This document shows, one piece after another, positions 1 to 56,319 of a stretch of DNA of 56,319 nucleotides. Positions within the stretch are counted from its first letter, which is position 1. Each line of letters starts with the position of its first letter. This DNA is from Gemmatimonadota bacterium (lineage in GTDB: Bacteria > Gemmatimonadota > Gemmatimonadetes > Gemmatimonadales > GWC2-71-9). The notes under the pieces are model-generated. The model saw only the letters and a program-made list of their open reading frames with translations, had not been told where the DNA came from and ran no database searches. Location of the stretch: contig JANYLJ010000007.1 in the NCBI GenBank assembly GCA_025357945.1, forward strand, positions 1-56,319, in the 5' to 3' direction. Position numbers and translations under genes: made by a program.

Positions 1-3
1 CCG

Positions 4-531
4 ATGTCTCGATTCCACACCCTCGTCGCCGTCGCTCTGGCACCCTTCCTGGTTCTGGGCTGCGCCGATGCACCCACCACCCCGCTGTCCTCACCGCTCT
101 CGACCGGAGCGCCTGCCGCCGTGTCCAGCGGGTCGACGATCGCCGGCGACGGGAATGAGACGATCGTCATCACGCAAGCTGCCGTGAGAGGACCAGGCGA
201 TGTTTGGTCTGCTTCAGGCTTGTTCACCGACAGCGGCCGTTGGCGTCGTGCGGTGTCCTACCAGGGCACTGGCCCATACACCTTCGAGGCCGAACGTTTT
301 ACAACCGAGTACGGAGCACTCGGCTCATTTCGGATCGACCTTCAAATCCATCGCAACCTTGTCACGGACACCGGTCTTTACGGGACGTGGGTGATCGACG
401 CCGGAACGGACCCAGATGCACCGTCCGGAGCGTATGTCGGACTGCGCGGCCAAGGCACCTTTACATCGACACGGGACCCCTTGACAGGTGCAAGGACTTA
501 CACGCTGGTCGGTGACGTCCACTTCCAGTGA
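4..531 (+). CDS. Lipoprotein of unknown function (leader paralogue 1)
   Basis: A 175-residue protein with a lipoprotein signal peptide: a hydrophobic stretch at residues 7-19 ends in the lipobox LVLGC, so Cys20 should be lipidated and the mature protein membrane-anchored outside the cytoplasm. A Pro/Ser/Thr/Ala-rich linker (about 21-50) leads to a mature domain (about 52-175) rich in Gly and beta-formers, which I do not recognise. The first 45 or so codons are almost identical in DNA to those of the cupredoxin gene starting at 1308, while the mature domains are unrelated. The ATG lies 3 bases from the window edge, so its ribosome binding site is not visible. I am confident it is a lipoprotein; the function is unknown. 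Confidence 0.75.
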   Translation: MSRFHTLVAVALAPFLVLGCADAPTTPLSSPLSTGAPAAVSSGSTIAGDGNETIVITQAAVRGPGDVWSASGLFTDSGRWRRAVSYQGTGPYTFEAERFTTEYGALGSFRIDLQIHRNLVTDTGLYGTWVIDAGTDPDAPSGAYVGLRGQGTFTSTRDPLTGARTYTLVGDVHFQ

Positions 532-1307
532 CGGCCGATGGGGGTGGGGTAGAGGGGCGGGGCGTCTGGGTGCCTCGCCCCCGATTACTCACTTCGCATG
601 CTCGAAATCTAATCCTCGTGTTACCGCCCTGGCGGGACGGCTCTTCGTCTCAAAGTGAGCTTCGAAGTCTAAAGCCGACGAGATAGCAGCCGAACGCGAA
701 CCGCAACGGTGGGGAGTTCCCTCGGGTACACAAGTCCGAGGGCCCGACTGCCGGCACCGAGACGGCCGACCCGCTGGAGTTTCTCGCGCGGGTGCTGGTC
801 CACATTCCGGACAAGGGCCACGTGACCACGCGCTACTACGGCTGGTATGCCAATCGCCCGCGCGGCATGCGCCGCTCGACCCGGTAGACGCGGGAAGCTT
901 CAACGACTCCTTATTGGTAGCGCAGGAGGCGGACTGCGGGCACTGCAAGCACGTTCACCGGCGCCTAGTCAACTTGGCCCACGCCCACCATCACGTCGAC
1001 CTGGCGGCCAAACTCCTTGCCGAACGTCACGGCTCAAAGTGACCCAGTACCGATCCGATCGGGTAGGCTTACCGCCTGGACCCGCGAGTGTTACCCTGAT
1101 GGGACCGTCTGGTCGTCAGCAACCGGTTCTCGCCTGCATCCGTCGAGGCTGTGACGGTCGATGGGAAGGCTGCCTGCCCGTAACGATCGGAGCAGTTCGG
1201 CCGAGGCCGCCCCCGTGTCCACGAAACCGGGGGCGGTACGTCCCCTCAAACCGGGAAACGCCGGTTTGGCATTCCGTCTGCTGGCAACTTCTTTCACGGA
1301 GGTTCCG
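532..1307. other. Gene-poor stretch with transposase and other remnants
   Basis: This 776-base gap between two paralogous lipoprotein genes has no intact gene that I can support. It holds an IS91-type transposase tail (720-887). Overlapping that, a short open frame (about 842-1042) ends in a His/Cys-rich segment with the pattern C-x2-C-x3-H and a HAHHH cluster, and has no convincing start codon. The last 50 bases carry the leader of the downstream gene, with a GGAGG Shine-Dalgarno at about 1299. Long antisense and alternate frames here are Arg/Pro/Ser-rich and read as GC-rich shadow frames. Confidence 0.5.
720..887 (+). pseudogene. IS91-family transposase fragment
   Basis: An open segment of 55 codons ending in TAG. 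It has no start codon of its own and matches from memory the conserved tail of IS91/IS801-type (Y2, Transposase_32) transposases. The diagnostic stretches are DPLEFLARVLVHIPDKG followed by TTRYYGWYANRPRGMR. The rest of the transposase, including the catalytic tyrosines, is missing, and no IS ends are seen. It is therefore a decayed relic of a rolling-circle type element. Its position between two genes with duplicated leaders suggests the element may have helped the rearrangement, which is inference. Confidence 0.75.
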
Positions 1308-1874
1308 ATGGCTCGATTCCACACCCTCGTCGCCGTCGCTCTGGCACCCTTCCTGGTTCTGGGCTGCGCCGATGCACCCACCACCCCGCTGTCCCCACCG
1401 CTCTCGGCCAGAGCGCCTGCCGCCGCGTCCAGCCGGTCGACGATCGCCGTCCAGATTCACGATGCCTGCGATCCCGCCTCGTTCGACGCCGCGGTCGGCC
1501 CGGGTACCTGCGTCAGAAGCGGTGGCATGAAGTTCGATCGGTTCGTCGCCGAGCTCACCAAGCATCAGGAAGTGGGCGCCTGGCACTTCGCTCCGCCAAC
1601 CTTCAACGCGAGCGTCGGTCAGACGATCGTCGCGCGCAATAACGGCGGTGAAGTGCACACCTTTACCGAAGTCAAGGAATTTGGTGGCGGGTTCGTCCCG
1701 TTCCTCAACGATCTTTCCGGAAACCCGGATGAGGTGGCCGAGTGCAAAGCTCTCGAGCCCGATGATTTCGTGACCCCCGGCACAACCTACCAAGCGTCAA
1801 TCTCGCTGCCGGGAACCCACAAGTTTCAGTGTTGCATCCACCCCTGGATGCGCTCCGTCGTCAGTGTGAACTAG
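1308..1874 (+). CDS. Cupredoxin-domain lipoprotein (plastocyanin-like)
   Basis: A 188-residue lipoprotein. The leader (lipobox LVLGC, Cys20) is nearly identical to that of the gene at 4-531. The mature part is a single cupredoxin domain (about 75-188). The candidate type 1 copper ligands are His117 in the NNGGEVHTF segment and Cys175, His178 and Met181 in QCCIHPWM, the usual C-x2-H-x2-M loop of plastocyanin-like proteins. It is probably an exported one-electron carrier or copper-binding protein. I chose the ATG at 1308 because it follows a GGAGG Shine-Dalgarno and starts the signal peptide; an upstream in-frame extension would bury that peptide. A strong hairpin follows the stop codon. An extra Cys next to Cys175 is unusual. 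Confidence 0.85.
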   Translation: MARFHTLVAVALAPFLVLGCADAPTTPLSPPLSARAPAAASSRSTIAVQIHDACDPASFDAAVGPGTCVRSGGMKFDRFVAELTKHQEVGAWHFAPPTFNASVGQTIVARNNGGEVHTFTEVKEFGGGFVPFLNDLSGNPDEVAECKALEPDDFVTPGTTYQASISLPGTHKFQCCIHPWMRSVVSVN

Positions 1875-1886
1875 AGCGGCATGAGA

Positions 1887-1932
1887 GGCGGTCGGGGTCG
1901 TGCCTGCTACCGCGGGCACGACCCCGACCGCC
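1887..1932. terminator. Strong hairpin between convergent genes
   Basis: A perfect 18-bp inverted repeat (arms 1887-1904 and 1915-1932) with a 10-base loop. It lies between the stop of the cupredoxin gene (plus) and the stop of the oppF-like gene (minus). There is no clear T-run, so it may act as a bidirectional stem-only terminator or protect mRNA 3' ends. Confidence 0.7.
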
Positions 1933-1978
1933 GCCGCTGGCGTTCCGCGCCGCGCCATCGCTCAAGGACGACAGGATA

Positions 1979-2953
1979 CTATGCACTTTCTGCGTAGTGA
2001 CACGCCACCTCCCGCGCCTCCACCAGCCGCAAGCGCGGCCGCTCGGCGGTGCACCGGGCGTCCTTCATGGGATGGAAGCAGCGGGTCACGAAGGGACATC
2101 CGGGGGGTGGATTGGCCGGCGACGGCGGGTCGCCCGCGAGAATGATTCGCGACGTCGACTTCGTCGGGTCAGGTTCCGGCACCGCCGACACGAGCGCCTG
2201 GGTGTACGGATGTTTCGGCGCGTCGATCACGGTGCGGGCCGGTCCGATCTCGACGATCGTGCCGAGATACATGACGGCGATGCGGTGGGCAATCTGGCGG
2301 ACGAGCGCCACGTCATGCGCGATGAACAGATACGAGAGTTCTCGCGCATCGCGGAGGTCGAGTAACAGGTTCAGCACCTGCGCCTGTACCGAAACGTCGA
2401 GCGCCGATACCGGTTCATCACACACGATAAAGCTTGGCTCGACGGCGAGCGCCCGCGCGATGCCGATGCGCTGACGCTGGCCGCCGGAGAACTCGTGCGG
2501 ATACTTGCGCGCGTACGATGCGTCGAGGCCGACTTCCTCGAGAAGTTCACCGACCAGGCGTGGGATGTCGCGCTTCGGCGCCAGTCGATGAATCTCGATC
2601 CCCTCCGCGACCGACGCGCCCACCGTGCGGCGCGGGTTCAACGACGCGAACGGGTCCTGAAAAACGATCTGCATCCGGCGCCGGAGCGCCCGGAGCTCCG
2701 CCGGCTGGAGCGAGGCGAGGTCGGTTCCTTCGAAGCGCACGGTCCCCGCGGTTGGCAGCTCGAGGCGCAGCACCGCGCGTCCAACCGTGGTTTTTCCGCT
2801 GCCAGATTCGCCGACGAGGCCAAGGGTCTCGCCCCGACCAATGCTGAACGTCACGCCGTCGACCGCTTTCACGATCGCGTCCGTGCGGGCGAACATGCCA
2901 CCGCCGCGGTAATGCTTTACCAACCCGTCGACCTGAAGGAGTGGCACGTTCAC
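1979..2953 (-). CDS. Peptide ABC transporter ATP-binding protein, OppF/DppF type
   Basis: A 324-residue ATPase of the oligopeptide/dipeptide/nickel importer family. Visible motifs are Walker [10 protein letters not shown] (48-56), Q-loop Gln99, signature FSGGQRQ (about 155-161), Walker B FIVCDE (about 175-180), and the C-terminal oligo/dipeptide extension with its CPFVTRC cysteines. It pairs with the neighbouring OppD-type ATPase to drive uptake through the OppB/OppC-type permeases. The start is a GTG overlapping the TGA of the upstream gene (GTGA), which implies translational coupling; longer N-terminal extensions would overlap oppD. It is the last gene of a minus-strand run that begins at tdk. 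Substrate specificity (peptide, nickel or other) cannot be read from the sequence. Confidence 0.92.
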
Positions 2954-3930
2954 CTGGCCGCGCCCGGCGTCACCCAGCACGCGGCAAGCTGACCCGGTCC
3001 CTTCGCCTCCAACGGCGGGCGTTCGGTGCGGCAACGCGGAATCACGACCGGGCAGCGCGGATGGAAGCGGCAGCCGGCTGGCCACTCGTCGGGGCGTGGC
3101 ACACTGCCACCGATCGGAGTCAGCCGCGTCGTGGTGGCATTCAGCCGGGGGATCGACGCGAAGAGGCCGCGGGTATACGGGTGTGCCGGGTGCGCGAACA
3201 ACTGCGCGGTGGCTGCGGATTCGACGATCCGTCCGGCGTACATCACCAGCACGCGATCCGCGCGTCCGGCCACGATGCCGAGGTCGTGGGTGATCAGGAG
3301 CACCGCCAAGCCACGGGCGGTCCGGAGATGGTCGAGCAGTTCGAGGATCTGCGCCTGGATCGTGACGTCGAGGGCGGTGGTCGGTTCGTCGGCGACGAGC
3401 AGGTCGGGCTCAGCCGCGAGCGCCATCGCGATGAGCACACGCTGCCGCATGCCACCGCTGAGCTGGTGCGGATACGCGTCGATGCGTAATTCCGGGTCCG
3501 CGATGCCGACTTCCACCAGCAGGGCGAGCACCCGGTCACGGGCATCACGTCGCGACACCTTCCGGTGGGCATGAATCGCTTCGGCGATCTGCGCGCCAAC
3601 GCGCATTACCGGGTTGAGCGACGTCATCGGGTCCTGGAAGACCATCGCGATGCGGCGGCCGCGATAGGCGCGCAGTTCCGGCTCGCTGAGCGCGGTGAGA
3701 TCGGTCCCCCGGAACCGGATCGCGCTGCCCGCGCCGATTTCGGCGCCGCGCGGGAGCAGGCGCGGCAACGCCAGCCCGGTGAGCGTCTTGCCGCAGCCGG
3801 ATTCGCCGACCAGGGCGACCAGTTCGCCGGACGATACCGTAAAGCTCACGTCGTCCACCGGCACCAGTGCCGGCCCGCCGTGTTGCGGGAAGAAAATGTT
3901 GAGGTTGGCCACCTCGAGGAGCGGCGTCAT
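2950..3930 (-). CDS. Peptide ABC transporter ATP-binding protein, OppD/DppD type
   Basis: A 326-residue partner ATPase of the OppF-type protein. Walker A GESGCGKT lies at 42-49, the Q-loop in MVFQDPM near residue 99, the signature LSGGMRQR at 157-164 and Walker B LLVADE at 177-182. The C-terminal HPYT and CRFHPRC segments belong to the oligopeptide/dipeptide transporter C-terminal domain. The ATG overlaps the stop of the permease gene upstream by 4 bp, and its own TGA overlaps the next start. The tight spacing means both ATPases are probably made in equal amounts. A longer in-frame N-terminal extension is only the permease region read in another frame. Confidence 0.92.
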
Positions 3931-4733
3931 CTGGTATCGGGTTGCAGGGAACGGCGGAGCGACTCGCCGAGCAATGTGGCAGCGGAGGTGGCGAGGACCA
4001 AGGCCACGCATGGTGCCAGCAACAGCCACGGCGCGTTGGCGAGGTGGTCGCGCGCCTCGAGGATCATGCTGCCCCAGGACGGGTCCGGTGGCCGCACCCC
4101 GACGCCGATGAACGAAAGGCCGGCTTCGAGCAGAATGGCGTCCGCGACGCCGAGCGTTGTCGCGACGAGCAATGCCGGGAGCGTGCCGGGAAAGATGTCG
4201 CGCAACAGGACGCGCGCGGGCGGTGCGCCGAGGGCATGCGCCGCGTCGACGTACGGCGCCTGGGCGAGCCGCAGCGTTTCGCCACGGACCAGTCGGGCGA
4301 CCGCAGGCCACCCAGTCAGTCCAAGCAGCACGCCGAGCAGCGGCGGCGGGATGCGGCCCACCGCCGCCAGCACCACCAGCAGCACAATGATCCGCGGCAA
4401 GGCCAACCCGAGATTGATAACGCGCTGGAGTGCGCGACCGACGAGCCCGGTCGACGATCCGGCGGCGAGTCCGACCGCTGACCCGACCATGGCCGCGACG
4501 GCGACCGCGATCGCCGCGATCGCCAGCGAGATCCGGGCACCGTACGCGAGTCGCGCGAAGATGTCGCGCGAAAGCTGGTCGGTACCGAGCCAGTGTGCGG
4601 CGGACGGCAGCAGGAATGCCCCGTTGAGCGGATCCGGTTGGGCGACTGGGCTCGCGGCAATCATCGGCCCGACGATGGCGAACGACGCCAATGCCAGCAA
4701 GAGCGCGAGACCGATCCGACCCGGCGCGGTCAT
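3927..4733 (-). CDS. Peptide ABC transporter permease, OppC/DppC type
   Basis: A 268-residue inner-membrane permease (BPD_transp_1 type) with about six hydrophobic segments. The first spans residues 8-27, followed by the DPLNGAFLLPSAAHWLGTDQ region typical of DppC/OppC proteins, where newly entered permeases read LGTDxxGRD. The cytoplasmic coupling loop is recognisable around ALGAPPARVLLRDIFPGTLP, and the segment EAGLSFIGVGVRPPDPSWG is diagnostic of the family. The start ATG overlaps the stop of the OppB-type gene, and the stop overlaps the next ATG. It forms a heterodimeric channel with the neighbouring OppB-type protein. Confidence 0.9.
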   Translation of the reverse strand: MTAPGRIGLALLLALASFAIVGPMIAASPVAQPDPLNGAFLLPSAAHWLGTDQLSRDIFARLAYGARISLAIAAIAVAVAAMVGSAVGLAAGSSTGLVGRALQRVINLGLALPRIIVLLVVLAAVGRIPPPLLGVLLGLTGWPAVARLVRGETLRLAQAPYVDAAHALGAPPARVLLRDIFPGTLPALLVATTLGVADAILLEAGLSFIGVGVRPPDPSWGSMILEARDHLANAPWLLLAPCVALVLATSAATLLGESLRRSLQPDTR

Positions 4734-5701
4734 GACGGGCGTTGCGTCGGATCCACGACGTGATAGAGGACATCGGCCAGCAGCGACCCGAGTTGCACGA
4801 AGGCGATCAGGACCAGCCCGGCGCCGATCACCAGCGGGAAGTCCCGGCTGAAGGTGGCGTGCGCGAGCAGCGATCCCATCCCCGGCCAGTTGAACACATA
4901 CTCGACGAACACGGCGCCGGCGACCAGCATCGGTAACCAGAGCCCGAACAGCGTGACGATCGGCGTGAGCGCCGGGCGCCAGCAATGCCGCCAGGCGATC
5001 GCGGCGGGGCGCACCCCGCGAGCCCGGGCCGCCAACACCCAGGGTTGCGCGGCGGTCTCGAGTGCGGCGGTGCGCTGCTGTCGGAGCGGGACGGCAATCG
5101 TGGCGATGACCATCGCGGCCAGCGGCAGCGCCAGGTGCTTGAGACGGTCCACCAACACGGCGCTTGCTGGTGCGTCGCTCGCCAGCAGTGTGTCGGTGAG
5201 GCCACCGCTGTCGACCCACCCGAGTTTTACGGCGAAGATCCACATCAGCAGCGTGCCGACCACGAACGATGGCACGGCGTAGCCAATCAACGTGAAGAGT
5301 CCCAGCAGGCGGGCGCGCCGGGTGTCGGGGTGCAGCGCGGCCCAGACGCCGAGGGCGAGACCGATGGTGAAGTCGATGAGCAGGGTCAGCGACCCGAGCA
5401 GCAGCGTCGGCCCCAACCGTTCGGCGAGCACCGTCGTGACCGGCCGTTGCTCGCTCAGCGAAATGCCGAGGTCACCATGGAGTACGCCGCCAAAGAACGA
5501 CGCCAGCGTTTGCAGCAGTGTGCGGTCGGTGCCCCAGCGCGCCTCGAGGATGGCGCGCGTCGCGGGGTCCGCACCGCGGTCGCCGAGGATCGCCGTGAGT
5601 GGGTCGCCCGGGAGGAGGCGCACCAGCACGATCAGCGCGATCACCGCCGCAATCGCGGTGATGATCGCGTCGGCGATGCGGTACCGGAGCCAGCGATTCA
5701 C
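4730..5701 (-). CDS. Peptide ABC transporter permease, OppB/DppB type
   Basis: A 323-residue permease. It starts with a hydrophobic segment followed by RLLPGDPLTAILGDRGADP, the usual DppB/OppB N-terminal pattern, and has about six transmembrane stretches. The start is GTG, one base after the TGA of the substrate-binding protein gene, so the pair is probably coupled. The partner is the OppC-type permease downstream. Family membership is clear; the transported substrate is not. Confidence 0.9.
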   Translation of the reverse strand: MNRWLRYRIADAIITAIAAVIALIVLVRLLPGDPLTAILGDRGADPATRAILEARWGTDRTLLQTLASFFGGVLHGDLGISLSEQRPVTTVLAERLGPTLLLGSLTLLIDFTIGLALGVWAALHPDTRRARLLGLFTLIGYAVPSFVVGTLLMWIFAVKLGWVDSGGLTDTLLASDAPASAVLVDRLKHLALPLAAMVIATIAVPLRQQRTAALETAAQPWVLAARARGVRPAAIAWRHCWRPALTPIVTLFGLWLPMLVAGAVFVEYVFNWPGMGSLLAHATFSRDFPLVIGAGLVLIAFVQLGSLLADVLYHVVDPTQRPS

Positions 5702-5702
5702 G

Positions 5703-7337
5703 TCATTGATCGCGTGGCAGCGCGGCGCTTGGCCGGACGCGCCATTGCCAGAGGGAGAGCCAGGTGTGCGATGGCCAGAGGATCGCGTTGTCGAAGCGGG
5801 GATGGATCGCGATCGGGTTGCCGGGGGCGGCGACGAAGATCGCCGGTCGCTGTGCCGCCATCTCCGCCAGCGCCGCGCGCCAGGCCTTGGGTTGGTCCTT
5901 CGCGGTGGTCGCCGTCGTCACCAGGCGGTCGAAGGTGACGTCGCACCAGTGGGCCCGATTGGTCGAACCCGGCTGCTGCGCAGACGCACACGACCAGCTC
6001 TGTACCAGTGAGCTCGGCGTCGGATCCTGTCCGACTCGACTGACCCAGAGATCGAACTGGCCGAGGCCGACCCGCTTGCCCACGACCGACGGTTCGAGCC
6101 GATCGAGCTGGGCGTCCACGCCCACGGCGCGCCACATTTGTTGCGCCTGTAGTGCGATGGTGTTGTTGGGCGCACTGGAGCTGGCGTAGAGCACGCTGAA
6201 CCGGAGGGGAGCACCGTTCTTGGCGAGGATGCTGTCGCCGTTCGCGGCGCGCCACCCGGCCTGCGCCAGCAGCGTCCGCGCCCGGGCGACGTTGGCCGGC
6301 TGCGCGGTCACCGTGCCGGCGGTGATCCAGCTCCAGAGCTGCGATTGCGCCGCATCGGGGACCTGGGCGCTCGGACCGAAGGTGGTTCGTGCGATGGTCG
6401 GGCGATCGAGCGCCAGCGTCAGTGCCTCTCGCACGCCGGGGTCGCCGAAGATCGGATGCGGCTTGCTGCTGTCGGCCGTCGAATGGGTGTTGAACAGCAT
6501 GTAGACCAGGACGTTCGAGCCCGGGTCGCTCACTCGCCCACCCGCGCGCTGCCGTACCTGCGGCAGTGACTGCACGGGAATCTTGTCGAGGACGTCCGTT
6601 TCGCCGGTGATGAAGGCGGCCACCCGGGCACTGGGATCTTCGATCGTGCGGAACAGCAGGCGCGAGATCGTCGGCCGGCCGAGGAAGAACGTGGTGTCGG
6701 CGCGAAGCTCGACCGACTGTCCGGCTACCCGGCGCTCGAAACGGAACGGCCCGTCACCGACCGGGTGCCTGGCGAACTCCGACGTGGTGATCGTTTCCGG
6801 CGCGAGTCGCTCAAGCAGGTGCGCTGGCAGCGGCTGCAACAGGAAACCGAACGTGTACACCTGTTCCAGCGACGGCCGCTTGAAGCGAACCCGGACGCTC
6901 ATGTCGCCAACGGCCTCCACGCTCGCTATCGGCTCAAACCGCGTGTCCGTGGCGACCTTGGGATTGGTGGCAAGCGCCCAGGTGAACAGCACGTCGTGCG
7001 CGTTCACCCGGGTGCCATCGTGCCACCGGGCGCGCGGGTCGATGTCGAATACGAGCGTCAGCGGATCGATCCGGTGCCAGCTCTTCGCGAGCGCCGGGCT
7101 CATGGCGTTGTCCGTGGCGCCCTTGGCGTTGGCTGCGAATACCGCGAGGTGAAGGAAGAGTTGATCGGCGAGGTCCTCGTTCGCCTCGGCGTTCGACGTG
7201 AAGAGTGGAATCGGCATCGTCGGCTCCCGGCCGACGGCATACACGACGGTCGCGTGGAGCGGCGGCCGCTGCGCTGCGGCGGGGCGGGCGAGTCCGGCAA
7301 CGGCAGCAAGGCTCGTGAAGCACGCGCGACGTGTCAT
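5703..7337 (-). CDS. Extracellular substrate-binding protein of a peptide ABC importer (SBP family 5)
   Basis: A 544-residue periplasmic binding protein with a signal peptide (MTRRACFTSLAAVAGLARPAAAQ). The TRR plus hydrophobic core could be read as a weak Tat-type leader, and there is no lipobox Cys at the cleavage point. The mature part has SBP_bac_5 hallmarks, for example YTFGFLLQPLPAHLLERL and VREALTLALDRPTIARTTF. It should deliver peptides or related ligands to the permease pair encoded next to it. I chose the ATG at 7337 because it begins the signal peptide; the upstream in-frame codons run into the gap after lplA. Its position first in the opp-like block is typical. Confidence 0.88.
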   Translation of the reverse strand: MTRRACFTSLAAVAGLARPAAAQRPPLHATVVYAVGREPTMPIPLFTSNAEANEDLADQLFLHLAVFAANAKGATDNAMSPALAKSWHRIDPLTLVFDIDPRARWHDGTRVNAHDVLFTWALATNPKVATDTRFEPIASVEAVGDMSVRVRFKRPSLEQVYTFGFLLQPLPAHLLERLAPETITTSEFARHPVGDGPFRFERRVAGQSVELRADTTFFLGRPTISRLLFRTIEDPSARVAAFITGETDVLDKIPVQSLPQVRQRAGGRVSDPGSNVLVYMLFNTHSTADSSKPHPIFGDPGVREALTLALDRPTIARTTFGPSAQVPDAAQSQLWSWITAGTVTAQPANVARARTLLAQAGWRAANGDSILAKNGAPLRFSVLYASSSAPNNTIALQAQQMWRAVGVDAQLDRLEPSVVGKRVGLGQFDLWVSRVGQDPTPSSLVQSWSCASAQQPGSTNRAHWCDVTFDRLVTTATTAKDQPKAWRAALAEMAAQRPAIFVAAPGNPIAIHPRFDNAILWPSHTWLSLWQWRVRPSAALPRDQ

Positions 7338-7365
7338 CGGCACCTCGGTAGCGGACGGCGAACGA

Positions 7366-8121
7366 TCAACGGCGCCAAGTCCAGTCGGGATCCTGGTAGC
7401 GGCCCTGGTGGGCCGCACTTTCCCGGACGGCCCACTCGGCCAGCTCGCCGGGTGCGACCACCCCGCCTTCGGCCTGCCAAGTCGTCACGACGGCGTTGGT
7501 CACCAGGTCGGCCGCGGGAAGATCGGCTGCGGAAACATCGGGATCGGACAGCGCGGATGCCAGCCGGAATCGTGCCAGCGCGGGCGAGCGGTCGGCCCGG
7601 GCGATCGCACCGTGCTGCAGCAGGGTGCCGCCGATGAGCGCCTGGGCGCTGCCGATGGTCTTCCGGTCTCGCACCAGGACCTCGCCGCCAACCGCGATGT
7701 CGAAGCAGGCCCCAGGTGCCAGGGTGGGTCGCCGGCTCCCGGGAGCAAGGCGAGCCTTCAGGCCGAGCCGGCGGATCGCCCGGGCGAGCTGTTCATGAAT
7801 GACGCGATATGCGACAGGGAGGCTGCCGAATTCACTCAGTGGCGCGGTCACGGCATAGGTGAGATCGGCGGCGTCGTGCCAGACGCCGCGGCCGCCGGTG
7901 GGCCGGCGGACGCAAGGGACTTGGAGGCGTTCGAGCCGTTCGCGGTCCCAGGTGCGCCGGGCCGATTCGTTGGCCCCGAAGGACACGGTATCGCGTTCCC
8001 AGCGATACAGGCGGAACACGCAGGTACCGTCGCGTGCGGCGCGTTCGGCGAGCGCCCGATCGATCGCCATCTGCTGCCAACCGGGACGCGGCACCGCGTC
8101 GTCCCACACGAGCGGCGTCAA
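7366..8121 (-). CDS. lplA: Lipoate-protein ligase A family (BPL/LplA/LipB fold)
   Basis: A 251-residue cytosolic enzyme of the biotin/lipoate ligase fold, probably attaching lipoate or octanoate to E2 or GcvH domains. Key stretches are RRPTGGRGVWHD (the ligase RRxxGGGxVxHD-like loop), LTYAV, the GACFDIAVGGEVLV segment, and KTIGSAQ containing the expected lysine. The best start is a TTG overlapping the TGA of coaE (TTGA), which leaves a normal N-terminus ending in PLVWDDAVPRPGWQQMAID. An octanoyltransferase (LipM-like) role is a fair alternative, since these subfamilies are hard to split by eye. It sits between coaE and the importer. Confidence 0.8.
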   Translation of the reverse strand: MTPLVWDDAVPRPGWQQMAIDRALAERAARDGTCVFRLYRWERDTVSFGANESARRTWDRERLERLQVPCVRRPTGGRGVWHDAADLTYAVTAPLSEFGSLPVAYRVIHEQLARAIRRLGLKARLAPGSRRPTLAPGACFDIAVGGEVLVRDRKTIGSAQALIGGTLLQHGAIARADRSPALARFRLASALSDPDVSAADLPAADLVTNAVVTTWQAEGGVVAPGELAEWAVRESAAHQGRYQDPDWTWRR

Positions 8122-8711
8122 CGCTGCAGCTCTTGCCACACCGCGCGCGCACGTTGCGCGAGCGTGTCGCGATTGCCGTCGTTGTCGATGATCCACGTCG
8201 CGCGCGTGCGCTTTTCGGGCGCCGGCAACTGCGCCGCGATCAGCTGGTCAGCGTCGCGTGCGTCGAATTCGCGATCGTGGATCAGGCGACGTCGTCGTTC
8301 CGCCACGGGCGCATCGACGACGATCACGCTGTCGTAGGCGGTGGCGTCCCCGGCTTCGAACAGCAGCGGGATCTCCGCCACGACGAGCGACTCGCCGCGC
8401 GCGCGCGCCGCATCGACGTGCGCGCGGCGACGCACGTCGAGCGCGGGGTGGACGATCGCTTCGAGTCGACGCTTGGCGTCGTGATCGTCGAGGATGCGTC
8501 GCCGCATCGCGCGACGGTCGAGGCCTCCGTGCGCGTCGAGCACACCGCGCCCGAACGCGGCGACGATTGCCTCGAACACCGGTTCGCCCGGTTGCTGCAG
8601 CTCGCGAACCAGCGCGTCGGCGTCGATCACGGTGGTGCCCCACTCGCGAAAAAGCGCGCCAACACTGGATTTGCCAGCGGCAACACTGCCGGTGAGCGCC
8701 ACGACGCGCAT
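8118..8711 (-). CDS. coaE: Dephospho-CoA kinase
   Basis: A 197-residue P-loop kinase catalysing the last step of coenzyme A synthesis (phosphorylation of the 3'-hydroxyl of dephospho-CoA). The N-terminus has the kinase P-loop GSVAAGKSSV (about 8-17), followed by the IDADALVRELQQPGEP segment. The LEAIVHPALDVRRR and VVAEIPLLFEAG segments are CoaE signatures. The ATG overlaps the TGA of tdk (ATGA), so the two are translationally linked. Length matches the family (about 200 residues). The longer in-frame N-terminus is only the tdk tail in another frame. Confidence 0.93.
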   Translation of the reverse strand: MRVVALTGSVAAGKSSVGALFREWGTTVIDADALVRELQQPGEPVFEAIVAAFGRGVLDAHGGLDRRAMRRRILDDHDAKRRLEAIVHPALDVRRRAHVDAARARGESLVVAEIPLLFEAGDATAYDSVIVVDAPVAERRRRLIHDREFDARDADQLIAAQLPAPEKRTRATWIIDNDGNRDTLAQRARAVWQELQR

Positions 8712-9322
8712 CAGAGCAGCGCGACCTGGTCCTCGTCGTGGCGCGGGATGCGAAAGCAGCGCCGACAACGGGCCTCGTAACTTTCACTGCCACCGACCAT
8801 CACGACCGGCATGTCCCAGCGAGCCGGCCGCCCGTCCACGAGGCGCTGGTTGCGACACGCGAGGTCGCCGCACACGACACAGATCGCCTGCAGCTTGGTG
8901 ACCTCCTCGGCGATCGCCATCAGGTGCCCCATCATGCCGAACGGCTCGCCGCGGAAGTCGGTGTCGGTGCCCGTCAGGATCACGCGTATCCCGCGCTCGG
9001 CGAGATGCGTCGCGACCTCGACGATGCCGGCGTCGAGGAACTGCACCTCGTCGACGGCGACGACATCGATGTCAACGGCGTCCCCGATCGCGCGCAGGAT
9101 TTCCTCCGGGCGATCGATCGGCTCGGCGTCGACGGACACGCCGGTGTGGCTCGACACGCGATACACACCGTCGTATCGCTCGTCGAGATGCGACTTGAAC
9201 ACGCGCACCTGATGCTTCGCGATGAGCGCGCGACGCACGCGGCGAATGAGCTCCTCGCTCTTGCCGCTGAACATCACGCCGGCGACCACTTCGATGCGTC
9301 CGGGTCGGGTGTGGAGAGTCAT
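8711..9322 (-). CDS. tdk: Thymidine kinase (type II)
   Basis: A 203-residue thymidine kinase phosphorylating (deoxy)thymidine in pyrimidine salvage. The P-loop reads GVMFSGKSEEL (about 15-25), the Walker B-like segment is VVAVDEVQFLDAG, and the lasso-domain zinc cysteines are visible as VCGDLAC and CRRCF. The segment MPVVMVGGSESYEARCRRCF is strongly diagnostic. It is the first gene of the minus-strand run tdk-coaE-lplA-opp. It is transcribed away from the HU gene, so both promoters should lie in the 173-base gap 9323-9495. Confidence 0.95.
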   Translation of the reverse strand: MTLHTRPGRIEVVAGVMFSGKSEELIRRVRRALIAKHQVRVFKSHLDERYDGVYRVSSHTGVSVDAEPIDRPEEILRAIGDAVDIDVVAVDEVQFLDAGIVEVATHLAERGIRVILTGTDTDFRGEPFGMMGHLMAIAEEVTKLQAICVVCGDLACRNQRLVDGRPARWDMPVVMVGGSESYEARCRRCFRIPRHDEDQVALL

Positions 9323-9495
9323 CTGCCGTTCGTCAAGGGGTACCCAGCGGGAATCCGCCAGCCGTGCGGGATGCAGCGACGTGCGCCCGGGGATGCCAAG
9401 GATCTTGCGGACTTGCGAACCGGTGTCCCATATTGTCGTGAGTCGGGGCCGCCCGGCCCTCGATCCGTCCCACAGTCAAACCCAAGGAGTATCTC

Positions 9496-9786
9496 ATGAA
9501 CAAGATGGAGCTCATCGAGGCGGTCGCGAAGGCCCGCGAAACGTCGAAGGCGGACGCTGGCGACATCGTCGACCTGTTCTTCTCGACCGAAGGCCTGCTC
9601 GCCAAGGAACTCAAGAAGGGCGGCGCCATCGCGATTACCGGCTTCGGCAACTTCGAAGTCCGCAAGCGCGCTGCCCGTGACGGCCGCAACCCGCAGACCG
9701 GCGCCACCATCAAGATCAAGGCGTCCAAGGTGCCGGCGTTCCGTCCGGGTAAGGGTCTCAAGGAACTGGTCAACAAGTCCAAGTAG
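9496..9786 (+). CDS. hup: HU/IHF-family nucleoid DNA-binding protein
   Basis: A 96-residue nucleoid protein that bends and wraps DNA. It has the full HU layout: helical N-terminus (MNKMELIEAVAK), the GFGNFEVRKRAARDGRNP beta-arm with the near-invariant RNPQTG turn, and a Lys-rich end (FRPGKGLKELVNKSK). A strong AAGGAG Shine-Dalgarno precedes the ATG. An upstream match, TTGCGG (9405) then CATATT (9429), is a weak promoter candidate. A GC hairpin follows the gene. It is monocistronic as seen here. Confidence 0.95.
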   Translation: MNKMELIEAVAKARETSKADAGDIVDLFFSTEGLLAKELKKGGAIAITGFGNFEVRKRAARDGRNPQTGATIKIKASKVPAFRPGKGLKELVNKSK

Positions 9787-9830
9787 TTAGCGATCAGGTC
9801 GTCGAACGCCAGTCCACCGCAGGACTTACG

Positions 9831-9850
9831 GGCCGCCCCGCTGGGCGGCC
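9831..9850 (+). terminator. Hairpin after the HU gene
   Basis: An 8-bp GC stem (GGCCGCCC / GGGCGGCC) with a 4-base loop lies 45 bases after the hup stop and is followed by a weakly T-containing tail. It probably works as an intrinsic terminator or 3' mRNA stabiliser. Confidence 0.6.
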
Positions 9851-9897
9851 TGTCGGCGTTAAGCCGCGGCGCCTGTCCTGAGCGCAGCGAAGGATCA

Positions 9898-9927
9898 GCC
9901 GCGGTCAGCGTTCACCCTGACCGCGGC
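9898..9927. repeat. Palindromic repeat (AGCCGCGG family), overlaps a 3' gene end
   Basis: An inverted repeat with 11-bp arms (GCCGCGGTCAG / CTGACCGCGGC) and an 8-base spacer, followed by another AGCCGCGG half-site. It shares the core CCGCGGCTTTAGCCGCG with repeats at 27748 and 28507. The last codons of the DEAD-like gene (stop at 9912-9914) lie inside it. Confidence 0.6.
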
Positions 9928-11420
9928 TTTAGCCGCGGACCACTCCCGCCCCGCCCCTGATCGACCCGCGCGGTGAGCTTGCGCCGCCGGATCGTGATCC
10001 CGCTCAGGCGTTGGACGATCGCCTCGGCATCGGCCGCCGGGACTTCCACCAGAGCAAAGGTATCGCGCAATTCGATCCGGCCAATCCGCGACCGCTCCAG
10101 CCCCACTTCGCGGACCAGGACCGCGACAAAGTCGGCGACCGTCGCCTCATCCTTCTTGCCCGCGCCGATCCAGATCTTGGCGACAGCCGCGCTCGCCGGA
10201 CTCGCGGCCATGATCGGCACGCTGGGCTCCGGCGTCGAAGTGCGGTCCGCGGCTGAAGCCACGGCTCGGCGGGCTCGCCAGAGCCCGAACAGCGCCGCGG
10301 CGATGGTCTGCGGGTCGAACCGTTCGAAGAGCGGTGCCAGCGCGTAGAGCGCCTCGGCATGGTCGCTGGCTTCGATCGCCTGGCCGATCTGGTGGCGGAC
10401 CGCCGCGTCCCGGTCGAGCACAGCATTCGCCGCGGAACTCACCGACATCGGCCGCCGCGACGGTGCCACGCGCGCGACGTACCCCTCGCAGCCGGGGGGC
10501 ACCAGCAGTACGACCTCGCCCACGGCCGACAACTGCGCCAGCTGCTGCGGTGACGGCAGGTCGTAGCAGACGATGCTCCCGGCGCTGGGCACCGACCGGG
10601 CGGCGAGGGTGAGGCCCGGGCGCAGCGAACCGAGGGCGCGCTGGATCAACTGGTGGTCGCGGTGGTCGGCGGTCCAGATCGTCGCCTGCGGCGCATTCAG
10701 GGCGTCGAGGACTGCGGCAATCGTCGCGGCGCGGGCCGCCCACGAGGTGGGGACGGTCCGGACACTCAACGGGCGTCCCGCGGCGGGGGTGGCTTCTGCC
10801 GCAACCCCGGTGACGACCAGAGCCTTGCGGGCGTACCGTTCGACCACGCTGTCGGCGCCATCGAGTTGATCGCGCCGTGCGGTCAGCACAACGCGCTGGG
10901 CGTCGCGCGGGAGGTCTTGCAGCAGGGCGGCGACCGCGTCGTCGGCGTGCCACTGCTCCGGCCAGGCAAAGACGATCGCCCGGAACCGTTCGGGATGCAG
11001 GGCCGATCGGGTATGGCGCTCCAGCGCCGTCTCGGGCGAAGCGACCACCACGTCACTCGGCAATACGGTGCGTTGGGCGGTGGGACCGGACGGCTCGCGC
11101 ATGACTTCGATTTGCAGCCCGGTTGCCTCGATCAGCGCGCCGAGGGTCGTGGCCCATTCGCCCACCAGACCCGGTGCGGCGAGCACCAGGACGCTGCGGT
11201 TCGCGGCGGGTTGCTGGCCGAGGAGCCCGGCGAGGATCGGGCTGGACCACGAAGGTGTCGGCGGGAGGACCACGACGACATTGCCGCCGCGCAGCACAGC
11301 GGGAACCACGTCCCGCACTTCGGGCTCATCGGCCCGCCACCCCAAACGCTCCAGGCCGGCGGCTACCGCCGGCTCCATCTGCCACTCCGCGAACCCAGCC
11401 ACAGGTGCCTCGATTGTCAA
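9912..11420 (-). CDS. Degenerate DEAD-box-like protein with DbpA-type RNA-binding domain
   Basis: A 502-residue protein with the order of a DEAD-box RNA helicase but without its catalytic motifs. The N-terminus aligns with the Q-motif region (FAEWQMEPAVAAGLERLGW), yet the Walker A position reads LPPTPSWSSP with no GKT. Where DEAD is expected it reads VFAWPEQ, and the SAT motif is replaced by LTARR. The C-terminal 75 residues (KIWIGAGKKDEATVADF... to ...RRRKLTARV) match the DbpA/CsdA RNA-binding domain. ATP hydrolysis looks impossible, so it may be an RNA-binding or ribosome-assembly cofactor derived from a helicase. The start is probably TTG at 11420 because it keeps the Q-motif Phe; an ATG at codon 15 is an alternative. 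It is divergent from the aminotransferase. Confidence 0.75.
   Translation of the reverse strand: MTIEAPVAGFAEWQMEPAVAAGLERLGWRADEPEVRDVVPAVLRGGNVVVVLPPTPSWSSPILAGLLGQQPAANRSVLVLAAPGLVGEWATTLGALIEATGLQIEVMREPSGPTAQRTVLPSDVVVASPETALERHTRSALHPERFRAIVFAWPEQWHADDAVAALLQDLPRDAQRVVLTARRDQLDGADSVVERYARKALVVTGVAAEATPAAGRPLSVRTVPTSWAARAATIAAVLDALNAPQATIWTADHRDHQLIQRALGSLRPGLTLAARSVPSAGSIVCYDLPSPQQLAQLSAVGEVVLLVPPGCEGYVARVAPSRRPMSVSSAANAVLDRDAAVRHQIGQAIEASDHAEALYALAPLFERFDPQTIAAALFGLWRARRAVASAADRTSTPEPSVPIMAASPASAAVAKIWIGAGKKDEATVADFVAVLVREVGLERSRIGRIELRDTFALVEVPAADAEAIVQRLSGITIRRRKLTARVDQGRGGSGPRLKPRSG
10248..10271. repeat. Copy of the CCGCGGCTNNAGCC repeat inside a coding region
   Basis: Twenty-four bases that match, with about two differences, the reverse complement of the core of the repeats at 27748-27799 and 28507-28558. 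It lies in the low-complexity linker between the helicase-like and RNA-binding domains of the DEAD-like gene, where an insertion would be tolerated. Confidence 0.5.
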
Positions 11421-11492
11421 ATGCTGCGTAGGGGGACGAAGGTAACGCGGGTCTGGGCTCCAGGCACCGGGCTCACGGCTGTAGTTTCAACC

Positions 11493-12683
11493 ATGCCCTT
11501 CACTCGCTCGCCCAACCTGGCCCACCTCAAGTCCTCCGAAACCGTCGCGATCAGCACCGAGGCTCAACGCCGCAAGGCCGCCGGCGAGGACGTGCTCGAT
11601 CTGGGCGCCGGTGAACCCGATTTCGACACCCCTGCGGCGGTGGCCGACGCCGGAATCGCCGCGATTCGTGCCGGCAAGACCCGCTACGCGCCGAACGTCG
11701 GCACCGTCGAGCTGCGCCGGGCGATGGCCGCCTCGTTCTCGAGAATGAGTGCCGGTCGAGCGGTGGACCCGGATCGAATAGTGGTCAGCAACGGTTCCAA
11801 ACAGTCGCTCTTCAATGCCTGTTTCGCCCTGTTCGGTCCGGGGGACAAGGTCCTGGTTCCATCGCCGGCCTGGGTGTCGTATCCGCAGATCGTACACCTC
11901 GCGCGGGCCGAGCCGGTGACCGTGCCGGGCGATCCCGAATGGAGCCTCAAGGTGAGTGTCGCCGATCTGGAGAAGTTCCGGGACGCCAACACCCGGGGTG
12001 TGATCCTCTGCTCGCCATGCAACCCCACCGGCGCGGTGTACACCCAGGCTGAGTTGCACGCGATCGCCACGTGGGCCGCGGCGCACGGCATCTGGCTGTT
12101 GAGCGACGAGATCTACCGACGCATCCACTACGGCCCAGGACCGGCGCCGTCGCTGTTCGATCTCGACGATGCGGTGCTGGACCGGAGCGTCGTCTTTTCG
12201 GGTGCGTCGAAGGCCTACGCGATGACGGGGTGGCGCATCGGCATGTCGTACGCGCCGCTCGAACTCACCCAGGCGATGGCGGCGCTGCAGAGTCACACCA
12301 CCACCGGAGCCAACCAGCCGGCGATGTGGGCGGCGACCACGGCGTTCGGCGACCCGGCGATCGATGTCGAGGTGGCGAAGATGGTGGCGGCGTTCCGCCG
12401 GCGGCGCGACTATCTCGTCGCGCGTTTCCAGGACCAGCTCCCCGGCGTGGAGTTCGTTGAACCGCACGGCGCGTTCTATTTCTTCTTTCGTGTCGACGGG
12501 CTGGCCCCGGGGCGCAATCTCGGTGGCGCGAAATTCTGCGAGCAGTTGATGAAGGACGAAGGGGTGGCGATGGTGCCTGGTGCCGCGTTCGGCGACGACC
12601 GCTGGGTTCGCCTTTCCTTCGCGGTATCAGACACGGTGCTGGAAGCAGCCTGCGATCGGCTGGTTCGCTTCGCCCTGAAATGA
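11493..12683 (+). CDS. PLP-dependent aminotransferase, aspartate aminotransferase type (class I)
   Basis: A 396-residue fold-type I aminotransferase. The Schiff-base lysine is Lys240 in SGASKAYAMTGWRIG, where Arg248 is the phosphate/substrate arginine. Other signatures are EPDFDTP (41-47), CNPTG (176-180, with the conserved Asn) and SDEIYRRIHY (204-213). It is probably an aspartate (or aromatic/prephenate) transaminase of the Ib subgroup. I chose the ATG at 11493; the longer in-frame N-terminus is shadow sequence antisense to the DEAD-like gene. The nurA gene begins 11 bases after its stop, so it may be the first gene of the following operon. Confidence 0.92.
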   Translation: MPFTRSPNLAHLKSSETVAISTEAQRRKAAGEDVLDLGAGEPDFDTPAAVADAGIAAIRAGKTRYAPNVGTVELRRAMAASFSRMSAGRAVDPDRIVVSNGSKQSLFNACFALFGPGDKVLVPSPAWVSYPQIVHLARAEPVTVPGDPEWSLKVSVADLEKFRDANTRGVILCSPCNPTGAVYTQAELHAIATWAAAHGIWLLSDEIYRRIHYGPGPAPSLFDLDDAVLDRSVVFSGASKAYAMTGWRIGMSYAPLELTQAMAALQSHTTTGANQPAMWAATTAFGDPAIDVEVAKMVAAFRRRRDYLVARFQDQLPGVEFVEPHGAFYFFFRVDGLAPGRNLGGAKFCEQLMKDEGVAMVPGAAFGDDRWVRLSFAVSDTVLEAACDRLVRFALK

Positions 12684-12694
12684 CTGTGCCGTAA

Positions 12695-13615
12695 ATGAAC
12701 ATTCAGTTCAGCCGCCTCCGCCGCCGTCTCGCCCTTGCCGGCGGGAGGCCAGCGTCGTCGTCGGCGGAGTCGGTGCATGGCCGCCGCGACGACGCGGAGT
12801 ACCGCCCCGCCGTCCTGCTCGACCCGCCGCTCCGGCATGTTGCCGTTGGTGCGCCTGAGCGGTGGAACGAGGACGTCGCGTTCCTCGATGGCACCCAACA
12901 CGCTGAACTGATCGGCTATGTCGGTACCTTGGCCGTCATCGGCGCCGTGGTGCGCGCTGCGGTTCGTCTTCGGCACGAACGGAAACTCGGCCTCGCCGTG
13001 GAGCGATGCCGGCGACTGGTGGTGGCGCGGCGCGAGGCCTTGGCCGCCTTCGGCGACCTGCCGACCGGGTACGAGCCGGTCGTCATGGACGAGGCGGTCG
13101 AACCCCACCCGATCCGCGATGCGCAGTCGGCGCGCGGGCTGGTCGATCGCGCACGAGCCGGACTCGAGATTGACGTCGCCCGGGCGTTTCGCGCCGGACA
13201 TGCGAGCTGGTTGATTGTCGATGGCTCCCTGTCGGCGAGCCCGGATTGGACGGCAGACGCTCGCATGATCGGCGTGGTGAAGAGCCATGCGATGCTGCCG
13301 TTCACGGGTGACGAGCTGGAAACGTACCTGACGCTGCCACAGGGGCACCGAACGTCGCTATTCCGACCGGAGAGCCGGCGGGTGACGCCGCTCTATTCAT
13401 GGGCATTGCGACTGCACGAGTTCGCCGGGCGCGACTTGTTTCATGGGCTGGTGCGGGTCGAAGCGCCCGCGACGGAAGCGACCTGCGCGGGCGCTGACAC
13501 GATATCGCGCTACTTGCTCGCGGAGCGAGCGCCGCTGTCGAACGATCCGCGCGCCGATCGCCTCCTCTATGGCATCCACGACGTCGAACGGTATCTCGGA
13601 GTATCGCGCGCGTGA
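12695..13615 (+). CDS. nurA: NurA-family nuclease
   Basis: A 306-residue protein with a NurA nuclease domain: 5'-3' and single-strand nuclease activity working with HerA is known for the family. Candidate metal ligands are Asp65 in FLDGTQ and Asp176 in WLIVDGSL. Other family traits are VVKSHAMLPF (about 194-203), LYSWALRLHEFAG, the ISRYLLAERAPLSNDPRADRL stretch (residues 270-290) and the terminal YGIHDVERYLG with His295. The first 25 residues are basic and Ser/Ala-rich. The TGA overlaps the GTG start of the HerA-like gene (GTGA), and mre11 and rad50 follow, so the assignment rests on context as well as motifs. Confidence 0.8.
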   Translation: MNIQFSRLRRRLALAGGRPASSSAESVHGRRDDAEYRPAVLLDPPLRHVAVGAPERWNEDVAFLDGTQHAELIGYVGTLAVIGAVVRAAVRLRHERKLGLAVERCRRLVVARREALAAFGDLPTGYEPVVMDEAVEPHPIRDAQSARGLVDRARAGLEIDVARAFRAGHASWLIVDGSLSASPDWTADARMIGVVKSHAMLPFTGDELETYLTLPQGHRTSLFRPESRRVTPLYSWALRLHEFAGRDLFHGLVRVEAPATEATCAGADTISRYLLAERAPLSNDPRADRLLYGIHDVERYLGVSRA

Positions 13616-15552
13616 CCAGCGCGATTCTTGGCCAGGTGGTGGCGACCGAACTGAAGCCGAGCACGCCGCACCAATTCCATTTCTGGACGACGCCGGCTGC
13701 TGCGTGCGGCATCGGTACCATCGTTCGCGTGAATGACACGCATCGCACCATCTTCGCGGTGGTGATCGAAGGGTTCGCCTACGCGGACCTTGCCCGTCCG
13801 CTCGATGCCGTGATCGGCGCCGACGGCGATCCCGCGCGCGTCGCCGACGAACCGTCGCTGCGACCGGAGATCCGGCTCTGGAGTGCGGCCGTGTTGCGCC
13901 AGCTTCCCGAGGAGCCGATGCAGCCGGTGCCGTTCGGTGCGGTGACACTCGCCACCGACGCCGACGTGCGGATCGCCCTGCGCATGGATGCCTACGTGAC
14001 CGACACCCGGTCGACCGGCGTTCCGGTCGGACTCTACGCCGCGGGCGGCCTGTCGGCGCCGGTGCTGCTCGACGCCGACTTCCTGCTCGGGCCGGAAGCG
14101 GCGCACCTCAATATCAGTGGCGTGTCGGGCCTCGCCACCAAGACCAGCGCGGTGACGTTCTTGCTATCGAGCATCTTCCAGACGTTTCCTGCGCCCAAGG
14201 GGAGCGTTGCCGCCGTCTGTTTCAACGTCAAGGGTCCGGACCTCTGTTTCCTCGACCAGCCCACGGCGCTTGGGCCAGACGACCTGGCGGTGTGGCATCG
14301 GCTCGGGCTGCACGCCGCGCCATTCAACGACTTCACCGTGTTCGCGCCGTTCAAGGCGGATGGCGTCAACATCAACACGCTGCGCAACCATCCGGCGATC
14401 GCCGATCGGGTGCAACCGCTGGTCTGGGGGCTGCGCGAGATCCTCGACTACGCCGAGGTGGTGCTCAATCGTGATGACGTGGACGCCAAGGCCGACGCGT
14501 TGATCGATTTCCTCGCGGATCGCGTCGTCGGGAAACGGTACCTCGCGCCGGAACTTCGCGATGCGCCATTCGAGGTGCAGAGCTTTGCCGATCTCGACGA
14601 ATTCTTCCGCGCCATCTTCGACCTGCTCGAGACGCAACGCGGCGGCGACGTCTGGCGCACGCACCACGTGGCCACGATTCGCAAGATCCGCAACCGGCTC
14701 GGGAATATCGCGACCCGCTCGAAGGGGTTGGTGACCGACGACGCCGTGGCGAACGATCTCCCGTGGGGAGCGTTCCGCGATCGATCGATGACGGTGATCG
14801 ACGTGGCCGGTGTGGATCCGCTCGCGCAGGACCTCGTATTCGCGCGGGTGATCTCGAAGCTCCGGGAGCACCTCGAGCGCCGCGACCTCGGCGTCGACCA
14901 CGTCGTCGTGTTCGTCGATGAACTGAACAAGTACGCGCCGGCCGACGGACCCGACACCTACGTCAAGCGGATGCTGCTTGATCTCTCGGAGCGCGGTCGC
15001 TATCTCGGTCTCGTGCTCTTTTCGGCGCAACAATTCCGGTCGCAGGTGTTGCGTCGTATCACAGGCAACGCGGGCACGTCGGTGTATGGCAGGATGGACA
15101 GCGACGAGCTGGCGATGCCGGGGTACGCCACCTTGTCGCCGGCGGTGAAGGCGAAGCTCGCGACGCTCCCCAAGGGCGAGCTGATGGTGCGGCACCCGCA
15201 TTTCACGCAACCGATCTTCGTACGCTTTCCCCGACCCGCCTCCCTCTCGGGCCGTGAGGGCGTCGAGCGGTTTCCACCCGAGGTCGACCTGCCGTTCGCT
15301 GATGCGGTCATTCGCCGCCTGAAGGCCCTCGACCCCGCGATCGCCGGCGACGAGGTGCGGGCGGCGATCGACGGCCGCCCGGACGCGGAAGTGCGCCGGG
15401 CGGTGTCCGCCACCACGCAGCGTCGGCCCGACGATGTGTTCGCCTTCTTCCGTGGCTGCCTCAAGCGCACCATCGCCGCCACGGTGGTCGAGCCGCGCCG
15501 CGGCATTGCGCCGCTGGCGCACGACGACGCCGACCCGTTCGCCCCATATTAG
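13612..15552 (+). CDS. herA: HerA-type ATPase/translocase
   Basis: A 646-residue P-loop ATPase of the HerA/FtsK (DUF87) class that should pump DNA into or through the NurA nuclease. The N-terminal region (1-165) looks like a HAS-barrel. The Walker A is a variant, GVSGLATKTS (170-179), and Walker B is VVVFVDELNKYAP (431-443) with Asp436-Glu437. A SAQQ sensor lies near 471, and an arginine-finger candidate in RRITGNAGTS at about 481. The GTG start is coupled to the nurA stop. The GxATKTS P-loop is a subfamily trait rather than damage. Its partners are NurA directly, and Mre11-Rad50 functionally, as in archaeal resection operons. Confidence 0.85.
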   Translation: MTSAILGQVVATELKPSTPHQFHFWTTPAAACGIGTIVRVNDTHRTIFAVVIEGFAYADLARPLDAVIGADGDPARVADEPSLRPEIRLWSAAVLRQLPEEPMQPVPFGAVTLATDADVRIALRMDAYVTDTRSTGVPVGLYAAGGLSAPVLLDADFLLGPEAAHLNISGVSGLATKTSAVTFLLSSIFQTFPAPKGSVAAVCFNVKGPDLCFLDQPTALGPDDLAVWHRLGLHAAPFNDFTVFAPFKADGVNINTLRNHPAIADRVQPLVWGLREILDYAEVVLNRDDVDAKADALIDFLADRVVGKRYLAPELRDAPFEVQSFADLDEFFRAIFDLLETQRGGDVWRTHHVATIRKIRNRLGNIATRSKGLVTDDAVANDLPWGAFRDRSMTVIDVAGVDPLAQDLVFARVISKLREHLERRDLGVDHVVVFVDELNKYAPADGPDTYVKRMLLDLSERGRYLGLVLFSAQQFRSQVLRRITGNAGTSVYGRMDSDELAMPGYATLSPAVKAKLATLPKGELMVRHPHFTQPIFVRFPRPASLSGREGVERFPPEVDLPFADAVIRRLKALDPAIAGDEVRAAIDGRPDAEVRRAVSATTQRRPDDVFAFFRGCLKRTIAATVVEPRRGIAPLAHDDADPFAPY

Positions 15553-15555
15553 GCG

Positions 15556-16740
15556 ATGCGTCTCGCGCACCTGGCCGATCCACATCTGGGGTTCCGGCAA
15601 TTCCACCGCCTCACCGAGCGCGGGCGGAATCAGCGGGAAGTCGACGTCGCGCTGGCGTTTACGCGCGCTGTCGATGGCGTGATCGCGGCACGCCCGGATG
15701 CGGTGGTCGTTGCCGGCGACCTGTTTCATGCGGTCCGGCCGACCAATTCGGCCATTCTCCACGCGGTGCAGCAGTTCCACCGACTGCGACGTGCCCTGGG
15801 CGACGCGCCAATCGTGGTGATTGCGGGGAACCACGACACGCCGCGCTCGACCGACACCACATCGATCTTCGGCCTGCTGCATGAAATCGGTCTGCACGTG
15901 GCGGATACGTCGGCGCGCCGATTCACATTTCCCGAACGAGATCTCAGCATTTTCGCCGTTCCGCATCAAGCCATGTTCGAGACCCCGCGCGTGGCACTGG
16001 AGCCGGCCGGGCCGGAACGCTACCAGGTGCTCGTCATCCACGGCGAGACGCCGGGGCTCTTCGGCGACGATCATAGCGCGGCCGAACCGGGTGGTGCGCA
16101 CCTCAGTGACGACGACTTGCGCGCGAACTGGACCTATGTGGCACTCGGGCACTACCACGTGCAACACGAAGTCCGCGAGCGGCAGTGGTATGCCGGCGCG
16201 TTGGAGTACTGCTCACCAAATCCGTGGGGCGAGCTGCGCGAGGAACGCGACGCGAAGCTGAAAGGGAAGGGGTGGTTGCTTGTGGATCTCGACGCCGGGG
16301 TAGCACACCGCCGCGCGATCGAGCCGCCGCGGCGCTTCCTCGACTTGCCATGGCTCGACGCGAAGGAGCTCGCCGCCCCGGAACTCGACCGCCTGATCGC
16401 CGATGCCGTGACGAATGTTGCGGCCGGGATCGCCGGCGCCGTGGTGCGGCAGGTGGTTCGCAACGTCGCGCGACCGGTCGCCCGCGAACTGGACCACGCG
16501 CGGATCCGGGCCTGGAAGGCCGAAGCGCTCCATTTCCAGCTCGATTTGCGCCGCCCCGACACGGCCGCCCGCCAGAGCGCCAGCGGGGCGCCCGGCAGGC
16601 CGGAGACATTGCCGGAAACGCTCGCGAGCTACCTCCGCGAGCGCCAGCTCCCGCCGGGCATCGAGCCCGGTCGCTTCGTGCAGCGCGGCGTCGAGTTGCT
16701 GGCAGCGGTGGAGCGCGAAGCCCTCGGAGCGGAGGGCTGA
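15556..16740 (+). CDS. sbcD: Mre11/SbcD-type nuclease
   Basis: A 394-residue calcineurin-like metallophosphoesterase, the nuclease subunit of the Mre11-Rad50 (SbcCD) complex. All metal motifs are present: DPH (8-10), GDLFH (54-58), GNHD (91-94), IHGE (161-164) and GHYH (198-201). The C-terminal 150 residues should hold the Rad50-binding region. It starts 3 bases after the herA stop, and its TGA shares one base with the sbcC ATG (TGATG). The LADPHLG N-terminus (instead of SDxHLG) and its place after herA resemble archaeal-type Mre11 operons more than proteobacterial sbcDC. Confidence 0.92.
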   Translation: MRLAHLADPHLGFRQFHRLTERGRNQREVDVALAFTRAVDGVIAARPDAVVVAGDLFHAVRPTNSAILHAVQQFHRLRRALGDAPIVVIAGNHDTPRSTDTTSIFGLLHEIGLHVADTSARRFTFPERDLSIFAVPHQAMFETPRVALEPAGPERYQVLVIHGETPGLFGDDHSAAEPGGAHLSDDDLRANWTYVALGHYHVQHEVRERQWYAGALEYCSPNPWGELREERDAKLKGKGWLLVDLDAGVAHRRAIEPPRRFLDLPWLDAKELAAPELDRLIADAVTNVAAGIAGAVVRQVVRNVARPVARELDHARIRAWKAEALHFQLDLRRPDTAARQSASGAPGRPETLPETLASYLRERQLPPGIEPGRFVQRGVELLAAVEREALGAEG

Positions 16741-19154
16741 TGCAACTCTTGCGATTGAAGTTGCAGAACTTCCGCCAGCACGCACTGACCGACATCCGCT
16801 TCGATCGCGGGCTCACCGGCATTGTCGGTCCCAACGGCGCCGGCAAGACGACACTGCTTGAAGCCATCGCCTACGCGCTCTACGGCGTGCAAGGGACGCG
16901 CGGTGTGAAGGAGACGCTGCGTCGGCGCAACGCGCCGCCACGGTCGCGCTTCGAGGTGACGCTCGAGTTCGAACTCGGTACGCATCGCTATTCGCTCTCG
17001 CGTACGGCCACGAACGCCGAGCTGATGCAGGATGACCAGACGATCGCGAACAGTACCGGTGCGGTGACCGACCGGATCATCGCACTCCTCGGCATGCGTC
17101 GCGACGAATTCTTCAACACCTACTTCACCGGGCAGAAGGAGCTCGCCGTGATGGCGGCGATGGGCCGCACCGAGCGCGCCCAGTTTCTGTCGCGGGTGAT
17201 GGGATACGATCGCCTGCGCGACGCGCAGGAGCGGTTGCGCCAGGAGCGCTCGGCGCGCAAGTCGCAGCTCACCGGCATCGAGCAGGGGTTGGCCGACCCG
17301 CAGGCGCTGGAGGTGGAGTTGACGGCAGCCGTGAGCGCGCTCGAGGCGGCGCGCACCGAGCGGGTGGTGGCCCTTGGCCGCGAGCGCGAGGCGAGCGAGC
17401 GGATGGCCGTGCTGGCGCCGGGATGGACCACGGCGCGGGAACGCCGAACCGCCTGGGAAGCGCTCGACGGCGAACGGCGGTTGGTGGAACAGCGCGTGGC
17501 CGTCGCGCGGGCGCAGTTTCAGGCGCTCGACCAGCAGCTTGCGGCGGCGCTGCAGGCGCAGACCCGGCTGGGTGAGCTGGCAACGGTGATTGCCGACTGG
17601 AACGCGCTCGCTGCCGAACGCGTGGCGCTTGAGGCCGCCGCGGTCGCCTACACCGCGCGCAGCAGGACGGTGGCGCGCCGCGATCAGGCGCGGCAGCGTC
17701 TCATCGAAATCGACGCCCAGTTGGCGCTCCTCCCCGACGCGGCACGCGCGCAGGAACTCGCCACCGCGCGCTCGACCGCCCTGGCGGCGCGGGAAGCCAC
17801 CGAGAAGGACGTGGCCGAGCGGCGCAAGCGCTGGACCGAAGACGTACAGGAGGCGCGGACGAAGTTGGCGGCGTTCCGGGAACGGTACCGGGAACTCAAG
17901 GACCAGCGTGATCTGATCGAAGAGCAGGGGCCAGAAGGGATCTGCCCGACCTGCGGTCGTCCGCTCGGCGATTCGTTCACCGGCATGCTGGCGCTGCTCG
18001 CGCGCCAATTGGAAGAAGTGCAGACTGACGGCACGTATTTCGGCCAGCGCGTCGCCCAGCTGACCGAGTTGCCGCCGGAGATCAAGGATCTCGACGTCGA
18101 ACGGCAGCGACTCGAGCAGGACCTGCGGCGCGCGACCGAGGCGCTCGGCCAGGTCCAGGCGCAGGCGCGTCAGCGCCAGGAGCTGGAAGTCGAGCGCACC
18201 CGGCTCATCGAAGAGCTGGCGCGGCTGGACGTCGAGCTGGCGGGACCGGCGGGCAGCTACGACGCCGCCCGCCACGAGCAGGTACGGACGCGGCTGGCCG
18301 AGTTGGACGTATCGCGACGGGAGCACGACCAGCTCACCGGTGTCGCCACGCGGGCCGAGGCGCTGGTGGGTGAGGCGGCGTCGGCGGAGCAGCGGGCATC
18401 GACGGCGGAGGCGGAACTGGCGGCGCTCGACCAACGGCTCGCGGCGCTCGGCTGGGATGCCACCATGTTCGTGGCATTGGAAGCCGCCGTGCGCGAGGCG
18501 GAACTGGACCTGCACTCGGCACAGTTCGCGGTCGCCAGCGCGGCGGCGGCGCTGGAGCGCGCCGAGGAATTGCGGCAAGCGGCGGTGGCGCGACAGGCCG
18601 ATCGAGCGACCAAGGCGGAGTTGGCGCGGGCACTCGGCGACGAGATCAACCTGTTGGAGGAACTCGATCGGGCATTCAGCGACCTCCGCACCGAACTCAA
18701 CCTGCAGTTGCGTCCCGACTTGCAGGAGAACGCGTCGCAACTGCTCCAGGAACTCACGGCCGGGCGGTACGATGACCTGGAACTCGACGAGAGCTACGTC
18801 GCGACGATTGTGGAGGATGGCGAGGTGAAGCCGGTCATCTCGGGCGGCGAAGAAGACATCGTCAACCTGGCGCTGCGACTTGCGATTTCGCAGATGATCG
18901 CGGAGCGCGCCGGCAAGCCGTTGTCGCTGCTCGTCCTCGACGAAATCTTCGGCTCACTCGACGAAGAGCGGCGCGCATCGGTCCTGGCGTTGTTGCGCGC
19001 CTTGTCTGATCGCTTCCCGCAAGTGATCCTGATCACCCACGTGGAGGGGATGCGCGATGCATTCGACCGGCTGATCCGGCTGTCATACGACGTCGAGACC
19101 GGCGTTACCACGGTGCGAGAGGACACGCCGGAGGCGCTCGATGTGGCGGTCTGA
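16740..19154 (+). CDS. sbcC: Rad50/SbcC-type SMC-like ATPase
   Basis: An 804-residue ATPase that clamps DNA ends for the Mre11 nuclease. The N-terminal half-ATPase has Walker A GPNGAGKTT (30-38). Long coiled coils of Glu/Arg/Ala/Leu heptads run from about 180 to 680, broken by a zinc hook CPTC near 402-405. The C-terminal half has the signature SGGEED near 700 and Walker B LLVLDEIFGSLD near 730. At 804 residues it is shorter than E. coli SbcC (about 1050), so the coiled arms are short and closer to archaeal Rad50. The ATG overlaps the sbcD stop. The 3' end overlaps the GNAT gene by 14 bases. Confidence 0.93.
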   Translation: MQLLRLKLQNFRQHALTDIRFDRGLTGIVGPNGAGKTTLLEAIAYALYGVQGTRGVKETLRRRNAPPRSRFEVTLEFELGTHRYSLSRTATNAELMQDDQTIANSTGAVTDRIIALLGMRRDEFFNTYFTGQKELAVMAAMGRTERAQFLSRVMGYDRLRDAQERLRQERSARKSQLTGIEQGLADPQALEVELTAAVSALEAARTERVVALGREREASERMAVLAPGWTTARERRTAWEALDGERRLVEQRVAVARAQFQALDQQLAAALQAQTRLGELATVIADWNALAAERVALEAAAVAYTARSRTVARRDQARQRLIEIDAQLALLPDAARAQELATARSTALAAREATEKDVAERRKRWTEDVQEARTKLAAFRERYRELKDQRDLIEEQGPEGICPTCGRPLGDSFTGMLALLARQLEEVQTDGTYFGQRVAQLTELPPEIKDLDVERQRLEQDLRRATEALGQVQAQARQRQELEVERTRLIEELARLDVELAGPAGSYDAARHEQVRTRLAELDVSRREHDQLTGVATRAEALVGEAASAEQRASTAEAELAALDQRLAALGWDATMFVALEAAVREAELDLHSAQFAVASAAAALERAEELRQAAVARQADRATKAELARALGDEINLLEELDRAFSDLRTELNLQLRPDLQENASQLLQELTAGRYDDLELDESYVATIVEDGEVKPVISGGEEDIVNLALRLAISQMIAERAGKPLSLLVLDEIFGSLDEERRASVLALLRALSDRFPQVILITHVEGMRDAFDRLIRLSYDVETGVTTVREDTPEALDVAV

Positions 19155-20103
19155 CGCGACGCTGTCGGGCCCGGTGCGCGCGACCGCGGCCGACATCGAG
19201 GGCCTCAACCGCGTTTTCTCCGAGGCATTCACCGAGCGGTACCGTCGCGACGGGCTGTCCGGCGTGCGGGTGCCCTACCTCAACCCGGCGGTGTGGCAGT
19301 TTGCCATCGACGACGCGGGCGAGGGCGCGATGACGTGGCGCGACGCCCGCGGCGACGTGGTCGCGTTCAACATGGTGCATCGCTCGGGGAGCGAAGGGTG
19401 GATGGGGCCGCTCGCCGTGCGCACCGACCGCCAGGGCCAGGGCCACGGCCAGCGGATCGTGCGCGCCGGGATTGCCTGGCTCGAATCGCAGGGCGTGCGC
19501 ACCATCGGTCTTGAGACGATGCCGCGCACGATCGACAACATCGGCTTCTACTCGCAGGTGGGTTTCATCCCGGACCATCTCACGGTCACGCTGCAGCGGG
19601 ATCGGCCCCGGGGCGCCGGACCGTCCGGCGAACGGATGGCTGCCCCGGCGGGCGTGCAGCGGAGCGCTGCGATCGAGGAGTGTCGCGACCTCGCGAACGC
19701 GGTGGTGGCCGGCGTGGATTTCAGCCGCGAAATCGAGCTGACGCTGGAGCAGAGCCTGGGCGGCGTGTCGTTGGTGCGCGGCGATACTGGTGAATTGCGC
19801 GGCTTCGCGCTCTGGCACTCAGCACCGTTGGCACAGGGACGGGTGCGCGAAGAACTCCGGATCCTCAAGCTCGCGGCAGCGAGCACGGCCGATGCACTGG
19901 CGGTGGTCGCCGCCGCCGAGCGCGAAGCGGCGGCGCTGTCGCTCGGGCGGCTGGGGCTGCGTTGCCAGACGCGCCACGCGGAGCTGTATGCGGCACTCAT
20001 TGCCGACGGCTTCCGGGTGCAGTGGACCGACCTCAGGATGACGCTGGTGGGGAAGCGGGAGCCGGAGCGGAACGGCGTGATGCTGTCGAATTGGGAGATC
20101 TAG
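19141..20103 (+). CDS. Tandem GNAT acetyltransferase
   Basis: A 320-residue protein with two GNAT-like halves. The first (about 10-155) has a clear acetyl-CoA motif A in VRTDRQGQGHGQRIVRAG, followed by TIGLETMPRTIDNIGFYSQVGF. The second (about 175-310) is weaker and lacks an obvious RxxGxG loop, so it may only help shape the substrate site. The substrate is unknown. Its ATG lies inside the 3' end of sbcC (14-base overlap), making it the last gene of the nurA-herA-sbcD-sbcC operon by position. Whether it acts in DNA repair is not shown by the sequence. Confidence 0.8.
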   Translation: MWRSDATLSGPVRATAADIEGLNRVFSEAFTERYRRDGLSGVRVPYLNPAVWQFAIDDAGEGAMTWRDARGDVVAFNMVHRSGSEGWMGPLAVRTDRQGQGHGQRIVRAGIAWLESQGVRTIGLETMPRTIDNIGFYSQVGFIPDHLTVTLQRDRPRGAGPSGERMAAPAGVQRSAAIEECRDLANAVVAGVDFSREIELTLEQSLGGVSLVRGDTGELRGFALWHSAPLAQGRVREELRILKLAAASTADALAVVAAAEREAAALSLGRLGLRCQTRHAELYAALIADGFRVQWTDLRMTLVGKREPERNGVMLSNWEI

Positions 20104-20110
20104 ACGCCCC

Positions 20111-20449
20111 TTGACAGTCGGATCATACTTGTACAGCTTTCCTGTACAACATAAACCCGAGGTCCTGCTGGGCGTCAAGACAAGCTACCGTCACGCGCGC
20201 GAAAACCTTGCGACGCGCTGGGATGAGGTCGAGGACTCGCGCGAGGCGGCCGTCATTCAGCGTCGGGGCCATGAGGACATGGCGTTGATTCCCGCGGACG
20301 AGCTCTCGAGCCTACGCGAAACGGCCTACCTCCTTCGCTCGCCCGCGAATGCCGTACGTCTTCTCGCAGCTCTCACTCGAGCGCGGCGCGGCCGGACCAA
20401 GCCAACGGACCTGGCCGTGTTGCGCCGCGAACTCGGGATGGCATCCTGA
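20111..20449 (+). CDS. YefM/Phd-family antitoxin (start uncertain)
   Basis: A small antitoxin. The recognisable part begins VKTSYRHARENLATRWDEVED and continues through VIQRRGHEDMALIPADEL and TAYLLRSPANA, the usual YefM layout: an N-terminal DNA-binding fold and a C-terminal tail that wraps the toxin. The reading frame is open from a TTG at 20111, but that TTG sits in a TTGACA promoter-like box upstream of a TGTACA operator. True translation therefore probably begins near 20165-20175. No ATG, GTG or TTG is in frame there; CTG is the only near-cognate codon. The toxin gene follows. Family assignment is good; the start is not settled. Confidence 0.7.
   Translation: MTVGSYLYSFPVQHKPEVLLGVKTSYRHARENLATRWDEVEDSREAAVIQRRGHEDMALIPADELSSLRETAYLLRSPANAVRLLAALTRARRGRTKPTDLAVLRRELGMAS
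20129..20149 (+). promoter_or_regulatory. TGTACA double-site operator upstream of the antitoxin
   Basis: An inverted repeat with perfect 8-bp arms, TTGTACAG (20129-20136) and CTGTACAA (20142-20149), 5 bases apart. Each arm contains the hexamer TGTACA, and their centres are 13 bp apart. The E. coli yefM-yoeB operator also uses repeated TGTACA cores about one helical turn apart. A TTGACA box lies at 20111-20116. Autorepression by the antitoxin-toxin complex is inferred. Confidence 0.65.
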
Positions 20450-20478
20450 GTTCGCGGGCGAGATCCGCTCGGCGCGCA

Positions 20479-20727
20479 GTGCTCCAGGACGAGTGCCTGG
20501 AGGATCTTCGCAATTGGGTTGACACGAACCGCAAGACGGCGCTACGGGTACTTGACCTGATGGAGGCCGCCGTGCGCGATCCATTCCGCGGCATCGGCAA
20601 ACCGGAGCACCTGAAACACTTCGGCAACAATGTCTGGTCGCGGCGAATCAGTGACGTCGACCGCCTGGTGTACGAGGTTTTCAGCGACCGCATGGAATTT
20701 GCACAGGCCCGCTACCACTACGACTGA
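20479..20727 (+). CDS. YoeB/Txe-family toxin (RelE-superfamily endoribonuclease)
   Basis: An 82-residue toxin matching YoeB over its length: DECLEDLRNWVDTNRK at the N-terminus, DPFRGIGKPEHLKH in the middle, and WSRRISDVDRLVYEV plus ARYHY at the C-terminus. The catalytic pattern of the family (Glu, the Arg in SRRI, His of the terminal HY) is intact. YoeB toxins cut mRNA on the ribosome. The GTG start at 20479 has no good Shine-Dalgarno. A CTG overlapping the antitoxin TGA (20446) is in frame and would give a coupled start with 11 extra residues. The upstream antitoxin and operator make a complete TA cassette. Confidence 0.85.
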   Translation: MLQDECLEDLRNWVDTNRKTALRVLDLMEAAVRDPFRGIGKPEHLKHFGNNVWSRRISDVDRLVYEVFSDRMEFAQARYHYD

Positions 20728-20738
20728 CGTACTTGGCG

Positions 20739-20842
20739 GTATAACGTCCTGCGCTTCAGCTGCCGCCGACGCGCTCCGAAAACTGTCAAACTGCCAACGA
20801 CCTCGCGCGCCGCAGGCGGTCAGCTGCACGCGCGTGTTCGGC
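20739..20842 (+). other. attC-like recombination element (candidate)
   Basis: About 104 bases after the toxin gene with the layout of an integron attC site. The outer boxes are TATAAC (20740) and GTTCGGC (20836), each one base off the R consensus. The inner arms CAGCTGCCGCC (20757-20767) and GGCGGTCAGCTG (20815-20826) pair, leaving T20820 unpaired like an attC extrahelical base. Its antisense translation is of the Cys/Arg/Trp type often annotated as spurious proteins over attC sites. There is only one site and no integrase in view. Confidence 0.4.
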
Positions 20843-20962
20843 GGCGGTTCAGGACAGCAGGTATTTGTCCAGTGATGCGGCATCATTCAGCCATGCAGGT
20901 ATTGTTTGACAACCGGCCTTTGATTGGTGCCATACTCCTCACCTCACCCTTCCTCACAACCC

Positions 20963-21224
20963 GCACTGCCGCCATCGTGACGTAGAGGAAGTTGCCGCTG
21001 CCGTATGCCGGGTTGAGGAACTGCAATCCCCGCAGCCACGCATGGAAGTCGCGCAACTGCTTGGTGGCGCGGTCGCGGTCTTTCTTCTTGCCCGATTCCG
21101 CCAGCTGGATCACCGCTGCCTGCACTGCGGTCCACCGCTCACGGATCGGTTCGACCACGGTGGGCTCAACCAGGCGCTCGATGTACTCGCGCGGCGTGTA
21201 CTCGGCGCCGAGTCGGTGGCGCTC
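20963..21224 (-). pseudogene. Fragment of an MmeI-like methyltransferase gene
   Basis: A piece of about 87 codons in the same orientation as, and very similar to, residues 325-417 of the full MmeI-like protein encoded at 24311-27667. It runs from ERHRLGAEYTPREYIERLVE to GSGNFLYVTMAAV. Damage is visible: the SAM-binding motif DPACGSGNF has become NPAYGSGNF, and the spacer between the two conserved blocks is shorter. Both ends stop abruptly. The upstream end meets a LolD-type fragment read on the other strand within a shared stretch of about 10 bases (GTGGCGCTC). It is a relic of a second copy, not a gene. Confidence 0.85.
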
Positions 21225-21458
21225 GCCCGATCGTTGGTGATGCGACCGCCGCTTGTCCTGGCCGATGAGCCGATGGGCAACCTTGACAGCGAGTCGGGCG
21301 CGCAGGTGTTCCGGCTGCTGCGGGCGTTCAACCCGCGCTACGGCACGGCACTCGTGATCGTCACGCACGACGATCGACTGGCGGTTCGGTGTGGCTGCAT
21401 CGTGCACCTGGTTGACGGGCGGGTGGAATCGGATTCGCGGCGGACGGCGGCAGAGTGA
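21216..21458 (+). pseudogene. C-terminal fragment of a LolD-type ABC ATPase
   Basis: Eighty codons starting in the middle of an ABC signature helix (VALARSLVMRPP). They continue through Walker B (LVLADEPMGNLDSESG) and the switch His (VIVTHDDRLAVRC) to a normal stop. It matches the C-terminus of LolD/MacB-type ATPases. Walker A and the LSGG motif are missing, because the sequence joins the MmeI-like fragment exactly where the N-terminal part should be. It cannot be functional. Confidence 0.85.
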
Positions 21459-21586
21459 GTGTGGCCTCGGGTTGCCATCATTCATAGGCGGGCAGATCGC
21501 TGGCGCGCTGCTCAAGCCCAAGCGGTGTTGACTAGTCGCGTTTTTACCCCCATTGTTGTGTTCCTCGCAACCTTAGTGGAGTCGCT

Positions 21587-22207
21587 ATGCTCTTCAGCTC
21601 AACGAAAGGGTATCATGTTCCCTTTCCGTTACTCGCGTCAGCAACATTGTTGGCCGTGTCCCTCACCACATCGCACGCCCAAGGCACGTCGACCACGCCG
21701 CCAGCTGCGATGTCGGCCGAACTCCAGGCAGCAAAAACTGCACTGGCGAAATACAGCGATCCGCTTGCCGCCGTGAGGGACGGATACTTCTCTACTCTCG
21801 CCTGCATCGATTTCCCGAAGGGCGCGACGGACGGGCCCATTGCATATCCGCCGGGCGCCATGGGGATCCATTTTCTGAACCCCGGAAACGTCGGTCCGGC
21901 GCTCGATCCCGCAAAACCGCAGGTCCTCCTGTACGAGCAGGTTGGCGACAAGCTCGTTCTCACCGCTGCGGAGTGGTTCATGCCTGTTCAGGCAGCCGGC
22001 GGAACGGCTCCGGCGATTTTCGGTCAGACGCTTGCCGGTCCAATGGATGGGCACGAGCCCATCATGCCACCGACCCTTCGTCATTACGATCTGCACGTGT
22101 GGTTCTGGAAAAACAATCCGCGCGGAATGTTCACTTCGACGAACTCAGCGGTGAAGTGCCCTCCCGGTGGTACGTACACTGTAGCGATAGGAGAGCATCA
22201 TCACTAA
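21587..22207 (+). CDS. Secreted protein of unknown function
   Basis: A 206-residue protein with a signal peptide (hydrophobic core LLASATLLAVSL, cleavage likely after SHA-QG). The mature part has blocks that look conserved (SDPLAAVRDGYFSTLACIDF, GAMGIHFLNP, YDLHVWFWKNNPRGMF, VKCP) and ends in EHHH. The Trp/His-rich YDLHVWFWK block recalls hypothetical exported proteins of soil bacteria, but I cannot name a family. A GGAG Shine-Dalgarno precedes the ATG, and a TTGACT...CATTGT promoter-like pair lies at 21528-21556. A strong hairpin follows. It appears to be monocistronic inside the accessory island. Confidence 0.7.
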   Translation: MLFSSTKGYHVPFPLLASATLLAVSLTTSHAQGTSTTPPAAMSAELQAAKTALAKYSDPLAAVRDGYFSTLACIDFPKGATDGPIAYPPGAMGIHFLNPGNVGPALDPAKPQVLLYEQVGDKLVLTAAEWFMPVQAAGGTAPAIFGQTLAGPMDGHEPIMPPTLRHYDLHVWFWKNNPRGMFTSTNSAVKCPPGGTYTVAIGEHHH

Positions 22208-22232
22208 GCCTTGATGGCGAGAGTGATGTACA

Positions 22233-22269
22233 AAACGCGCCTGCGGGGGAATATCCTTCAGGCGCGTTT
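22233..22269. terminator. Hairpin between convergent genes
   Basis: A perfect 11-bp inverted repeat (AAACGCGCCTG / CAGGCGCGTTT) with a 15-base loop. The arms end in T-rich and A-rich runs, so it can terminate in both directions between the secreted-protein gene (plus) and the MNT gene (minus). Confidence 0.8.
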
Positions 22270-22285
22270 GCTCAGGCGGGCTATT

Positions 22286-22564
22286 TCACCCGGTTCTCGA
22301 GCATAGCCGGCCGAAACCGAAGTCCCGCAGCCCCGCCTCGGTCACGACGTCGACCCGGCGACCAAGCAGACGCTCCAGCGCGATGTCGATTCGCGCGAGA
22401 TCGAGCAGCGTCCGGCCGAGCGCGAGGCGAATCAGAACATCCACGTCGTTCTCGGTCGTGTGCTGGTCTCGGGCAACGGAGCCGAAGAGACGCACGTCCT
22501 TTCCGCCGAAGGCGGCGGCTCGGATGGAGCTACTCTGTTGGCGTAGCTGGTCGCGGAGATTCAT
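22286..22564 (-). CDS. MNT-type nucleotidyltransferase (orphan antitoxin-like)
   Basis: A 92-residue minimal nucleotidyltransferase. The family pattern GS-x(10)-D-x-D is present in LFGSVARDQHTTENDVDVLI, followed by LLDLARIDIALERLLGRRVDVVTE. In MNT/HEPN modules such proteins AMPylate and silence a HEPN toxin. The C-terminus (GLRDFGFGRLCSRTG) departs from the usual ending, which suggests a late frameshift or truncation. No small HEPN partner is adjacent, but a larger HEPN-type gene lies about 150 bases upstream on the same strand. The start is the ATG at 22564; longer frames upstream have shadow composition. Confidence 0.7.
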   Translation of the reverse strand: MNLRDQLRQQSSSIRAAAFGGKDVRLFGSVARDQHTTENDVDVLIRLALGRTLLDLARIDIALERLLGRRVDVVTEAGLRDFGFGRLCSRTG

Positions 22565-22714
22565 GGTTATCAACGATAGCCTATGGCGGCGACACTCGGG
22601 AGGCCCATCCCCGCCTTCGGGATCTGACATACGCGACCCACTACGACAGAAGAACGCCGGCGTGGACTGCGGGGAACGATCCGCCGAGGTTACAGTCGGT
22701 GAAGAAAAGCGGGC

Positions 22715-24272
22715 TCAAGCCTCGTGCGGCGTTGCGGAAGGCAATGCCGACTCAGGAAGCGCGCGTACGACGTTGCCGGCGAGCCAATCGAAGCTCTCCA
22801 AAGCAAGGCGCATGACCGCAACAGGCTGGCCCTTCTCATCCATGCCATGGAACAACGCATTTCTGTGCCGGGAGATATTGTGATAGCGGGTGATCACAGA
22901 GTTTACGCTGGTCTTCATGGATACGGCCCCGTACAGGTACTTTAGCTTCGCAAAGACGCTGACATGCGACTTGGTACCCGGCCATGAGATCCGACCGGCC
23001 ATTTCTGGGTATTGTTCGCTCACCACCTCCTCCGCCGGCGCCCAAAAGGCCTTCGGGCTGTCAAGCTCGGCTTCCAGTTCGGGGCGGCCACATTCAAGGG
23101 CGATGCGGCTGAAGCGCTCCTTGAACAATGCTTCGGTGGCCACGTTTAGCCAGAATAGCGCTTCGTTCGTTTCGCCCAACTCCATGTAAATGACCGCCAG
23201 CGAGCGGCACTTCACTGACCAAGGATGCGTCTCGAGCTCTCCAAGGTCACGTGTCGTCACTTCTTTAGTGGGAGAGAAAACAATCATCAGGTTAGCAGGT
23301 GAGCTCTTAAGCTTTTCCGTGAGCCGCTCAGCTCGCTTGGTCCGGACGAACATTTCCACGTCGCCCAGATCCCTTGGAGCAGGAATCCACGGAGCCTCGC
23401 TACCACCAGCAATCCGGAGATGCCACGCTACCTCATGCACAATCTTGAAGGCGATGGTGAAGCATTTGGGCCACCCTTCGATCGGCAAGTCATGCTCGTG
23501 TAGGGTTTGCAGAGGTGCGGTATAAGCGTCACCGTCATACAGGGCGGCAAGAGAAATCACGACGCGAGATCGGCCGCTTTGCCAGCGGGAGGCACCGACC
23601 GACGAGATAGCTGGAACGCCGATGACAGCCGACTCCCCGGACTGGCTGAACGACGGCTCGATCTGCATCACGCCTGCAACTCCATGCCAACGGAAGGACA
23701 AAGAGAGCGGAGAGCGATTGAGGATGTATGGAAGCCGCGTAACTAACACGGTTCGAAGGCTCCCGTCTTCGAGACCGGTAAGACATAGACTGAACAATCG
23801 AAAGCTCCCGGTCGTATTCACTAGCCTTCTGCAACGCCGAAGGCACGGCAACCTCGCGAATGCGGCTCCTGTAGTACTCAATTCTCGCGGCCGCGACATT
23901 CTCCGTCGGGCTTCCATCAAACTCAGCGTATAGAGCATCACGAATCTCATGCAAGCAAAAAACCGCGGTGTTGTCCGTGGACCCGACCGTCCTGAGCGCT
24001 CGGACAAACTGCGCATAGTGCTCGCGTTGCCTTATGTCGACGACAAACGGGCTGGGTGTGAACCACCGGTCAAACCGAAGGCAACCGGCATAAAGAAATC
24101 TTGACACGGACTCGTTTTCTGACGCTTTTCGGAAGGGGATTCGGTGAAACATGATTGCGAGAGTTTCGAGATAAAATTCCTTCGGGTACTTGCCAAACTC
24201 CGATACCGGATCGGAAGAAGGCGGGAAGGCTTCCAGAATCCGACGTTTTGCCTCCTCGTGAACATTCGCCAT
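22715..24272 (-). pseudogene. HEPN-type protein gene with a frameshift
   Basis: Two overlapping frames make one gene of about 519 codons with one extra base. The N-terminal frame starts at ATG 24272 (MANVHEEAKRRILEAF) and reads sensibly to about KASEYDRELS. The second frame takes over near 23780-23815 (LFSLCLTGLEDG) and runs to 22715. The C-terminal region carries RHRNALFHG, an R-x4-H motif of HEPN RNases (Apea-like), preceded by helices such as ALFWLNVATEALFKERF. GC content is clearly lower than in the neighbours, suggesting transfer. It could be a real disruption, a sequencing error or programmed frameshifting. A defence-type RNase is inferred. Confidence 0.6.
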
Positions 24273-24310
24273 TCAATACCTCCGTCTTGATTGCGCTGGC
24301 GGTGAACCAT

Positions 24311-27300
24311 TCACCCCGCCTTCCTCACCCCCGAATACCGTCCCTCGCCATCCACCGCGATCTCGCCCATCAGCGCCAGCGTCTCCAGGTGCCGCGCCAC
24401 CAGCTCCGGTTTCGCCTTCGCGAACGCCGCACCGACATTGTCCGCCGAGCGCGGCTCCTGACCCACCAGTACCCCGATCACCGCCAGCTGCTCCACCGCC
24501 GTCGCGGGCCACGGGCGTGGTACCACCGCCTCGGCCACCGCCGGTGCATCGGGGAGGTCGAACGTTGCCGCCGTGCCGGCAGGCGCAAAGCGCGGGATCT
24601 GGTACTCCGGCCTGAGCCAACGAATCCTCCCGCGCTTCTCTTCCTCCACCCGTTCGTCGTGCAGCTTCACCAGCCGCTCAAGGATCTCCTCGTTCTCCAT
24701 CGGCCAGGGCCAGCCATACGCCTGGGCCACCAGCGCGTCGAGCTCGTCGTGCAGGTCGCGCAACACGCCACATGCGGCGATTTCGTGGATTGCGCGCTCT
24801 TTCGGGGTCAGCGCCTCGCCGCTCCGGAGCTTCTCGACCACGTTGTACATGCCCGTCATCGTGACGCGTTCGTCGCGCGCGATCGCGTCCTTCCGGTGCG
24901 TATCGAGGCGCTCGGCGACGGCGCCGATCTTGGTTCGTATCGCCGGAGTGGGGTCGGGAAATGGGAAGGGGTCGAAACACGAGGACTTTGTATAACGAGA
25001 GTCATTTCCGACACCCAGCCGACTGCCCGCAGCAACTGCCCACGTAACATGTGGTGTCGACGACAGAACACCGAGATGCCACGCCGTGGCCAGGCCAATG
25101 AAAACAAGTCCTTGGTCTGGGGCGACAGACCGGTCGAAGAGCGCAAAAATTCGGTGTCTTGAAGTCATGGATGTTGCGATGAATCGGTCGATGCCCTTTG
25201 ATGCTTCGCGGATTTCGCGACGCGGTTCGCCGAGGCGCCACCAATACTTCGCGTACGAGGCACGTCGGTTCGCGGCTCGCTCCTCTCTGACGTGTGCTCG
25301 GACGTAGTCGAACAGCAGTGGATACGCCTTGGCCTCCTCCTCGGACATCAACGCGAAATCAATGACGTACGCCCCGCGTGGCCGTGCGGTCAGGTCCCGA
25401 CCATTCCAGTAGGGCCGAACAACATCAACATGTGATCCATCCAATGCGAGCAACCGCTCGCCTTCGCTTGCTGATAGCAGAAACCCTTCGCCATGTAGCG
25501 CAAATCCCATGGAGGCGATCCCATTCGAAGCCATCAACGAAACGGTGGCAGTCGAAGCGACGTCGGCGTGAATAGACAAATCGTCGTTGAAGCGGCTTGC
25601 ACTCGCCATCCGGACAGCTAGTCCAACGTCGTCCACGTCGATGCGAACCACTGGCCCGACGGGGCGCGCGGCCACCACGGTCATCGCGACTCGCACGGCA
25701 GCGCCGTCGGTCTCGCCGACCCAAGGATGGTCGGGGATCGCCCAGACAACCTCTGCGCCGGCGTACCGGAGGGTGCGAAGCACGGGACGGTTTAATGCCT
25801 GAGTGAGCCCATTCGTGGTGATTAGGCCTGAACGGTTGGTTACGCCCGCCGCCACGCAATCGCCAGCGCGGTACCACCAATACATCACGAAATCGGCTCC
25901 GTCTGGAACCGCCGGGTAGACGCTTCGAAGCGCGTCGACATAGCCATCGCCGAACGCCTCGCGATGTTTGGTCTTACCGAGATACGGCGGATTCCCCACA
26001 ATGAAATCGGCCTTCGGCCACGCAGCCGGCTGCGGATTGACATACTCCATGTACTTGAGCTTGGCGCTCGGATCTGGAATCAACTCGCCAGTCACCGGCG
26101 ACACGAGTCGTGGCGTCGGATCGGGCCGATCCTTCTCCGGTCGATGGACGATGCCGTCATACGCCAGCACCGCATCACGGCATTCGATCGTGCCGGTATC
26201 TTCCAGAATTGGATCGGGCGGCGTCCGACCGCCGTGCGCCTCGCGCCAGAACTGGTGATAGCCGATCCAGAGCGTCAGTTCCGCGATCTCGCGCGCCCAC
26301 GGCTTGATCTCGATGCCGTGGAACTGCCGCGGATGCACCTCATCCAGGATCGCTTCCTTCTGCTCTTTCCCGCCCACTCGTTCCGTCGCACTGATCACTT
26401 CCAGCTCAATCCGCTTGACCGCAGCCATCGTTACATAAAGGAAATTGCCGCTGCCGCACGCCGGGTCGAGGAACTGCAAACCCCGCAGCCAGGCATGGAA
26501 GTCGCGCAGTTCCTTCTTCGCCTTCTCCCGCGCGGCCTTCTGCGCAGCCGGTTTTTTGGCCTTTCCCGTTTCGTCCTCGAACTGCAGGACCGCTGCCTGC
26601 ACCGCTGTCCACCGCTCGCGAATCGGTTCGACCACCGTCGGCTCGACCAGTCGCTCGATGTATTCGCGCGGTGTGTACTCGGCGCCCAGGCGATGGCGCT
26701 CGACCGGGTCGAGGGCGCGAACGAGCAGCGTGCCGAAGATCGACGGCTCCACGTGCGACCAATCGAAGGAAGTGGCTTGAATCAGGAGATCGACGTCTTC
26801 GGCTTCGAGCGGGAGCGCTTCGACACTCTTGAAGAAGTGGCCGTTGAAGCGATGCAGTAGCTCGGCGCCGAACATGCCGCCCTGGTCCATCGTGGTCCAG
26901 AGCGAAGTGAGCACGGCCGCGACGCGCGCGGCGTCGCCCGAGTTGCGTGCCGTTTCGAGTGTGCGCTTGAAGAGGTCCTTGGGCAGCAGCGCCACATCCT
27001 CGGCGAAGCAGCAGAAGACGCAACGCATCAGGAAGCGGGCAACCCGTTCCTGATCAAAGCCGCGCAGCTCAAGGGCTGCGGCCAGCGTCGCCAAACCCGC
27101 TGCGATCTCCTTTGTCACCGCCAGCGCCCTCCCGCGCGGATCGCGCACCTCGGGGCGGGTGAGGATGTCCTGCAAGAGCGCGATGTCGTCGAGCCGCTCG
27201 TGCAGGAGGCCAAGTGCCATGCGTTTGCCAGCCGCGAAACCGCCGAAGTTGCCGCTCCACCGATCCCACACAATGAGTGTCTTCGGCACGTCGACCACGA

Positions 27301-27667
27301 TCAGATACGGCGGCTGGGCACCGATATACGCGGCATAGTTGCGCACCTGGCCGAACGCCTTGATCAGCAGCTGCTCGTTGCTGCGTCCCGGCTCCGACGC
27401 CTTGGCTTCGACCGCGGCGTGGCCGGCTTTCCAGTAGTCGATGTAGTTGGTCGACTCGCGGCCATCGCGATCGATCATGGCGACGGGAAGTTCGAATCGG
27501 TCACCATCGGTCGGTGGGGTTGCGGGGCCCGGAACTCCGAGGGCGTCGCAGAAGGCGATCCACCAGAGCTGGAAGACCGCTCGCTCGTTGGCGGTGTTGC
27601 CGGTCCACGCCGCGGCGAGGGCCTTCAGTCGAGGCGCCGCCTCGGCCGCGGAGAAGAGTAGGGGCAT
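24311..27667 (-). CDS. MmeI-like type IIL restriction-modification fusion protein
   Basis: A 1118-residue single-chain enzyme. The nuclease part shows Asp77, Glu87 and Lys89 (IDYWK...VEAKA), the same D-x9-E-x-K spacing as MmeI. A helical spacer follows. The N6-adenine methyltransferase has motif I DPACGSGNF (402-410) and motif IV NPPY (560-563). A long target-recognition region (about 700-930) and a C-terminal helical part complete the MmeI order. It should both methylate one strand of its site and cut at a distance. The ATG at 27667 is the first plausible start. All catalytic residues are intact, so it looks functional. It is the core of the island; a damaged copy of its centre lies at 20963-21224. 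Confidence 0.85.
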   Translation of the reverse strand: MPLLFSAAEAAPRLKALAAAWTGNTANERAVFQLWWIAFCDALGVPGPATPPTDGDRFELPVAMIDRDGRESTNYIDYWKAGHAAVEAKASEPGRSNEQLLIKAFGQVRNYAAYIGAQPPYLIVVDVPKTLIVWDRWSGNFGGFAAGKRMALGLLHERLDDIALLQDILTRPEVRDPRGRALAVTKEIAAGLATLAAALELRGFDQERVARFLMRCVFCCFAEDVALLPKDLFKRTLETARNSGDAARVAAVLTSLWTTMDQGGMFGAELLHRFNGHFFKSVEALPLEAEDVDLLIQATSFDWSHVEPSIFGTLLVRALDPVERHRLGAEYTPREYIERLVEPTVVEPIRERWTAVQAAVLQFEDETGKAKKPAAQKAAREKAKKELRDFHAWLRGLQFLDPACGSGNFLYVTMAAVKRIELEVISATERVGGKEQKEAILDEVHPRQFHGIEIKPWAREIAELTLWIGYHQFWREAHGGRTPPDPILEDTGTIECRDAVLAYDGIVHRPEKDRPDPTPRLVSPVTGELIPDPSAKLKYMEYVNPQPAAWPKADFIVGNPPYLGKTKHREAFGDGYVDALRSVYPAVPDGADFVMYWWYRAGDCVAAGVTNRSGLITTNGLTQALNRPVLRTLRYAGAEVVWAIPDHPWVGETDGAAVRVAMTVVAARPVGPVVRIDVDDVGLAVRMASASRFNDDLSIHADVASTATVSLMASNGIASMGFALHGEGFLLSASEGERLLALDGSHVDVVRPYWNGRDLTARPRGAYVIDFALMSEEEAKAYPLLFDYVRAHVREERAANRRASYAKYWWRLGEPRREIREASKGIDRFIATSMTSRHRIFALFDRSVAPDQGLVFIGLATAWHLGVLSSTPHVTWAVAAGSRLGVGNDSRYTKSSCFDPFPFPDPTPAIRTKIGAVAERLDTHRKDAIARDERVTMTGMYNVVEKLRSGEALTPKERAIHEIAACGVLRDLHDELDALVAQAYGWPWPMENEEILERLVKLHDERVEEEKRGRIRWLRPEYQIPRFAPAGTAATFDLPDAPAVAEAVVPRPWPATAVEQLAVIGVLVGQEPRSADNVGAAFAKAKPELVARHLETLALMGEIAVDGEGRYSGVRKAG

Positions 27668-27747
27668 CCGGGGAGGATGCGTTGGGCGAGGGCGTAAAGG
27701 AAGGGGCCGATCCCTCGCTTGCGCTCGGGATGTCAGCCACGGGGGGT

Positions 27748-27799
27748 GCAGACGTCGCTTTAGCGACATCAGCCGAGCCGCGGCTTTAGCCGCGAGCTC
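27748..27799. repeat. 52-bp direct repeat, copy 1 (double palindrome)
   Basis: It contains two short palindromes, GTCGCTTTAGCGAC and GCGGCTTTAGCCGC, and is identical to 28507-28558 except for one base. The sequence CTCGGGATGTCA also precedes both copies by about 25 bases. The copies flank the Uma2 gene. Confidence 0.85.
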
Positions 27800-27800
27800 C

Positions 27801-28352
27801 CTACGACGGTGCGAACAGCTCCTTCAAATCAACGACGCACTCCGTCGTCGCCCGCGGGTGCCGCCAGACGAGCCGCTCCCGCTCGACCACTGGGAAGAGC
27901 GCTTCGGGCGTCCAGACTTCGACCTGAGCATGGTCGATGTCGACCACCCAGTACGTCGCAACCCGCTGTTCCTGATACAACCGACGCTTGGTGAAGCGAT
28001 CGGCCCGCATGCTCGATGGGCGGAGGATTTCGACGGCGAGGTGCAGCGTCTGAATTTCGGCCCACCCGTTTGAAAGCCCCACTTCCTCGGCAGCCGCAAC
28101 GAACAGGTCCGGCTGAACCAGCGTATCGGGGCCCCAGGAGATGTCCGCCGGAGACGAGAAGAGTCCCTTGATGCGTTCACCCTTCAGGTAGGTCCCCAGG
28201 ACGAGCGTGAGCTCAAGCAAGACAGCCTGATGGGGCTGCCCGGGCGACGGACTCACGAGCAATTCGCCGTGGACGGTCTCGTACCGGTTGCCGTCGTCGG
28301 GGAGATTGCGCACCATTTCGGCGCTGTAATACAGGGTCGCGGGCATGGACAT
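27801..28352 (-). CDS. Uma2-family endonuclease-like protein (DUF820)
   Basis: A 183-residue protein of the Uma2/DUF820 family, which has a PD-(D/E)xK-type fold. Typical parts are YETVHGELLVSPSPGQPHQ, LVQPDLFVAA, LAVEILRPSSMRADRFTKRRLYQ and VATYWVVDIDHAQVEVW. The candidate catalytic residues are the Asp in QPDLF, the Glu in VEILRPSS and the downstream Lys. The family is abundant in cyanobacteria and GC-rich soil bacteria, and its role is not established. ATG 28352 and ATG 28346 are both possible starts. The gene sits exactly between two 52-bp direct repeats in the same orientation, hinting at a mobile or recently inserted unit. Confidence 0.88.
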   Translation of the reverse strand: MSMPATLYYSAEMVRNLPDDGNRYETVHGELLVSPSPGQPHQAVLLELTLVLGTYLKGERIKGLFSSPADISWGPDTLVQPDLFVAAAEEVGLSNGWAEIQTLHLAVEILRPSSMRADRFTKRRLYQEQRVATYWVVDIDHAQVEVWTPEALFPVVERERLVWRHPRATTECVVDLKELFAPS

Positions 28353-28506
28353 AGTATCTGCTCGGCGGTGGCGGGGTGGCAAGTGGCGGGCCTTCGCGCA
28401 ACATGGCTCGATCTGGTGGCACACCGATCGTCGACGCAGCGGCCCGCGGATCATCTGAACGCGAGCCTATCTCTCGCTGAACTCGGGATGTCAGGTCGAA
28501 TGTGGA

Positions 28507-28558
28507 GCAGACGTCGCTTTAGCGACATCAGCCGAGCCGCGGCTTCAGCCGCGAGCTC
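28507..28558. repeat. 52-bp direct repeat, copy 2
   Basis: It differs from 27748-27799 at one base (GGCTTCAGCC instead of GGCTTTAGCC). It ends just before the stop codon of the small membrane protein gene at 28561 and could act as a hairpin terminator for that gene. Confidence 0.85.
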
Positions 28559-28560
28559 AC

Positions 28561-28722
28561 TCACGCCCCCGGCGTCCCCCATTTCGATACGGCAATGCCG
28601 CGGATAACAAGGATCACGCCGGCCGCCAGCGCGATATGAATGAAGCCGCTGGTGGATTGGACCACGAATTGCAATACGAGCCAGGTAACGAGCAGGGCGA
28701 CGCCGAGAATGAATTCGCGCAT
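28561..28722 (-). CDS. Small membrane protein, DUF5670/Lmo0937-like
   Basis: A 53-residue protein with two hydrophobic segments: residues 4-20 (FILGVALLVTWLVLQFV) and 27-43 (FIHIALAAGVILVIRGI), linked by a short STSG turn. This resembles the small Lmo0937/DUF5670 membrane proteins (hydrophobic helix, GGFIHILL-like second helix, basic end). It starts at an ATG preceded on its strand by CGGAGCCCC, a passable Shine-Dalgarno. The role is unknown, although relatives are often stress-linked. It ends next to the 52-bp repeat. Confidence 0.65.
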   Translation of the reverse strand: MREFILGVALLVTWLVLQFVVQSTSGFIHIALAAGVILVIRGIAVSKWGTPGA

Positions 28723-28735
28723 GGGGCTCCGTTGT

Positions 28736-28764
28736 TTGACGCTGCCGGGATTCTTGCGTATTAT
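28736..28764 (+). promoter_or_regulatory. Sigma-70-type promoter of the 6S RNA
   Basis: TTGACG (28736-28741) and TATTAT (28759-28764) are separated by 17 bases, a near-consensus housekeeping promoter. The expected start, 6-8 bases downstream at about 28771, coincides with the first base of the closing stem of the RNA described next. Confidence 0.85.
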
Positions 28765-28770
28765 AGCAGT

Positions 28771-28934
28771 GGCTGGACGGCGGCGGGGAATCCTACGTTC
28801 TTGAGCCGATAAGTCTGAGTATGGGTCCGCATTCTGTGTCCGACGTCATGCCCCACGGGGAAGACGGAAGACGTGGTGAGGGCGCCGAGCGTTTCTCTTG
28901 GGCTTCAAAACACTTTCCCCGTCGTCGCCCAGCT
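28771..28934 (+). ncRNA. ssrS: 6S RNA (candidate)
   Basis: A transcript of about 164 nt whose ends form a long closing stem: 28772-28790 pairs with 28915-28933 over 19 positions, with G-U wobbles and one mismatch. The 5' half contains GAGCCGATA (28803-28811), also found in E. coli 6S RNA. The 3' half has GGGCTTCAAAAC, comparable to the GCCTTAAAACT segment there. Size, closed-rod shape, strong promoter and start point all fit 6S RNA, which mimics an open promoter and sequesters RNA polymerase holoenzyme. There is no T-run after the stem, so the 3' end probably arises by processing. The assignment comes from eye comparison; a covariance-model hit would settle it. Confidence 0.72.
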
Positions 28935-28983
28935 TCCCACCGCCTCTCCTTCTCTCCACCTCACTTCTCCCGTACTATTGTTG

Positions 28984-29397
28984 ATGCCTCGCGCCACCGT
29001 GGTTCGCCGCGTGCATTTCAATGCCGCCCACCGCCTGCACAACCCCGCCCAGACGGCCGAGTGGAACCGGACGACGTTCGGCCCGTGCAACTTGCCCAAC
29101 TATCACGGCCACAACTATGAGGTGGAGCTCTGTGTTGAAGGCGAGGTCAGCGCCGACACGGGGTACGTGGTGGACGTCGGGACCCTGAAGGCGCTGTTCG
29201 ACGAACACGTCCACGCCCTTCTGGACCATCACAATCTCAACCTCGACGTGCCCTGGTTTGCCACGCGTCTGGCATCGACCGAGAACGTGGCACTCTTCAT
29301 CTGGGAACAGCTCGCCTCGCGGATTCCGTCCGGCCATCTCACCTGCGTTCGTCTCTGGGAAACGCCGCGGAACTACGTCGAGTACCGTGGTGGCTGA
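28984..29397 (+). CDS. 6-pyruvoyl-tetrahydropterin synthase family protein
   Basis: A 137-residue T-fold enzyme. The zinc ligands are His16 (FNAAHRL) plus His41 and His43 (YHGHNY). The catalytic Cys35 stands six residues before His41 (CNLPNYHGH), as in animal PTPS (C-x5-HGHNY) rather than bacterial QueD (C-x3-HGH). The family makes 6-pyruvoyl-tetrahydropterin or 6-carboxy-tetrahydropterin from dihydroneopterin triphosphate. The gene overlaps a short-chain dehydrogenase, which would fit a sepiapterin reductase-like next step. I chose ATG 28984; upstream in-frame codons lie in the 6S RNA region. Queuosine synthesis (QueD) remains possible. Confidence 0.85.
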   Translation: MPRATVVRRVHFNAAHRLHNPAQTAEWNRTTFGPCNLPNYHGHNYEVELCVEGEVSADTGYVVDVGTLKALFDEHVHALLDHHNLNLDVPWFATRLASTENVALFIWEQLASRIPSGHLTCVRLWETPRNYVEYRGG

Positions 29398-30094
29398 CGC
29401 GACGTCCACGCTCGCCGGCTGGAGCATCGTCATTACCGGGGCGTCGCGCGGGATTGGCGCCGCAACGGCCCTGCGGGTCGCTACCCTGGGCGCCACTGTA
29501 ATTCGGGTCGCGCGATCGGCGATGCCGCTGCTGACGGGTGCGATTGATCTGCGCGCCGATCTGGCCGACCCGCGCGAGCGCGACGCCGTGCTGCGACAGA
29601 TCACCGATCAGCACGGCACCCCGGATGCGGTCATCAGCAACGCGGGTGCGTTCCTCATCGCACCGCTGGCAGAGACGAGCGATGCGCTCGTGCGCGAGCA
29701 GCTGGCAATCAATCTCGAAGCGCCATTCGCGATCGCGCGTCACTTCCTGCCAGCGATGCGCAGTCGTGGACACGGCAACCACATCCTGGTAGGGAGCGTG
29801 GCCGACTCGCGGCCGTTTGCCGGCAACGCCGCCTACGCCGCCTCCAAGTACGGTGTTCGCGGACTGCACGAAGTGCTCTGCGAGGAGTTCCGCGGTACCG
29901 GCGTGCGCTGCACGCTGATCTCGCCTGGGCCAACGGACACGGCGGCGTGGGACCCGGTCGATCCGGATGCCCATGAGGGATTCACGCTGCGCGCCGACAT
30001 GCTGCGGCCGGGTGATGTTGCCGACGCGATCGTGTATGCGCTGACGGTCCCCCGCCACATGCAGATCGAATCCCTTCGAGTTGGGCCGGCATGA
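29387..30094 (+). CDS. Short-chain dehydrogenase, possible sepiapterin reductase-like
   Basis: A 235-residue SDR. The NADP(H)-type glycine motif TGASRGIG lies near residues 21-28, the NAG motif is in VISNAG, and the catalytic Ser-Tyr-Lys triad is in LVGSVADS and YAASKYG. The LISPGPTDTAAWDP segment is a normal SDR C-terminal loop. The start is GTG 29387 or the adjacent GTG 29390; both overlap the stop of the PTPS gene by about 10 bases, so the two proteins are probably made together. With PTPS this could yield tetrahydrobiopterin-type cofactors. That pathway role is inferred from the pairing only, since SDR substrates cannot be read from motifs. Confidence 0.82.
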   Translation: MVADATSTLAGWSIVITGASRGIGAATALRVATLGATVIRVARSAMPLLTGAIDLRADLADPRERDAVLRQITDQHGTPDAVISNAGAFLIAPLAETSDALVREQLAINLEAPFAIARHFLPAMRSRGHGNHILVGSVADSRPFAGNAAYAASKYGVRGLHEVLCEEFRGTGVRCTLISPGPTDTAAWDPVDPDAHEGFTLRADMLRPGDVADAIVYALTVPRHMQIESLRVGPA

Positions 30095-31704
30095 CTCGAA
30101 CTTCCATCGCCGTTCTCGTGTCCGGGTTGATTGCCGGATTCGTTGGAGCGCCGGTGACCACCCGGTCCGGCGCGCCAGTCGCAACGGCGGCGACTGATGC
30201 GACGCCGGATGGGGTGGTCACCGGCGCCCGCGCGGACACGGTGCCACTAGTTCCTGATTCCGCCGGCATCCCGACGCAGATCCTGGTCACCGCTCGCGCG
30301 CCGGGTGGCGATATCTGGTACGGCACCTACGGTCGGGGAATCTTCGTGCGAGGCGCCACCGCGAAGACGAGCGACACGTTGCGTCACATCGTCCGCCATC
30401 GCCCTGACTCGACGTCGATCTCGCTCGACTTCGTTCACGCGATCGCGTTCGGCGGCAAGGGCGAGATCTGGTACGGCACAGTTGGCAACGGTTGGGGGCT
30501 CTCGACCGACAACGGCAGGACATGGAAGAACTGGACCTTTTCGCAACTCGGTCCGGAGTGGCAATACGTCGTTCCGGACGGGATCGTCATCCGCGGCGAC
30601 ACGGTAGTGATCGGCACGGCGGATGGCTTGCAGGTGACCACTGACGATGGCGTGCATTGGACCGCGTTCGGCGATCCGGTCGGCCCGGCAGCAAGGGGGC
30701 CGGCTGATACCGCCGTTGAAGTCCTGCCGAGCGAATACGTGTTACGTGTGCTGGCCGGGAAGAGGGGCTGGAAAGTGGCACACCTGCACGGCGCGACCAC
30801 ACTGGACATGAGCGGCTGTCTTCGCCGTGCTCACGGTGACGCGGGCGCGCCATGTGTTGTCGCCGACCGGGCGGTCGGGCGCCCCGGCATCGTGGGACTG
30901 GTACCGGCGAAGACCACCGTGCCGGGAAGTGCCAAGCAGTGGTCGCCGTGGTTCGCGCGACCGATCGCCGCGATGGACAACGACCATATCGACCAGACGT
31001 ATCGCTGGGGCTCGACCATGGGCGGCTATTTCCAGCCGCACCAGGGCGTCGAGTTCAACAATCCGGATGGCACAGCGGTGCACGCGATCGGTGACGGTAC
31101 CGTCGTGTATTCCGGTCGGGCCGAACAAGGCGCGCTCACCGTTGGGATCAGGCACGACACGATGCTGACGGTGGCGGACAAGAAGTACTTCGTGTTCTCG
31201 GTATACTATCACAACGCCGAGTTGGTGGCGCATGTGGGCGATCGCGTCAAGCGCGGTGACCTGATCTCGCGGGTCGGGCACACCGGCCGCGCGACGAACG
31301 ACCACATGCATCTCGAGGTACACGCCGCGCCGACCGATTCCGTCAAGCCGATCATCGACTCGCTCAATCGCTACCCGCAATACACGACGAATCCGGAGCT
31401 CTGGATCACGCCGCTGCCCGGCACCGGCGTGATTGCCGGCATCGTCGTCGATGCCGCAGGCACGCCGATCCCGCAGGCGCGGGTATACGGCATCGTGAAA
31501 CCGGTACCACGCGAAACGCCCTTCGCATTCGCCGAGACGTACGGGTCACGCAACCGACCGCATCCCTTCTATGGTGAGCAGTTCGCCATCTCCGACGTGC
31601 CGGCCGGAACGCATCGCCTGTTCGTCGTGATCGACGGCAAGCGAGTCGAACGCACCGTGCAGGTGCGCGCTGGTGCGATGACCTGGGTCGAGTTCCACCC
31701 CTAG
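30091..31704 (+). CDS. Exported M23-family (LytM) protein with propeller-like repeats
   Basis: A 537-residue exported protein: N-terminal signal (about 1-20), a region with repeats of the type GDIWYGTYGRGIF and GEIWYGTVGNGWGLSTDNGRTW (about 70-190, propeller-like), an M23 domain (about 305-430) and a C-terminal carboxypeptidase-regulatory-like beta domain (about 450-537). In the M23 core the usual HxxxD is HQGVE, with Glu replacing Asp. The later His residues are present (YYHNAELVAHVGD and HMHLEVH). It probably cuts peptidoglycan cross-links or, if weakened, activates another hydrolase. The ATG overlaps the SDR stop (ATGA). The Asp-to-Glu change makes activity uncertain. Confidence 0.82.
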   Translation: MTRTSIAVLVSGLIAGFVGAPVTTRSGAPVATAATDATPDGVVTGARADTVPLVPDSAGIPTQILVTARAPGGDIWYGTYGRGIFVRGATAKTSDTLRHIVRHRPDSTSISLDFVHAIAFGGKGEIWYGTVGNGWGLSTDNGRTWKNWTFSQLGPEWQYVVPDGIVIRGDTVVIGTADGLQVTTDDGVHWTAFGDPVGPAARGPADTAVEVLPSEYVLRVLAGKRGWKVAHLHGATTLDMSGCLRRAHGDAGAPCVVADRAVGRPGIVGLVPAKTTVPGSAKQWSPWFARPIAAMDNDHIDQTYRWGSTMGGYFQPHQGVEFNNPDGTAVHAIGDGTVVYSGRAEQGALTVGIRHDTMLTVADKKYFVFSVYYHNAELVAHVGDRVKRGDLISRVGHTGRATNDHMHLEVHAAPTDSVKPIIDSLNRYPQYTTNPELWITPLPGTGVIAGIVVDAAGTPIPQARVYGIVKPVPRETPFAFAETYGSRNRPHPFYGEQFAISDVPAGTHRLFVVIDGKRVERTVQVRAGAMTWVEFHP

Positions 31705-31707
31705 TCC

Positions 31708-32280
31708 GTGCACATCGAGCTCACCGATCACCTGCGCTGTCCGCGCGAGCACGCGGAAGCATTCCTCGTGCTCCTTCCCGATCGGATGGATCAACGGCGG
31801 GTGGTTGCCGGTCACCTCGGCTGCCCAGTGTGCGGTTGGAGCACCGCGTGGACCGACGGCACGCCGGATTTCGGCGGCGGCTGGCGCGCCCAGGGAGAGC
31901 CACCGTTCGACGGTGGGGCTGCGCAGGCGATGCTGGGCGTTGACGGGCCGGGTGGCTGGGTGGCCTTGGCCGGGAACGCGGCGGCACTGGCCGGCGCGCT
32001 CGCAACGTTGCTGCCGGGAGTCAGCGTCGTTGCCCTAAACCCACCACTAGAGGTGACGGCGACGGCGGCGACGAGCGTGATCCTGAGCGACGCGTGGCCG
32101 CTGAAGGTGCACTCGATGCGCGGTGTGATCCTCGGCGCCGACGCGGCGGCGTGGCGGGAAGCGGCAATGCTCACCACGTTGCCGGGCCTTCGCGCGATTG
32201 GCTGTGGCGAGCCGCCAGCGGGAGACAATGTGCAACTGCTCGGCAACGCCGACGGCGTGTGGGTGGCGACGCATCGATGA
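31708..32280 (+). CDS. Protein of unknown function with N-terminal zinc-ribbon-like cysteines
   Basis: A 190-residue protein starting at GTG 31708, 3 bases after the stop of the M23 gene. The N-terminus has LRCPREH and, 25 residues later, GCPVCGW, a layout like the Trm112/YcaR-type zinc fold often placed before methyltransferases. The middle (GGWVALAGNAAALAGALATLLPGVSVVALNPP) looks like a Rossmann-type strand-turn-helix, but the SAM-binding GxGxG is not convincing. It may be a decayed methyltransferase-like protein. I do not assign a function; its link to the M23 gene is positional. Confidence 0.6.
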   Translation: MHIELTDHLRCPREHAEAFLVLLPDRMDQRRVVAGHLGCPVCGWSTAWTDGTPDFGGGWRAQGEPPFDGGAAQAMLGVDGPGGWVALAGNAAALAGALATLLPGVSVVALNPPLEVTATAATSVILSDAWPLKVHSMRGVILGADAAAWREAAMLTTLPGLRAIGCGEPPAGDNVQLLGNADGVWVATHR

Positions 32281-32291
32281 GGGCGCGGCGT

Positions 32292-32427
32292 TGTCATCCT
32301 GAGCGGAGCATTCGCGCAGCGAATGCGCGGTCGAAGGACCCCGGCTCCGAGCGCAATAGCGTCGCTTTTCTCCCGGAACCGAGGTCCTTCGACTGCGCGC
32401 CCTTCGGGCGCTTCGCTCAGGATGACA
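32292..32427. repeat. 136-bp inverted repeat with TGTCATCCTGAGCG ends
   Basis: The outer arms are perfect over 14 bp: TGTCATCCTGAGCG (32292-32305) and CGCTCAGGATGACA (32414-32427). An inner pair GGTCGAAGGACC / GGTCCTTCGAC strengthens the fold. Elements of the form CATCCTGAGCG...GAAGGA are widespread intergenic repeats in GC-rich soil bacteria. A short half-copy (GTCCTGAGCGCAGCGAAGGAT) is at about 9873. It may act as a terminator for the convergent genes. Confidence 0.8.
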
Positions 32428-32433
32428 CACTCT

Positions 32434-32461
32434 TACGTCCCACGTCCCATGTCCCATATCC
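32434..32461. repeat. Heptamer tandem array, four units of YAYGTCC type
   Basis: Consecutive 7-base units TACGTCC, CACGTCC, CATGTCC and CATATCC. The 7-base period recurs with different sequence at 35358 and 50194. Confidence 0.75.
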
Positions 32462-32680
32462 GCAACGCACTAACGGCTGCCGGGCGACGAATCGCCACGA
32501 CAGCCGCTGCGCTATGCTCCTGCGTTACGGGTCAATAATGCAGCCTGCGTGCCACGATCGCGCCAAGACCGGGGTGCGGTCGTGTAACTCATTTGTTGGT
32601 ATGGTGTTGTCTCGTTGCTGGCAGCCGGGGCGCCGCGGCGGCAGCGGGTTGCGATATCGCCTTCTGTCGTGGAGAACGTC

Positions 32681-34474
32681 CTACATATCGGCGTAGAGCC
32701 GGTCGATCGCCTCGGCATAATTCTTCTCGACGACCTTCCGTTTCACCTTCATGGTCGGCGTCAGTTCGCCGGACTCGATCGTAAAATCCCGTTCCAGAAG
32801 CAGGAACTTTTTCGGCGTCTCGAACTGCGCCAGGTCGCGCAGGCTCGTGCGTGCCTCGCGTTCGAGTTTCTCGCGCACGTCTGGCGCCGCGACCAGTTGC
32901 GCTGGTGAGCGCTTGGCGAGTCCTTCGCCAGCAGCCCACGCATCGACCGCGGCGAAGTTGGGTACCAGCAACATGATCGGGAATTGGCGTCGGTCACCGA
33001 GCATGACGGCGTTGGCGAAGAACGTGTTGGTCTTGAGCATCCCTTCGATCGGTTGCGGCGCGACGAACTTCCCGCCCGACGTCTTGATCAGGTCCTTTTT
33101 CCGGTCGGTGATGCGCAGGCAATTGTCGTTGTCCATCTCGCCGATGTCGCCAGTGCGGAACCAGCCGTCGCGGTCGATCGCTTCTGCGGTCGCCGTCGGG
33201 TTGTGGAAATATCCCTTCATCACGTGCGGCCCGCGGGTGAGGATCTCGCCGTCGTCGGCGATCTTCACTTCGACGCCGGGAATCGGTTGCCCGACGGTAC
33301 CCGGCTTGAGCATGGTCAGGCGATTGGCCGTGATCACCGGCGACGTCTCGGTCAGGCCGTACCCTTCGATGATCACGAGTCCGGCCGCCAGGAAGAAGCG
33401 GCAGATGTCCGCCGAGAGCGGGGCGCCGCCGGACACGAAGAAGCGGAGCCGGCCGCCCATGCGGTTCCGAATCCTGGCGAACACGAGGGTGTCAGCGAGC
33501 CGATAGGCCAGCCTGAGCCCCGGCGGCACGGGGCGACCGCTCAGCGTGTAGTCGAGGCGCTTCTCGCCGGTCGCCCGGGCCCACTCGAAGATCGCGCGCT
33601 TGAGGCCGCCGCTCTTGATCGCGCTCTCGGTGATGCGACCGTAGATCTTTTCGTACAAGCGCGGCACCGAGGCGACGACGGTCGGGCTGCGTTCGACCAT
33701 TTCGACCGGGACCGTGCCGAAATTGGTGGCGTAGTTGATCACGGCGCCGGCCTGCAACATCAGGTAGTGGCCCACCATCCGCTCGAAGATGTGACAGAGC
33801 GGCAGGAACGAGAGGCACTCGTCGCGATCGTTGACCAGGATCACCTGCAGGGCCGCCACGACGTTGCTGGTGATGTTGCCGTGCGAAAGCATCACGCCCT
33901 TGGGATCGCCGGTCGTCCCGGAAGTGTAGATCAGCGTGGCGAGATCGTCGGGGGCCACCGACAGCGCAGCCGCCCGCCAGTCGGCGTGCCGAGCCAGTGC
34001 CGTATGGCCGCGCGATTCGAGATCCTGCAGGGTGATGACGCCGGCGCGGTCGGACTCGCCGTCGAAGAGCACGATATGCTGCAGATCGGGGAGTTCGTGG
34101 CGGATGCCCAGAATCTTCTGGAGGTGATCGTCCGACGAAACGAAGATCCCCTTGGCGCCGGAGTCGCGAAGGATGTAGGCCGTCTGCGCTGGCGTGAGCG
34201 TGGGGTAGATCGGTACGTCGGCCAGCCGCGCCGCGAGGCAGGCATAATCGACGATTGCCCACTCCGGACGATTCTCCGACAGGATCGCCAGCCGGTCACC
34301 GGGCTGCAGTTGCAGCTCCGTGAGGCCGGCGTAGAGATGGTGGACCCGAGTGAACAGCGTGTCGAAGGTGATGTCGTGCCACGCGCCATCCCGCTTGTGC
34401 CGCATGACCGCCGGTCGCCCGGCGGATCGTTCGGCGGCACCAAAGAAGAGCTGGGTCAGCGTAGTTGGTGTCAC
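32681..34474 (-). CDS. Long-chain acyl-CoA synthetase (AMP-forming), FadD type
   Basis: A 597-residue ANL-superfamily enzyme that activates fatty acids to acyl-CoA through an acyl-adenylate. Diagnostic motifs are the P-loop YTSGTTGDPKGVMLSHGN (about 183-200), GYGLTETSPV, WFRTGDIGEMD and the KTSGGKFVAPQPIE segment that precedes the C-terminal catalytic lysine region. Length and motif wording fit the long-chain AMP-dependent synthetase (FAA1/FadD15-like) group. The GTG start overlaps the stop of the lipoprotein gene (GTGA). It is the last gene of a minus-strand trio of TPR protein, lipoprotein and synthetase. Chain-length preference is not readable. Confidence 0.92.
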   Translation of the reverse strand: MTPTTLTQLFFGAAERSAGRPAVMRHKRDGAWHDITFDTLFTRVHHLYAGLTELQLQPGDRLAILSENRPEWAIVDYACLAARLADVPIYPTLTPAQTAYILRDSGAKGIFVSSDDHLQKILGIRHELPDLQHIVLFDGESDRAGVITLQDLESRGHTALARHADWRAAALSVAPDDLATLIYTSGTTGDPKGVMLSHGNITSNVVAALQVILVNDRDECLSFLPLCHIFERMVGHYLMLQAGAVINYATNFGTVPVEMVERSPTVVASVPRLYEKIYGRITESAIKSGGLKRAIFEWARATGEKRLDYTLSGRPVPPGLRLAYRLADTLVFARIRNRMGGRLRFFVSGGAPLSADICRFFLAAGLVIIEGYGLTETSPVITANRLTMLKPGTVGQPIPGVEVKIADDGEILTRGPHVMKGYFHNPTATAEAIDRDGWFRTGDIGEMDNDNCLRITDRKKDLIKTSGGKFVAPQPIEGMLKTNTFFANAVMLGDRRQFPIMLLVPNFAAVDAWAAGEGLAKRSPAQLVAAPDVREKLEREARTSLRDLAQFETPKKFLLLERDFTIESGELTPTMKVKRKVVEKNYAEAIDRLYADM

Positions 34475-34842
34475 CAATGCTCGCGGATTCCGGTGGTGGT
34501 GGCGGTGGTATCCGCGCGCACCGTGAACGTGAGAATGTCAGATGACAGCGTGCCGACGCGCGCCTGCACGCGTGCGCTGCCGACGCTCTTCCCGGCCAGG
34601 ATGCCGAGGACCGAGTCGAGGGCGACGAAGGTGGTGTCGGGCGTGCGCCAGAAGATCTGGGCGGCGACCGAGTCGCCGTGGATGTCGAGGGCACGCGCGT
34701 GCAGCGTCAGGGGACGCCCGATCGTCACGGTCAACGTGTCGGGCGGGATGATTTCGAGCGCCACGATGCCGCCGCCCGCATCGGGTAGCGAACTGCACGC
34801 GGCGAGCGTCACGATGGCGAGCGACAGGACGATGCGCGTCAC
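34471..34842 (-). CDS. Lipoprotein with a bacterial Ig-like (BIG2-type) domain
   Basis: A 123-residue lipoprotein: hydrophobic leader with lipobox LAAC (Cys17), then one domain of about 85 residues. The pattern VALEIIPPDTLTVTIGRPLTLHARALDIHGDSV...FVALDSVLGILAGKSVGSARVQARVG matches BIG2-like Ig domains found in surface adhesins and lipoproteins. The GTG start overlaps the TGA of the TPR gene (GTGA), and its own stop overlaps the fadD-type start. A longer N-terminal reading would be the TPR gene out of frame. Function unknown; probably a small surface or periplasmic binding protein. Confidence 0.75.
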   Translation of the reverse strand: MTRIVLSLAIVTLAACSSLPDAGGGIVALEIIPPDTLTVTIGRPLTLHARALDIHGDSVAAQIFWRTPDTTFVALDSVLGILAGKSVGSARVQARVGTLSSDILTFTVRADTTATTTGIREHW

Positions 34843-35297
34843 GCCGGCTCGCCGCCTGATTCGGCGATCAGTCCGTCGGGGTGGTCGAGGCGTGCCAGCG
34901 TTTGGCGAGCGAAATCGACCCACCGTGTCATCTCGGGATCGCGCGGGGGCTTGGCGAGGAAAAGCTTGAGGTGTTCGGCGGCGCGGTCGGTGTCACCGCG
35001 CTTGATGAGCAGAAACGCCAGGCCATAGTGCGCACCGGACAGGTCGGGCGACAGCTCGAGCGCCCGGCGATAGTGGCGAATCGCCTCTTCCCGGCGGCCG
35101 GTCCGCGACAAGGCAATCGCGATGTACTGCAACGTCTTGACGTTGTTCGGCTGATCCCGCAGGGCCAGTTGGTAGGACGTGATCGCCCCGTCGTAGTCCC
35201 CCTGCCGTTCGAGGGCGAGGCCTTCGTTGAGGTAGTCGAGCCGTTGCGGCTTGACCGCCCCCTCTTCGCCGGTGAGGATGCGCTTCCACCAGTTCAC
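34839..35297 (-). CDS. TPR-repeat protein
   Basis: A 152-residue protein of about three tetratricopeptide repeats (for example LNEGLALERQGDYDGAITSY, LQYIAIALSRTGRREEAIRHY and HYGLAFLLIKRGDTDRAAEHL), covering about residues 20-120. There is no signal peptide with the preferred GTG start at 35297 (VNWWKRILTGEEG). TPR proteins act as protein-protein scaffolds; the partner here is unknown. It is the first gene of the TPR-lipoprotein-FadD run and is divergent from the phosphoribosyltransferase gene, with a heptamer array in between. Confidence 0.82.
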   Translation of the reverse strand: MNWWKRILTGEEGAVKPQRLDYLNEGLALERQGDYDGAITSYQLALRDQPNNVKTLQYIAIALSRTGRREEAIRHYRRALELSPDLSGAHYGLAFLLIKRGDTDRAAEHLKLFLAKPPRDPEMTRWVDFARQTLARLDHPDGLIAESGGEPA

Positions 35298-35357
35298 GTC
35301 GGGCGCCGCGCGTGGATGTTGAACATTGGGGGAAAAGCTAATAGCGAGGAGGCGGGA

Positions 35358-35392
35358 GCAGCCGCCAGCTCCCAGCCGCCAGCTTCCAGCTA
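35358..35392. repeat. Heptamer tandem array, CCAGCTN type
   Basis: Five 7-base units: GCAGCCG, CCAGCTC, CCAGCCG, CCAGCTT and CCAGCTA. It lies just before the phosphoribosyltransferase start and in the divergent promoter gap, so it could influence expression of either gene. Confidence 0.75.
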
Positions 35393-35401
35393 TCATTGTC
35401 C

Positions 35402-35911
35402 ATGCCCCGGCCCCGTCCCGAAGTCACCCGCGACATCCTCGAAGTCGATTGGCCCTTCTTCGGTGAACTCTGCCGTGCGCTGGCGCTGCATGTCGCCCGG
35501 GCCTACGACCCCGAGGTGATCGTCGGGATCGCCAAGGCCGGTGTCATTCCGGCGGCGATCATCGCGACGATCCTGCAGCGGGAACTCGTCACCATCGTGA
35601 TCGGGCGAGCGAATGACGCCGCCGATCCAAAACTCATCGCCGGTCCGCCGGCGAGTATCCAGGGCCGCCGCGTGCTGCTGGTTGACGAGACGTGTGACAG
35701 CGGCGACACCCTGAAGCTCGCGGTCCACTCGGTCAAGGGCGTCCGTCCCGCGGATGTGCGCACCGCGGTGTCGTTCCAGACCGGGAGATGGCAGCCGGAC
35801 TTTCACGCCTTCGTCACAGAAAAAGCGATCGTGCTACCGTGGGATCGCGAAGTGATCGAGGCGGGCGAGTTGGTCTTGCGGCCCGATCTGCGTCGCTGGT
35901 TACAGCGCTAG
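35402..35911 (+). CDS. Phosphoribosyltransferase-family protein
   Basis: A 169-residue type I PRTase fold. The PRPP-binding motif is VLLVDETCDSGDTLKLA (about 97-113). VIVGIAKAGVIPAAIIA is the PPi-loop region, and ending WDREVIEAGELVLRPDL is typical of the xanthine/hypoxanthine PRTase-like group found in archaea and bacteria. It may salvage purines, but a regulatory or uncharacterised role is equally possible. ATG 35402 is preferred over an upstream TTG two codons earlier. Convergent with the V4R gene, whose stop is one base away. Confidence 0.82.
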   Translation: MPRPRPEVTRDILEVDWPFFGELCRALALHVARAYDPEVIVGIAKAGVIPAAIIATILQRELVTIVIGRANDAADPKLIAGPPASIQGRRVLLVDETCDSGDTLKLAVHSVKGVRPADVRTAVSFQTGRWQPDFHAFVTEKAIVLPWDREVIEAGELVLRPDLRRWLQR

Positions 35912-35912
35912 G

Positions 35913-36455
35913 TCAGGCGGGGAGCTCGTTGGGCGCGAACGCCTCGCGCCAGCCGCGGCCCGCCGCCACCAGATCGTACACCGCCGCCAGCGTTTCCGCC
36001 GAACCAGCGAGGAAGCGACACTGGCTGCCGCCACACGAGCGGCATTCGACTTCCAGCACGGCGAGCGGTGCGCCAGCCTGCGCGGTGAGGAAGGCCGCCA
36101 AGCAGCCGCACGTGAAGTAGCACCCCGGATGTTCGGCGCTCGCCGGCTCCGCCTCGGCCCAATCGGTCGAACTGAGGAGCAGGCCGCGATCCGCCACCGA
36201 CGCGGTGGTGAGCGTACCCCACCCGAGGCTGGCGCAGTGCTCCCCGAGCAACGGCCCGAACCAGTTGGCGTCCAGCTGCCCGGCGTCGTCGACGCCGGTG
36301 CGCTCTGTCACGCGTGCGCGCCACGCGACGCTCAGGGATTCACCGGTCGCGAACCCGGCGTCCTGGAGAATAGTGGCGGCGACACCGGGCCCGGCCGCCA
36401 GAAGGCGGCGGCGCAGGCGGTGCAGTGAAGCTGGCGCGATGGCAAAGGTGATCAT
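35913..36455 (-). CDS. V4R-domain protein
   Basis: A 180-residue protein that is mostly a V4R (4-vinyl reductase) domain, a small-molecule binding module with a zinc or metal site. The C-terminal block CYFTCGCLAAFLTAQAG followed by EVECRSCGGSQCRFL carries the Cys cluster typical of the domain. V4R domains occur in BchJ, in sigma-54 activators and as single-domain sensors; here no output domain is attached. There is no photosynthesis gene nearby. It may be a stand-alone ligand sensor. The ATG at 36455 is the natural start. Confidence 0.72.
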   Translation of the reverse strand: MITFAIAPASLHRLRRRLLAAGPGVAATILQDAGFATGESLSVAWRARVTERTGVDDAGQLDANWFGPLLGEHCASLGWGTLTTASVADRGLLLSSTDWAEAEPASAEHPGCYFTCGCLAAFLTAQAGAPLAVLEVECRSCGGSQCRFLAGSAETLAAVYDLVAAGRGWREAFAPNELPA

Positions 36456-36484
36456 GACCGCCGGCGGAGTTCGGGGGAGCGAAC

Positions 36485-38503
36485 CTAGGTCTGCGGACCC
36501 GCGCGCCGCAAGAGCTCTGCCTCGTCGATCACTTCGACCCCGAACCGCCGCGCCCGGTCGAGCTTGGTGCCGGCGTCGCCGCCAGCGACGAGCGTGGTGG
36601 TTTTTTTCGACACGCTCGACGTCACCGTCCCGCCGGCCTGTTCGATGCGAGAGGCCACTTCGCTGCGGGTCAGCGTCGGCAGCGTTCCCGTGAGGACGAA
36701 GGTCATCCCCGTGAGCGGACCCGAGCCCGGGCTCGCCTGCGGTTCGGTCGTCGTGAGGCCCAGGGACACCAGCCGGTCGAGCAACGCGGTCGTGCGTGGG
36801 TCGGCGGCCCAGGCGCGGACGGCGGCGGCGATGGTGGGGCCCGCGCCATGCGCCGCGGCAATCGCCGGCTCGTCGGCAGCGCGCAGGCGGGCGAGCGTGC
36901 CGAAGTGGCGTGCCAGCGCCTGTGCCACAGTCTTGCCCACGTGGCGGATGCCGAGTCCGTAGAGCAACGCCGACAGCGGTTGCGCCTTCGATGCGGCAAT
37001 CGCCACGACCAGTTGCGACGCCGATTGTTCCGCAAAGCGATCGAGCCGGGCCAGTTGTTCGGCGGTGAGGGTGTACAGGTCCGCCACGCTGTGGATCAGG
37101 CCGGCGCCGAGCAGTTGCCGGGCGCGCTCCTCACCGAGCCCGCGGATATCCATGGCGTCGCGCGACGCGAAGTGGCTGATCGCCTCGAGCGTGCGACCGG
37201 GGCAGACCGGATTGGGGCAGTACCGCATGACTTCGTCCGGGTAGCGGACGGCGGGCGTGCCGCACGCGGGGCAGGTCGCCGGCGGCGTCCACGCCAGCTC
37301 CGATCCGTCGCGCCGCTCGCGCAGCGGCCCGACGATCTTGGGGATGACTTCCCCGGCGCGGATCACCTCGACCCAATCGCCCACGCGGACGTCCTTCTGG
37401 GCGACGACGTCCTCGTTGTGCAGCGTCGCGCTGCTGATCGTGACGCCGCCGAGCTCGACGGGTTCAAGCACGGCGTAGGGTGCGAGGGCACCGGTGCGGC
37501 CGACGTTCACGCGAATCGCGAGCAGCCGGGTGATGGCGACCTCGGGCGCGAACTTGCGGGCGATCGCCCAGCGGGGTTCGCGATCGCTGATGGTGCCGAG
37601 CTCTTCCTGCAGGTCGCGCCGATCGACCTTGACCACCACGCCGTCGGCGCCGAAGGGCAGCTCGGGCAGCAGCTGCTCGATCGCGGCGACGTGCCGGATC
37701 ACCTGCGGGAGGTCAACGCACCGGGCGTGATGCGGTTCGATCTCGAATCCCCAGCGCCCGAGTGTTGCCAGCATGGCGGCGTGCGTCGTCGCCGTGAGCG
37801 TCCCGTGGATCGGCACCGCCTGGAACGCGAAGCAGCGCAGGCGGCGGCTCCGGGTGGTGGCAGGATCGAGCTGGCGGAGGGCTCCCGCGGCGGCATTGCG
37901 GGGATTCGCGAATGCTGGTTCTCCCTCGCGTTCACGACGCGCATTGAGCTTCCGAAACGACTCGAGCGGGAAGTACACCTCGCCGCGCACCTCCATCAGC
38001 GCCGGCCAGCCGGTCCCGCGGAGTTCGAGCGGGATGTCGTCGATGGTGCGGAGGTTGGCGGTCACGTCCTCGCCGACCGCGCCGTTGCCGCGCGTGGCGC
38101 CGGTCACGAGCGTGCCGCCGGCGTAGGTGAGGCAGACGGCCGTGCCATCGATCTTCACCTCGACCGTGTAGCCGGCGTCGAGTACGGTCGGCGCGATCCT
38201 CGCGTTGCGCTGCTCCCACGCGGCGAGCTCTTCATCCGAGAACGCGTTGGCGAGCGAGAGCATCGGGCGCAGGTGGCGATGTTTCGGCAAGTGTGTCGCC
38301 GGTGTACCGCCGACGCGACGGGTGGGCGAGTCGCCGCTCGCCAGCTCGGGGTACTCGGTTTCGATGGCCTGGAGCCGGCGGAAGAGCCGGTCCCATTCGG
38401 CGTCGCTCAACTCCGGCGCGTCGAGCTCGTAGTAGGCGCGATTGGCGCGCGCGATCTGCTCGTGGAGTGCTGCGGCCTCCGCTCGCACCGCTTGGGGAAT
38501 CAC
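36485..38503 (-). CDS. ligA: NAD-dependent DNA ligase
   Basis: A 672-residue LigA, normal length. The N-terminal Ia domain has the YYELDAPELSDAEWD pattern. The adenylated lysine is Lys117 in VEVKIDG, followed by RGNGAVGEDVT. An OB-fold, a four-cysteine zinc finger (CPACGTPAVRYPDEVMRYC then CPG, about 407-432), HhH repeats and a C-terminal BRCT domain (about 595-672) complete the set. It seals nicks in replication and repair. The GTG start overlaps the stop of the upstream TPR gene (GTGA). Confidence 0.97.
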   Translation of the reverse strand: MIPQAVRAEAAALHEQIARANRAYYELDAPELSDAEWDRLFRRLQAIETEYPELASGDSPTRRVGGTPATHLPKHRHLRPMLSLANAFSDEELAAWEQRNARIAPTVLDAGYTVEVKIDGTAVCLTYAGGTLVTGATRGNGAVGEDVTANLRTIDDIPLELRGTGWPALMEVRGEVYFPLESFRKLNARREREGEPAFANPRNAAAGALRQLDPATTRSRRLRCFAFQAVPIHGTLTATTHAAMLATLGRWGFEIEPHHARCVDLPQVIRHVAAIEQLLPELPFGADGVVVKVDRRDLQEELGTISDREPRWAIARKFAPEVAITRLLAIRVNVGRTGALAPYAVLEPVELGGVTISSATLHNEDVVAQKDVRVGDWVEVIRAGEVIPKIVGPLRERRDGSELAWTPPATCPACGTPAVRYPDEVMRYCPNPVCPGRTLEAISHFASRDAMDIRGLGEERARQLLGAGLIHSVADLYTLTAEQLARLDRFAEQSASQLVVAIAASKAQPLSALLYGLGIRHVGKTVAQALARHFGTLARLRAADEPAIAAAHGAGPTIAAAVRAWAADPRTTALLDRLVSLGLTTTEPQASPGSGPLTGMTFVLTGTLPTLTRSEVASRIEQAGGTVTSSVSKKTTTLVAGGDAGTKLDRARRFGVEVIDEAELLRRAGPQT

Positions 38504-39288
38504 TGGCGCAGTTTCTCCATGACCTTCGGCATGAGTTCACGCGCCTGGCGCTTGTAGGACGTGTCGGACACATCGACGCTCGGCAGGGCGGCGACCGCGT
38601 CAAGTTGCTGTTTCGCGGCCGCCCATTCCTGCCGCGAGACCATGATCGCCGCCAGATCGAACCGGTGGACAATCTTGTTCGGTGCATACTGGACCGCGAG
38701 TCGTAGATCTCGCTCCGCTTCGTCCCACGACGCCGTGCCGAACACGGCACCGCCGAGAAACGTCCGGGCGAAGAACCGCTCGAGCGCCGGCAATCGTTGC
38801 ACCTCTGCGTTCCAGCGACCGAGGATGTGCCAGGCGCCGTCGTGGCGCGGATCGAGCTCGATGGCGCGCAACGCCTCTGCCCGCACCTCGGTGGCGCGCC
38901 GCACCCGGTTCTTCGGGCTCATGCTCAGCGACGCCCGGCCGATCGCGTTGGCGAGGGCAAAATGGCCCTCGGCGCCGCCGGGCTTCGCGGCAACGGCACG
39001 ACGGGCGTAGCTTTCCGCTTCCCGGTAGACGGAGTCCCGCGCCGGGCTCTTGATCCGGTCGGGCGTCTGTTTCGTGATATCGATCAGCACCAGCGCGAGT
39101 CGCCAGTTCGCTTGGTACGATGCCGGATCGCGTCGCAGGACCGCACTGAAGTGACCGCGGGCGGCCGCGAAGTCGTGGGCGTCGACCGCCTGGATCCCGG
39201 CGGCGATCTGGTCGCCCTGCGCCAACAGCCGCGGTGGCACGGCCGAGCAACAGGCAGCGAGCAGCAACGACAGGCGGACGTGGGCCAC
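38500..39288 (-). CDS. Exported TPR-type protein
   Basis: A 262-residue protein with an N-terminal signal sequence (LSLLLAACCSAVPPRLLAQ) that includes a possible lipobox LAAC. It is followed by helical TPR-like repeats (for example AGIQAVDAHDFAAARGHFSAVLRRDP and the segment ending ALANAIGRA). The start is a GTG at 39288; the very long upstream frame on this strand is antisense to the nucleoside phosphorylase and is rejected. Its TGA overlaps the ligA GTG. Relatives act in outer-membrane or surface assembly, but the role here is unknown. Confidence 0.8.
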   Translation of the reverse strand: MAHVRLSLLLAACCSAVPPRLLAQGDQIAAGIQAVDAHDFAAARGHFSAVLRRDPASYQANWRLALVLIDITKQTPDRIKSPARDSVYREAESYARRAVAAKPGGAEGHFALANAIGRASLSMSPKNRVRRATEVRAEALRAIELDPRHDGAWHILGRWNAEVQRLPALERFFARTFLGGAVFGTASWDEAERDLRLAVQYAPNKIVHRFDLAAIMVSRQEWAAAKQQLDAVAALPSVDVSDTSYKRQARELMPKVMEKLRQ

Positions 39289-39339
39289 GAGTTGAGGTTC
39301 TCCCCGAAAAGTTCCATGGGCCGCGAGGCCTGAGGGTGA

Positions 39340-40677
39340 ATGGTTGTTCCACGCCTGATTGAACGCAAGCGAGACGGCGGCACGCTCACCGGCGATGAGT
39401 GGCACGCGCTCGTCGCGGCGTACGCCCGCAACGAGGTCCCCGACTATCAGATGGCGGCGATGGCAATGGCGGTGTTCTTCCGCGGCCTCGATCCGGCCGA
39501 GCTGTCGGCCCTCACCGATGCGATGCTTGCGTCCGGCGATCGCCTGCGCTTTGACGGCGAGACGCGACCGCGCATCGACAAGCATTCCACCGGCGGTGTG
39601 GGCGACAAGACCTCGCTCCTGCTCGCGCCGATGCTCGCCGCGTGCGGCGTGCTGGTGCCGATGATGTCCGGCCGCGGGCTGGGACACACCGGCGGCACGC
39701 TCGACAAACTCGAAGCGATCCCCGGATTCACCACGGGTCTTTCCTTGCGCGCCACCGAGGCGCAAGTGCGCTCCCTTGGCGCGGCGATGATCGGCCAGAC
39801 CGCCGAGATCGCGCCGGCCGATGGCAAGCTGTATGCGCTCCGCGACGTGACGGCGACGGTCGAATCGATCCCGTTGATCAGCGCCAGCATCATGTCCAAA
39901 AAACTGGCCGAGGGACTCAACGGACTCGTCCTCGACGTCAAGATTGGTTCGGGTGCGTTTCTCCCGGAGCCCGAACGGGCGCTGGCGCTGGCGACGACCA
40001 TGATCGGGCTCGGTGATGCCCGCCGGTGCCCCACCGTGGCGCTGATCACCGCGATGGACCGCCCCCTCGGCGTGGCATGCGGCAATGCCCTCGAGGTCGC
40101 CGAGGCGATCGCCGGCCTGCGCGGCGACGGGCCGGATGACCTGATGGAACTGACCTACGCGCTGGGGAGTGAAATGCTGCTGCTCGCCGGACTCGACGCG
40201 GATCGTGTCTCGGCGCAGCGCCGACTGGCAGAGACGGTGCGCTCGGGTTCGGCCTTGGCGCTGCTGGGCCGGATGGTGTCGGCGCAGGGTGGTGATGCTG
40301 CCGTCATCGAGCAGCCAGAGCGGTTGCCGCAGGCGCCGATCCGGCGCGACGTGCTCGCGGCCGACAGTGGTGTCATCACGCGGGTCGAACCCCGCGCCCT
40401 CGGCCGAGCGATCATCGAGCTCGGCGGTGGCCGACGGGTGGCGAGCGATCGGGTGCTGCCAGATGTGGGCCTCGAGGTGCCGGCCAAGCCGGGTCAGCGC
40501 GTGGGCAAGGGGGACCGACTCGCCGTCGTGCATGCCCGGAGCGTTGAGGCGGCGGACAACGCGGTCACGGCCGTGCACGATGCGATCAGCATCGGTGGCG
40601 CGGCCGTCGACGTGCTGCCGCTGATCGCCTGGCGCGTCACCACAGCGGGCGCCACCGCATACGGAGGGGTCTCATGA
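39340..40677 (+). CDS. Pyrimidine-nucleoside (thymidine) phosphorylase
   Basis: A 445-residue enzyme that splits thymidine or uridine with phosphate to base plus (deoxy)ribose-1-phosphate. Family motifs are KHSTGGVGDKTSLLLAP (about 83-99), SGRGLGHTGGTLDKLEAIPG (about 109-128) and SIMSKKLAEGLNGLVLDVK (about 183-201). Its length and wording fit the DeoA/Pdp group and not the longer archaeal AMP phosphorylases. The ATG follows a GAGGGTGA Shine-Dalgarno. A small membrane protein gene is coupled at its 3' end (ATGA). It complements the salvage thymidine kinase at 8.7 kb. Confidence 0.93.
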   Translation: MVVPRLIERKRDGGTLTGDEWHALVAAYARNEVPDYQMAAMAMAVFFRGLDPAELSALTDAMLASGDRLRFDGETRPRIDKHSTGGVGDKTSLLLAPMLAACGVLVPMMSGRGLGHTGGTLDKLEAIPGFTTGLSLRATEAQVRSLGAAMIGQTAEIAPADGKLYALRDVTATVESIPLISASIMSKKLAEGLNGLVLDVKIGSGAFLPEPERALALATTMIGLGDARRCPTVALITAMDRPLGVACGNALEVAEAIAGLRGDGPDDLMELTYALGSEMLLLAGLDADRVSAQRRLAETVRSGSALALLGRMVSAQGGDAAVIEQPERLPQAPIRRDVLAADSGVITRVEPRALGRAIIELGGGRRVASDRVLPDVGLEVPAKPGQRVGKGDRLAVVHARSVEAADNAVTAVHDAISIGGAAVDVLPLIAWRVTTAGATAYGGVS

Positions 40678-40928
40678 TCAGCACCTGGGTTGGCATTGCG
40701 GCGATGGCCGCGTTACTGGTATGGCTGCTCGGGGTCGGCCGGCGACAGGACGCGCACCCGCCGGAAGACGACGTCGAGACGCCGATTGACCACGCCGAGC
40801 TGGACGCGGCGGAACGCGAGATTCGCGACGATCCCGACGCGAAGGCTGCGGCGGATGCGGTGGACAACGACGATGATGATTGGGGACCCGGCAGCGGGCA
40901 TTCGCCGATACCCGGGGTCTTGCCGTAG
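40674..40928 (+). CDS. Small membrane-anchored acidic protein
   Basis: An 84-residue protein with one N-terminal transmembrane helix (about 6-22, WVGIAAMAALLVWLLGVG), a short basic stretch and a very acidic tail (IDHAELDAAEREIRDDPDAK, DNDDDDWGPG). Its ATG overlaps the TGA of the phosphorylase gene, and its stop is 10 bases from the gyrB stop. I do not recognise the family. The overlap with an upstream gene and the clear membrane-anchor layout support it as real. Confidence 0.6.
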   Translation: MISTWVGIAAMAALLVWLLGVGRRQDAHPPEDDVETPIDHAELDAAEREIRDDPDAKAAADAVDNDDDDWGPGSGHSPIPGVLP

Positions 40929-40938
40929 TACGGCGCCC

Positions 40939-43209
<2,271 letters not shown>

Positions 43210-43213
<4 letters not shown>

Positions 43214-44292
43214 GCCGCCGCCGACAACAGCTGACGGATCATCCCGTGCTGCACGTCCCACCGGGGGAGGTCGAGCTCCGGCGGGATCTCTTCGGACCGC
43301 GGTGCGGTCACGATGCGCTGGCCTGGTCGCGACACCAATCGGGTCGCCAGTCGGCGCTGGCGATCGTGATCCAGCTCGGCGAACACGTCGTCCACCAGGA
43401 GTGCTGGCCGCACATCGCGCGCCCGCGCCAGCGTCTCCAGCTCGAGCAACCGCAGTGCGATCGCGGCCGTGCGCTGTTGCCCGGTCGAGCCATAGTGCCG
43501 CAAGGTGTGCCCGCCCAAGCCGAGCACGACGTCGTCGCGGTGCGGGCCGACGTGCGTCTGGCCGCGCGCGAGGTCCCGCGGCCGCGACGTGTGCAGGCGC
43601 TCGTCCCACGCGTCGGCATCGTCGAGCGCGTCGTCGCCCCGGTAGCGCAGCGCCACGGGCGATTCCTCCCCCAGTACGGCGACTTCGGCCTGCCAGAGCG
43701 GCACCGCTGCTGCGGCCCAGACCCGGCGCCGTCGTGCCAGCACGGAGCCCGCCTGAGCCAGCGCCGGGTTGAACGCGTCGGCGGCGGCGAGGTCGCCGGT
43801 TCGGAGCGCCGCATTCCGCTGTGCCAGCGCCGCACGGTAGCGTAACAGCGCGTCAAGATAGACCGGATCAGCGAGGGAGAGCATGCGGTCGAGCCAGCGA
43901 CGTCGTTCTGATGCGCCGCCCTGTACCAGTGCGAGGTCGGTCGGAAAGAAGCCCACCGCGAGCCAACGTCCGATCGCGGCCGACACCGTCGGCTGATCCT
44001 CGCCGTCGATGGTGATGCGCTTCCGGCGCTCTGGCGCATAATACGTCGCCGCCACGGTGAGCCCGTCGGCTGCCGTCACCGCCACCTGAAAGCCGGGACC
44101 ACCAAACTGTCCGACTTCACGATCGGCCGCGCCGCGCACGGAGCGAAAGAGCACCGGATACGCCAGCGCCTCGAGCAGGTTCGTCTTGCCGTGCCCGTTC
44201 GGGCCGACCAGCGCCACGCCGCCTTCGGGCAGGTCGAGCGCCGCATCGGCGAGGTTCCGGAAGCTCCGCAGCACGAGCCCGACGGCCTGCAT
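43210..44292 (-). CDS. recF: DNA replication/repair protein RecF
   Basis: A 360-residue SMC-like ATPase that loads RecA at gaps with RecO/RecR. Walker A is GPNGHGKTNLLEAL (about 29-42), the next typical block is YPVLFRSVRGAADRE, and the C-terminal signature and Walker B are STGQQRTAAIALRLLELE and PALLVDDVFAELD. Start ATG 44292 is 4 bases downstream of the enoyl-CoA hydratase stop (44297). The four genes ech-recF-dciA-gyrB appear co-transcribed. dnaA and dnaN, the usual neighbours, are not in this window. Confidence 0.93.
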
Positions 44293-44296
44293 CGGA

Positions 44297-45082
44297 TCAG
44301 CGACCGCGGAAGAGCGGGGCACGCTTCTCCAGAAAGGCGCGCGTACCTTCGCCTTTGTCCTCGCTCGCGCATGCCTCGCCGAAATGTGCGGCCTCGAGCT
44401 CGAGCGCCTCGTCGACCGTCGCGTCAAGCTCACCATCGACGGCCTGGAGGCAGAGGCGAACCGCCACGGGCCCCTGCGCCAGCATGCTCCGCAGCAACGT
44501 CCGGGCATCGTCGAGCAGCGACGCGGCGGGCACGACCCGATTGACCAGGCCGATCCGCGCGGCCTCTTCGGCGTCGATCATTGCACCGGTCAGCAGTAAC
44601 TCCAGGGCGCGGCCGCGACCGACCAGGCGCGGTAGCCGGACCGTGCCACCGAACCCCGGAATCAGGCCGAGCTTCACTTCGGGGAGGCCGAACCTGGCGT
44701 TCGTGGCGGCGAGCCGGACGTGGCACGCCATCGCGAGTTCGCAGCCGCCGCCCAGCGCAAAGCCGTTCACCGCGGCGACGACCGGCTTGGCCAACCGTTC
44801 GATCTGGCGGAAGACCCGGGAACCGCGCCTGGCCACCTCGATCCCCTGTTCGCGATCCAGATCGACCAGCTCGGCGATGTCGGCGCCGGCGACAAAGGCC
44901 TTCGGGCCGGCCCCGGTCAGGATCAGCCCACGGACCTTGGCGTCTTGTGCCACCTCGTGAATCAGGCTGGCGAGCTCGACGATGACCGTCGCGTTGAGCG
45001 CGTTGAGTTTGTCCGGGCGATTGAAGGTGACCAAGCCGATGCCGTCGTCACTGACATCGAAAAGGAGGGTCGAAAAAGTCAT
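44297..45082 (-). CDS. Enoyl-CoA hydratase/isomerase family protein
   Basis: A 261-residue crotonase-fold enzyme. The oxyanion-hole segments are KAFVAGADIAEL (about 66-77) and GFALGGGCELAMACHVRLA (about 107-125). The two glutamates expected for hydratases are in GGGCELAMAC and LPEVKLGLIPGFGGT (about 133-147). It probably hydrates trans-2-enoyl-CoA in fatty-acid degradation. It is the first gene of the recF operon, an unusual pairing, and divergent from glpK with a 34-base gap. Confidence 0.9.
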   Translation of the reverse strand: MTFSTLLFDVSDDGIGLVTFNRPDKLNALNATVIVELASLIHEVAQDAKVRGLILTGAGPKAFVAGADIAELVDLDREQGIEVARRGSRVFRQIERLAKPVVAAVNGFALGGGCELAMACHVRLAATNARFGLPEVKLGLIPGFGGTVRLPRLVGRGRALELLLTGAMIDAEEAARIGLVNRVVPAASLLDDARTLLRSMLAQGPVAVRLCLQAVDGELDATVDEALELEAAHFGEACASEDKGEGTRAFLEKRAPLFRGR

Positions 45083-45116
45083 CCAGAAATATAGCTGCCA
45101 CCTCTTACCTTGTTGG

Positions 45117-46574
45117 ATGCCCACCATCCTCGCCCTCGATCAAGGCACCACCGGGTCCACGGCGCTGGTGGTGGCACCCGACGGGGCGGTGCTCGGCCGC
45201 GGCTACTGCGAGATCCCGCAGTTCTACCCCGAACCTGGCCAGGTGGAACATGACGCGGAAATCCTCTTCCGGGCGACCATTGCCGCTGGCCGGGAAGCGC
45301 TCCAGGCCGCGGCTGTGGCCGTCGACGCGATCGGTATCACCAACCAGCGCGAGACGGTCGTGCTGTGGGATCGGGACACGCTGGCGCCGATCGGACGCGC
45401 GATCGTCTGGCAGGATCGCCGCACCGCACCCCGTTGCGCCGAATTGCGCGCCGCCGGCTACGACGTGCGTCTGCGCGAGGTGACCGGGCTGCTGCTCGAC
45501 CCCTATTTCTCCGCGACCAAGCTGGAATGGCTGCTCGGCAATCCGGTCATTCGGGCCAAGGCGGACGCCGGGACCCTGTGCGCGGGAACGGTCGAGAGCT
45601 GGCTGGTGACTCGGCTCACCAACGGTGCGGTACACGTAAGTGATGTCACCAACAGTTCGCGTACCTTGCTGGCGGATATTCGCACTGGCGAATGGGACGA
45701 CGAACTGCTGGCGCTGTTCGGGATTCCGCGGCACCTGTTGCCGCGCGTGGTGCCGAGTACCGGGACGGTCGGCACGGCAGCGGCAGAGTGGTTTGGCCGC
45801 CCGATGCCGATTGCTGGTATGGCGGGCGACCAGCAGGCGGCACTGTTCGGGCACGGCTGCGTGTCGCCCGGCATGGCGAAGATTACCTATGGCACCGGCG
45901 CGTTCCTGCTCCGATTCACCGGCGACGGCGTGCCACCTTCACCCGCAGACGGGATCCTCGCAACGATCGCGGCGGGATCGCGGGGTCAACGGGCGTGGGC
46001 GCTGGAAGGCAGCGTGTTCATCGCCGGCGCCGCGGTGCAGTGGTTGCGGGATGGACTCGGCTTGATCGGGCACGCGGCCGACACCGCGGCGCTCGCGGCC
46101 AGTGTCGACGACAGTGGTGGCGTCGTGCTGGTGCCCGCGTTCACCGGGTTGGGCGCGCCGTACTGGAACGCCGACGCGCGCGGCACGATCACCGGGCTGA
46201 CGCGGGGCACCACGCGGGCCCACATCGTGCGGGCAACGCTGGACGCCATTGCGCAGGGGACCTGCGACTTGGTGACGGCGATGGGTGGGGTGTCGGCGTT
46301 GCGAGTTGACGGTGGTGCGGCACAGAATGACTGGTTGATGCAGATGCAGGCCGATCTCCTGGGTGTCCCGGTGGAGCGTCCCGCGACCGTGGAGCTGACC
46401 GCCTATGGCGCGGCACGCCTGGCGGCGATCGGCATGGGTGCGGACCTTCCGCCCGCGACCGCTCTTGGCGGCCTCACGGTGTTCGAGCCGCGCCAGTCAG
46501 ACGATTGGCGGGCGGCGCGGCGCGCCGAGTGGCGACGGGCCGTGGCGGCGACACTCGCGTGGGCGGAGGCGTGA
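45117..46574 (+). CDS. glpK: Glycerol kinase
   Basis: A 485-residue FGGY-family kinase converting glycerol to glycerol-3-phosphate. The N-terminal ATPase signature is ALDQGTTGSTALVV. WQDRRTAPRCAELR is the FGGY-kinase signature block; DPYFSATKLEWLLGN and GVVLVPAFTGLGAPYWNADARGTI are GlpK-specific. The last segment before the stop matches the family. I chose ATG 45117; the upstream in-frame extension would run antisense into the ech gene. No glpF or glpD follows; the next gene is ccmE after a 74-base gap. Confidence 0.95.
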   Translation: MPTILALDQGTTGSTALVVAPDGAVLGRGYCEIPQFYPEPGQVEHDAEILFRATIAAGREALQAAAVAVDAIGITNQRETVVLWDRDTLAPIGRAIVWQDRRTAPRCAELRAAGYDVRLREVTGLLLDPYFSATKLEWLLGNPVIRAKADAGTLCAGTVESWLVTRLTNGAVHVSDVTNSSRTLLADIRTGEWDDELLALFGIPRHLLPRVVPSTGTVGTAAAEWFGRPMPIAGMAGDQQAALFGHGCVSPGMAKITYGTGAFLLRFTGDGVPPSPADGILATIAAGSRGQRAWALEGSVFIAGAAVQWLRDGLGLIGHAADTAALAASVDDSGGVVLVPAFTGLGAPYWNADARGTITGLTRGTTRAHIVRATLDAIAQGTCDLVTAMGGVSALRVDGGAAQNDWLMQMQADLLGVPVERPATVELTAYGAARLAAIGMGADLPPATALGGLTVFEPRQSDDWRAARRAEWRRAVAATLAWAEA

Positions 46575-46648
46575 CGACCGGGATGCTCCAGCGGCGCCGG
46601 GCCGGGGACGACACTATGATTCGGGTCGACATTTGACGGGAAGGTCGC

Positions 46649-47083
46649 ATGAAGCCAGGAGCAAAATTCGCCATCGGTGCGTTGGTCATTGTGGGCGGCG
46701 TCGCGCTCATGATTACCGAGGGGATCAAGCAGACGGGCACCTACTTCATGACGCCGACCCAGCTGGTCGACACCGCGACGGCGGACCCGCACTTCTACAA
46801 CCTCGGGCTGAAGGTGAGCGCCAAGGTGGTTCAGGGTTCAATCAAGCGGGACAACGAACACCAGCGGGTCGACTTCGCGGTCAGCGACGGGCACCAGTCG
46901 TTTCCGGTCGTCTACGTCGGCTCGCTCGCCGAGATTCCGGACACCTTTACCGACGCCAACGACATTGATGTCGTGGTGGAAGGGAAGCTCGGCCGCGAAG
47001 GCACGTTTCACGCGACCAGTGTGATCGCCAAGTGCGGTTCGAAGTACGAGGCCGCCATGCCAAAATCCGGCAAGAAGGCCTGA
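46649..47083 (+). CDS. ccmE: Cytochrome c maturation heme chaperone CcmE, Cys-type
   Basis: A 144-residue periplasmic heme chaperone with a single N-terminal transmembrane helix (about 7-23) and an OB-fold domain. The heme-attachment motif is C129-G-S-K-Y133, that is CxxxY, where most CcmE proteins have HxxxY (His130-Tyr134 in E. coli). Cys-type CcmE proteins are known in some delta-proteobacterial and archaeal lineages, so it probably binds heme through Cys129. An AAGG-type Shine-Dalgarno precedes the ATG. ccmF follows after 7 bases. Confidence 0.92.
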   Translation: MKPGAKFAIGALVIVGGVALMITEGIKQTGTYFMTPTQLVDTATADPHFYNLGLKVSAKVVQGSIKRDNEHQRVDFAVSDGHQSFPVVYVGSLAEIPDTFTDANDIDVVVEGKLGREGTFHATSVIAKCGSKYEAAMPKSGKKA

Positions 47084-47090
47084 TCCTCTC

Positions 47091-49130
47091 GTGACCCTGC
47101 TCGGGACGTTCGCGCTCTGGGCGGCGTTGTTGCTCGCCTGCTGGAGCGCCGCGATCGCGCTACTCGGGCCGTGGCAGCGACGCCCGTCGCTGGCGGTGGC
47201 GGTCACCCGCGGTGCCTATGCGGTCTGCGGCGCGCTCCTGGTTGCGACCGCCGCACTGTGGCAGGGGATCTTCGCGCACGACTTCAACATCGAGTACGTC
47301 TGGGCGTACACGTCGCGCAACCTGCCGACGTACTACCTCGTCGCTGGCTTCTGGGCCGGCCAGAAAGGCTCGCTGCTCTTCTGGGCGGTGATCCTGTCGA
47401 TCTTCGGCGCGCTGGCGCAGGCGCTCACGTCGTCGCGCCACAAGCACCTGTTGCCCTACGTCGCCGGCGTGACCAACCTGGTCGTCGCCTTCTTCGTGGC
47501 CGTGATGCTGTTCGGTCACGCCAATCCGTTCGAACGGATGGCGTTCACGCCGGCGGACGGTCGGGGGCTCAACCCGCAGCTGCAGAACCCCGGCATGGTG
47601 ATGCACCCGCCGATGCTGTACCTCGGCTACATCAGCATCACGATTCCGTTTGCGTTCGCGATTGCGGCACTGATGGCACGGCGCCTGGACACCGGCTGGA
47701 TCATCGCGATGCGCAAGTGGGCGCTGGCGTCGTGGCTCTTCCTGTCGATCGGCATCACCCTCGGCATGTGGTGGGCGTACGTCGAGCTTGGTTGGGGTGG
47801 TGTGTGGGCGTGGGACCCGGTGGAGAACGCCCCGCTGCTCGCGTGGCTCACGCTCACGGCATTCCTGCACTCCGTCATGATCCAGGAAAAGCGCGGCATG
47901 CTGAAGCGGTGGAATGTCTCGCTGATGATCGGGACCTTCCTGCTGTCGATCTTCGGCACCTTCATCACGCGGTCGGGTGTCATCGCATCGGTGCACTCGT
48001 TCACCCAATCGGACATCGGCTACTTCTTCCTCGCGCTGCTGTTCGTGTCCGCGGTGCTGTCGTTCACGCTGCTCTACACCCGGTGGCCGATGCTCGAGGC
48101 CGAGGTGCAACTGGAGTCGCTGCTGAGTCGCGAGTCGGCGTTCCTGTTCAACAACCTTGCCTTGGTCGGCATCGCATTTTCGGTGCTGTGGGGTACCCTC
48201 TTTCCGATCCTCTCGGAGGCGGTGAAGGGCACCAAGATCACCGTCGGTCCGCCGTTCTTTGACCGGGTCAACGTACCGCTGGGCCTCTTCCTCCTGTTGC
48301 TTACCGGCATCGGTCCGCTCATCGCGTGGCGGAAGGCGTCAGCTGCAAACCTGCGGCGCCAGTTCATTGTACCGCTGCTGAGCGGCGCGGTGAGCGCGGC
48401 AGCGCTGGTCGCGGTGGGACTGCGCGATTTCTACCCGCTGGTCGCGCTCTCGCTTGCGGGTTTCGTGCTCGGCACCGTGGCGCAGGAGTTCTACCGGGGG
48501 ATTCGGGCGAGGATGTCGCTCCACGGCGAGCACATGTTGCTGGCGCTCGCACATCTCATCGCGCGCAATCGTCGCCGGTACGGCGGCTACATCGTCCACG
48601 TCGGCATCGTGATCTACTTCGTGGCGTTCACCGGTTTGGCGTTCAAGGTCAAGCATGAAACCGTACTGCTACCGGGTGCAGTTGACACGATACGGTCGCC
48701 GTTCGGGCACACCTACACACTGACGCACCTCGGCGTGTCGCAGTACACGCGCCTCAACCGGCATGTGTCGGTCGCCACGCTCGAGGTGCGCCTGGACGGC
48801 GAGCGGCTGGGTACGATCACGTCGGAAAAGCGCCAATACGTCGATTCCTTCGACCAACCGACGTTCGAGCCGGCGACCGAGATCGGCCTGCGCAGCACCC
48901 TGCGCGAGGACCTGTATGTCGTCTACGCCGGCTCGCCCGACGGCACCGAGGCGGCGCGTTATACGATCATGATCAACCCGCTGGTCACCTGGTTCTGGAT
49001 CGGGTGTGGCGTGCTCACGATTGGGGGCCTGATCACGATGTGGCCGGGCGGGCCCCAGTTGCGCACGCCACGCCGGCGCGTCGTGGCACAGGCCGGCTAT
49101 GCCGTTCCGCTCGCCGGAGTGACGGAGTAA
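47091..49130 (+). CDS. ccmF: Cytochrome c-type biogenesis protein CcmF
   Basis: A 679-residue integral membrane protein with about 14-15 hydrophobic segments. The heme-handling WWD-type motif is WGGVWAWDPVENAPLLAW (about 234-251), and VNNxx-type pairs such as FLFNNLALVGIAFSVLWGTLFP (residue span about 348-369) are typical. It ligates heme delivered by CcmE to apocytochromes. The start is a GTG; its TAA shares one base with the ccmH ATG. Confidence 0.95.
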   Translation: MTLLGTFALWAALLLACWSAAIALLGPWQRRPSLAVAVTRGAYAVCGALLVATAALWQGIFAHDFNIEYVWAYTSRNLPTYYLVAGFWAGQKGSLLFWAVILSIFGALAQALTSSRHKHLLPYVAGVTNLVVAFFVAVMLFGHANPFERMAFTPADGRGLNPQLQNPGMVMHPPMLYLGYISITIPFAFAIAALMARRLDTGWIIAMRKWALASWLFLSIGITLGMWWAYVELGWGGVWAWDPVENAPLLAWLTLTAFLHSVMIQEKRGMLKRWNVSLMIGTFLLSIFGTFITRSGVIASVHSFTQSDIGYFFLALLFVSAVLSFTLLYTRWPMLEAEVQLESLLSRESAFLFNNLALVGIAFSVLWGTLFPILSEAVKGTKITVGPPFFDRVNVPLGLFLLLLTGIGPLIAWRKASAANLRRQFIVPLLSGAVSAAALVAVGLRDFYPLVALSLAGFVLGTVAQEFYRGIRARMSLHGEHMLLALAHLIARNRRRYGGYIVHVGIVIYFVAFTGLAFKVKHETVLLPGAVDTIRSPFGHTYTLTHLGVSQYTRLNRHVSVATLEVRLDGERLGTITSEKRQYVDSFDQPTFEPATEIGLRSTLREDLYVVYAGSPDGTEAARYTIMINPLVTWFWIGCGVLTIGGLITMWPGGPQLRTPRRRVVAQAGYAVPLAGVTE

Positions 49131-49753
49131 TGCCGTCGCGTCGCGAGTTCGTCCGCCGGGCAACCTTGGCGTTGCTCCCGATGACGCTCACGGGTCGTAC
49201 CGCGCACGCGCAGGACCCATCGCGCTCGCCGGTGCAGCCGACGTCGAAGGGTGGCGCCACGCAGGCCGACACGCTCGCGCTACCGGTCGGACGCGCAAGT
49301 GCGCCGCTCGGCCCGCTCGACAACGACCCCGGCGTCATCGCCATTGAGCGCCGGCTCCGCTGCACCTGCGGCTGCACACTCGACGTCTATACCTGCCGCA
49401 CCACGGATTTCTCGTGCACCTATTCGCCGGCGATGCACCGCGAGGTTGTCGCACAGGTGCAGCGCGGAGCGACGCCGGAACAGATCATCCAATGGTTCGT
49501 CGCGCAGCCGGAGAACGGCGAGAAGGTGCTGATGGCGCCCGCGGCCCGGGGCTTCAACCTGATGGGCTATCTGGTGCCTGGGTTGACGGTGGCCGGCTTC
49601 GGCGTGGCGCTTGCCGCCTGGTTGACGCGACGCCGCTCGACCGCCGACGGTCCGGACCTTCTGGTGCCGAGCCAGGCGGGCGCCGAGCGCGCGTCACCCG
49701 GCGCAGCAGAGCTGGAGCGGCTGCGACGTGCGCTGGATGACGTCGAGTCCTGA
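49130..49753 (+). CDS. ccmH: Cytochrome c maturation protein CcmH-like
   Basis: A 207-residue exported protein: a leader with twin arginines close to the start and a hydrophobic core (LALLPMTLTGRTAHA), then a CcmH domain RLRCTCGCTLDVYTC (77-89) and the helical REVVAQVQRGATPEQIIQWFVAQ block, and a C-terminal transmembrane segment (about 173-187). The metal/redox motif is C-x-C-x-C (Cys78, 80, 82) with further cysteines at 89 and 96, rather than the simple LRCxxC. This looks like the CGC variant group. It reduces and presents apocytochrome cysteines. The ATG overlaps the ccmF stop by one base. Confidence 0.85.
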   Translation: MPSRREFVRRATLALLPMTLTGRTAHAQDPSRSPVQPTSKGGATQADTLALPVGRASAPLGPLDNDPGVIAIERRLRCTCGCTLDVYTCRTTDFSCTYSPAMHREVVAQVQRGATPEQIIQWFVAQPENGEKVLMAPAARGFNLMGYLVPGLTVAGFGVALAAWLTRRRSTADGPDLLVPSQAGAERASPGAAELERLRRALDDVES

Positions 49754-50187
49754 TGCTGATCGAAGCAATCGCCGCCGGGGTGGTGGGCGCTGCCCTCCTC
49801 TGGCTGGTGCTGCAACCATTGGTGTCACCGTCGCCGCTCGCGCCGGTGGATCTCGATCCGCTTGACCCCGAGGAGACCCCGCGCGGTCTGGCACTGATCG
49901 CCCTCAAGGAGATCGAGTTCGACCGTGCCACGGGCAAGCTATCGGATGATGACTATGCCGAACTCAACGCGCGCTACAGCGCGGCGGCCATTGCAACACT
50001 CGATGCCGTGTCCACCACGGTCCGGTGCCTGACGCACGGTGTCTGTCCGGAGTCTGCCGCGCGGTTCTGCCCCCACTGTGGTTCCGGCCTGGTGACCGAG
50101 GCCGACGCGTGCGTCGCCTGCGGCGTCGCCGTTCCGGCCGACGCGATGTTTTGTCCGGGGTGTGGGGTGCGCGTAAGAGGAGAGTAG
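49753..50187 (+). CDS. CcmI-like protein with double zinc ribbon
   Basis: A 144-residue protein with an N-terminal transmembrane helix (about 5-22). It is followed by ALIALKEIEFDRATGKLSDDDYAELNARYS, the motif typical of CcmI-type proteins, then two zinc-ribbon units (CPESAARFCPHCGSG and CVACG...FCPGCG) at about 99-140. It overlaps the ccmH stop by one base and probably helps hold apocytochromes or links Ccm steps. The zinc ribbons replace the usual TPR part of CcmI. It closes the ccmE-F-H-I cluster; ccmA, B, C and G are not here. Confidence 0.7.
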   Translation: MLIEAIAAGVVGAALLWLVLQPLVSPSPLAPVDLDPLDPEETPRGLALIALKEIEFDRATGKLSDDDYAELNARYSAAAIATLDAVSTTVRCLTHGVCPESAARFCPHCGSGLVTEADACVACGVAVPADAMFCPGCGVRVRGE

Positions 50188-50193
50188 ACGGGA

Positions 50194-50317
50194 GAGACGA
50201 GAGGCGAGAGACGAGAGACGAGAGACGAGAGACGCTTGCCGAGCTGTAGCGATCTCTCCGTTCCGGCTGGTCTCTCTCGTCTCTCGTCTCTCCCGTCTCT
50301 CGTCTCCCGTCTCCCCT
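50194..50317. repeat. Heptamer array with complementary second half
   Basis: On the plus strand, six consecutive 7-base units (GAGACGA, GAGGCGA, then GAGACGA three times and GAGACGC; 50194-50235) are followed after about 35 bases by a CGTCTCT-type array (50270-50317), its reverse complement. Together they can form a long imperfect hairpin between the convergent stops of the CcmI-like and lipoprotein genes. Confidence 0.85.
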
Positions 50318-50319
50318 GT

Positions 50320-51543
50320 TTACCGCACCCGCATCGTCGTGAACCACCCCCTGGTCACCGTGCCATTCGACTTGAGTACCCAGTTCGACCCGCCGGGTGC
50401 ATCGCCCGTGATCGTCCCTTCCACCGCGTTACCGATGAAGTCATCGTTGGTGAGGATCACGTTGTGGATCGCATTGATCAGCGTGAAGATCGAGGGGGCT
50501 GCCTTGATGCCGTGCACGTACCACGGATCGACCTTGCCGCTCGTCACCGCCTTGTATGCGGCGTCCACCGCGGCGATCAGGGCAGCGACGCCGCCCACGT
50601 CGGCGTGATCGACGCAGGCTTCATCGTCATCTTCCCACGCCACGATCCGGATCGGTGCGCCCGGATGCTTGGCCTGGTACGTGTTGTAGTCGACATCGGA
50701 AAGGAGCAGCGCTGATCCCGACCAGTCCAGATCATTCTGGTCCCAGGTGTAGCCGCCGCCCGATTTCTCACCGGTACACGCCAGTTCCACCGATTGTCCG
50801 TTGTCACCGAGCCCGTAGATGTGATACTCATACTCCGGTTCGCCCTTGAGCCAGCTCTCGTAGCTTCCGTCGAAGTGACTCTGCACCAGGTACAACCCCG
50901 GTGCGCTGGCGCTGCCGACACTATACGTGCCGCCGCCGCCGCCACCGAGCGGATTACCGTCGCCACACATGTCGACGCAGCTGATGAGTTTCGCCGGATG
51001 GCCGCGGGTGAAATCGGTTTCCTGCGGCACCAGCGCGAGTACCGGCACGGTGGGTGGTGTGCTCGGATCGAGTTGGTGCCGGGTACCGGCGGCATCGAAT
51101 CCGACGGGTGGCTCGCCGTCGTTGCCGATCGTGCCCACGAGGTAGTGCACGTCGCCCGGCCACGCGGCGCGCTGTGCGGCCACCGGCAGATAGAGTTCGA
51201 GTCCGCGCGCGGCGTCGAGGTCGGCGAGCAAGTCGGCCGCACTGGTGGCTGCGGCGCGAGCGAGCGAAGCGAGCAGGGTGCCCTGGTCGGCGTGTATCAG
51301 CGCCTGGAACTGGACCTTCCCTTCGCGGGCATTCGATGCATCGAGCCGGCGCTTCACGACGGCACGGGTGCCCGAATCGGCAAGCGCCACCGCCAGGGCC
51401 TGCGCCAGCCGTTCGCGGGCCACGCCCGCTCGGTTGCCCAGCGTCGCCGGAGCGGTAACAGATGCGGTGGTGGGAGCGCTGGAGTCGGAGCACGCGGATC
51501 CGACGAGCGCGGTGAGTACAGCCAAAGACAGGCGACGCGACAT
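50320..51543 (-). CDS. Lipoprotein of unknown function
   Basis: A 407-residue lipoprotein: hydrophobic leader with lipobox VGSAC (Cys18), a Ser/Thr/Ala linker, an N-terminal helical region (about 35-110), a Gly-rich loop (LGGGGGGTYSVG, about 198-209) and a C-terminal beta-rich domain with Trp, Asp and Tyr (YTWDQNDLDWSG, VDYNTYQAKHPGAPIRIV). It recalls DUF3103-type exported proteins, but I cannot confirm that. It stands alone between the heptamer array and the ABC exporter operon. The 126-base gap 51544-51669 should hold its promoter. Confidence 0.7.
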   Translation of the reverse strand: MSRRLSLAVLTALVGSACSDSSAPTTASVTAPATLGNRAGVARERLAQALAVALADSGTRAVVKRRLDASNAREGKVQFQALIHADQGTLLASLARAAATSAADLLADLDAARGLELYLPVAAQRAAWPGDVHYLVGTIGNDGEPPVGFDAAGTRHQLDPSTPPTVPVLALVPQETDFTRGHPAKLISCVDMCGDGNPLGGGGGGTYSVGSASAPGLYLVQSHFDGSYESWLKGEPEYEYHIYGLGDNGQSVELACTGEKSGGGYTWDQNDLDWSGSALLLSDVDYNTYQAKHPGAPIRIVAWEDDDEACVDHADVGGVAALIAAVDAAYKAVTSGKVDPWYVHGIKAAPSIFTLINAIHNVILTNDDFIGNAVEGTITGDAPGGSNWVLKSNGTVTRGWFTTMRVR

Positions 51544-51669
51544 GGAACACCTCCCGGGAAGGAAACAGCAACCGCGACGCGGCAGGGGTGCCGGATCGCG
51601 GCTGCAGAGTGGGGAGATGCCGGGGTATGCCGGGGCTCGCGACGGCGCGAGCAGGGTCAGCTTCGCGCG

Positions 51670-53376
51670 TCAGACCTCGAGCGAATCGAGACGGCGGCGG
51701 GCCAGGTGCATCGGCAGCAGTCCGGCCACCAGGCAGAGCAGCGCCACGGCCGCGAAGGCGAGCCAGCCATCGGGCGAGACCGTCATCCGCTGCGCGCCGG
51801 CATCGCGCGCGTAGATTTCCTCGAGCACTGGCAGCGCTTCCAGCCCGGTCACGACGCCGAGAAGTGCCACGGCCAGCAGCATGAAGACGAGCCCGCCGAA
51901 CGACGTCGCGATCTGGGCGGCGTTTTCCGTGTCGAATTGCGGAAAGAGCGTTCCCATGCCGAGCGCGAGTCCGCCCACGGACAGCGTGTAGGCGATCACG
52001 GTTGCCAGACTCACCAGCGTCATGAAGTCGCTCGCATGCAACAGGTGATTGGTGGTGATCGTCAGCACCATTGCGAGCGCGAGCAATGGCAGGACGCCGA
52101 CCAGGTACTTGCTGCGCAGCATCGCCCGGGCATCGAGCGGTGACGAGCGGAGCAGCCAGAGCTGGCGTCCTTCGAGCGACACGGCTGGGAACACCAGCCG
52201 CTCGGCGGTGCCCGCGATCACGAACCCGGCGAGTCCCTGCGTGACAAACAGGATAAAGGCGACCAGGCCGGCCGGCAGTTTCTCGCCGCTGAACAGCGGT
52301 AGCATCTGCACGTTAAGCAGCATCACCGGCACCAGGACGCCGAGCAGGATCAACTGGCTCCACTGGGTGCTGTCCCGGAAGAACACCCGCAGGTCCTTGA
52401 GGATGAACTCGCGCCGCATGGCGGGCATCCCGATGAGGACTCGCTTGGCCGCGCCATTCCAGCGTGCGCTGCGCACGAAATGATTGGCGCCCTCCTGCGC
52501 TCGCGCGAATCCCTGAATGTGCCAGCGCCGATACAGCGATGCCGCGATCACGGTGAACGCGCCGGCCGTGGTCCACAACAAGGCGATCGGCAACGGGTCC
52601 GCGATGTGGTTGAGCCAGTTCATGATCATCGCCTGCGCCCACTCGCTCGGCAGCAGCGGATGCGACGGCGTCCGCAGCACGGCGAGGAAATCCACCAGCT
52701 GCTGGAACCCCTCCGGTCGTGCCAGTTGCTCGGGGCCCGCGAGGCGGACGAACAACACCAGCCCGCCCGCCGCGACCACGGTGACCAGGCCGAGGATGGC
52801 GCGCGTGCGGCGCGCTGGAAAAATGTTGACCAACATCAGGGTGATCACTGAGCCGACCACTGCCGCGATGATGAACAGTGGCACCAGGGCGCCGATGGCG
52901 ACGAGCGGGAAGAGCACGCCGCCGTGCCAGGCGATCCCGTATGCGGCCAGGAGCGGCACCGCCAGCAGTCCCACCATCCACGACGAGTGGATCACCGTCT
53001 CGGCGAGTTTGGCGAGATAGAACCGGCCCCACTCGACCGGCGCCGCGACGAGCATGTCCAGGTCGCGCGCCAGGAAGAGGGTCGACAAGGATCCGATGAG
53101 GTTCGAGAGGATGAGGATGCCGGTGAACGCGAGGAGCGCCATGCCGAGCATCTTGCTCGCCAGCAACGGGCCGATTTCGGGAACGCTGGTGAAGTAGTTC
53201 ACCGTCTTCCAGGAAATGCCGAACGCGACGACGAGGAACGCGATGCCCGCCACCGCCAGCAGGACGGTGCGTCCGCGCACCCGTTCGCCCGGCGTGCGTC
53301 GCAGTCGCGCCCAGACGCTGCGCCACTTGGGCGAGGTCAGCTGGAGCAGCGACGGCTGCTTTGGCCGGGGTGACAC
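51670..53376 (-). CDS. Large ABC-2-type transporter permease
   Basis: A 568-residue membrane protein with about 12 hydrophobic segments in two similar halves, for example VLLAVAGIAFLVVAFGI and ALIIA-type helices through to LLCLVAGLLPMHLA near the end. It includes the FLARDLDMLVAAPVEWGRFYLAK and SPLDARAMLRSKYLVG blocks, which match a group of putative ABC exporter permeases of about 550 residues. The GTG at 53376 is the preferred start, just after the ATPase stop; a TTG at 53385 overlapping that stop is an alternative. With the upstream ATPase it forms an exporter. Substrate unknown. Confidence 0.8.
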   Translation of the reverse strand: MSPRPKQPSLLQLTSPKWRSVWARLRRTPGERVRGRTVLLAVAGIAFLVVAFGISWKTVNYFTSVPEIGPLLASKMLGMALLAFTGILILSNLIGSLSTLFLARDLDMLVAAPVEWGRFYLAKLAETVIHSSWMVGLLAVPLLAAYGIAWHGGVLFPLVAIGALVPLFIIAAVVGSVITLMLVNIFPARRTRAILGLVTVVAAGGLVLFVRLAGPEQLARPEGFQQLVDFLAVLRTPSHPLLPSEWAQAMIMNWLNHIADPLPIALLWTTAGAFTVIAASLYRRWHIQGFARAQEGANHFVRSARWNGAAKRVLIGMPAMRREFILKDLRVFFRDSTQWSQLILLGVLVPVMLLNVQMLPLFSGEKLPAGLVAFILFVTQGLAGFVIAGTAERLVFPAVSLEGRQLWLLRSSPLDARAMLRSKYLVGVLPLLALAMVLTITTNHLLHASDFMTLVSLATVIAYTLSVGGLALGMGTLFPQFDTENAAQIATSFGGLVFMLLAVALLGVVTGLEALPVLEEIYARDAGAQRMTVSPDGWLAFAAVALLCLVAGLLPMHLARRRLDSLEV

Positions 53377-53377
53377 C

Positions 53378-54133
53378 TCAGCCAAGGATGGCGTCCAGGT
53401 CATGGTCGGCGTGTCCGCCGGTGAGGCGGAGGAAGAGGTCCTCCAGTCCGGCATCGGCCGCCGAGGCGCTGTGGCGCAGGTCGTCGATTGTGCCGCACGC
53501 CACCAGTTCGCCCTGGCGGATGATGCCGACACGATCACACATGTCCTCGACGATTTCGAGCGTGTGCGTGCTCATCAGGACGGTGCCGCCGTGTGCCACG
53601 AAATGGCGGAAGATTTCCTTCAGCAGCCGGACACTTTTCGGATCGAGGCCGACCATCGGTTCGTCGACCACGATGACCTTGGGGCGGTGCACCAACGCGC
53701 TGGCGATGATCAGCTTCTGGCGCATTCCGTGACTGTAGGATTCGGTGAGCTCGTGCTTCCAGCGCGTCAGGTCGAACAGCTCCATCAGCTCGCCGATGCG
53801 CCATTCCACCTCCTTGCCGTCCTGGCCGAACAGGGCTGCCGTGAAGCGCAGGAACTCGGCCCCGGTCAGCTTGTCGTAGACGAATGGCCGATCGGGAATG
53901 AATCCCAGCGTGGCCTTGGCGAGCACCGGCTTGCGCATCACGTCGATGCCGGCGATCTCGATCCGGCCGGCGGTCGGCGCCAGGATGCCGGCGATCATCC
54001 GCATCGTCGTGGTCTTGCCGGCGCCGTTTGGCCCCAACAGGCCGAATACCTCGCCGGCGCGGATCTCGAGGTCGAGTCCCTTGACCGCCTCGAACCGACC
54101 GTACCGCTTGACCACCTGCTGCAGGCGGATCAT
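53378..54133 (-). CDS. ABC transporter ATP-binding protein (ABC-2 exporter type)
   Basis: A 251-residue ATPase. Walker A is GPNGAGKTT (about 34-42), the signature is YSHGMRQK (about 134-141, a variant of LSGGQ), Walker B is VIVVDEPMVGLDP (about 153-165) and the switch His lies in MSTHTLEIVED. These are typical of ABC-2 (CcmA/NatA-like) exporters. The ATG overlaps the stop of the transglutaminase-fold gene (ATGA), and its own stop is followed at once by the permease. The SHGMRQK signature is common in YhaQ/BcrA-like proteins. Confidence 0.92.
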   Translation of the reverse strand: MIRLQQVVKRYGRFEAVKGLDLEIRAGEVFGLLGPNGAGKTTTMRMIAGILAPTAGRIEIAGIDVMRKPVLAKATLGFIPDRPFVYDKLTGAEFLRFTAALFGQDGKEVEWRIGELMELFDLTRWKHELTESYSHGMRQKLIIASALVHRPKVIVVDEPMVGLDPKSVRLLKEIFRHFVAHGGTVLMSTHTLEIVEDMCDRVGIIRQGELVACGTIDDLRHSASAADAGLEDLFLRLTGGHADHDLDAILG

Positions 54134-55686
54134 CGCTTTCCCTTCCGGCCGATTTCGGTCAGCCGCGCGTTGGCAAGCAGGGCGAGCATCTCCTCGGGGT
54201 GACTCGAGCCCCCGAGCGCGAGCCGGATCAGTCCGGTGTTCGCCGACACCGCGCCCGACACTGGATCAACGGCGTACCAGCCGCCGGCTGTTTCACTCCA
54301 GATCTCGGCCCATGCATGCGTAAGCATAGTCCCGTTGTGCGGATAGACGCCGACGACATACCGCGCCGGGATGCCCGACGCGCGCAGCAGTGCCACGAAG
54401 AGGCGGGTCACACCGTCGGGGCGGCCAACCTTCGCACCGAGCGTTCCGAGCGCGTCCTCGGGTGCGGCGGTGGATGTGTCGACACGCGCGAGCGTGCGGA
54501 ACGCTGCCATGAAGCCGGGAAGCCGCTCGCGGTTGAGCGGTTCGGAGACCAGCCTGCGCTGGACCGTGCCGATGGCACCGGCATCCTGCTGGACCATCGG
54601 GTCTGGCGCCATGTCGCGAATGCTCTCGCCGATCATCGTCGCGGGCACCGCGTGCACGGTGATCGTGTCGCCGTGCACCGTCTGACGGCCGCCGGACAGC
54701 AGGTGCAGCAGCGTGGTGTCCACCGGCGAACCGTCACGATGTTGCACCAGAAAGCGGCGCTCCGTCGTCGCCGTATCGCGCGGTGATCCCGGGGCGGCAA
54801 ACTGTGTCATGGTCGGAACCGCCGCGCGGATCGCGTCGGTGCGTTCCGGCAAGGTCTTTCGGAATTCGCTTTCACTCAGGTCGAAGTCGGTGCGCACCCA
54901 GTGGAGCCCGAACGGCGTCTCGATGCCGGAAACCGCGCCGCGGTGATCAACCCAGAGCCGCCGAGGGCCGCTGGCCCCGTTGACGGTGACCGAGAACGCG
55001 CGTACGGAATCGGTGTGGGCCACCACCCAGTGATGGTCGACGCCTTCGACTCGCGCGCTGTCGGCGAACTTCAACTCGGAATCGCGGGCGACCGAGATCT
55101 GCGCGACTGCGGCGCCGACTGGCCAGCCATCCAGCAGCCGGACGGTGCGCGTCCGCCCCGGTGCGAGTCCGCCGCCAAGTGCCAGGCGATACGGAATCGC
55201 GATGCTCGTGGTGGGCGCCTCGGTGAAGTGACTGCGGCCCTGGGTCCGGGTCGCCCCCGACACGAAGTGCGCCGTGATGGTGTCGCCAGCGACGGCAATG
55301 TTCCAATCCGTTTTCCGACCGGCGCGGCTGTAGCCCGAGTGGAGCCGCTCAAGGTTGAGGGTGGCACCGAGCCATGCTTCGGTCCGGCGGGTGCTGCGCG
55401 CCAGACCGGCGCCGTCCTGGCGCTCGATCATCACCGCCTCGCTGACCCGATAGCCGGGCGAGAGGGTGTCGAGGGTGATCGCCGCGTTGCCGACTTGCGT
55501 GGTGCCCGCGTACAAGGCATACCACACCGTCCCGGGCGCCAGGCGAAGGGTTGCTTCGCTGGAGAGCGTGGTTGCCTCCGTCTTGCTGAGGCGCCGGGCC
55601 GCCAGCCACCCCAAGCTCGCAATCCAGGCGAACAACACGGCAATGGCGCCCGCGGCGCGCCGCGAGGGACGGTAGAGTTCGAGCAT
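54130..55686 (-). CDS. Transglutaminase-fold protein lacking the catalytic Cys
   Basis: A 518-residue membrane-anchored protein with one N-terminal transmembrane helix (about 12-31) and a large beta-rich exported region. Near the C-terminus is a transglutaminase-like core: [26 protein letters not shown], then HAWAEIW and [10 protein letters not shown] (residue span about 427-484). The His and Asp of the triad are present. However, the position where active members have Cys (GxCxxxT-type) reads Pro in GRPDGVT, so peptidase or transfer activity is not expected. It probably binds a protein substrate. It is first in an operon with the ABC exporter and divergent from uvrA. Confidence 0.82.
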
Positions 55687-55738
55687 CGGGTCCGTATTCC
55701 GCAAGGGTCGGGCCGGAGGGCCGAGGGCCTTATCCTTC

Positions 55739-56319
55739 ATGGCTATGGCCGAAGAGTACCTGACCGTCCGCGGGGCGCGCGAACACAATCTCAAGAGCGT
55801 CACGGTACGGATTCCCCGCAACGCGCTCACCGTCATCACTGGCCTCTCCGGGTCGGGCAAGTCCTCGCTCGCCTTTGACACGATCTACGCCGAAGGGCAG
55901 CGTCGCTACGTCGAGAGTCTCAGCTCGTACGCGCGGCAGTTCGTCGGCCAGATGCAAAAGCCGCAGTTGGAGCATATCGAAGGGCTCTCGCCGGCGATCG
56001 CCATCGAACAAAAAAATCTCGGCAATACGCCCCGTTCGACGGTTGGCACCGTGACCGAGATTTACGACTACCTGCGAATCTTGTTCGCGCGGCTCGGTAA
56101 ATCGTACTGCCCTGATTGCGATCTGCCGATCGGCACGCAGACCGCGGACGAGGTCATCGACAAGGTGATGCAGCAGCCGACCGGGACGAAGCTCTACCTG
56201 ATGGCGCCAATGGAAATTGCCGTCGGCGAGCAATACGAAACGCTCTGGGAAGAGATCCGCGCAGCCGGCTACGTGCGCATGCGCGTCGATGGTCAGACGC
56301 ACGACGTCGCGCAGCCGCC
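55739..56319 (+). CDS. uvrA: Excinuclease ABC subunit A, N-terminal part (runs off the window)
   Basis: The first 193 codons of UvrA, the damage-recognition ATPase of nucleotide excision repair. The N-terminal motif [14 protein letters not shown], Walker [13 protein letters not shown] (about 38-49), and the block [19 protein letters not shown] are diagnostic, as is [13 protein letters not shown] first zinc-site CPDC follows near residue 123. ATG 55739 and ATG 55745 are both possible starts. The gene continues beyond 56319, so signature and C-terminal motifs cannot be checked. Confidence 0.96.

Follow-up and report, generated by a model that had tools for sequence, protein, structure and literature searches.

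What a NurA-HerA-Mre11-Rad50 gene set, followed by a gene encoding a GNAT-type acetyltransferase, does in a bacterial chromosome is the question raised by five plus-strand ORFs, nurA-herA-mre11-rad50-gnat, found at positions 12695-20103 of a Gemmatimonadota contig. The window considered here, namely, the whole stretch of DNA analysed (56,319 nucleotides), is contig 71 of a 3.0 Mb genome that is 99.8% complete. As argued below, the operon is probably a chromosomal module for processing the ends of double-strand breaks, with the GNAT protein being a fixed partner of Mre11-Rad50 and likely serving as an acylating regulator.

Examination of the junctions between these ORFs (Table 1) revealed a GTGA overlap between nurA and herA at 13612, a spacing of 3 nt between herA and mre11, a 1-nt TGATG overlap between mre11 and rad50 (16738-16742) and a gnat start codon (ATG) lying 14 nt inside rad50. 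The coordinates thus agree with the tight coupling proposed in the initial annotation, while the assignment of the locus as a NurA-HerA-Mre11-Rad50 operon with an attached GNAT gene was borne out by the ORFs, by the identities of their products and by homology and fold searches. A scan of the operon for promoters and terminators yielded nothing above chance. The aminotransferase gene preceding nurA was not included in the module, since in relatives it lies near these genes yet is often separated from them by others.

Table 1. Predicted genes of the operon and the gene preceding it, with the basis for each assignment
Gene	Coordinates	Strand	Product	Basis
class I/II aminotransferase gene	11496..12683	+	class I/II aminotransferase; 11 nt upstream of nurA	PF00155 (4.9e-68)
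nurA	12695..13615	+	306 aa; RNase H-fold nuclease, bacterial NurA type	profile, fold, motif conservation
herA	13612..15552	+	646 aa; hexameric-type DNA translocase	DrHerA match, alignment, motifs
mre11	15556..16740	+	394 aa; calcineurin-type nuclease	PF00149, Mre11 models, PDB chains, motifs
rad50	16740..19154	+	804 aa; ABC/SMC-type ATPase with CPTC zinc hook	AAA_23, SbcC_Walker_B, Rad50 models
gnat	19141..20103	+	320 aa; two GNAT folds	PF00583, structure/fold, conservation, linkage

By sequence comparison, HerA is of the bacterial type, given its homology to a proven HerA, that of Deinococcus radiodurans (PDB 7f6d; 1e-43, or 4e-56 with the family profile), and the presence of both Walker A (GLATKTS; K177, T178) and Walker B (VFVDELNK) motifs. 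No archaeal HerA matched the window protein at E<1. In D. radiodurans HerA (DrHerA), where the P-loop reads GVATKTS, K175 and T176 bind nucleotide and Mg (PMC9960219). Because GLATKTS is invariant among the relatives of the window HerA and ATKTS is found in DrHerA as well, the GxATKTS P-loop, which is indeed present but had been taken for a variant, is better described as a family signature.

The assignment of NurA called for more sensitive approaches. When the window protein was used as a single sequence, searches of Pfam, NCBIfam and the PDB returned no match, and only three of its 53 relatives matched the Pfam NurA model (PF09376), weakly in each case. The family profile built from these 53 rows, however, matched NurA of D. 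radiodurans (7f6d_H; 6e-4) and of Thermotoga maritima (TM1739, 1zup; 1.4e-3), and an AlphaFold model (pLDDT 93.4) submitted to Foldseek retrieved DrNurA (1.6e-12), TmNurA (1.4e-10) and SsoNurA (2.2e-7), the best four PDB chains being those of DrNurA, TmNurA (two chains) and SsoNurA. The motif residues are D65, E158, D176 and K196; among the 53 relatives, the acidic ones are kept in 49 (D65), 52 (E158) and all 53 (D176), and E158 and D176 align with TM1739. A match to the Pfam model is of diagnostic value but does not define a NurA protein; as the profile search succeeds where this model alone fails, the protein is considered a divergent member of the NurA family, and the original call is confirmed.

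Mre11 presents the motifs DPH, GDLFH, GNHD and GHYH in its translation, and Rad50 retains both ATPase halves along with the zinc hook. For both proteins, the best scores were obtained with archaeal Mre11/Rad50 models and PDB chains. Rad50 had been described as short; its length is, however, normal for the order, in which most Rad50 proteins contain about 800-840 residues.

The product of gnat had been described as a tandem acetyltransferase starting inside rad50. The position of the start was correct, but structure and fold analysis revealed a single protein containing two GNAT folds within one chain (PF00583, 1.9e-9). The first domain carries a CoA loop, Q98xxG101xG103, in which Q98, G101 and G103 are invariant in 44 sequences, and the second domain contains no loop of this type. 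The C-terminus is near-invariant, with 93 of 96 sequences ending in SNWEI. The best sequence-profile match was RimI, a protein acetyltransferase, and the neighbours by fold were tandem GNATs such as 3tt2, MAB_4324 and MshD.

The distribution of the operon was considered using 80 loci from named genomes and 45 from a second genome set, the genomes of which overlap. The families of the order were labelled f1 (that of the window), f2 and f3. All 80 named genome matches for HerA were from Gemmatimonadota, many being labelled Gemmatimonadales. Wherever the contig was long enough, the usual order across the order was nurA-herA-(variable gene)-mre11-rad50-gnat with translational coupling, exceptions being losses of nurA and a few other cases (e.g., L113, L104 and L149). 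In about 20 loci, the gene between herA and mre11 appears to encode an exported protein with no Pfam match.

In 96 of the 97 loci, gnat lies immediately downstream of rad50 in the same orientation (37/37, 49/50 and 10/10 in three sets, the third comprising genomes of the order lacking HerA). The two genes, which usually overlap by about 10 nt, stay adjacent despite both the loss of nurA and herA and the insertion of other genes. Of the order's 163 near-complete genomes, 159 encode strong GNAT homologues (G080 offering only a partial match), with only weak ones being seen outside it, and at three loci outside the order where HerA is encoded near mre11-rad50, no GNAT follows. Since it is kept in HerA-less genomes and absent from those three loci, the GNAT protein belongs with Mre11-Rad50. 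Its linkage in relatives, posed as a check at the outset, is therefore real, but it is linkage to rad50 rather than to NurA-HerA; the idea of a GNAT partnered with NurA-HerA was rejected, as the rad50-gnat pair is kept in HerA-less genomes.

This linkage suggests that the GNAT protein modifies or regulates Mre11-Rad50, most likely by acetylating or N-acylating Rad50, Mre11 or a protein that these meet. Yet a protein substrate is not assured, as small-molecule enzymes (MshD) are found among the tandem GNATs of similar fold. It is possible, although on balance doubtful, that the protein is instead a metabolic or detoxifying small-molecule acetyltransferase merely co-transcribed with rad50, as would fit its fold neighbours (MshD, MAB_4324 and 3tt2) and the fact that its weak relatives in other bacteria adjoin ectoine, halogenase or unrelated genes. 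Against such a role stand the resemblance to RimI and the persistence of the rad50 adjacency described above, together with the neighbourhood 3' of gnat, where gene families are common to at most 25 of 44 loci. A role in regulating Mre11-Rad50 is thus preferred. A more specific version, in which a dedicated, operon-encoded acetyltransferase controls bacterial Mre11-Rad50 by acylating it directly, possibly via a near-invariant C-terminal residue in the active site (much as N-myristoyltransferases employ their C-terminal carboxylate), is offered as a speculative and rather unlikely proposal. Were the proposal true, the GNAT protein would give an entire bacterial order a built-in means of switching break repair post-translationally.

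How the module might act can be pictured from the biochemistry of D. radiodurans NurA-HerA and of archaea, on which the following scheme for Gemmatimonadota is modelled. Mre11-Rad50 would recognise and clean the DNA end, the HerA hexamer would pump duplex into the NurA dimer, and the latter would cut the 5' strand to leave a 3' tail onto which RecFOR could load RecA. In vitro, DrNurA-HerA does cut the 5' strand while translocating, leaving a 3' tail (PMC9960219).

The contribution of NurA to such a scheme is, however, open to a different view, in that nurA has been lost repeatedly. In seven genomes encoding HerA (G006, G008, G009, G011, G013, G016 and G031), no NurA was found genome-wide with the family profile at E<=0.1. 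Eleven rows of the HerA tree are without nurA, and their placement requires at least 8 changes even when only well-supported branches are counted; nurA was accordingly lost at least about 8 times with herA-mre11-rad50 being retained, and NurA is therefore deemed dispensable. Among nurA-less loci, only L165 contains a remnant of the gene, corresponding to the last 35 profile positions and lying just upstream of herA. Mre11-Rad50 could then be the essential partner of HerA, with NurA being an accessory nuclease. While the HerA motifs remain intact in the nurA-less lineages, and archaeal Mre11 binds HerA according to PMC2288612, this arrangement is considered unlikely, as in family f8, where nurA is unlinked, the gene was nonetheless present in all four genomes checked, meaning that the HerA-NurA pair is usually kept.

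Whether NurA-HerA stands in for RecBCD or AddAB, as had been suggested, was next considered. In the host genome (99.8% complete), RecC was not found. The absence of AddA, RecB and AdnAB was judged through UvrD_C and PDDEXK_1: the sole UvrD_C protein is a 770-residue protein of the PcrA/UvrD type, and no RecB/AddAB/AdnAB-type nuclease was detected, the best PF12705 (PDDEXK_1) match (E 0.0062) falling below the cut-off. The check on recBCD/addAB thus found neither, and NurA-HerA may therefore be the helicase-nuclease of this organism, probably doing the job of RecBCD/AddAB alongside RecJ, which is encoded in the genome, as is RecO.

Replacement as a general rule is, however, not supported. The two main families (f1 and f2) comprise 159 near-complete genomes, of which 140 contain HerA; RecC or a strong PDDEXK_1 match was found in 38 of these 140 and in 15 of the 19 without HerA (Fisher p=2e-5). 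With phylogenetic control (six independent pairs), the inverse trend was not significant (median p=1), such that compensation for HerA loss by RecBCD/AddAB was not upheld. Gemmatimonas-like relatives possess a genuine RecBCD, with NCBIfam recB, recC and recD all scoring above cut-off in L191, and nearly all families outside the order that lack such a HerA have PDDEXK_1 proteins. Because HerA and RecBCD/AddAB co-exist in relatives, replacement is proposed for the host genome only.

Resection by NurA-HerA need not always favour repair, since D. radiodurans lacking nurA-herA survived UV and MMC about 10-fold better (PMC9960219). As has been proposed for that species, NurA-HerA of the host genome could be a competitor of RecJ-RecFOR repair or a brake on it rather than the main resection machine. 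The better survival of the deletion strain, the presence of RecJ and RecO and the repeated loss of NurA would all be in keeping with such a role, which nevertheless seems decidedly unlikely here, as the retention of HerA across f1 and f2 is wider than would be obvious for a mere brake and the host genome yielded no other helicase-nuclease. Least probable by far is the anti-phage defence role raised initially, since despite matches of Rad50 to generic defence ATPase models, a weak match of HerA to mad8 and plasmid relatives located near an ImmA/IrrE gene or, in one case, TIGR02680/TIGR02678/DUF2397 genes, PADLOC gave no NurA match and only a weak HerA match, and the operon, unlike patchy defence islands, is a single-copy chromosomal core with conserved gene order in most genomes of the order, even if plasmid- and phage-borne relatives exist.

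A role in chromosomal end processing remains the preferred reading. According to a 2023 structural paper (PMC9960219), few bacteria, Deinococcus-Thermus among them, possess NurA-HerA, and literature searches uncovered no description of such an operon in Gemmatimonadota. In one order of this common phylum, HerA is close to being a core protein, and its gene is joined to mre11-rad50. The natural losses of nurA, of nurA together with herA and of RecBCD/AddAB offer a comparative system for addressing the role of each part. The fixed pairing of rad50 with gnat, in turn, provides a candidate case of bacterial Mre11-Rad50 being controlled by acylation.

Occurrence in other phyla was viewed through plasmids and phages. 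Plasmids of Chlorohelix (L193) and Sphaerospermopsis (L195) contain NurA-HerA-SbcD-SbcC operons, the NurA assignment being supported by hhalign, a Streptomyces plasmid encodes HerA-SbcD-SbcC, and Marinitoga camini virus 1 has an annotated NurA-HerA. Given these carriers, linkage of the four genes is no archaeal peculiarity. The Chlorohelix and Sphaerospermopsis operons share the four genes and their arrangement with Gemmatimonadota but are plasmid-borne, encode a HerA only about 28% identical and include no GNAT.

RecBCD and AddAB, which are present in some relatives, presumably share with NurA-HerA the job of helicase-coupled resection before RecA loading, although the proteins are unrelated. 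The tandem GNATs 3tt2, MAB_4324 and MshD likewise contain two GNAT folds per chain but are only about 14-16% identical to the window protein, which is distinguished by its rad50 linkage and near-invariant SNWEI end. In archaea, herA-mre11-rad50-nurA clusters (cited in PMC9960219 and PMC2288612) bring together the same four proteins, and it is archaeal models that Mre11 and Rad50 match best; the Gemmatimonadota HerA and NurA are, by contrast, of the bacterial type, making a recent import of the whole set from archaea unlikely, and a GNAT has been added. Another close counterpart is the NurA-HerA of D. radiodurans (7F6D), a species stated to be without RecBCD/AddAB (PMC9960219). There, HerA aligns with the window protein over both halves and has the same ATKTS P-loop, and NurA has the same fold, although the sequences are only remotely similar (18% identity for NurA in the fold alignment). 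What sets the Gemmatimonadota genes apart is that nurA-herA share an operon with mre11-rad50, followed by the GNAT gene.

Searches with the profile built from relatives of the window HerA returned two weak matches per genome (E ~1e-22 to 1e-33) in G183-G228 and G276, genomes of families f5 and f6; these proteins comprise a separate family of HerA-related ATPases. Among Gemmatimonas-like genomes, a true RecBCD operon is found in G043 (locus L191), which is without HerA, and a three-gene set resembling that operon is found in G058 (locus L192), where HerA is present.

In some 20 loci (range L093-L172), an additional gene, encoding an exported-looking protein for which a Pfam search gave no match, lies between herA and mre11. 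At locus L164, a single open frame spans mre11 and rad50, possibly reflecting a Mre11-Rad50 fusion or else a sequencing artefact.

Directly after the window operon comes a stretch of lower GC content (window positions 20-26 kb) that holds the antitoxin and nucleotidyltransferase genes. No DEAD-box helicase core was recognisable in the DbpA-domain protein.

Genes flanking the operon and variant genes in related loci
Feature	Location	Strand
DbpA RNA-binding domain protein, 502 aa	window 9912-11420	-
Phd/YefM antitoxin	window 20111-20446	+
Minimal nucleotidyltransferase	window 22289-22630	-
herA-mre11 insert (example), ~290 aa	L150:9877-10803	
mre11-rad50 single frame, 1216 aa	L164:10813-14463	

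NurA-HerA-SbcD-SbcC or HerA-SbcD-SbcC operons are also carried by plasmids (L193, L194 and L195) of Chloroflexota, Cyanobacteria and Streptomyces hosts, with ImmA/IrrE genes close to two of the three. The phage Marinitoga camini virus 1 (L198) is annotated as containing NurA and HerA genes, with a LexA gene nearby.

Follow-up and report, generated by a model that had tools for sequence, protein, structure and literature searches.

The window (the whole 56,319-nt stretch of DNA that was analysed) contains a sigma-70-like promoter, a structured RNA of about 164 nt and, 3' of the RNA within positions 28984-30094, genes assigned by Pfam to the PTPS and SDR families. Table 1 lists the features of the locus. 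The PTPS gene matches Pfam PF01242 with an E-value of 7e-33 (obtained with an extended version of this reading frame). Its product carries a CNLPNYHGHNY stretch, which we take to resemble the animal PTPS enzyme, and does not reach the QueD cut-off; the pathway may thus be tetrahydrobiopterin-like. ARAGORN predicted neither a tRNA nor a tmRNA for the window, which rules out tmRNA as an explanation of the RNA.

Table 1. Features of the RNA locus and its downstream neighbour (positions are those of the window)
Feature	Position	Strand	Basis
-35 element (TTGACG) of the probable 6S RNA promoter	28736..28741	+	promoter scan; family loci
-10 element (TATTAT), 17-nt spacer from -35	28759..28764	+	promoter scan; family loci
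Probable 6S RNA, about 164 nt	28771..28934	+	RF00013 match 28769-28937, fold, covariation
Closing stem, 5' strand	28771..28790	+	pairs with 28915-28934; fold
Closing stem, 3' strand	28915..28934	+	fold; covariation
Predicted product-RNA template	28791..28810	+	published product-RNA hallmarks (PMC8414754)
P2 (downstream helix), 5' strand UUGAGCC	28801..28807	+	pairs with GGCUUCAA at 28901-28908, one U bulged
P2 (downstream helix), 3' strand GGCUUCAA	28901..28908	+	family alignment; covariation
Central bubble, 5' strand	28808..28822	+	single-stranded stretch that separates helix 2 from helix 3 in the tested structure
Central bubble, 3' strand	28887..28900	+	structure tested for covariation
Proposed collapse helix, 5' strand AAGUCUGAG	28811..28819	+	complementary to CUUGGGCUU at 28897-28905
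Apical arm	28823..28886	+	helices 3-6, 91-100% of cells paired
PTPS (6-pyruvoyl-tetrahydropterin synthase family protein), outside the RNA	28984..29397	+	Pfam PF01242

Promoter, fold and covariation in the family

At E<=1, a DNA search with a 216-nt query gave matches in 98 of the 102 genomes that belong to the window's family (many of these are short chance pieces). For the family alignment we used the window and 29 relatives, i.e. 30 loci, all fetched at E<=7.4e-13. TTGACG-17-TATTAT is the sole sigma-70-like site between 28400 and 29300 (one found vs 0.2 expected in shuffles). The first-pass annotation had described a near-consensus promoter at the right distance from the RNA, and the alignment bears this out: TTG, the 17-nt spacer and TAnnnT are present in 30/30 loci, and A at the fourth place of the -35 box in 29/30. 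The promoter was also found in 24 of 37 loci outside the family (0.3 expected). The RNA of the window has, as is looked for in a 6S RNA, a housekeeping-sigma promoter of its own. At five loci outside the window's order (L108, L112, L109, L111 and L113), some of them without a clear -35 box, TATATT lies at the modelled 5' end, and the RNA may start a few nucleotides later there.

We inferred the ends of the RNA from its closing stem and from how far it lies from the promoter. The region 28769-28937 folds as a single rod (-74.1 kcal/mol, z-score -2.81, equalled by 1 of 200 shuffles) with a closing stem, a large central bubble and an apical arm, the architecture of a 6S RNA of about 160-200 nt. 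When a 6S-type structure was imposed on the family alignment, 26 of 45 pairs showed double changes vs 13.2 in shuffles (a value reached by 0 of 500), and 95.6% of the cells were paired vs 41.7-52.4% with slid partners. In the closing stem (helix 1), 12 of the 14 pairs counted have changes on both sides and 94.5% of cells are paired; in helix 2 (P2) the latter value is 96.3%, and GGGCUUC of its 3' strand is invariant in 30/30 family loci. The 164-nt rod with a long closing stem, as first proposed, is thus what the two stem strands delimit, with covariation far above both controls. A scan of the GTDB genome collection for the exact core pattern returned 14 stretches, all 14 in records under the names Gemmatimonadetes or Gemmatimonadales.

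Homology to 6S RNA and distribution across the phylum

With an open threshold, the Rfam 6S model RF00013 is the one family that matches the 901 bases searched around the RNA; its match covers 28769-28937 on the forward strand over the full model (1-187) with 21.0 bits and E 0.06. The 3.0-Mb genome as a whole has no second RF00013 match at E<=10. The score lies below the gathering score of 46.4 bits, which is a curation threshold and not a biological feature. The covariance-model search that the first-pass annotation had named as its check therefore came out positive as to the full-length and only match in the genome, but not as to the cut-off, and the match on its own is suggestive and no proof of 6S identity. 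At gathering thresholds no Rfam family, riboswitches included, matches the window, and none matches the 17 phylum loci with matches to the R1 model described below.

According to the searches within the family, the window is its only member seen by RF00013. Using the sensitive setting, the RNA locus was matched in 0 of 29 family relatives, and the five weak matches in these 29 genomes (15.1 bits at most) all lie away from the locus; for 20 of the 29 loci searched with Rfam at the open threshold (E<=10), there was no 6S row, and the rows obtained belong to eukaryotic-type or chance families. The 6S identity of the family therefore depends on its anatomy and on transitive homology through R1 to the loci L003 and L004. 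Over 298 phylum genomes, scanned with stricter filters that leave even the match in the window unreported, RF00013 matches 32 genomes at E<=1 and three above the cut-off (62.5 bits for L002, probably on a foreign contig, 56.6 and 53.3 bits).

R1, a covariance model built from the window's family alone, matches 266 of the 298 phylum genomes at E<=0.1, mostly with one copy each. Of the 30 loci retrieved on the basis of RF00013 hits in the phylum, it recovers 29, at the same place and on the same strand. It scores 80.8 bits at L003 and 38.9 bits at L004, two loci whose RF00013 matches pass the Rfam cut-off and which thereby link the family by homology to sequences above that threshold. The case for 6S identity rests mainly on this agreement: in 29 genomes, two models built separately pick out the same ~170 nt. 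A phylum-wide model built from 46 sequences of many families (R2) matches 287 of the 298 genomes, again mostly with one copy each (one in the window's genome). The phylum-wide alignment was itself fitted to the structure; in it, double changes occur in 38 of 45 pairs vs 26.8 in shuffles. The remark in the first-pass annotation that 6S RNA is easily missed by annotation fits these numbers well (3/298 genomes over the cut-off for RF00013 vs 287/298 for the phylum-tuned model).

Among the RF00013 hits, L002 (contig C266 of genome G291) combines the highest score with a ZapA gene upstream, and this zapA-linked 6S is matched by neither R1 nor R2. Since there is an ordinary R1-type 6S at another place in this genome, the contig looks foreign, and it is probably contamination of that assembly. 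For two genomes with RF00013 matches no locus was fetched: in G191 the R1 match lies in another place, so its RF00013 match is probably due to chance, and in G081 the place of the R1 match is not listed.

A second R2 match was found in 8 of 9 genomes examined, 8 of these 9 having been chosen for having two; the one in G174 is a 45-nt fragment, and five of the eight genomes belong to one family (f6). The other seven genomes contain second, more divergent 6S-like copies (L134, L136, L137, L138 and L140 in f6; L135 and L139), which are possibly 6S paralogues, cf. 6S-1 and 6S-2 of Bacillus.

Predicted product RNA and a proposed collapse helix

By analogy with the U44 start of E. coli 6S RNA, we assume that product-RNA synthesis would start opposite U28810, which gives AUCGGCUCAAGAACGUAGGA as the predicted product RNA of the window. 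The starts given in PMC8876501 are U44 in E. coli 6S and nucleotide 40 in B. subtilis 6S-1. An adenine just upstream of the start is described as a hallmark (PMC8414754), together with GG at positions 4/5 of the product RNA in E. coli, A. aeolicus and R. sphaeroides, and GG at 5/6 with AA at 9/10 in lactic acid bacteria. The window has a template in the 5' bubble with a purine start, GG at 4/5 and A at -1. Among the aligned sequences, a purine start is found in 30/30 (family) and 45/46 (phylum-wide), GG at 4/5 in 30/30 and 46/46, A at -1 in 28/30 and 42/46, and AA at 9/10 in 24/30 and 43/46. The predicted product RNAs begin with AUCGGCUC in the window and GUUGGCUC in relatives. The GAGCCGATA block, which the first-pass annotation had reported as shared with E. 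coli 6S RNA, is present at 28803-28811.

A central bubble collapse helix has been described for B. subtilis 6S-1 and Aquifex 6S RNA (PMC8876501). The two complementary elements of the window listed in Table 1 would form a duplex of -8.4 kcal/mol (shuffle fraction 0.026), and a collapse duplex at a shuffle fraction of 0.05 or less is found in 29 of 46 sequences, with a mean of -9.8 vs -5.4 kcal/mol when the 5' element is shuffled. When the product-RNA site is blocked, 35 of the 46 predicted folds contain at least four collapse-type pairs. In six of the 46 sequences (L119, L122, L121, L120, L004 and L005) the helix is no better than in shuffles (fractions 0.41-0.82). Within the family, the pairs of the collapse helix by itself that show double changes number 3 vs 2.7 expected (a count attained in 291 of 500 shuffles), and the cells with double changes number 14 vs 6.5 expected (reached by 1 of 500); by this shuffle control, the family alignment lends moderate support to the alternative helix.

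Two partner sequences face GGGCUUC, one GGUCC-like (in the window's family and part of its order) and one GAAGCC-like (in other lineages). In the RNAalifold consensus, the 3' GGGC pairs with GUCC and not with GAGCC, which we read as the alternative (collapse) state, both pairings being counted. Judging from these comparisons, the collapse helix is a probable release switch with two sequence solutions.

Neighbouring genes, identity and comparison with known systems

Pterin genes are the preferred downstream setting of the Gemmatimonadota 6S: in 29 of 47 oriented loci the RNA is followed within 300 nt by a PTPS homologue on the same strand, mostly with FolE next. This arrangement would suit a cis-acting leader or riboswitch that senses pterin or folate and controls the operon of PTPS and FolE, as would the window itself, in which no intrinsic terminator-like site was found after the RNA on the same strand, including the stretch up to PTPS. 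Against such a leader, 21 of the 30 family loci, vs 2.6 expected, have a terminator-like hairpin 3' of the RNA, PTPS lies about 1.3 kb from the RNA in 4 of 47 loci and was not found in the examined stretch in 13 of 47, and at gathering thresholds the window matches no riboswitch family; the template of the product RNA and the strand that pairs with it are moreover among the most conserved parts of the RNA. (In one further locus of the 47, PTPS is listed after FolE.) The linkage is not constant and termination before the gene would be common, and the leader reading was set aside as improbable.

The 13 loci in which PTPS was not found include L003, L004, L005 and L009, where zapA is directly upstream and ymdB or rny downstream. 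The ZapA-SsrS gene order is known in beta- and gamma-proteobacteria, and the E. coli ssrS-ygfA transcript is a precedent for read-through or processing (both in PMC7641849). A terminator-like hairpin was found in one of seven aligned same-genus relatives of the window (L040), and in this genus read-through into PTPS, or processing, is likely by analogy. In another locus (L033), Uma2 was observed upstream.

Less probable still is a 6S-like RNA that, like Ms1 of Actinobacteria, would bind the core polymerase in the absence of sigma. The structures of Ms1 and 6S RNA are related (PMC9130861), and the fold alone cannot separate the two; the product-RNA template motif kept in nearly all sequences, the match to RF00013 and to no other Rfam family, and the zapA-6S gene order kept in some lineages all argue for 6S. 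As for a chance resemblance or a conserved DNA element without transcription, the Rfam score taken alone is weak (21.0 bits), but covariation disfavours chance, and with the fixed-spacer promoter, the terminator-like hairpins and the phylum-wide recovery it leaves this reading hardly any credit.

6S RNA is a bacterial small RNA that lowers the activity of the main RNA polymerase by mimicking an open promoter, and acts as a global brake on transcription. We conclude with high confidence that the locus is the 6S RNA (ssrS) gene of a Gemmatimonadales bacterium, as the first-pass annotation had suggested; the RF00013 match, the covariation in the family, the recovery by R1 and R2 and the product-RNA hallmarks all support this. 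Transcription, polymerase binding, product-RNA synthesis and release of the enzyme are inferred as follows. The housekeeping sigma promoter would give rise to the ~164-nt rod, whose open centre would mimic a melted promoter. By analogy with known 6S RNAs, the RNA would bind the holoenzyme of RNA polymerase and primary sigma factor and, at nutrient shortage, reduce the output of ordinary promoters. When nucleotides return, the RNA would serve the polymerase as template, and from a start opposite U28810 a short product RNA (AUCGGCUCAAG...) would be made that would unwind the helix of UUGAGCC and GGCUUCAA. The freed GGGCUU strand could then pair with the 5'-bubble element AAGUCUGAG, and this central bubble collapse helix would help to release the enzyme.

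A more far-reaching reading, possible although we rather doubt it, is that the Gemmatimonadota 6S RNAs form a distinct class of two-state switches, in which a nearly invariant 3' GGCUUCA would have to choose between the template UUGAGCC, paired with a bulge, and another element of the 5' bubble, which would have evolved in two unrelated forms (GGUCC-like and GAAGCC-like). In the window's genus, the terminator would have been largely lost and the 6S RNA would also be the leader of the pterin operon, so that pterin synthesis would be linked to the sequestration of polymerase.

Our literature search, outside which the survey by Wehner et al. (2014) lay, found nothing on 6S RNA in Gemmatimonadetes. 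By computation, 6S is near-universal in the phylum sample, where the Rfam threshold sees about 1% of the genomes (3/298, one of them probably foreign). This fills a gap in the map of 6S occurrence and provides usable models for annotation, as well as close to 290 divergent sequences (30 aligned for the family and 46 phylum-wide) for testing the release mechanism, the collapse helix in particular.

The Gemmatimonadota RNA is a known kind of regulator with a lineage-specific look. With the E. coli type of 6S (SsrS, RF00013) it shares the rod with closing stem, central bubble and apical arm, the full-length model match, the product-RNA GG at 4/5 and, in part of the phylum, zapA upstream; it differs in that the RF00013 cut-off is passed in only 3 of 298 phylum genomes. 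The E. coli type gene lies between zapA and ygfA, whereas the Gemmatimonadota gene lies mostly before pterin genes in the loci examined, and where gamma-proteobacterial 6S has a hairpin, the Gemmatimonadota RNA would have a collapse-type alternative helix instead or besides. Complementary collapse-helix elements are shared with B. subtilis 6S-1 and A. aeolicus 6S, and the product RNA predicted in most relatives (GUUGGCUCAA) resembles that of B. subtilis 6S-1; however, the product-RNA GG is at 5/6 in Firmicutes and at 4/5 here, and having two sequence solutions for the helix within one phylum sets Gemmatimonadota apart from the collapse-helix type. Ms1 of Actinobacteria has the same 6S-like rod (PMC9130861) but binds core polymerase without sigma, and the conserved product-RNA template of the Gemmatimonadota RNA favours 6S.
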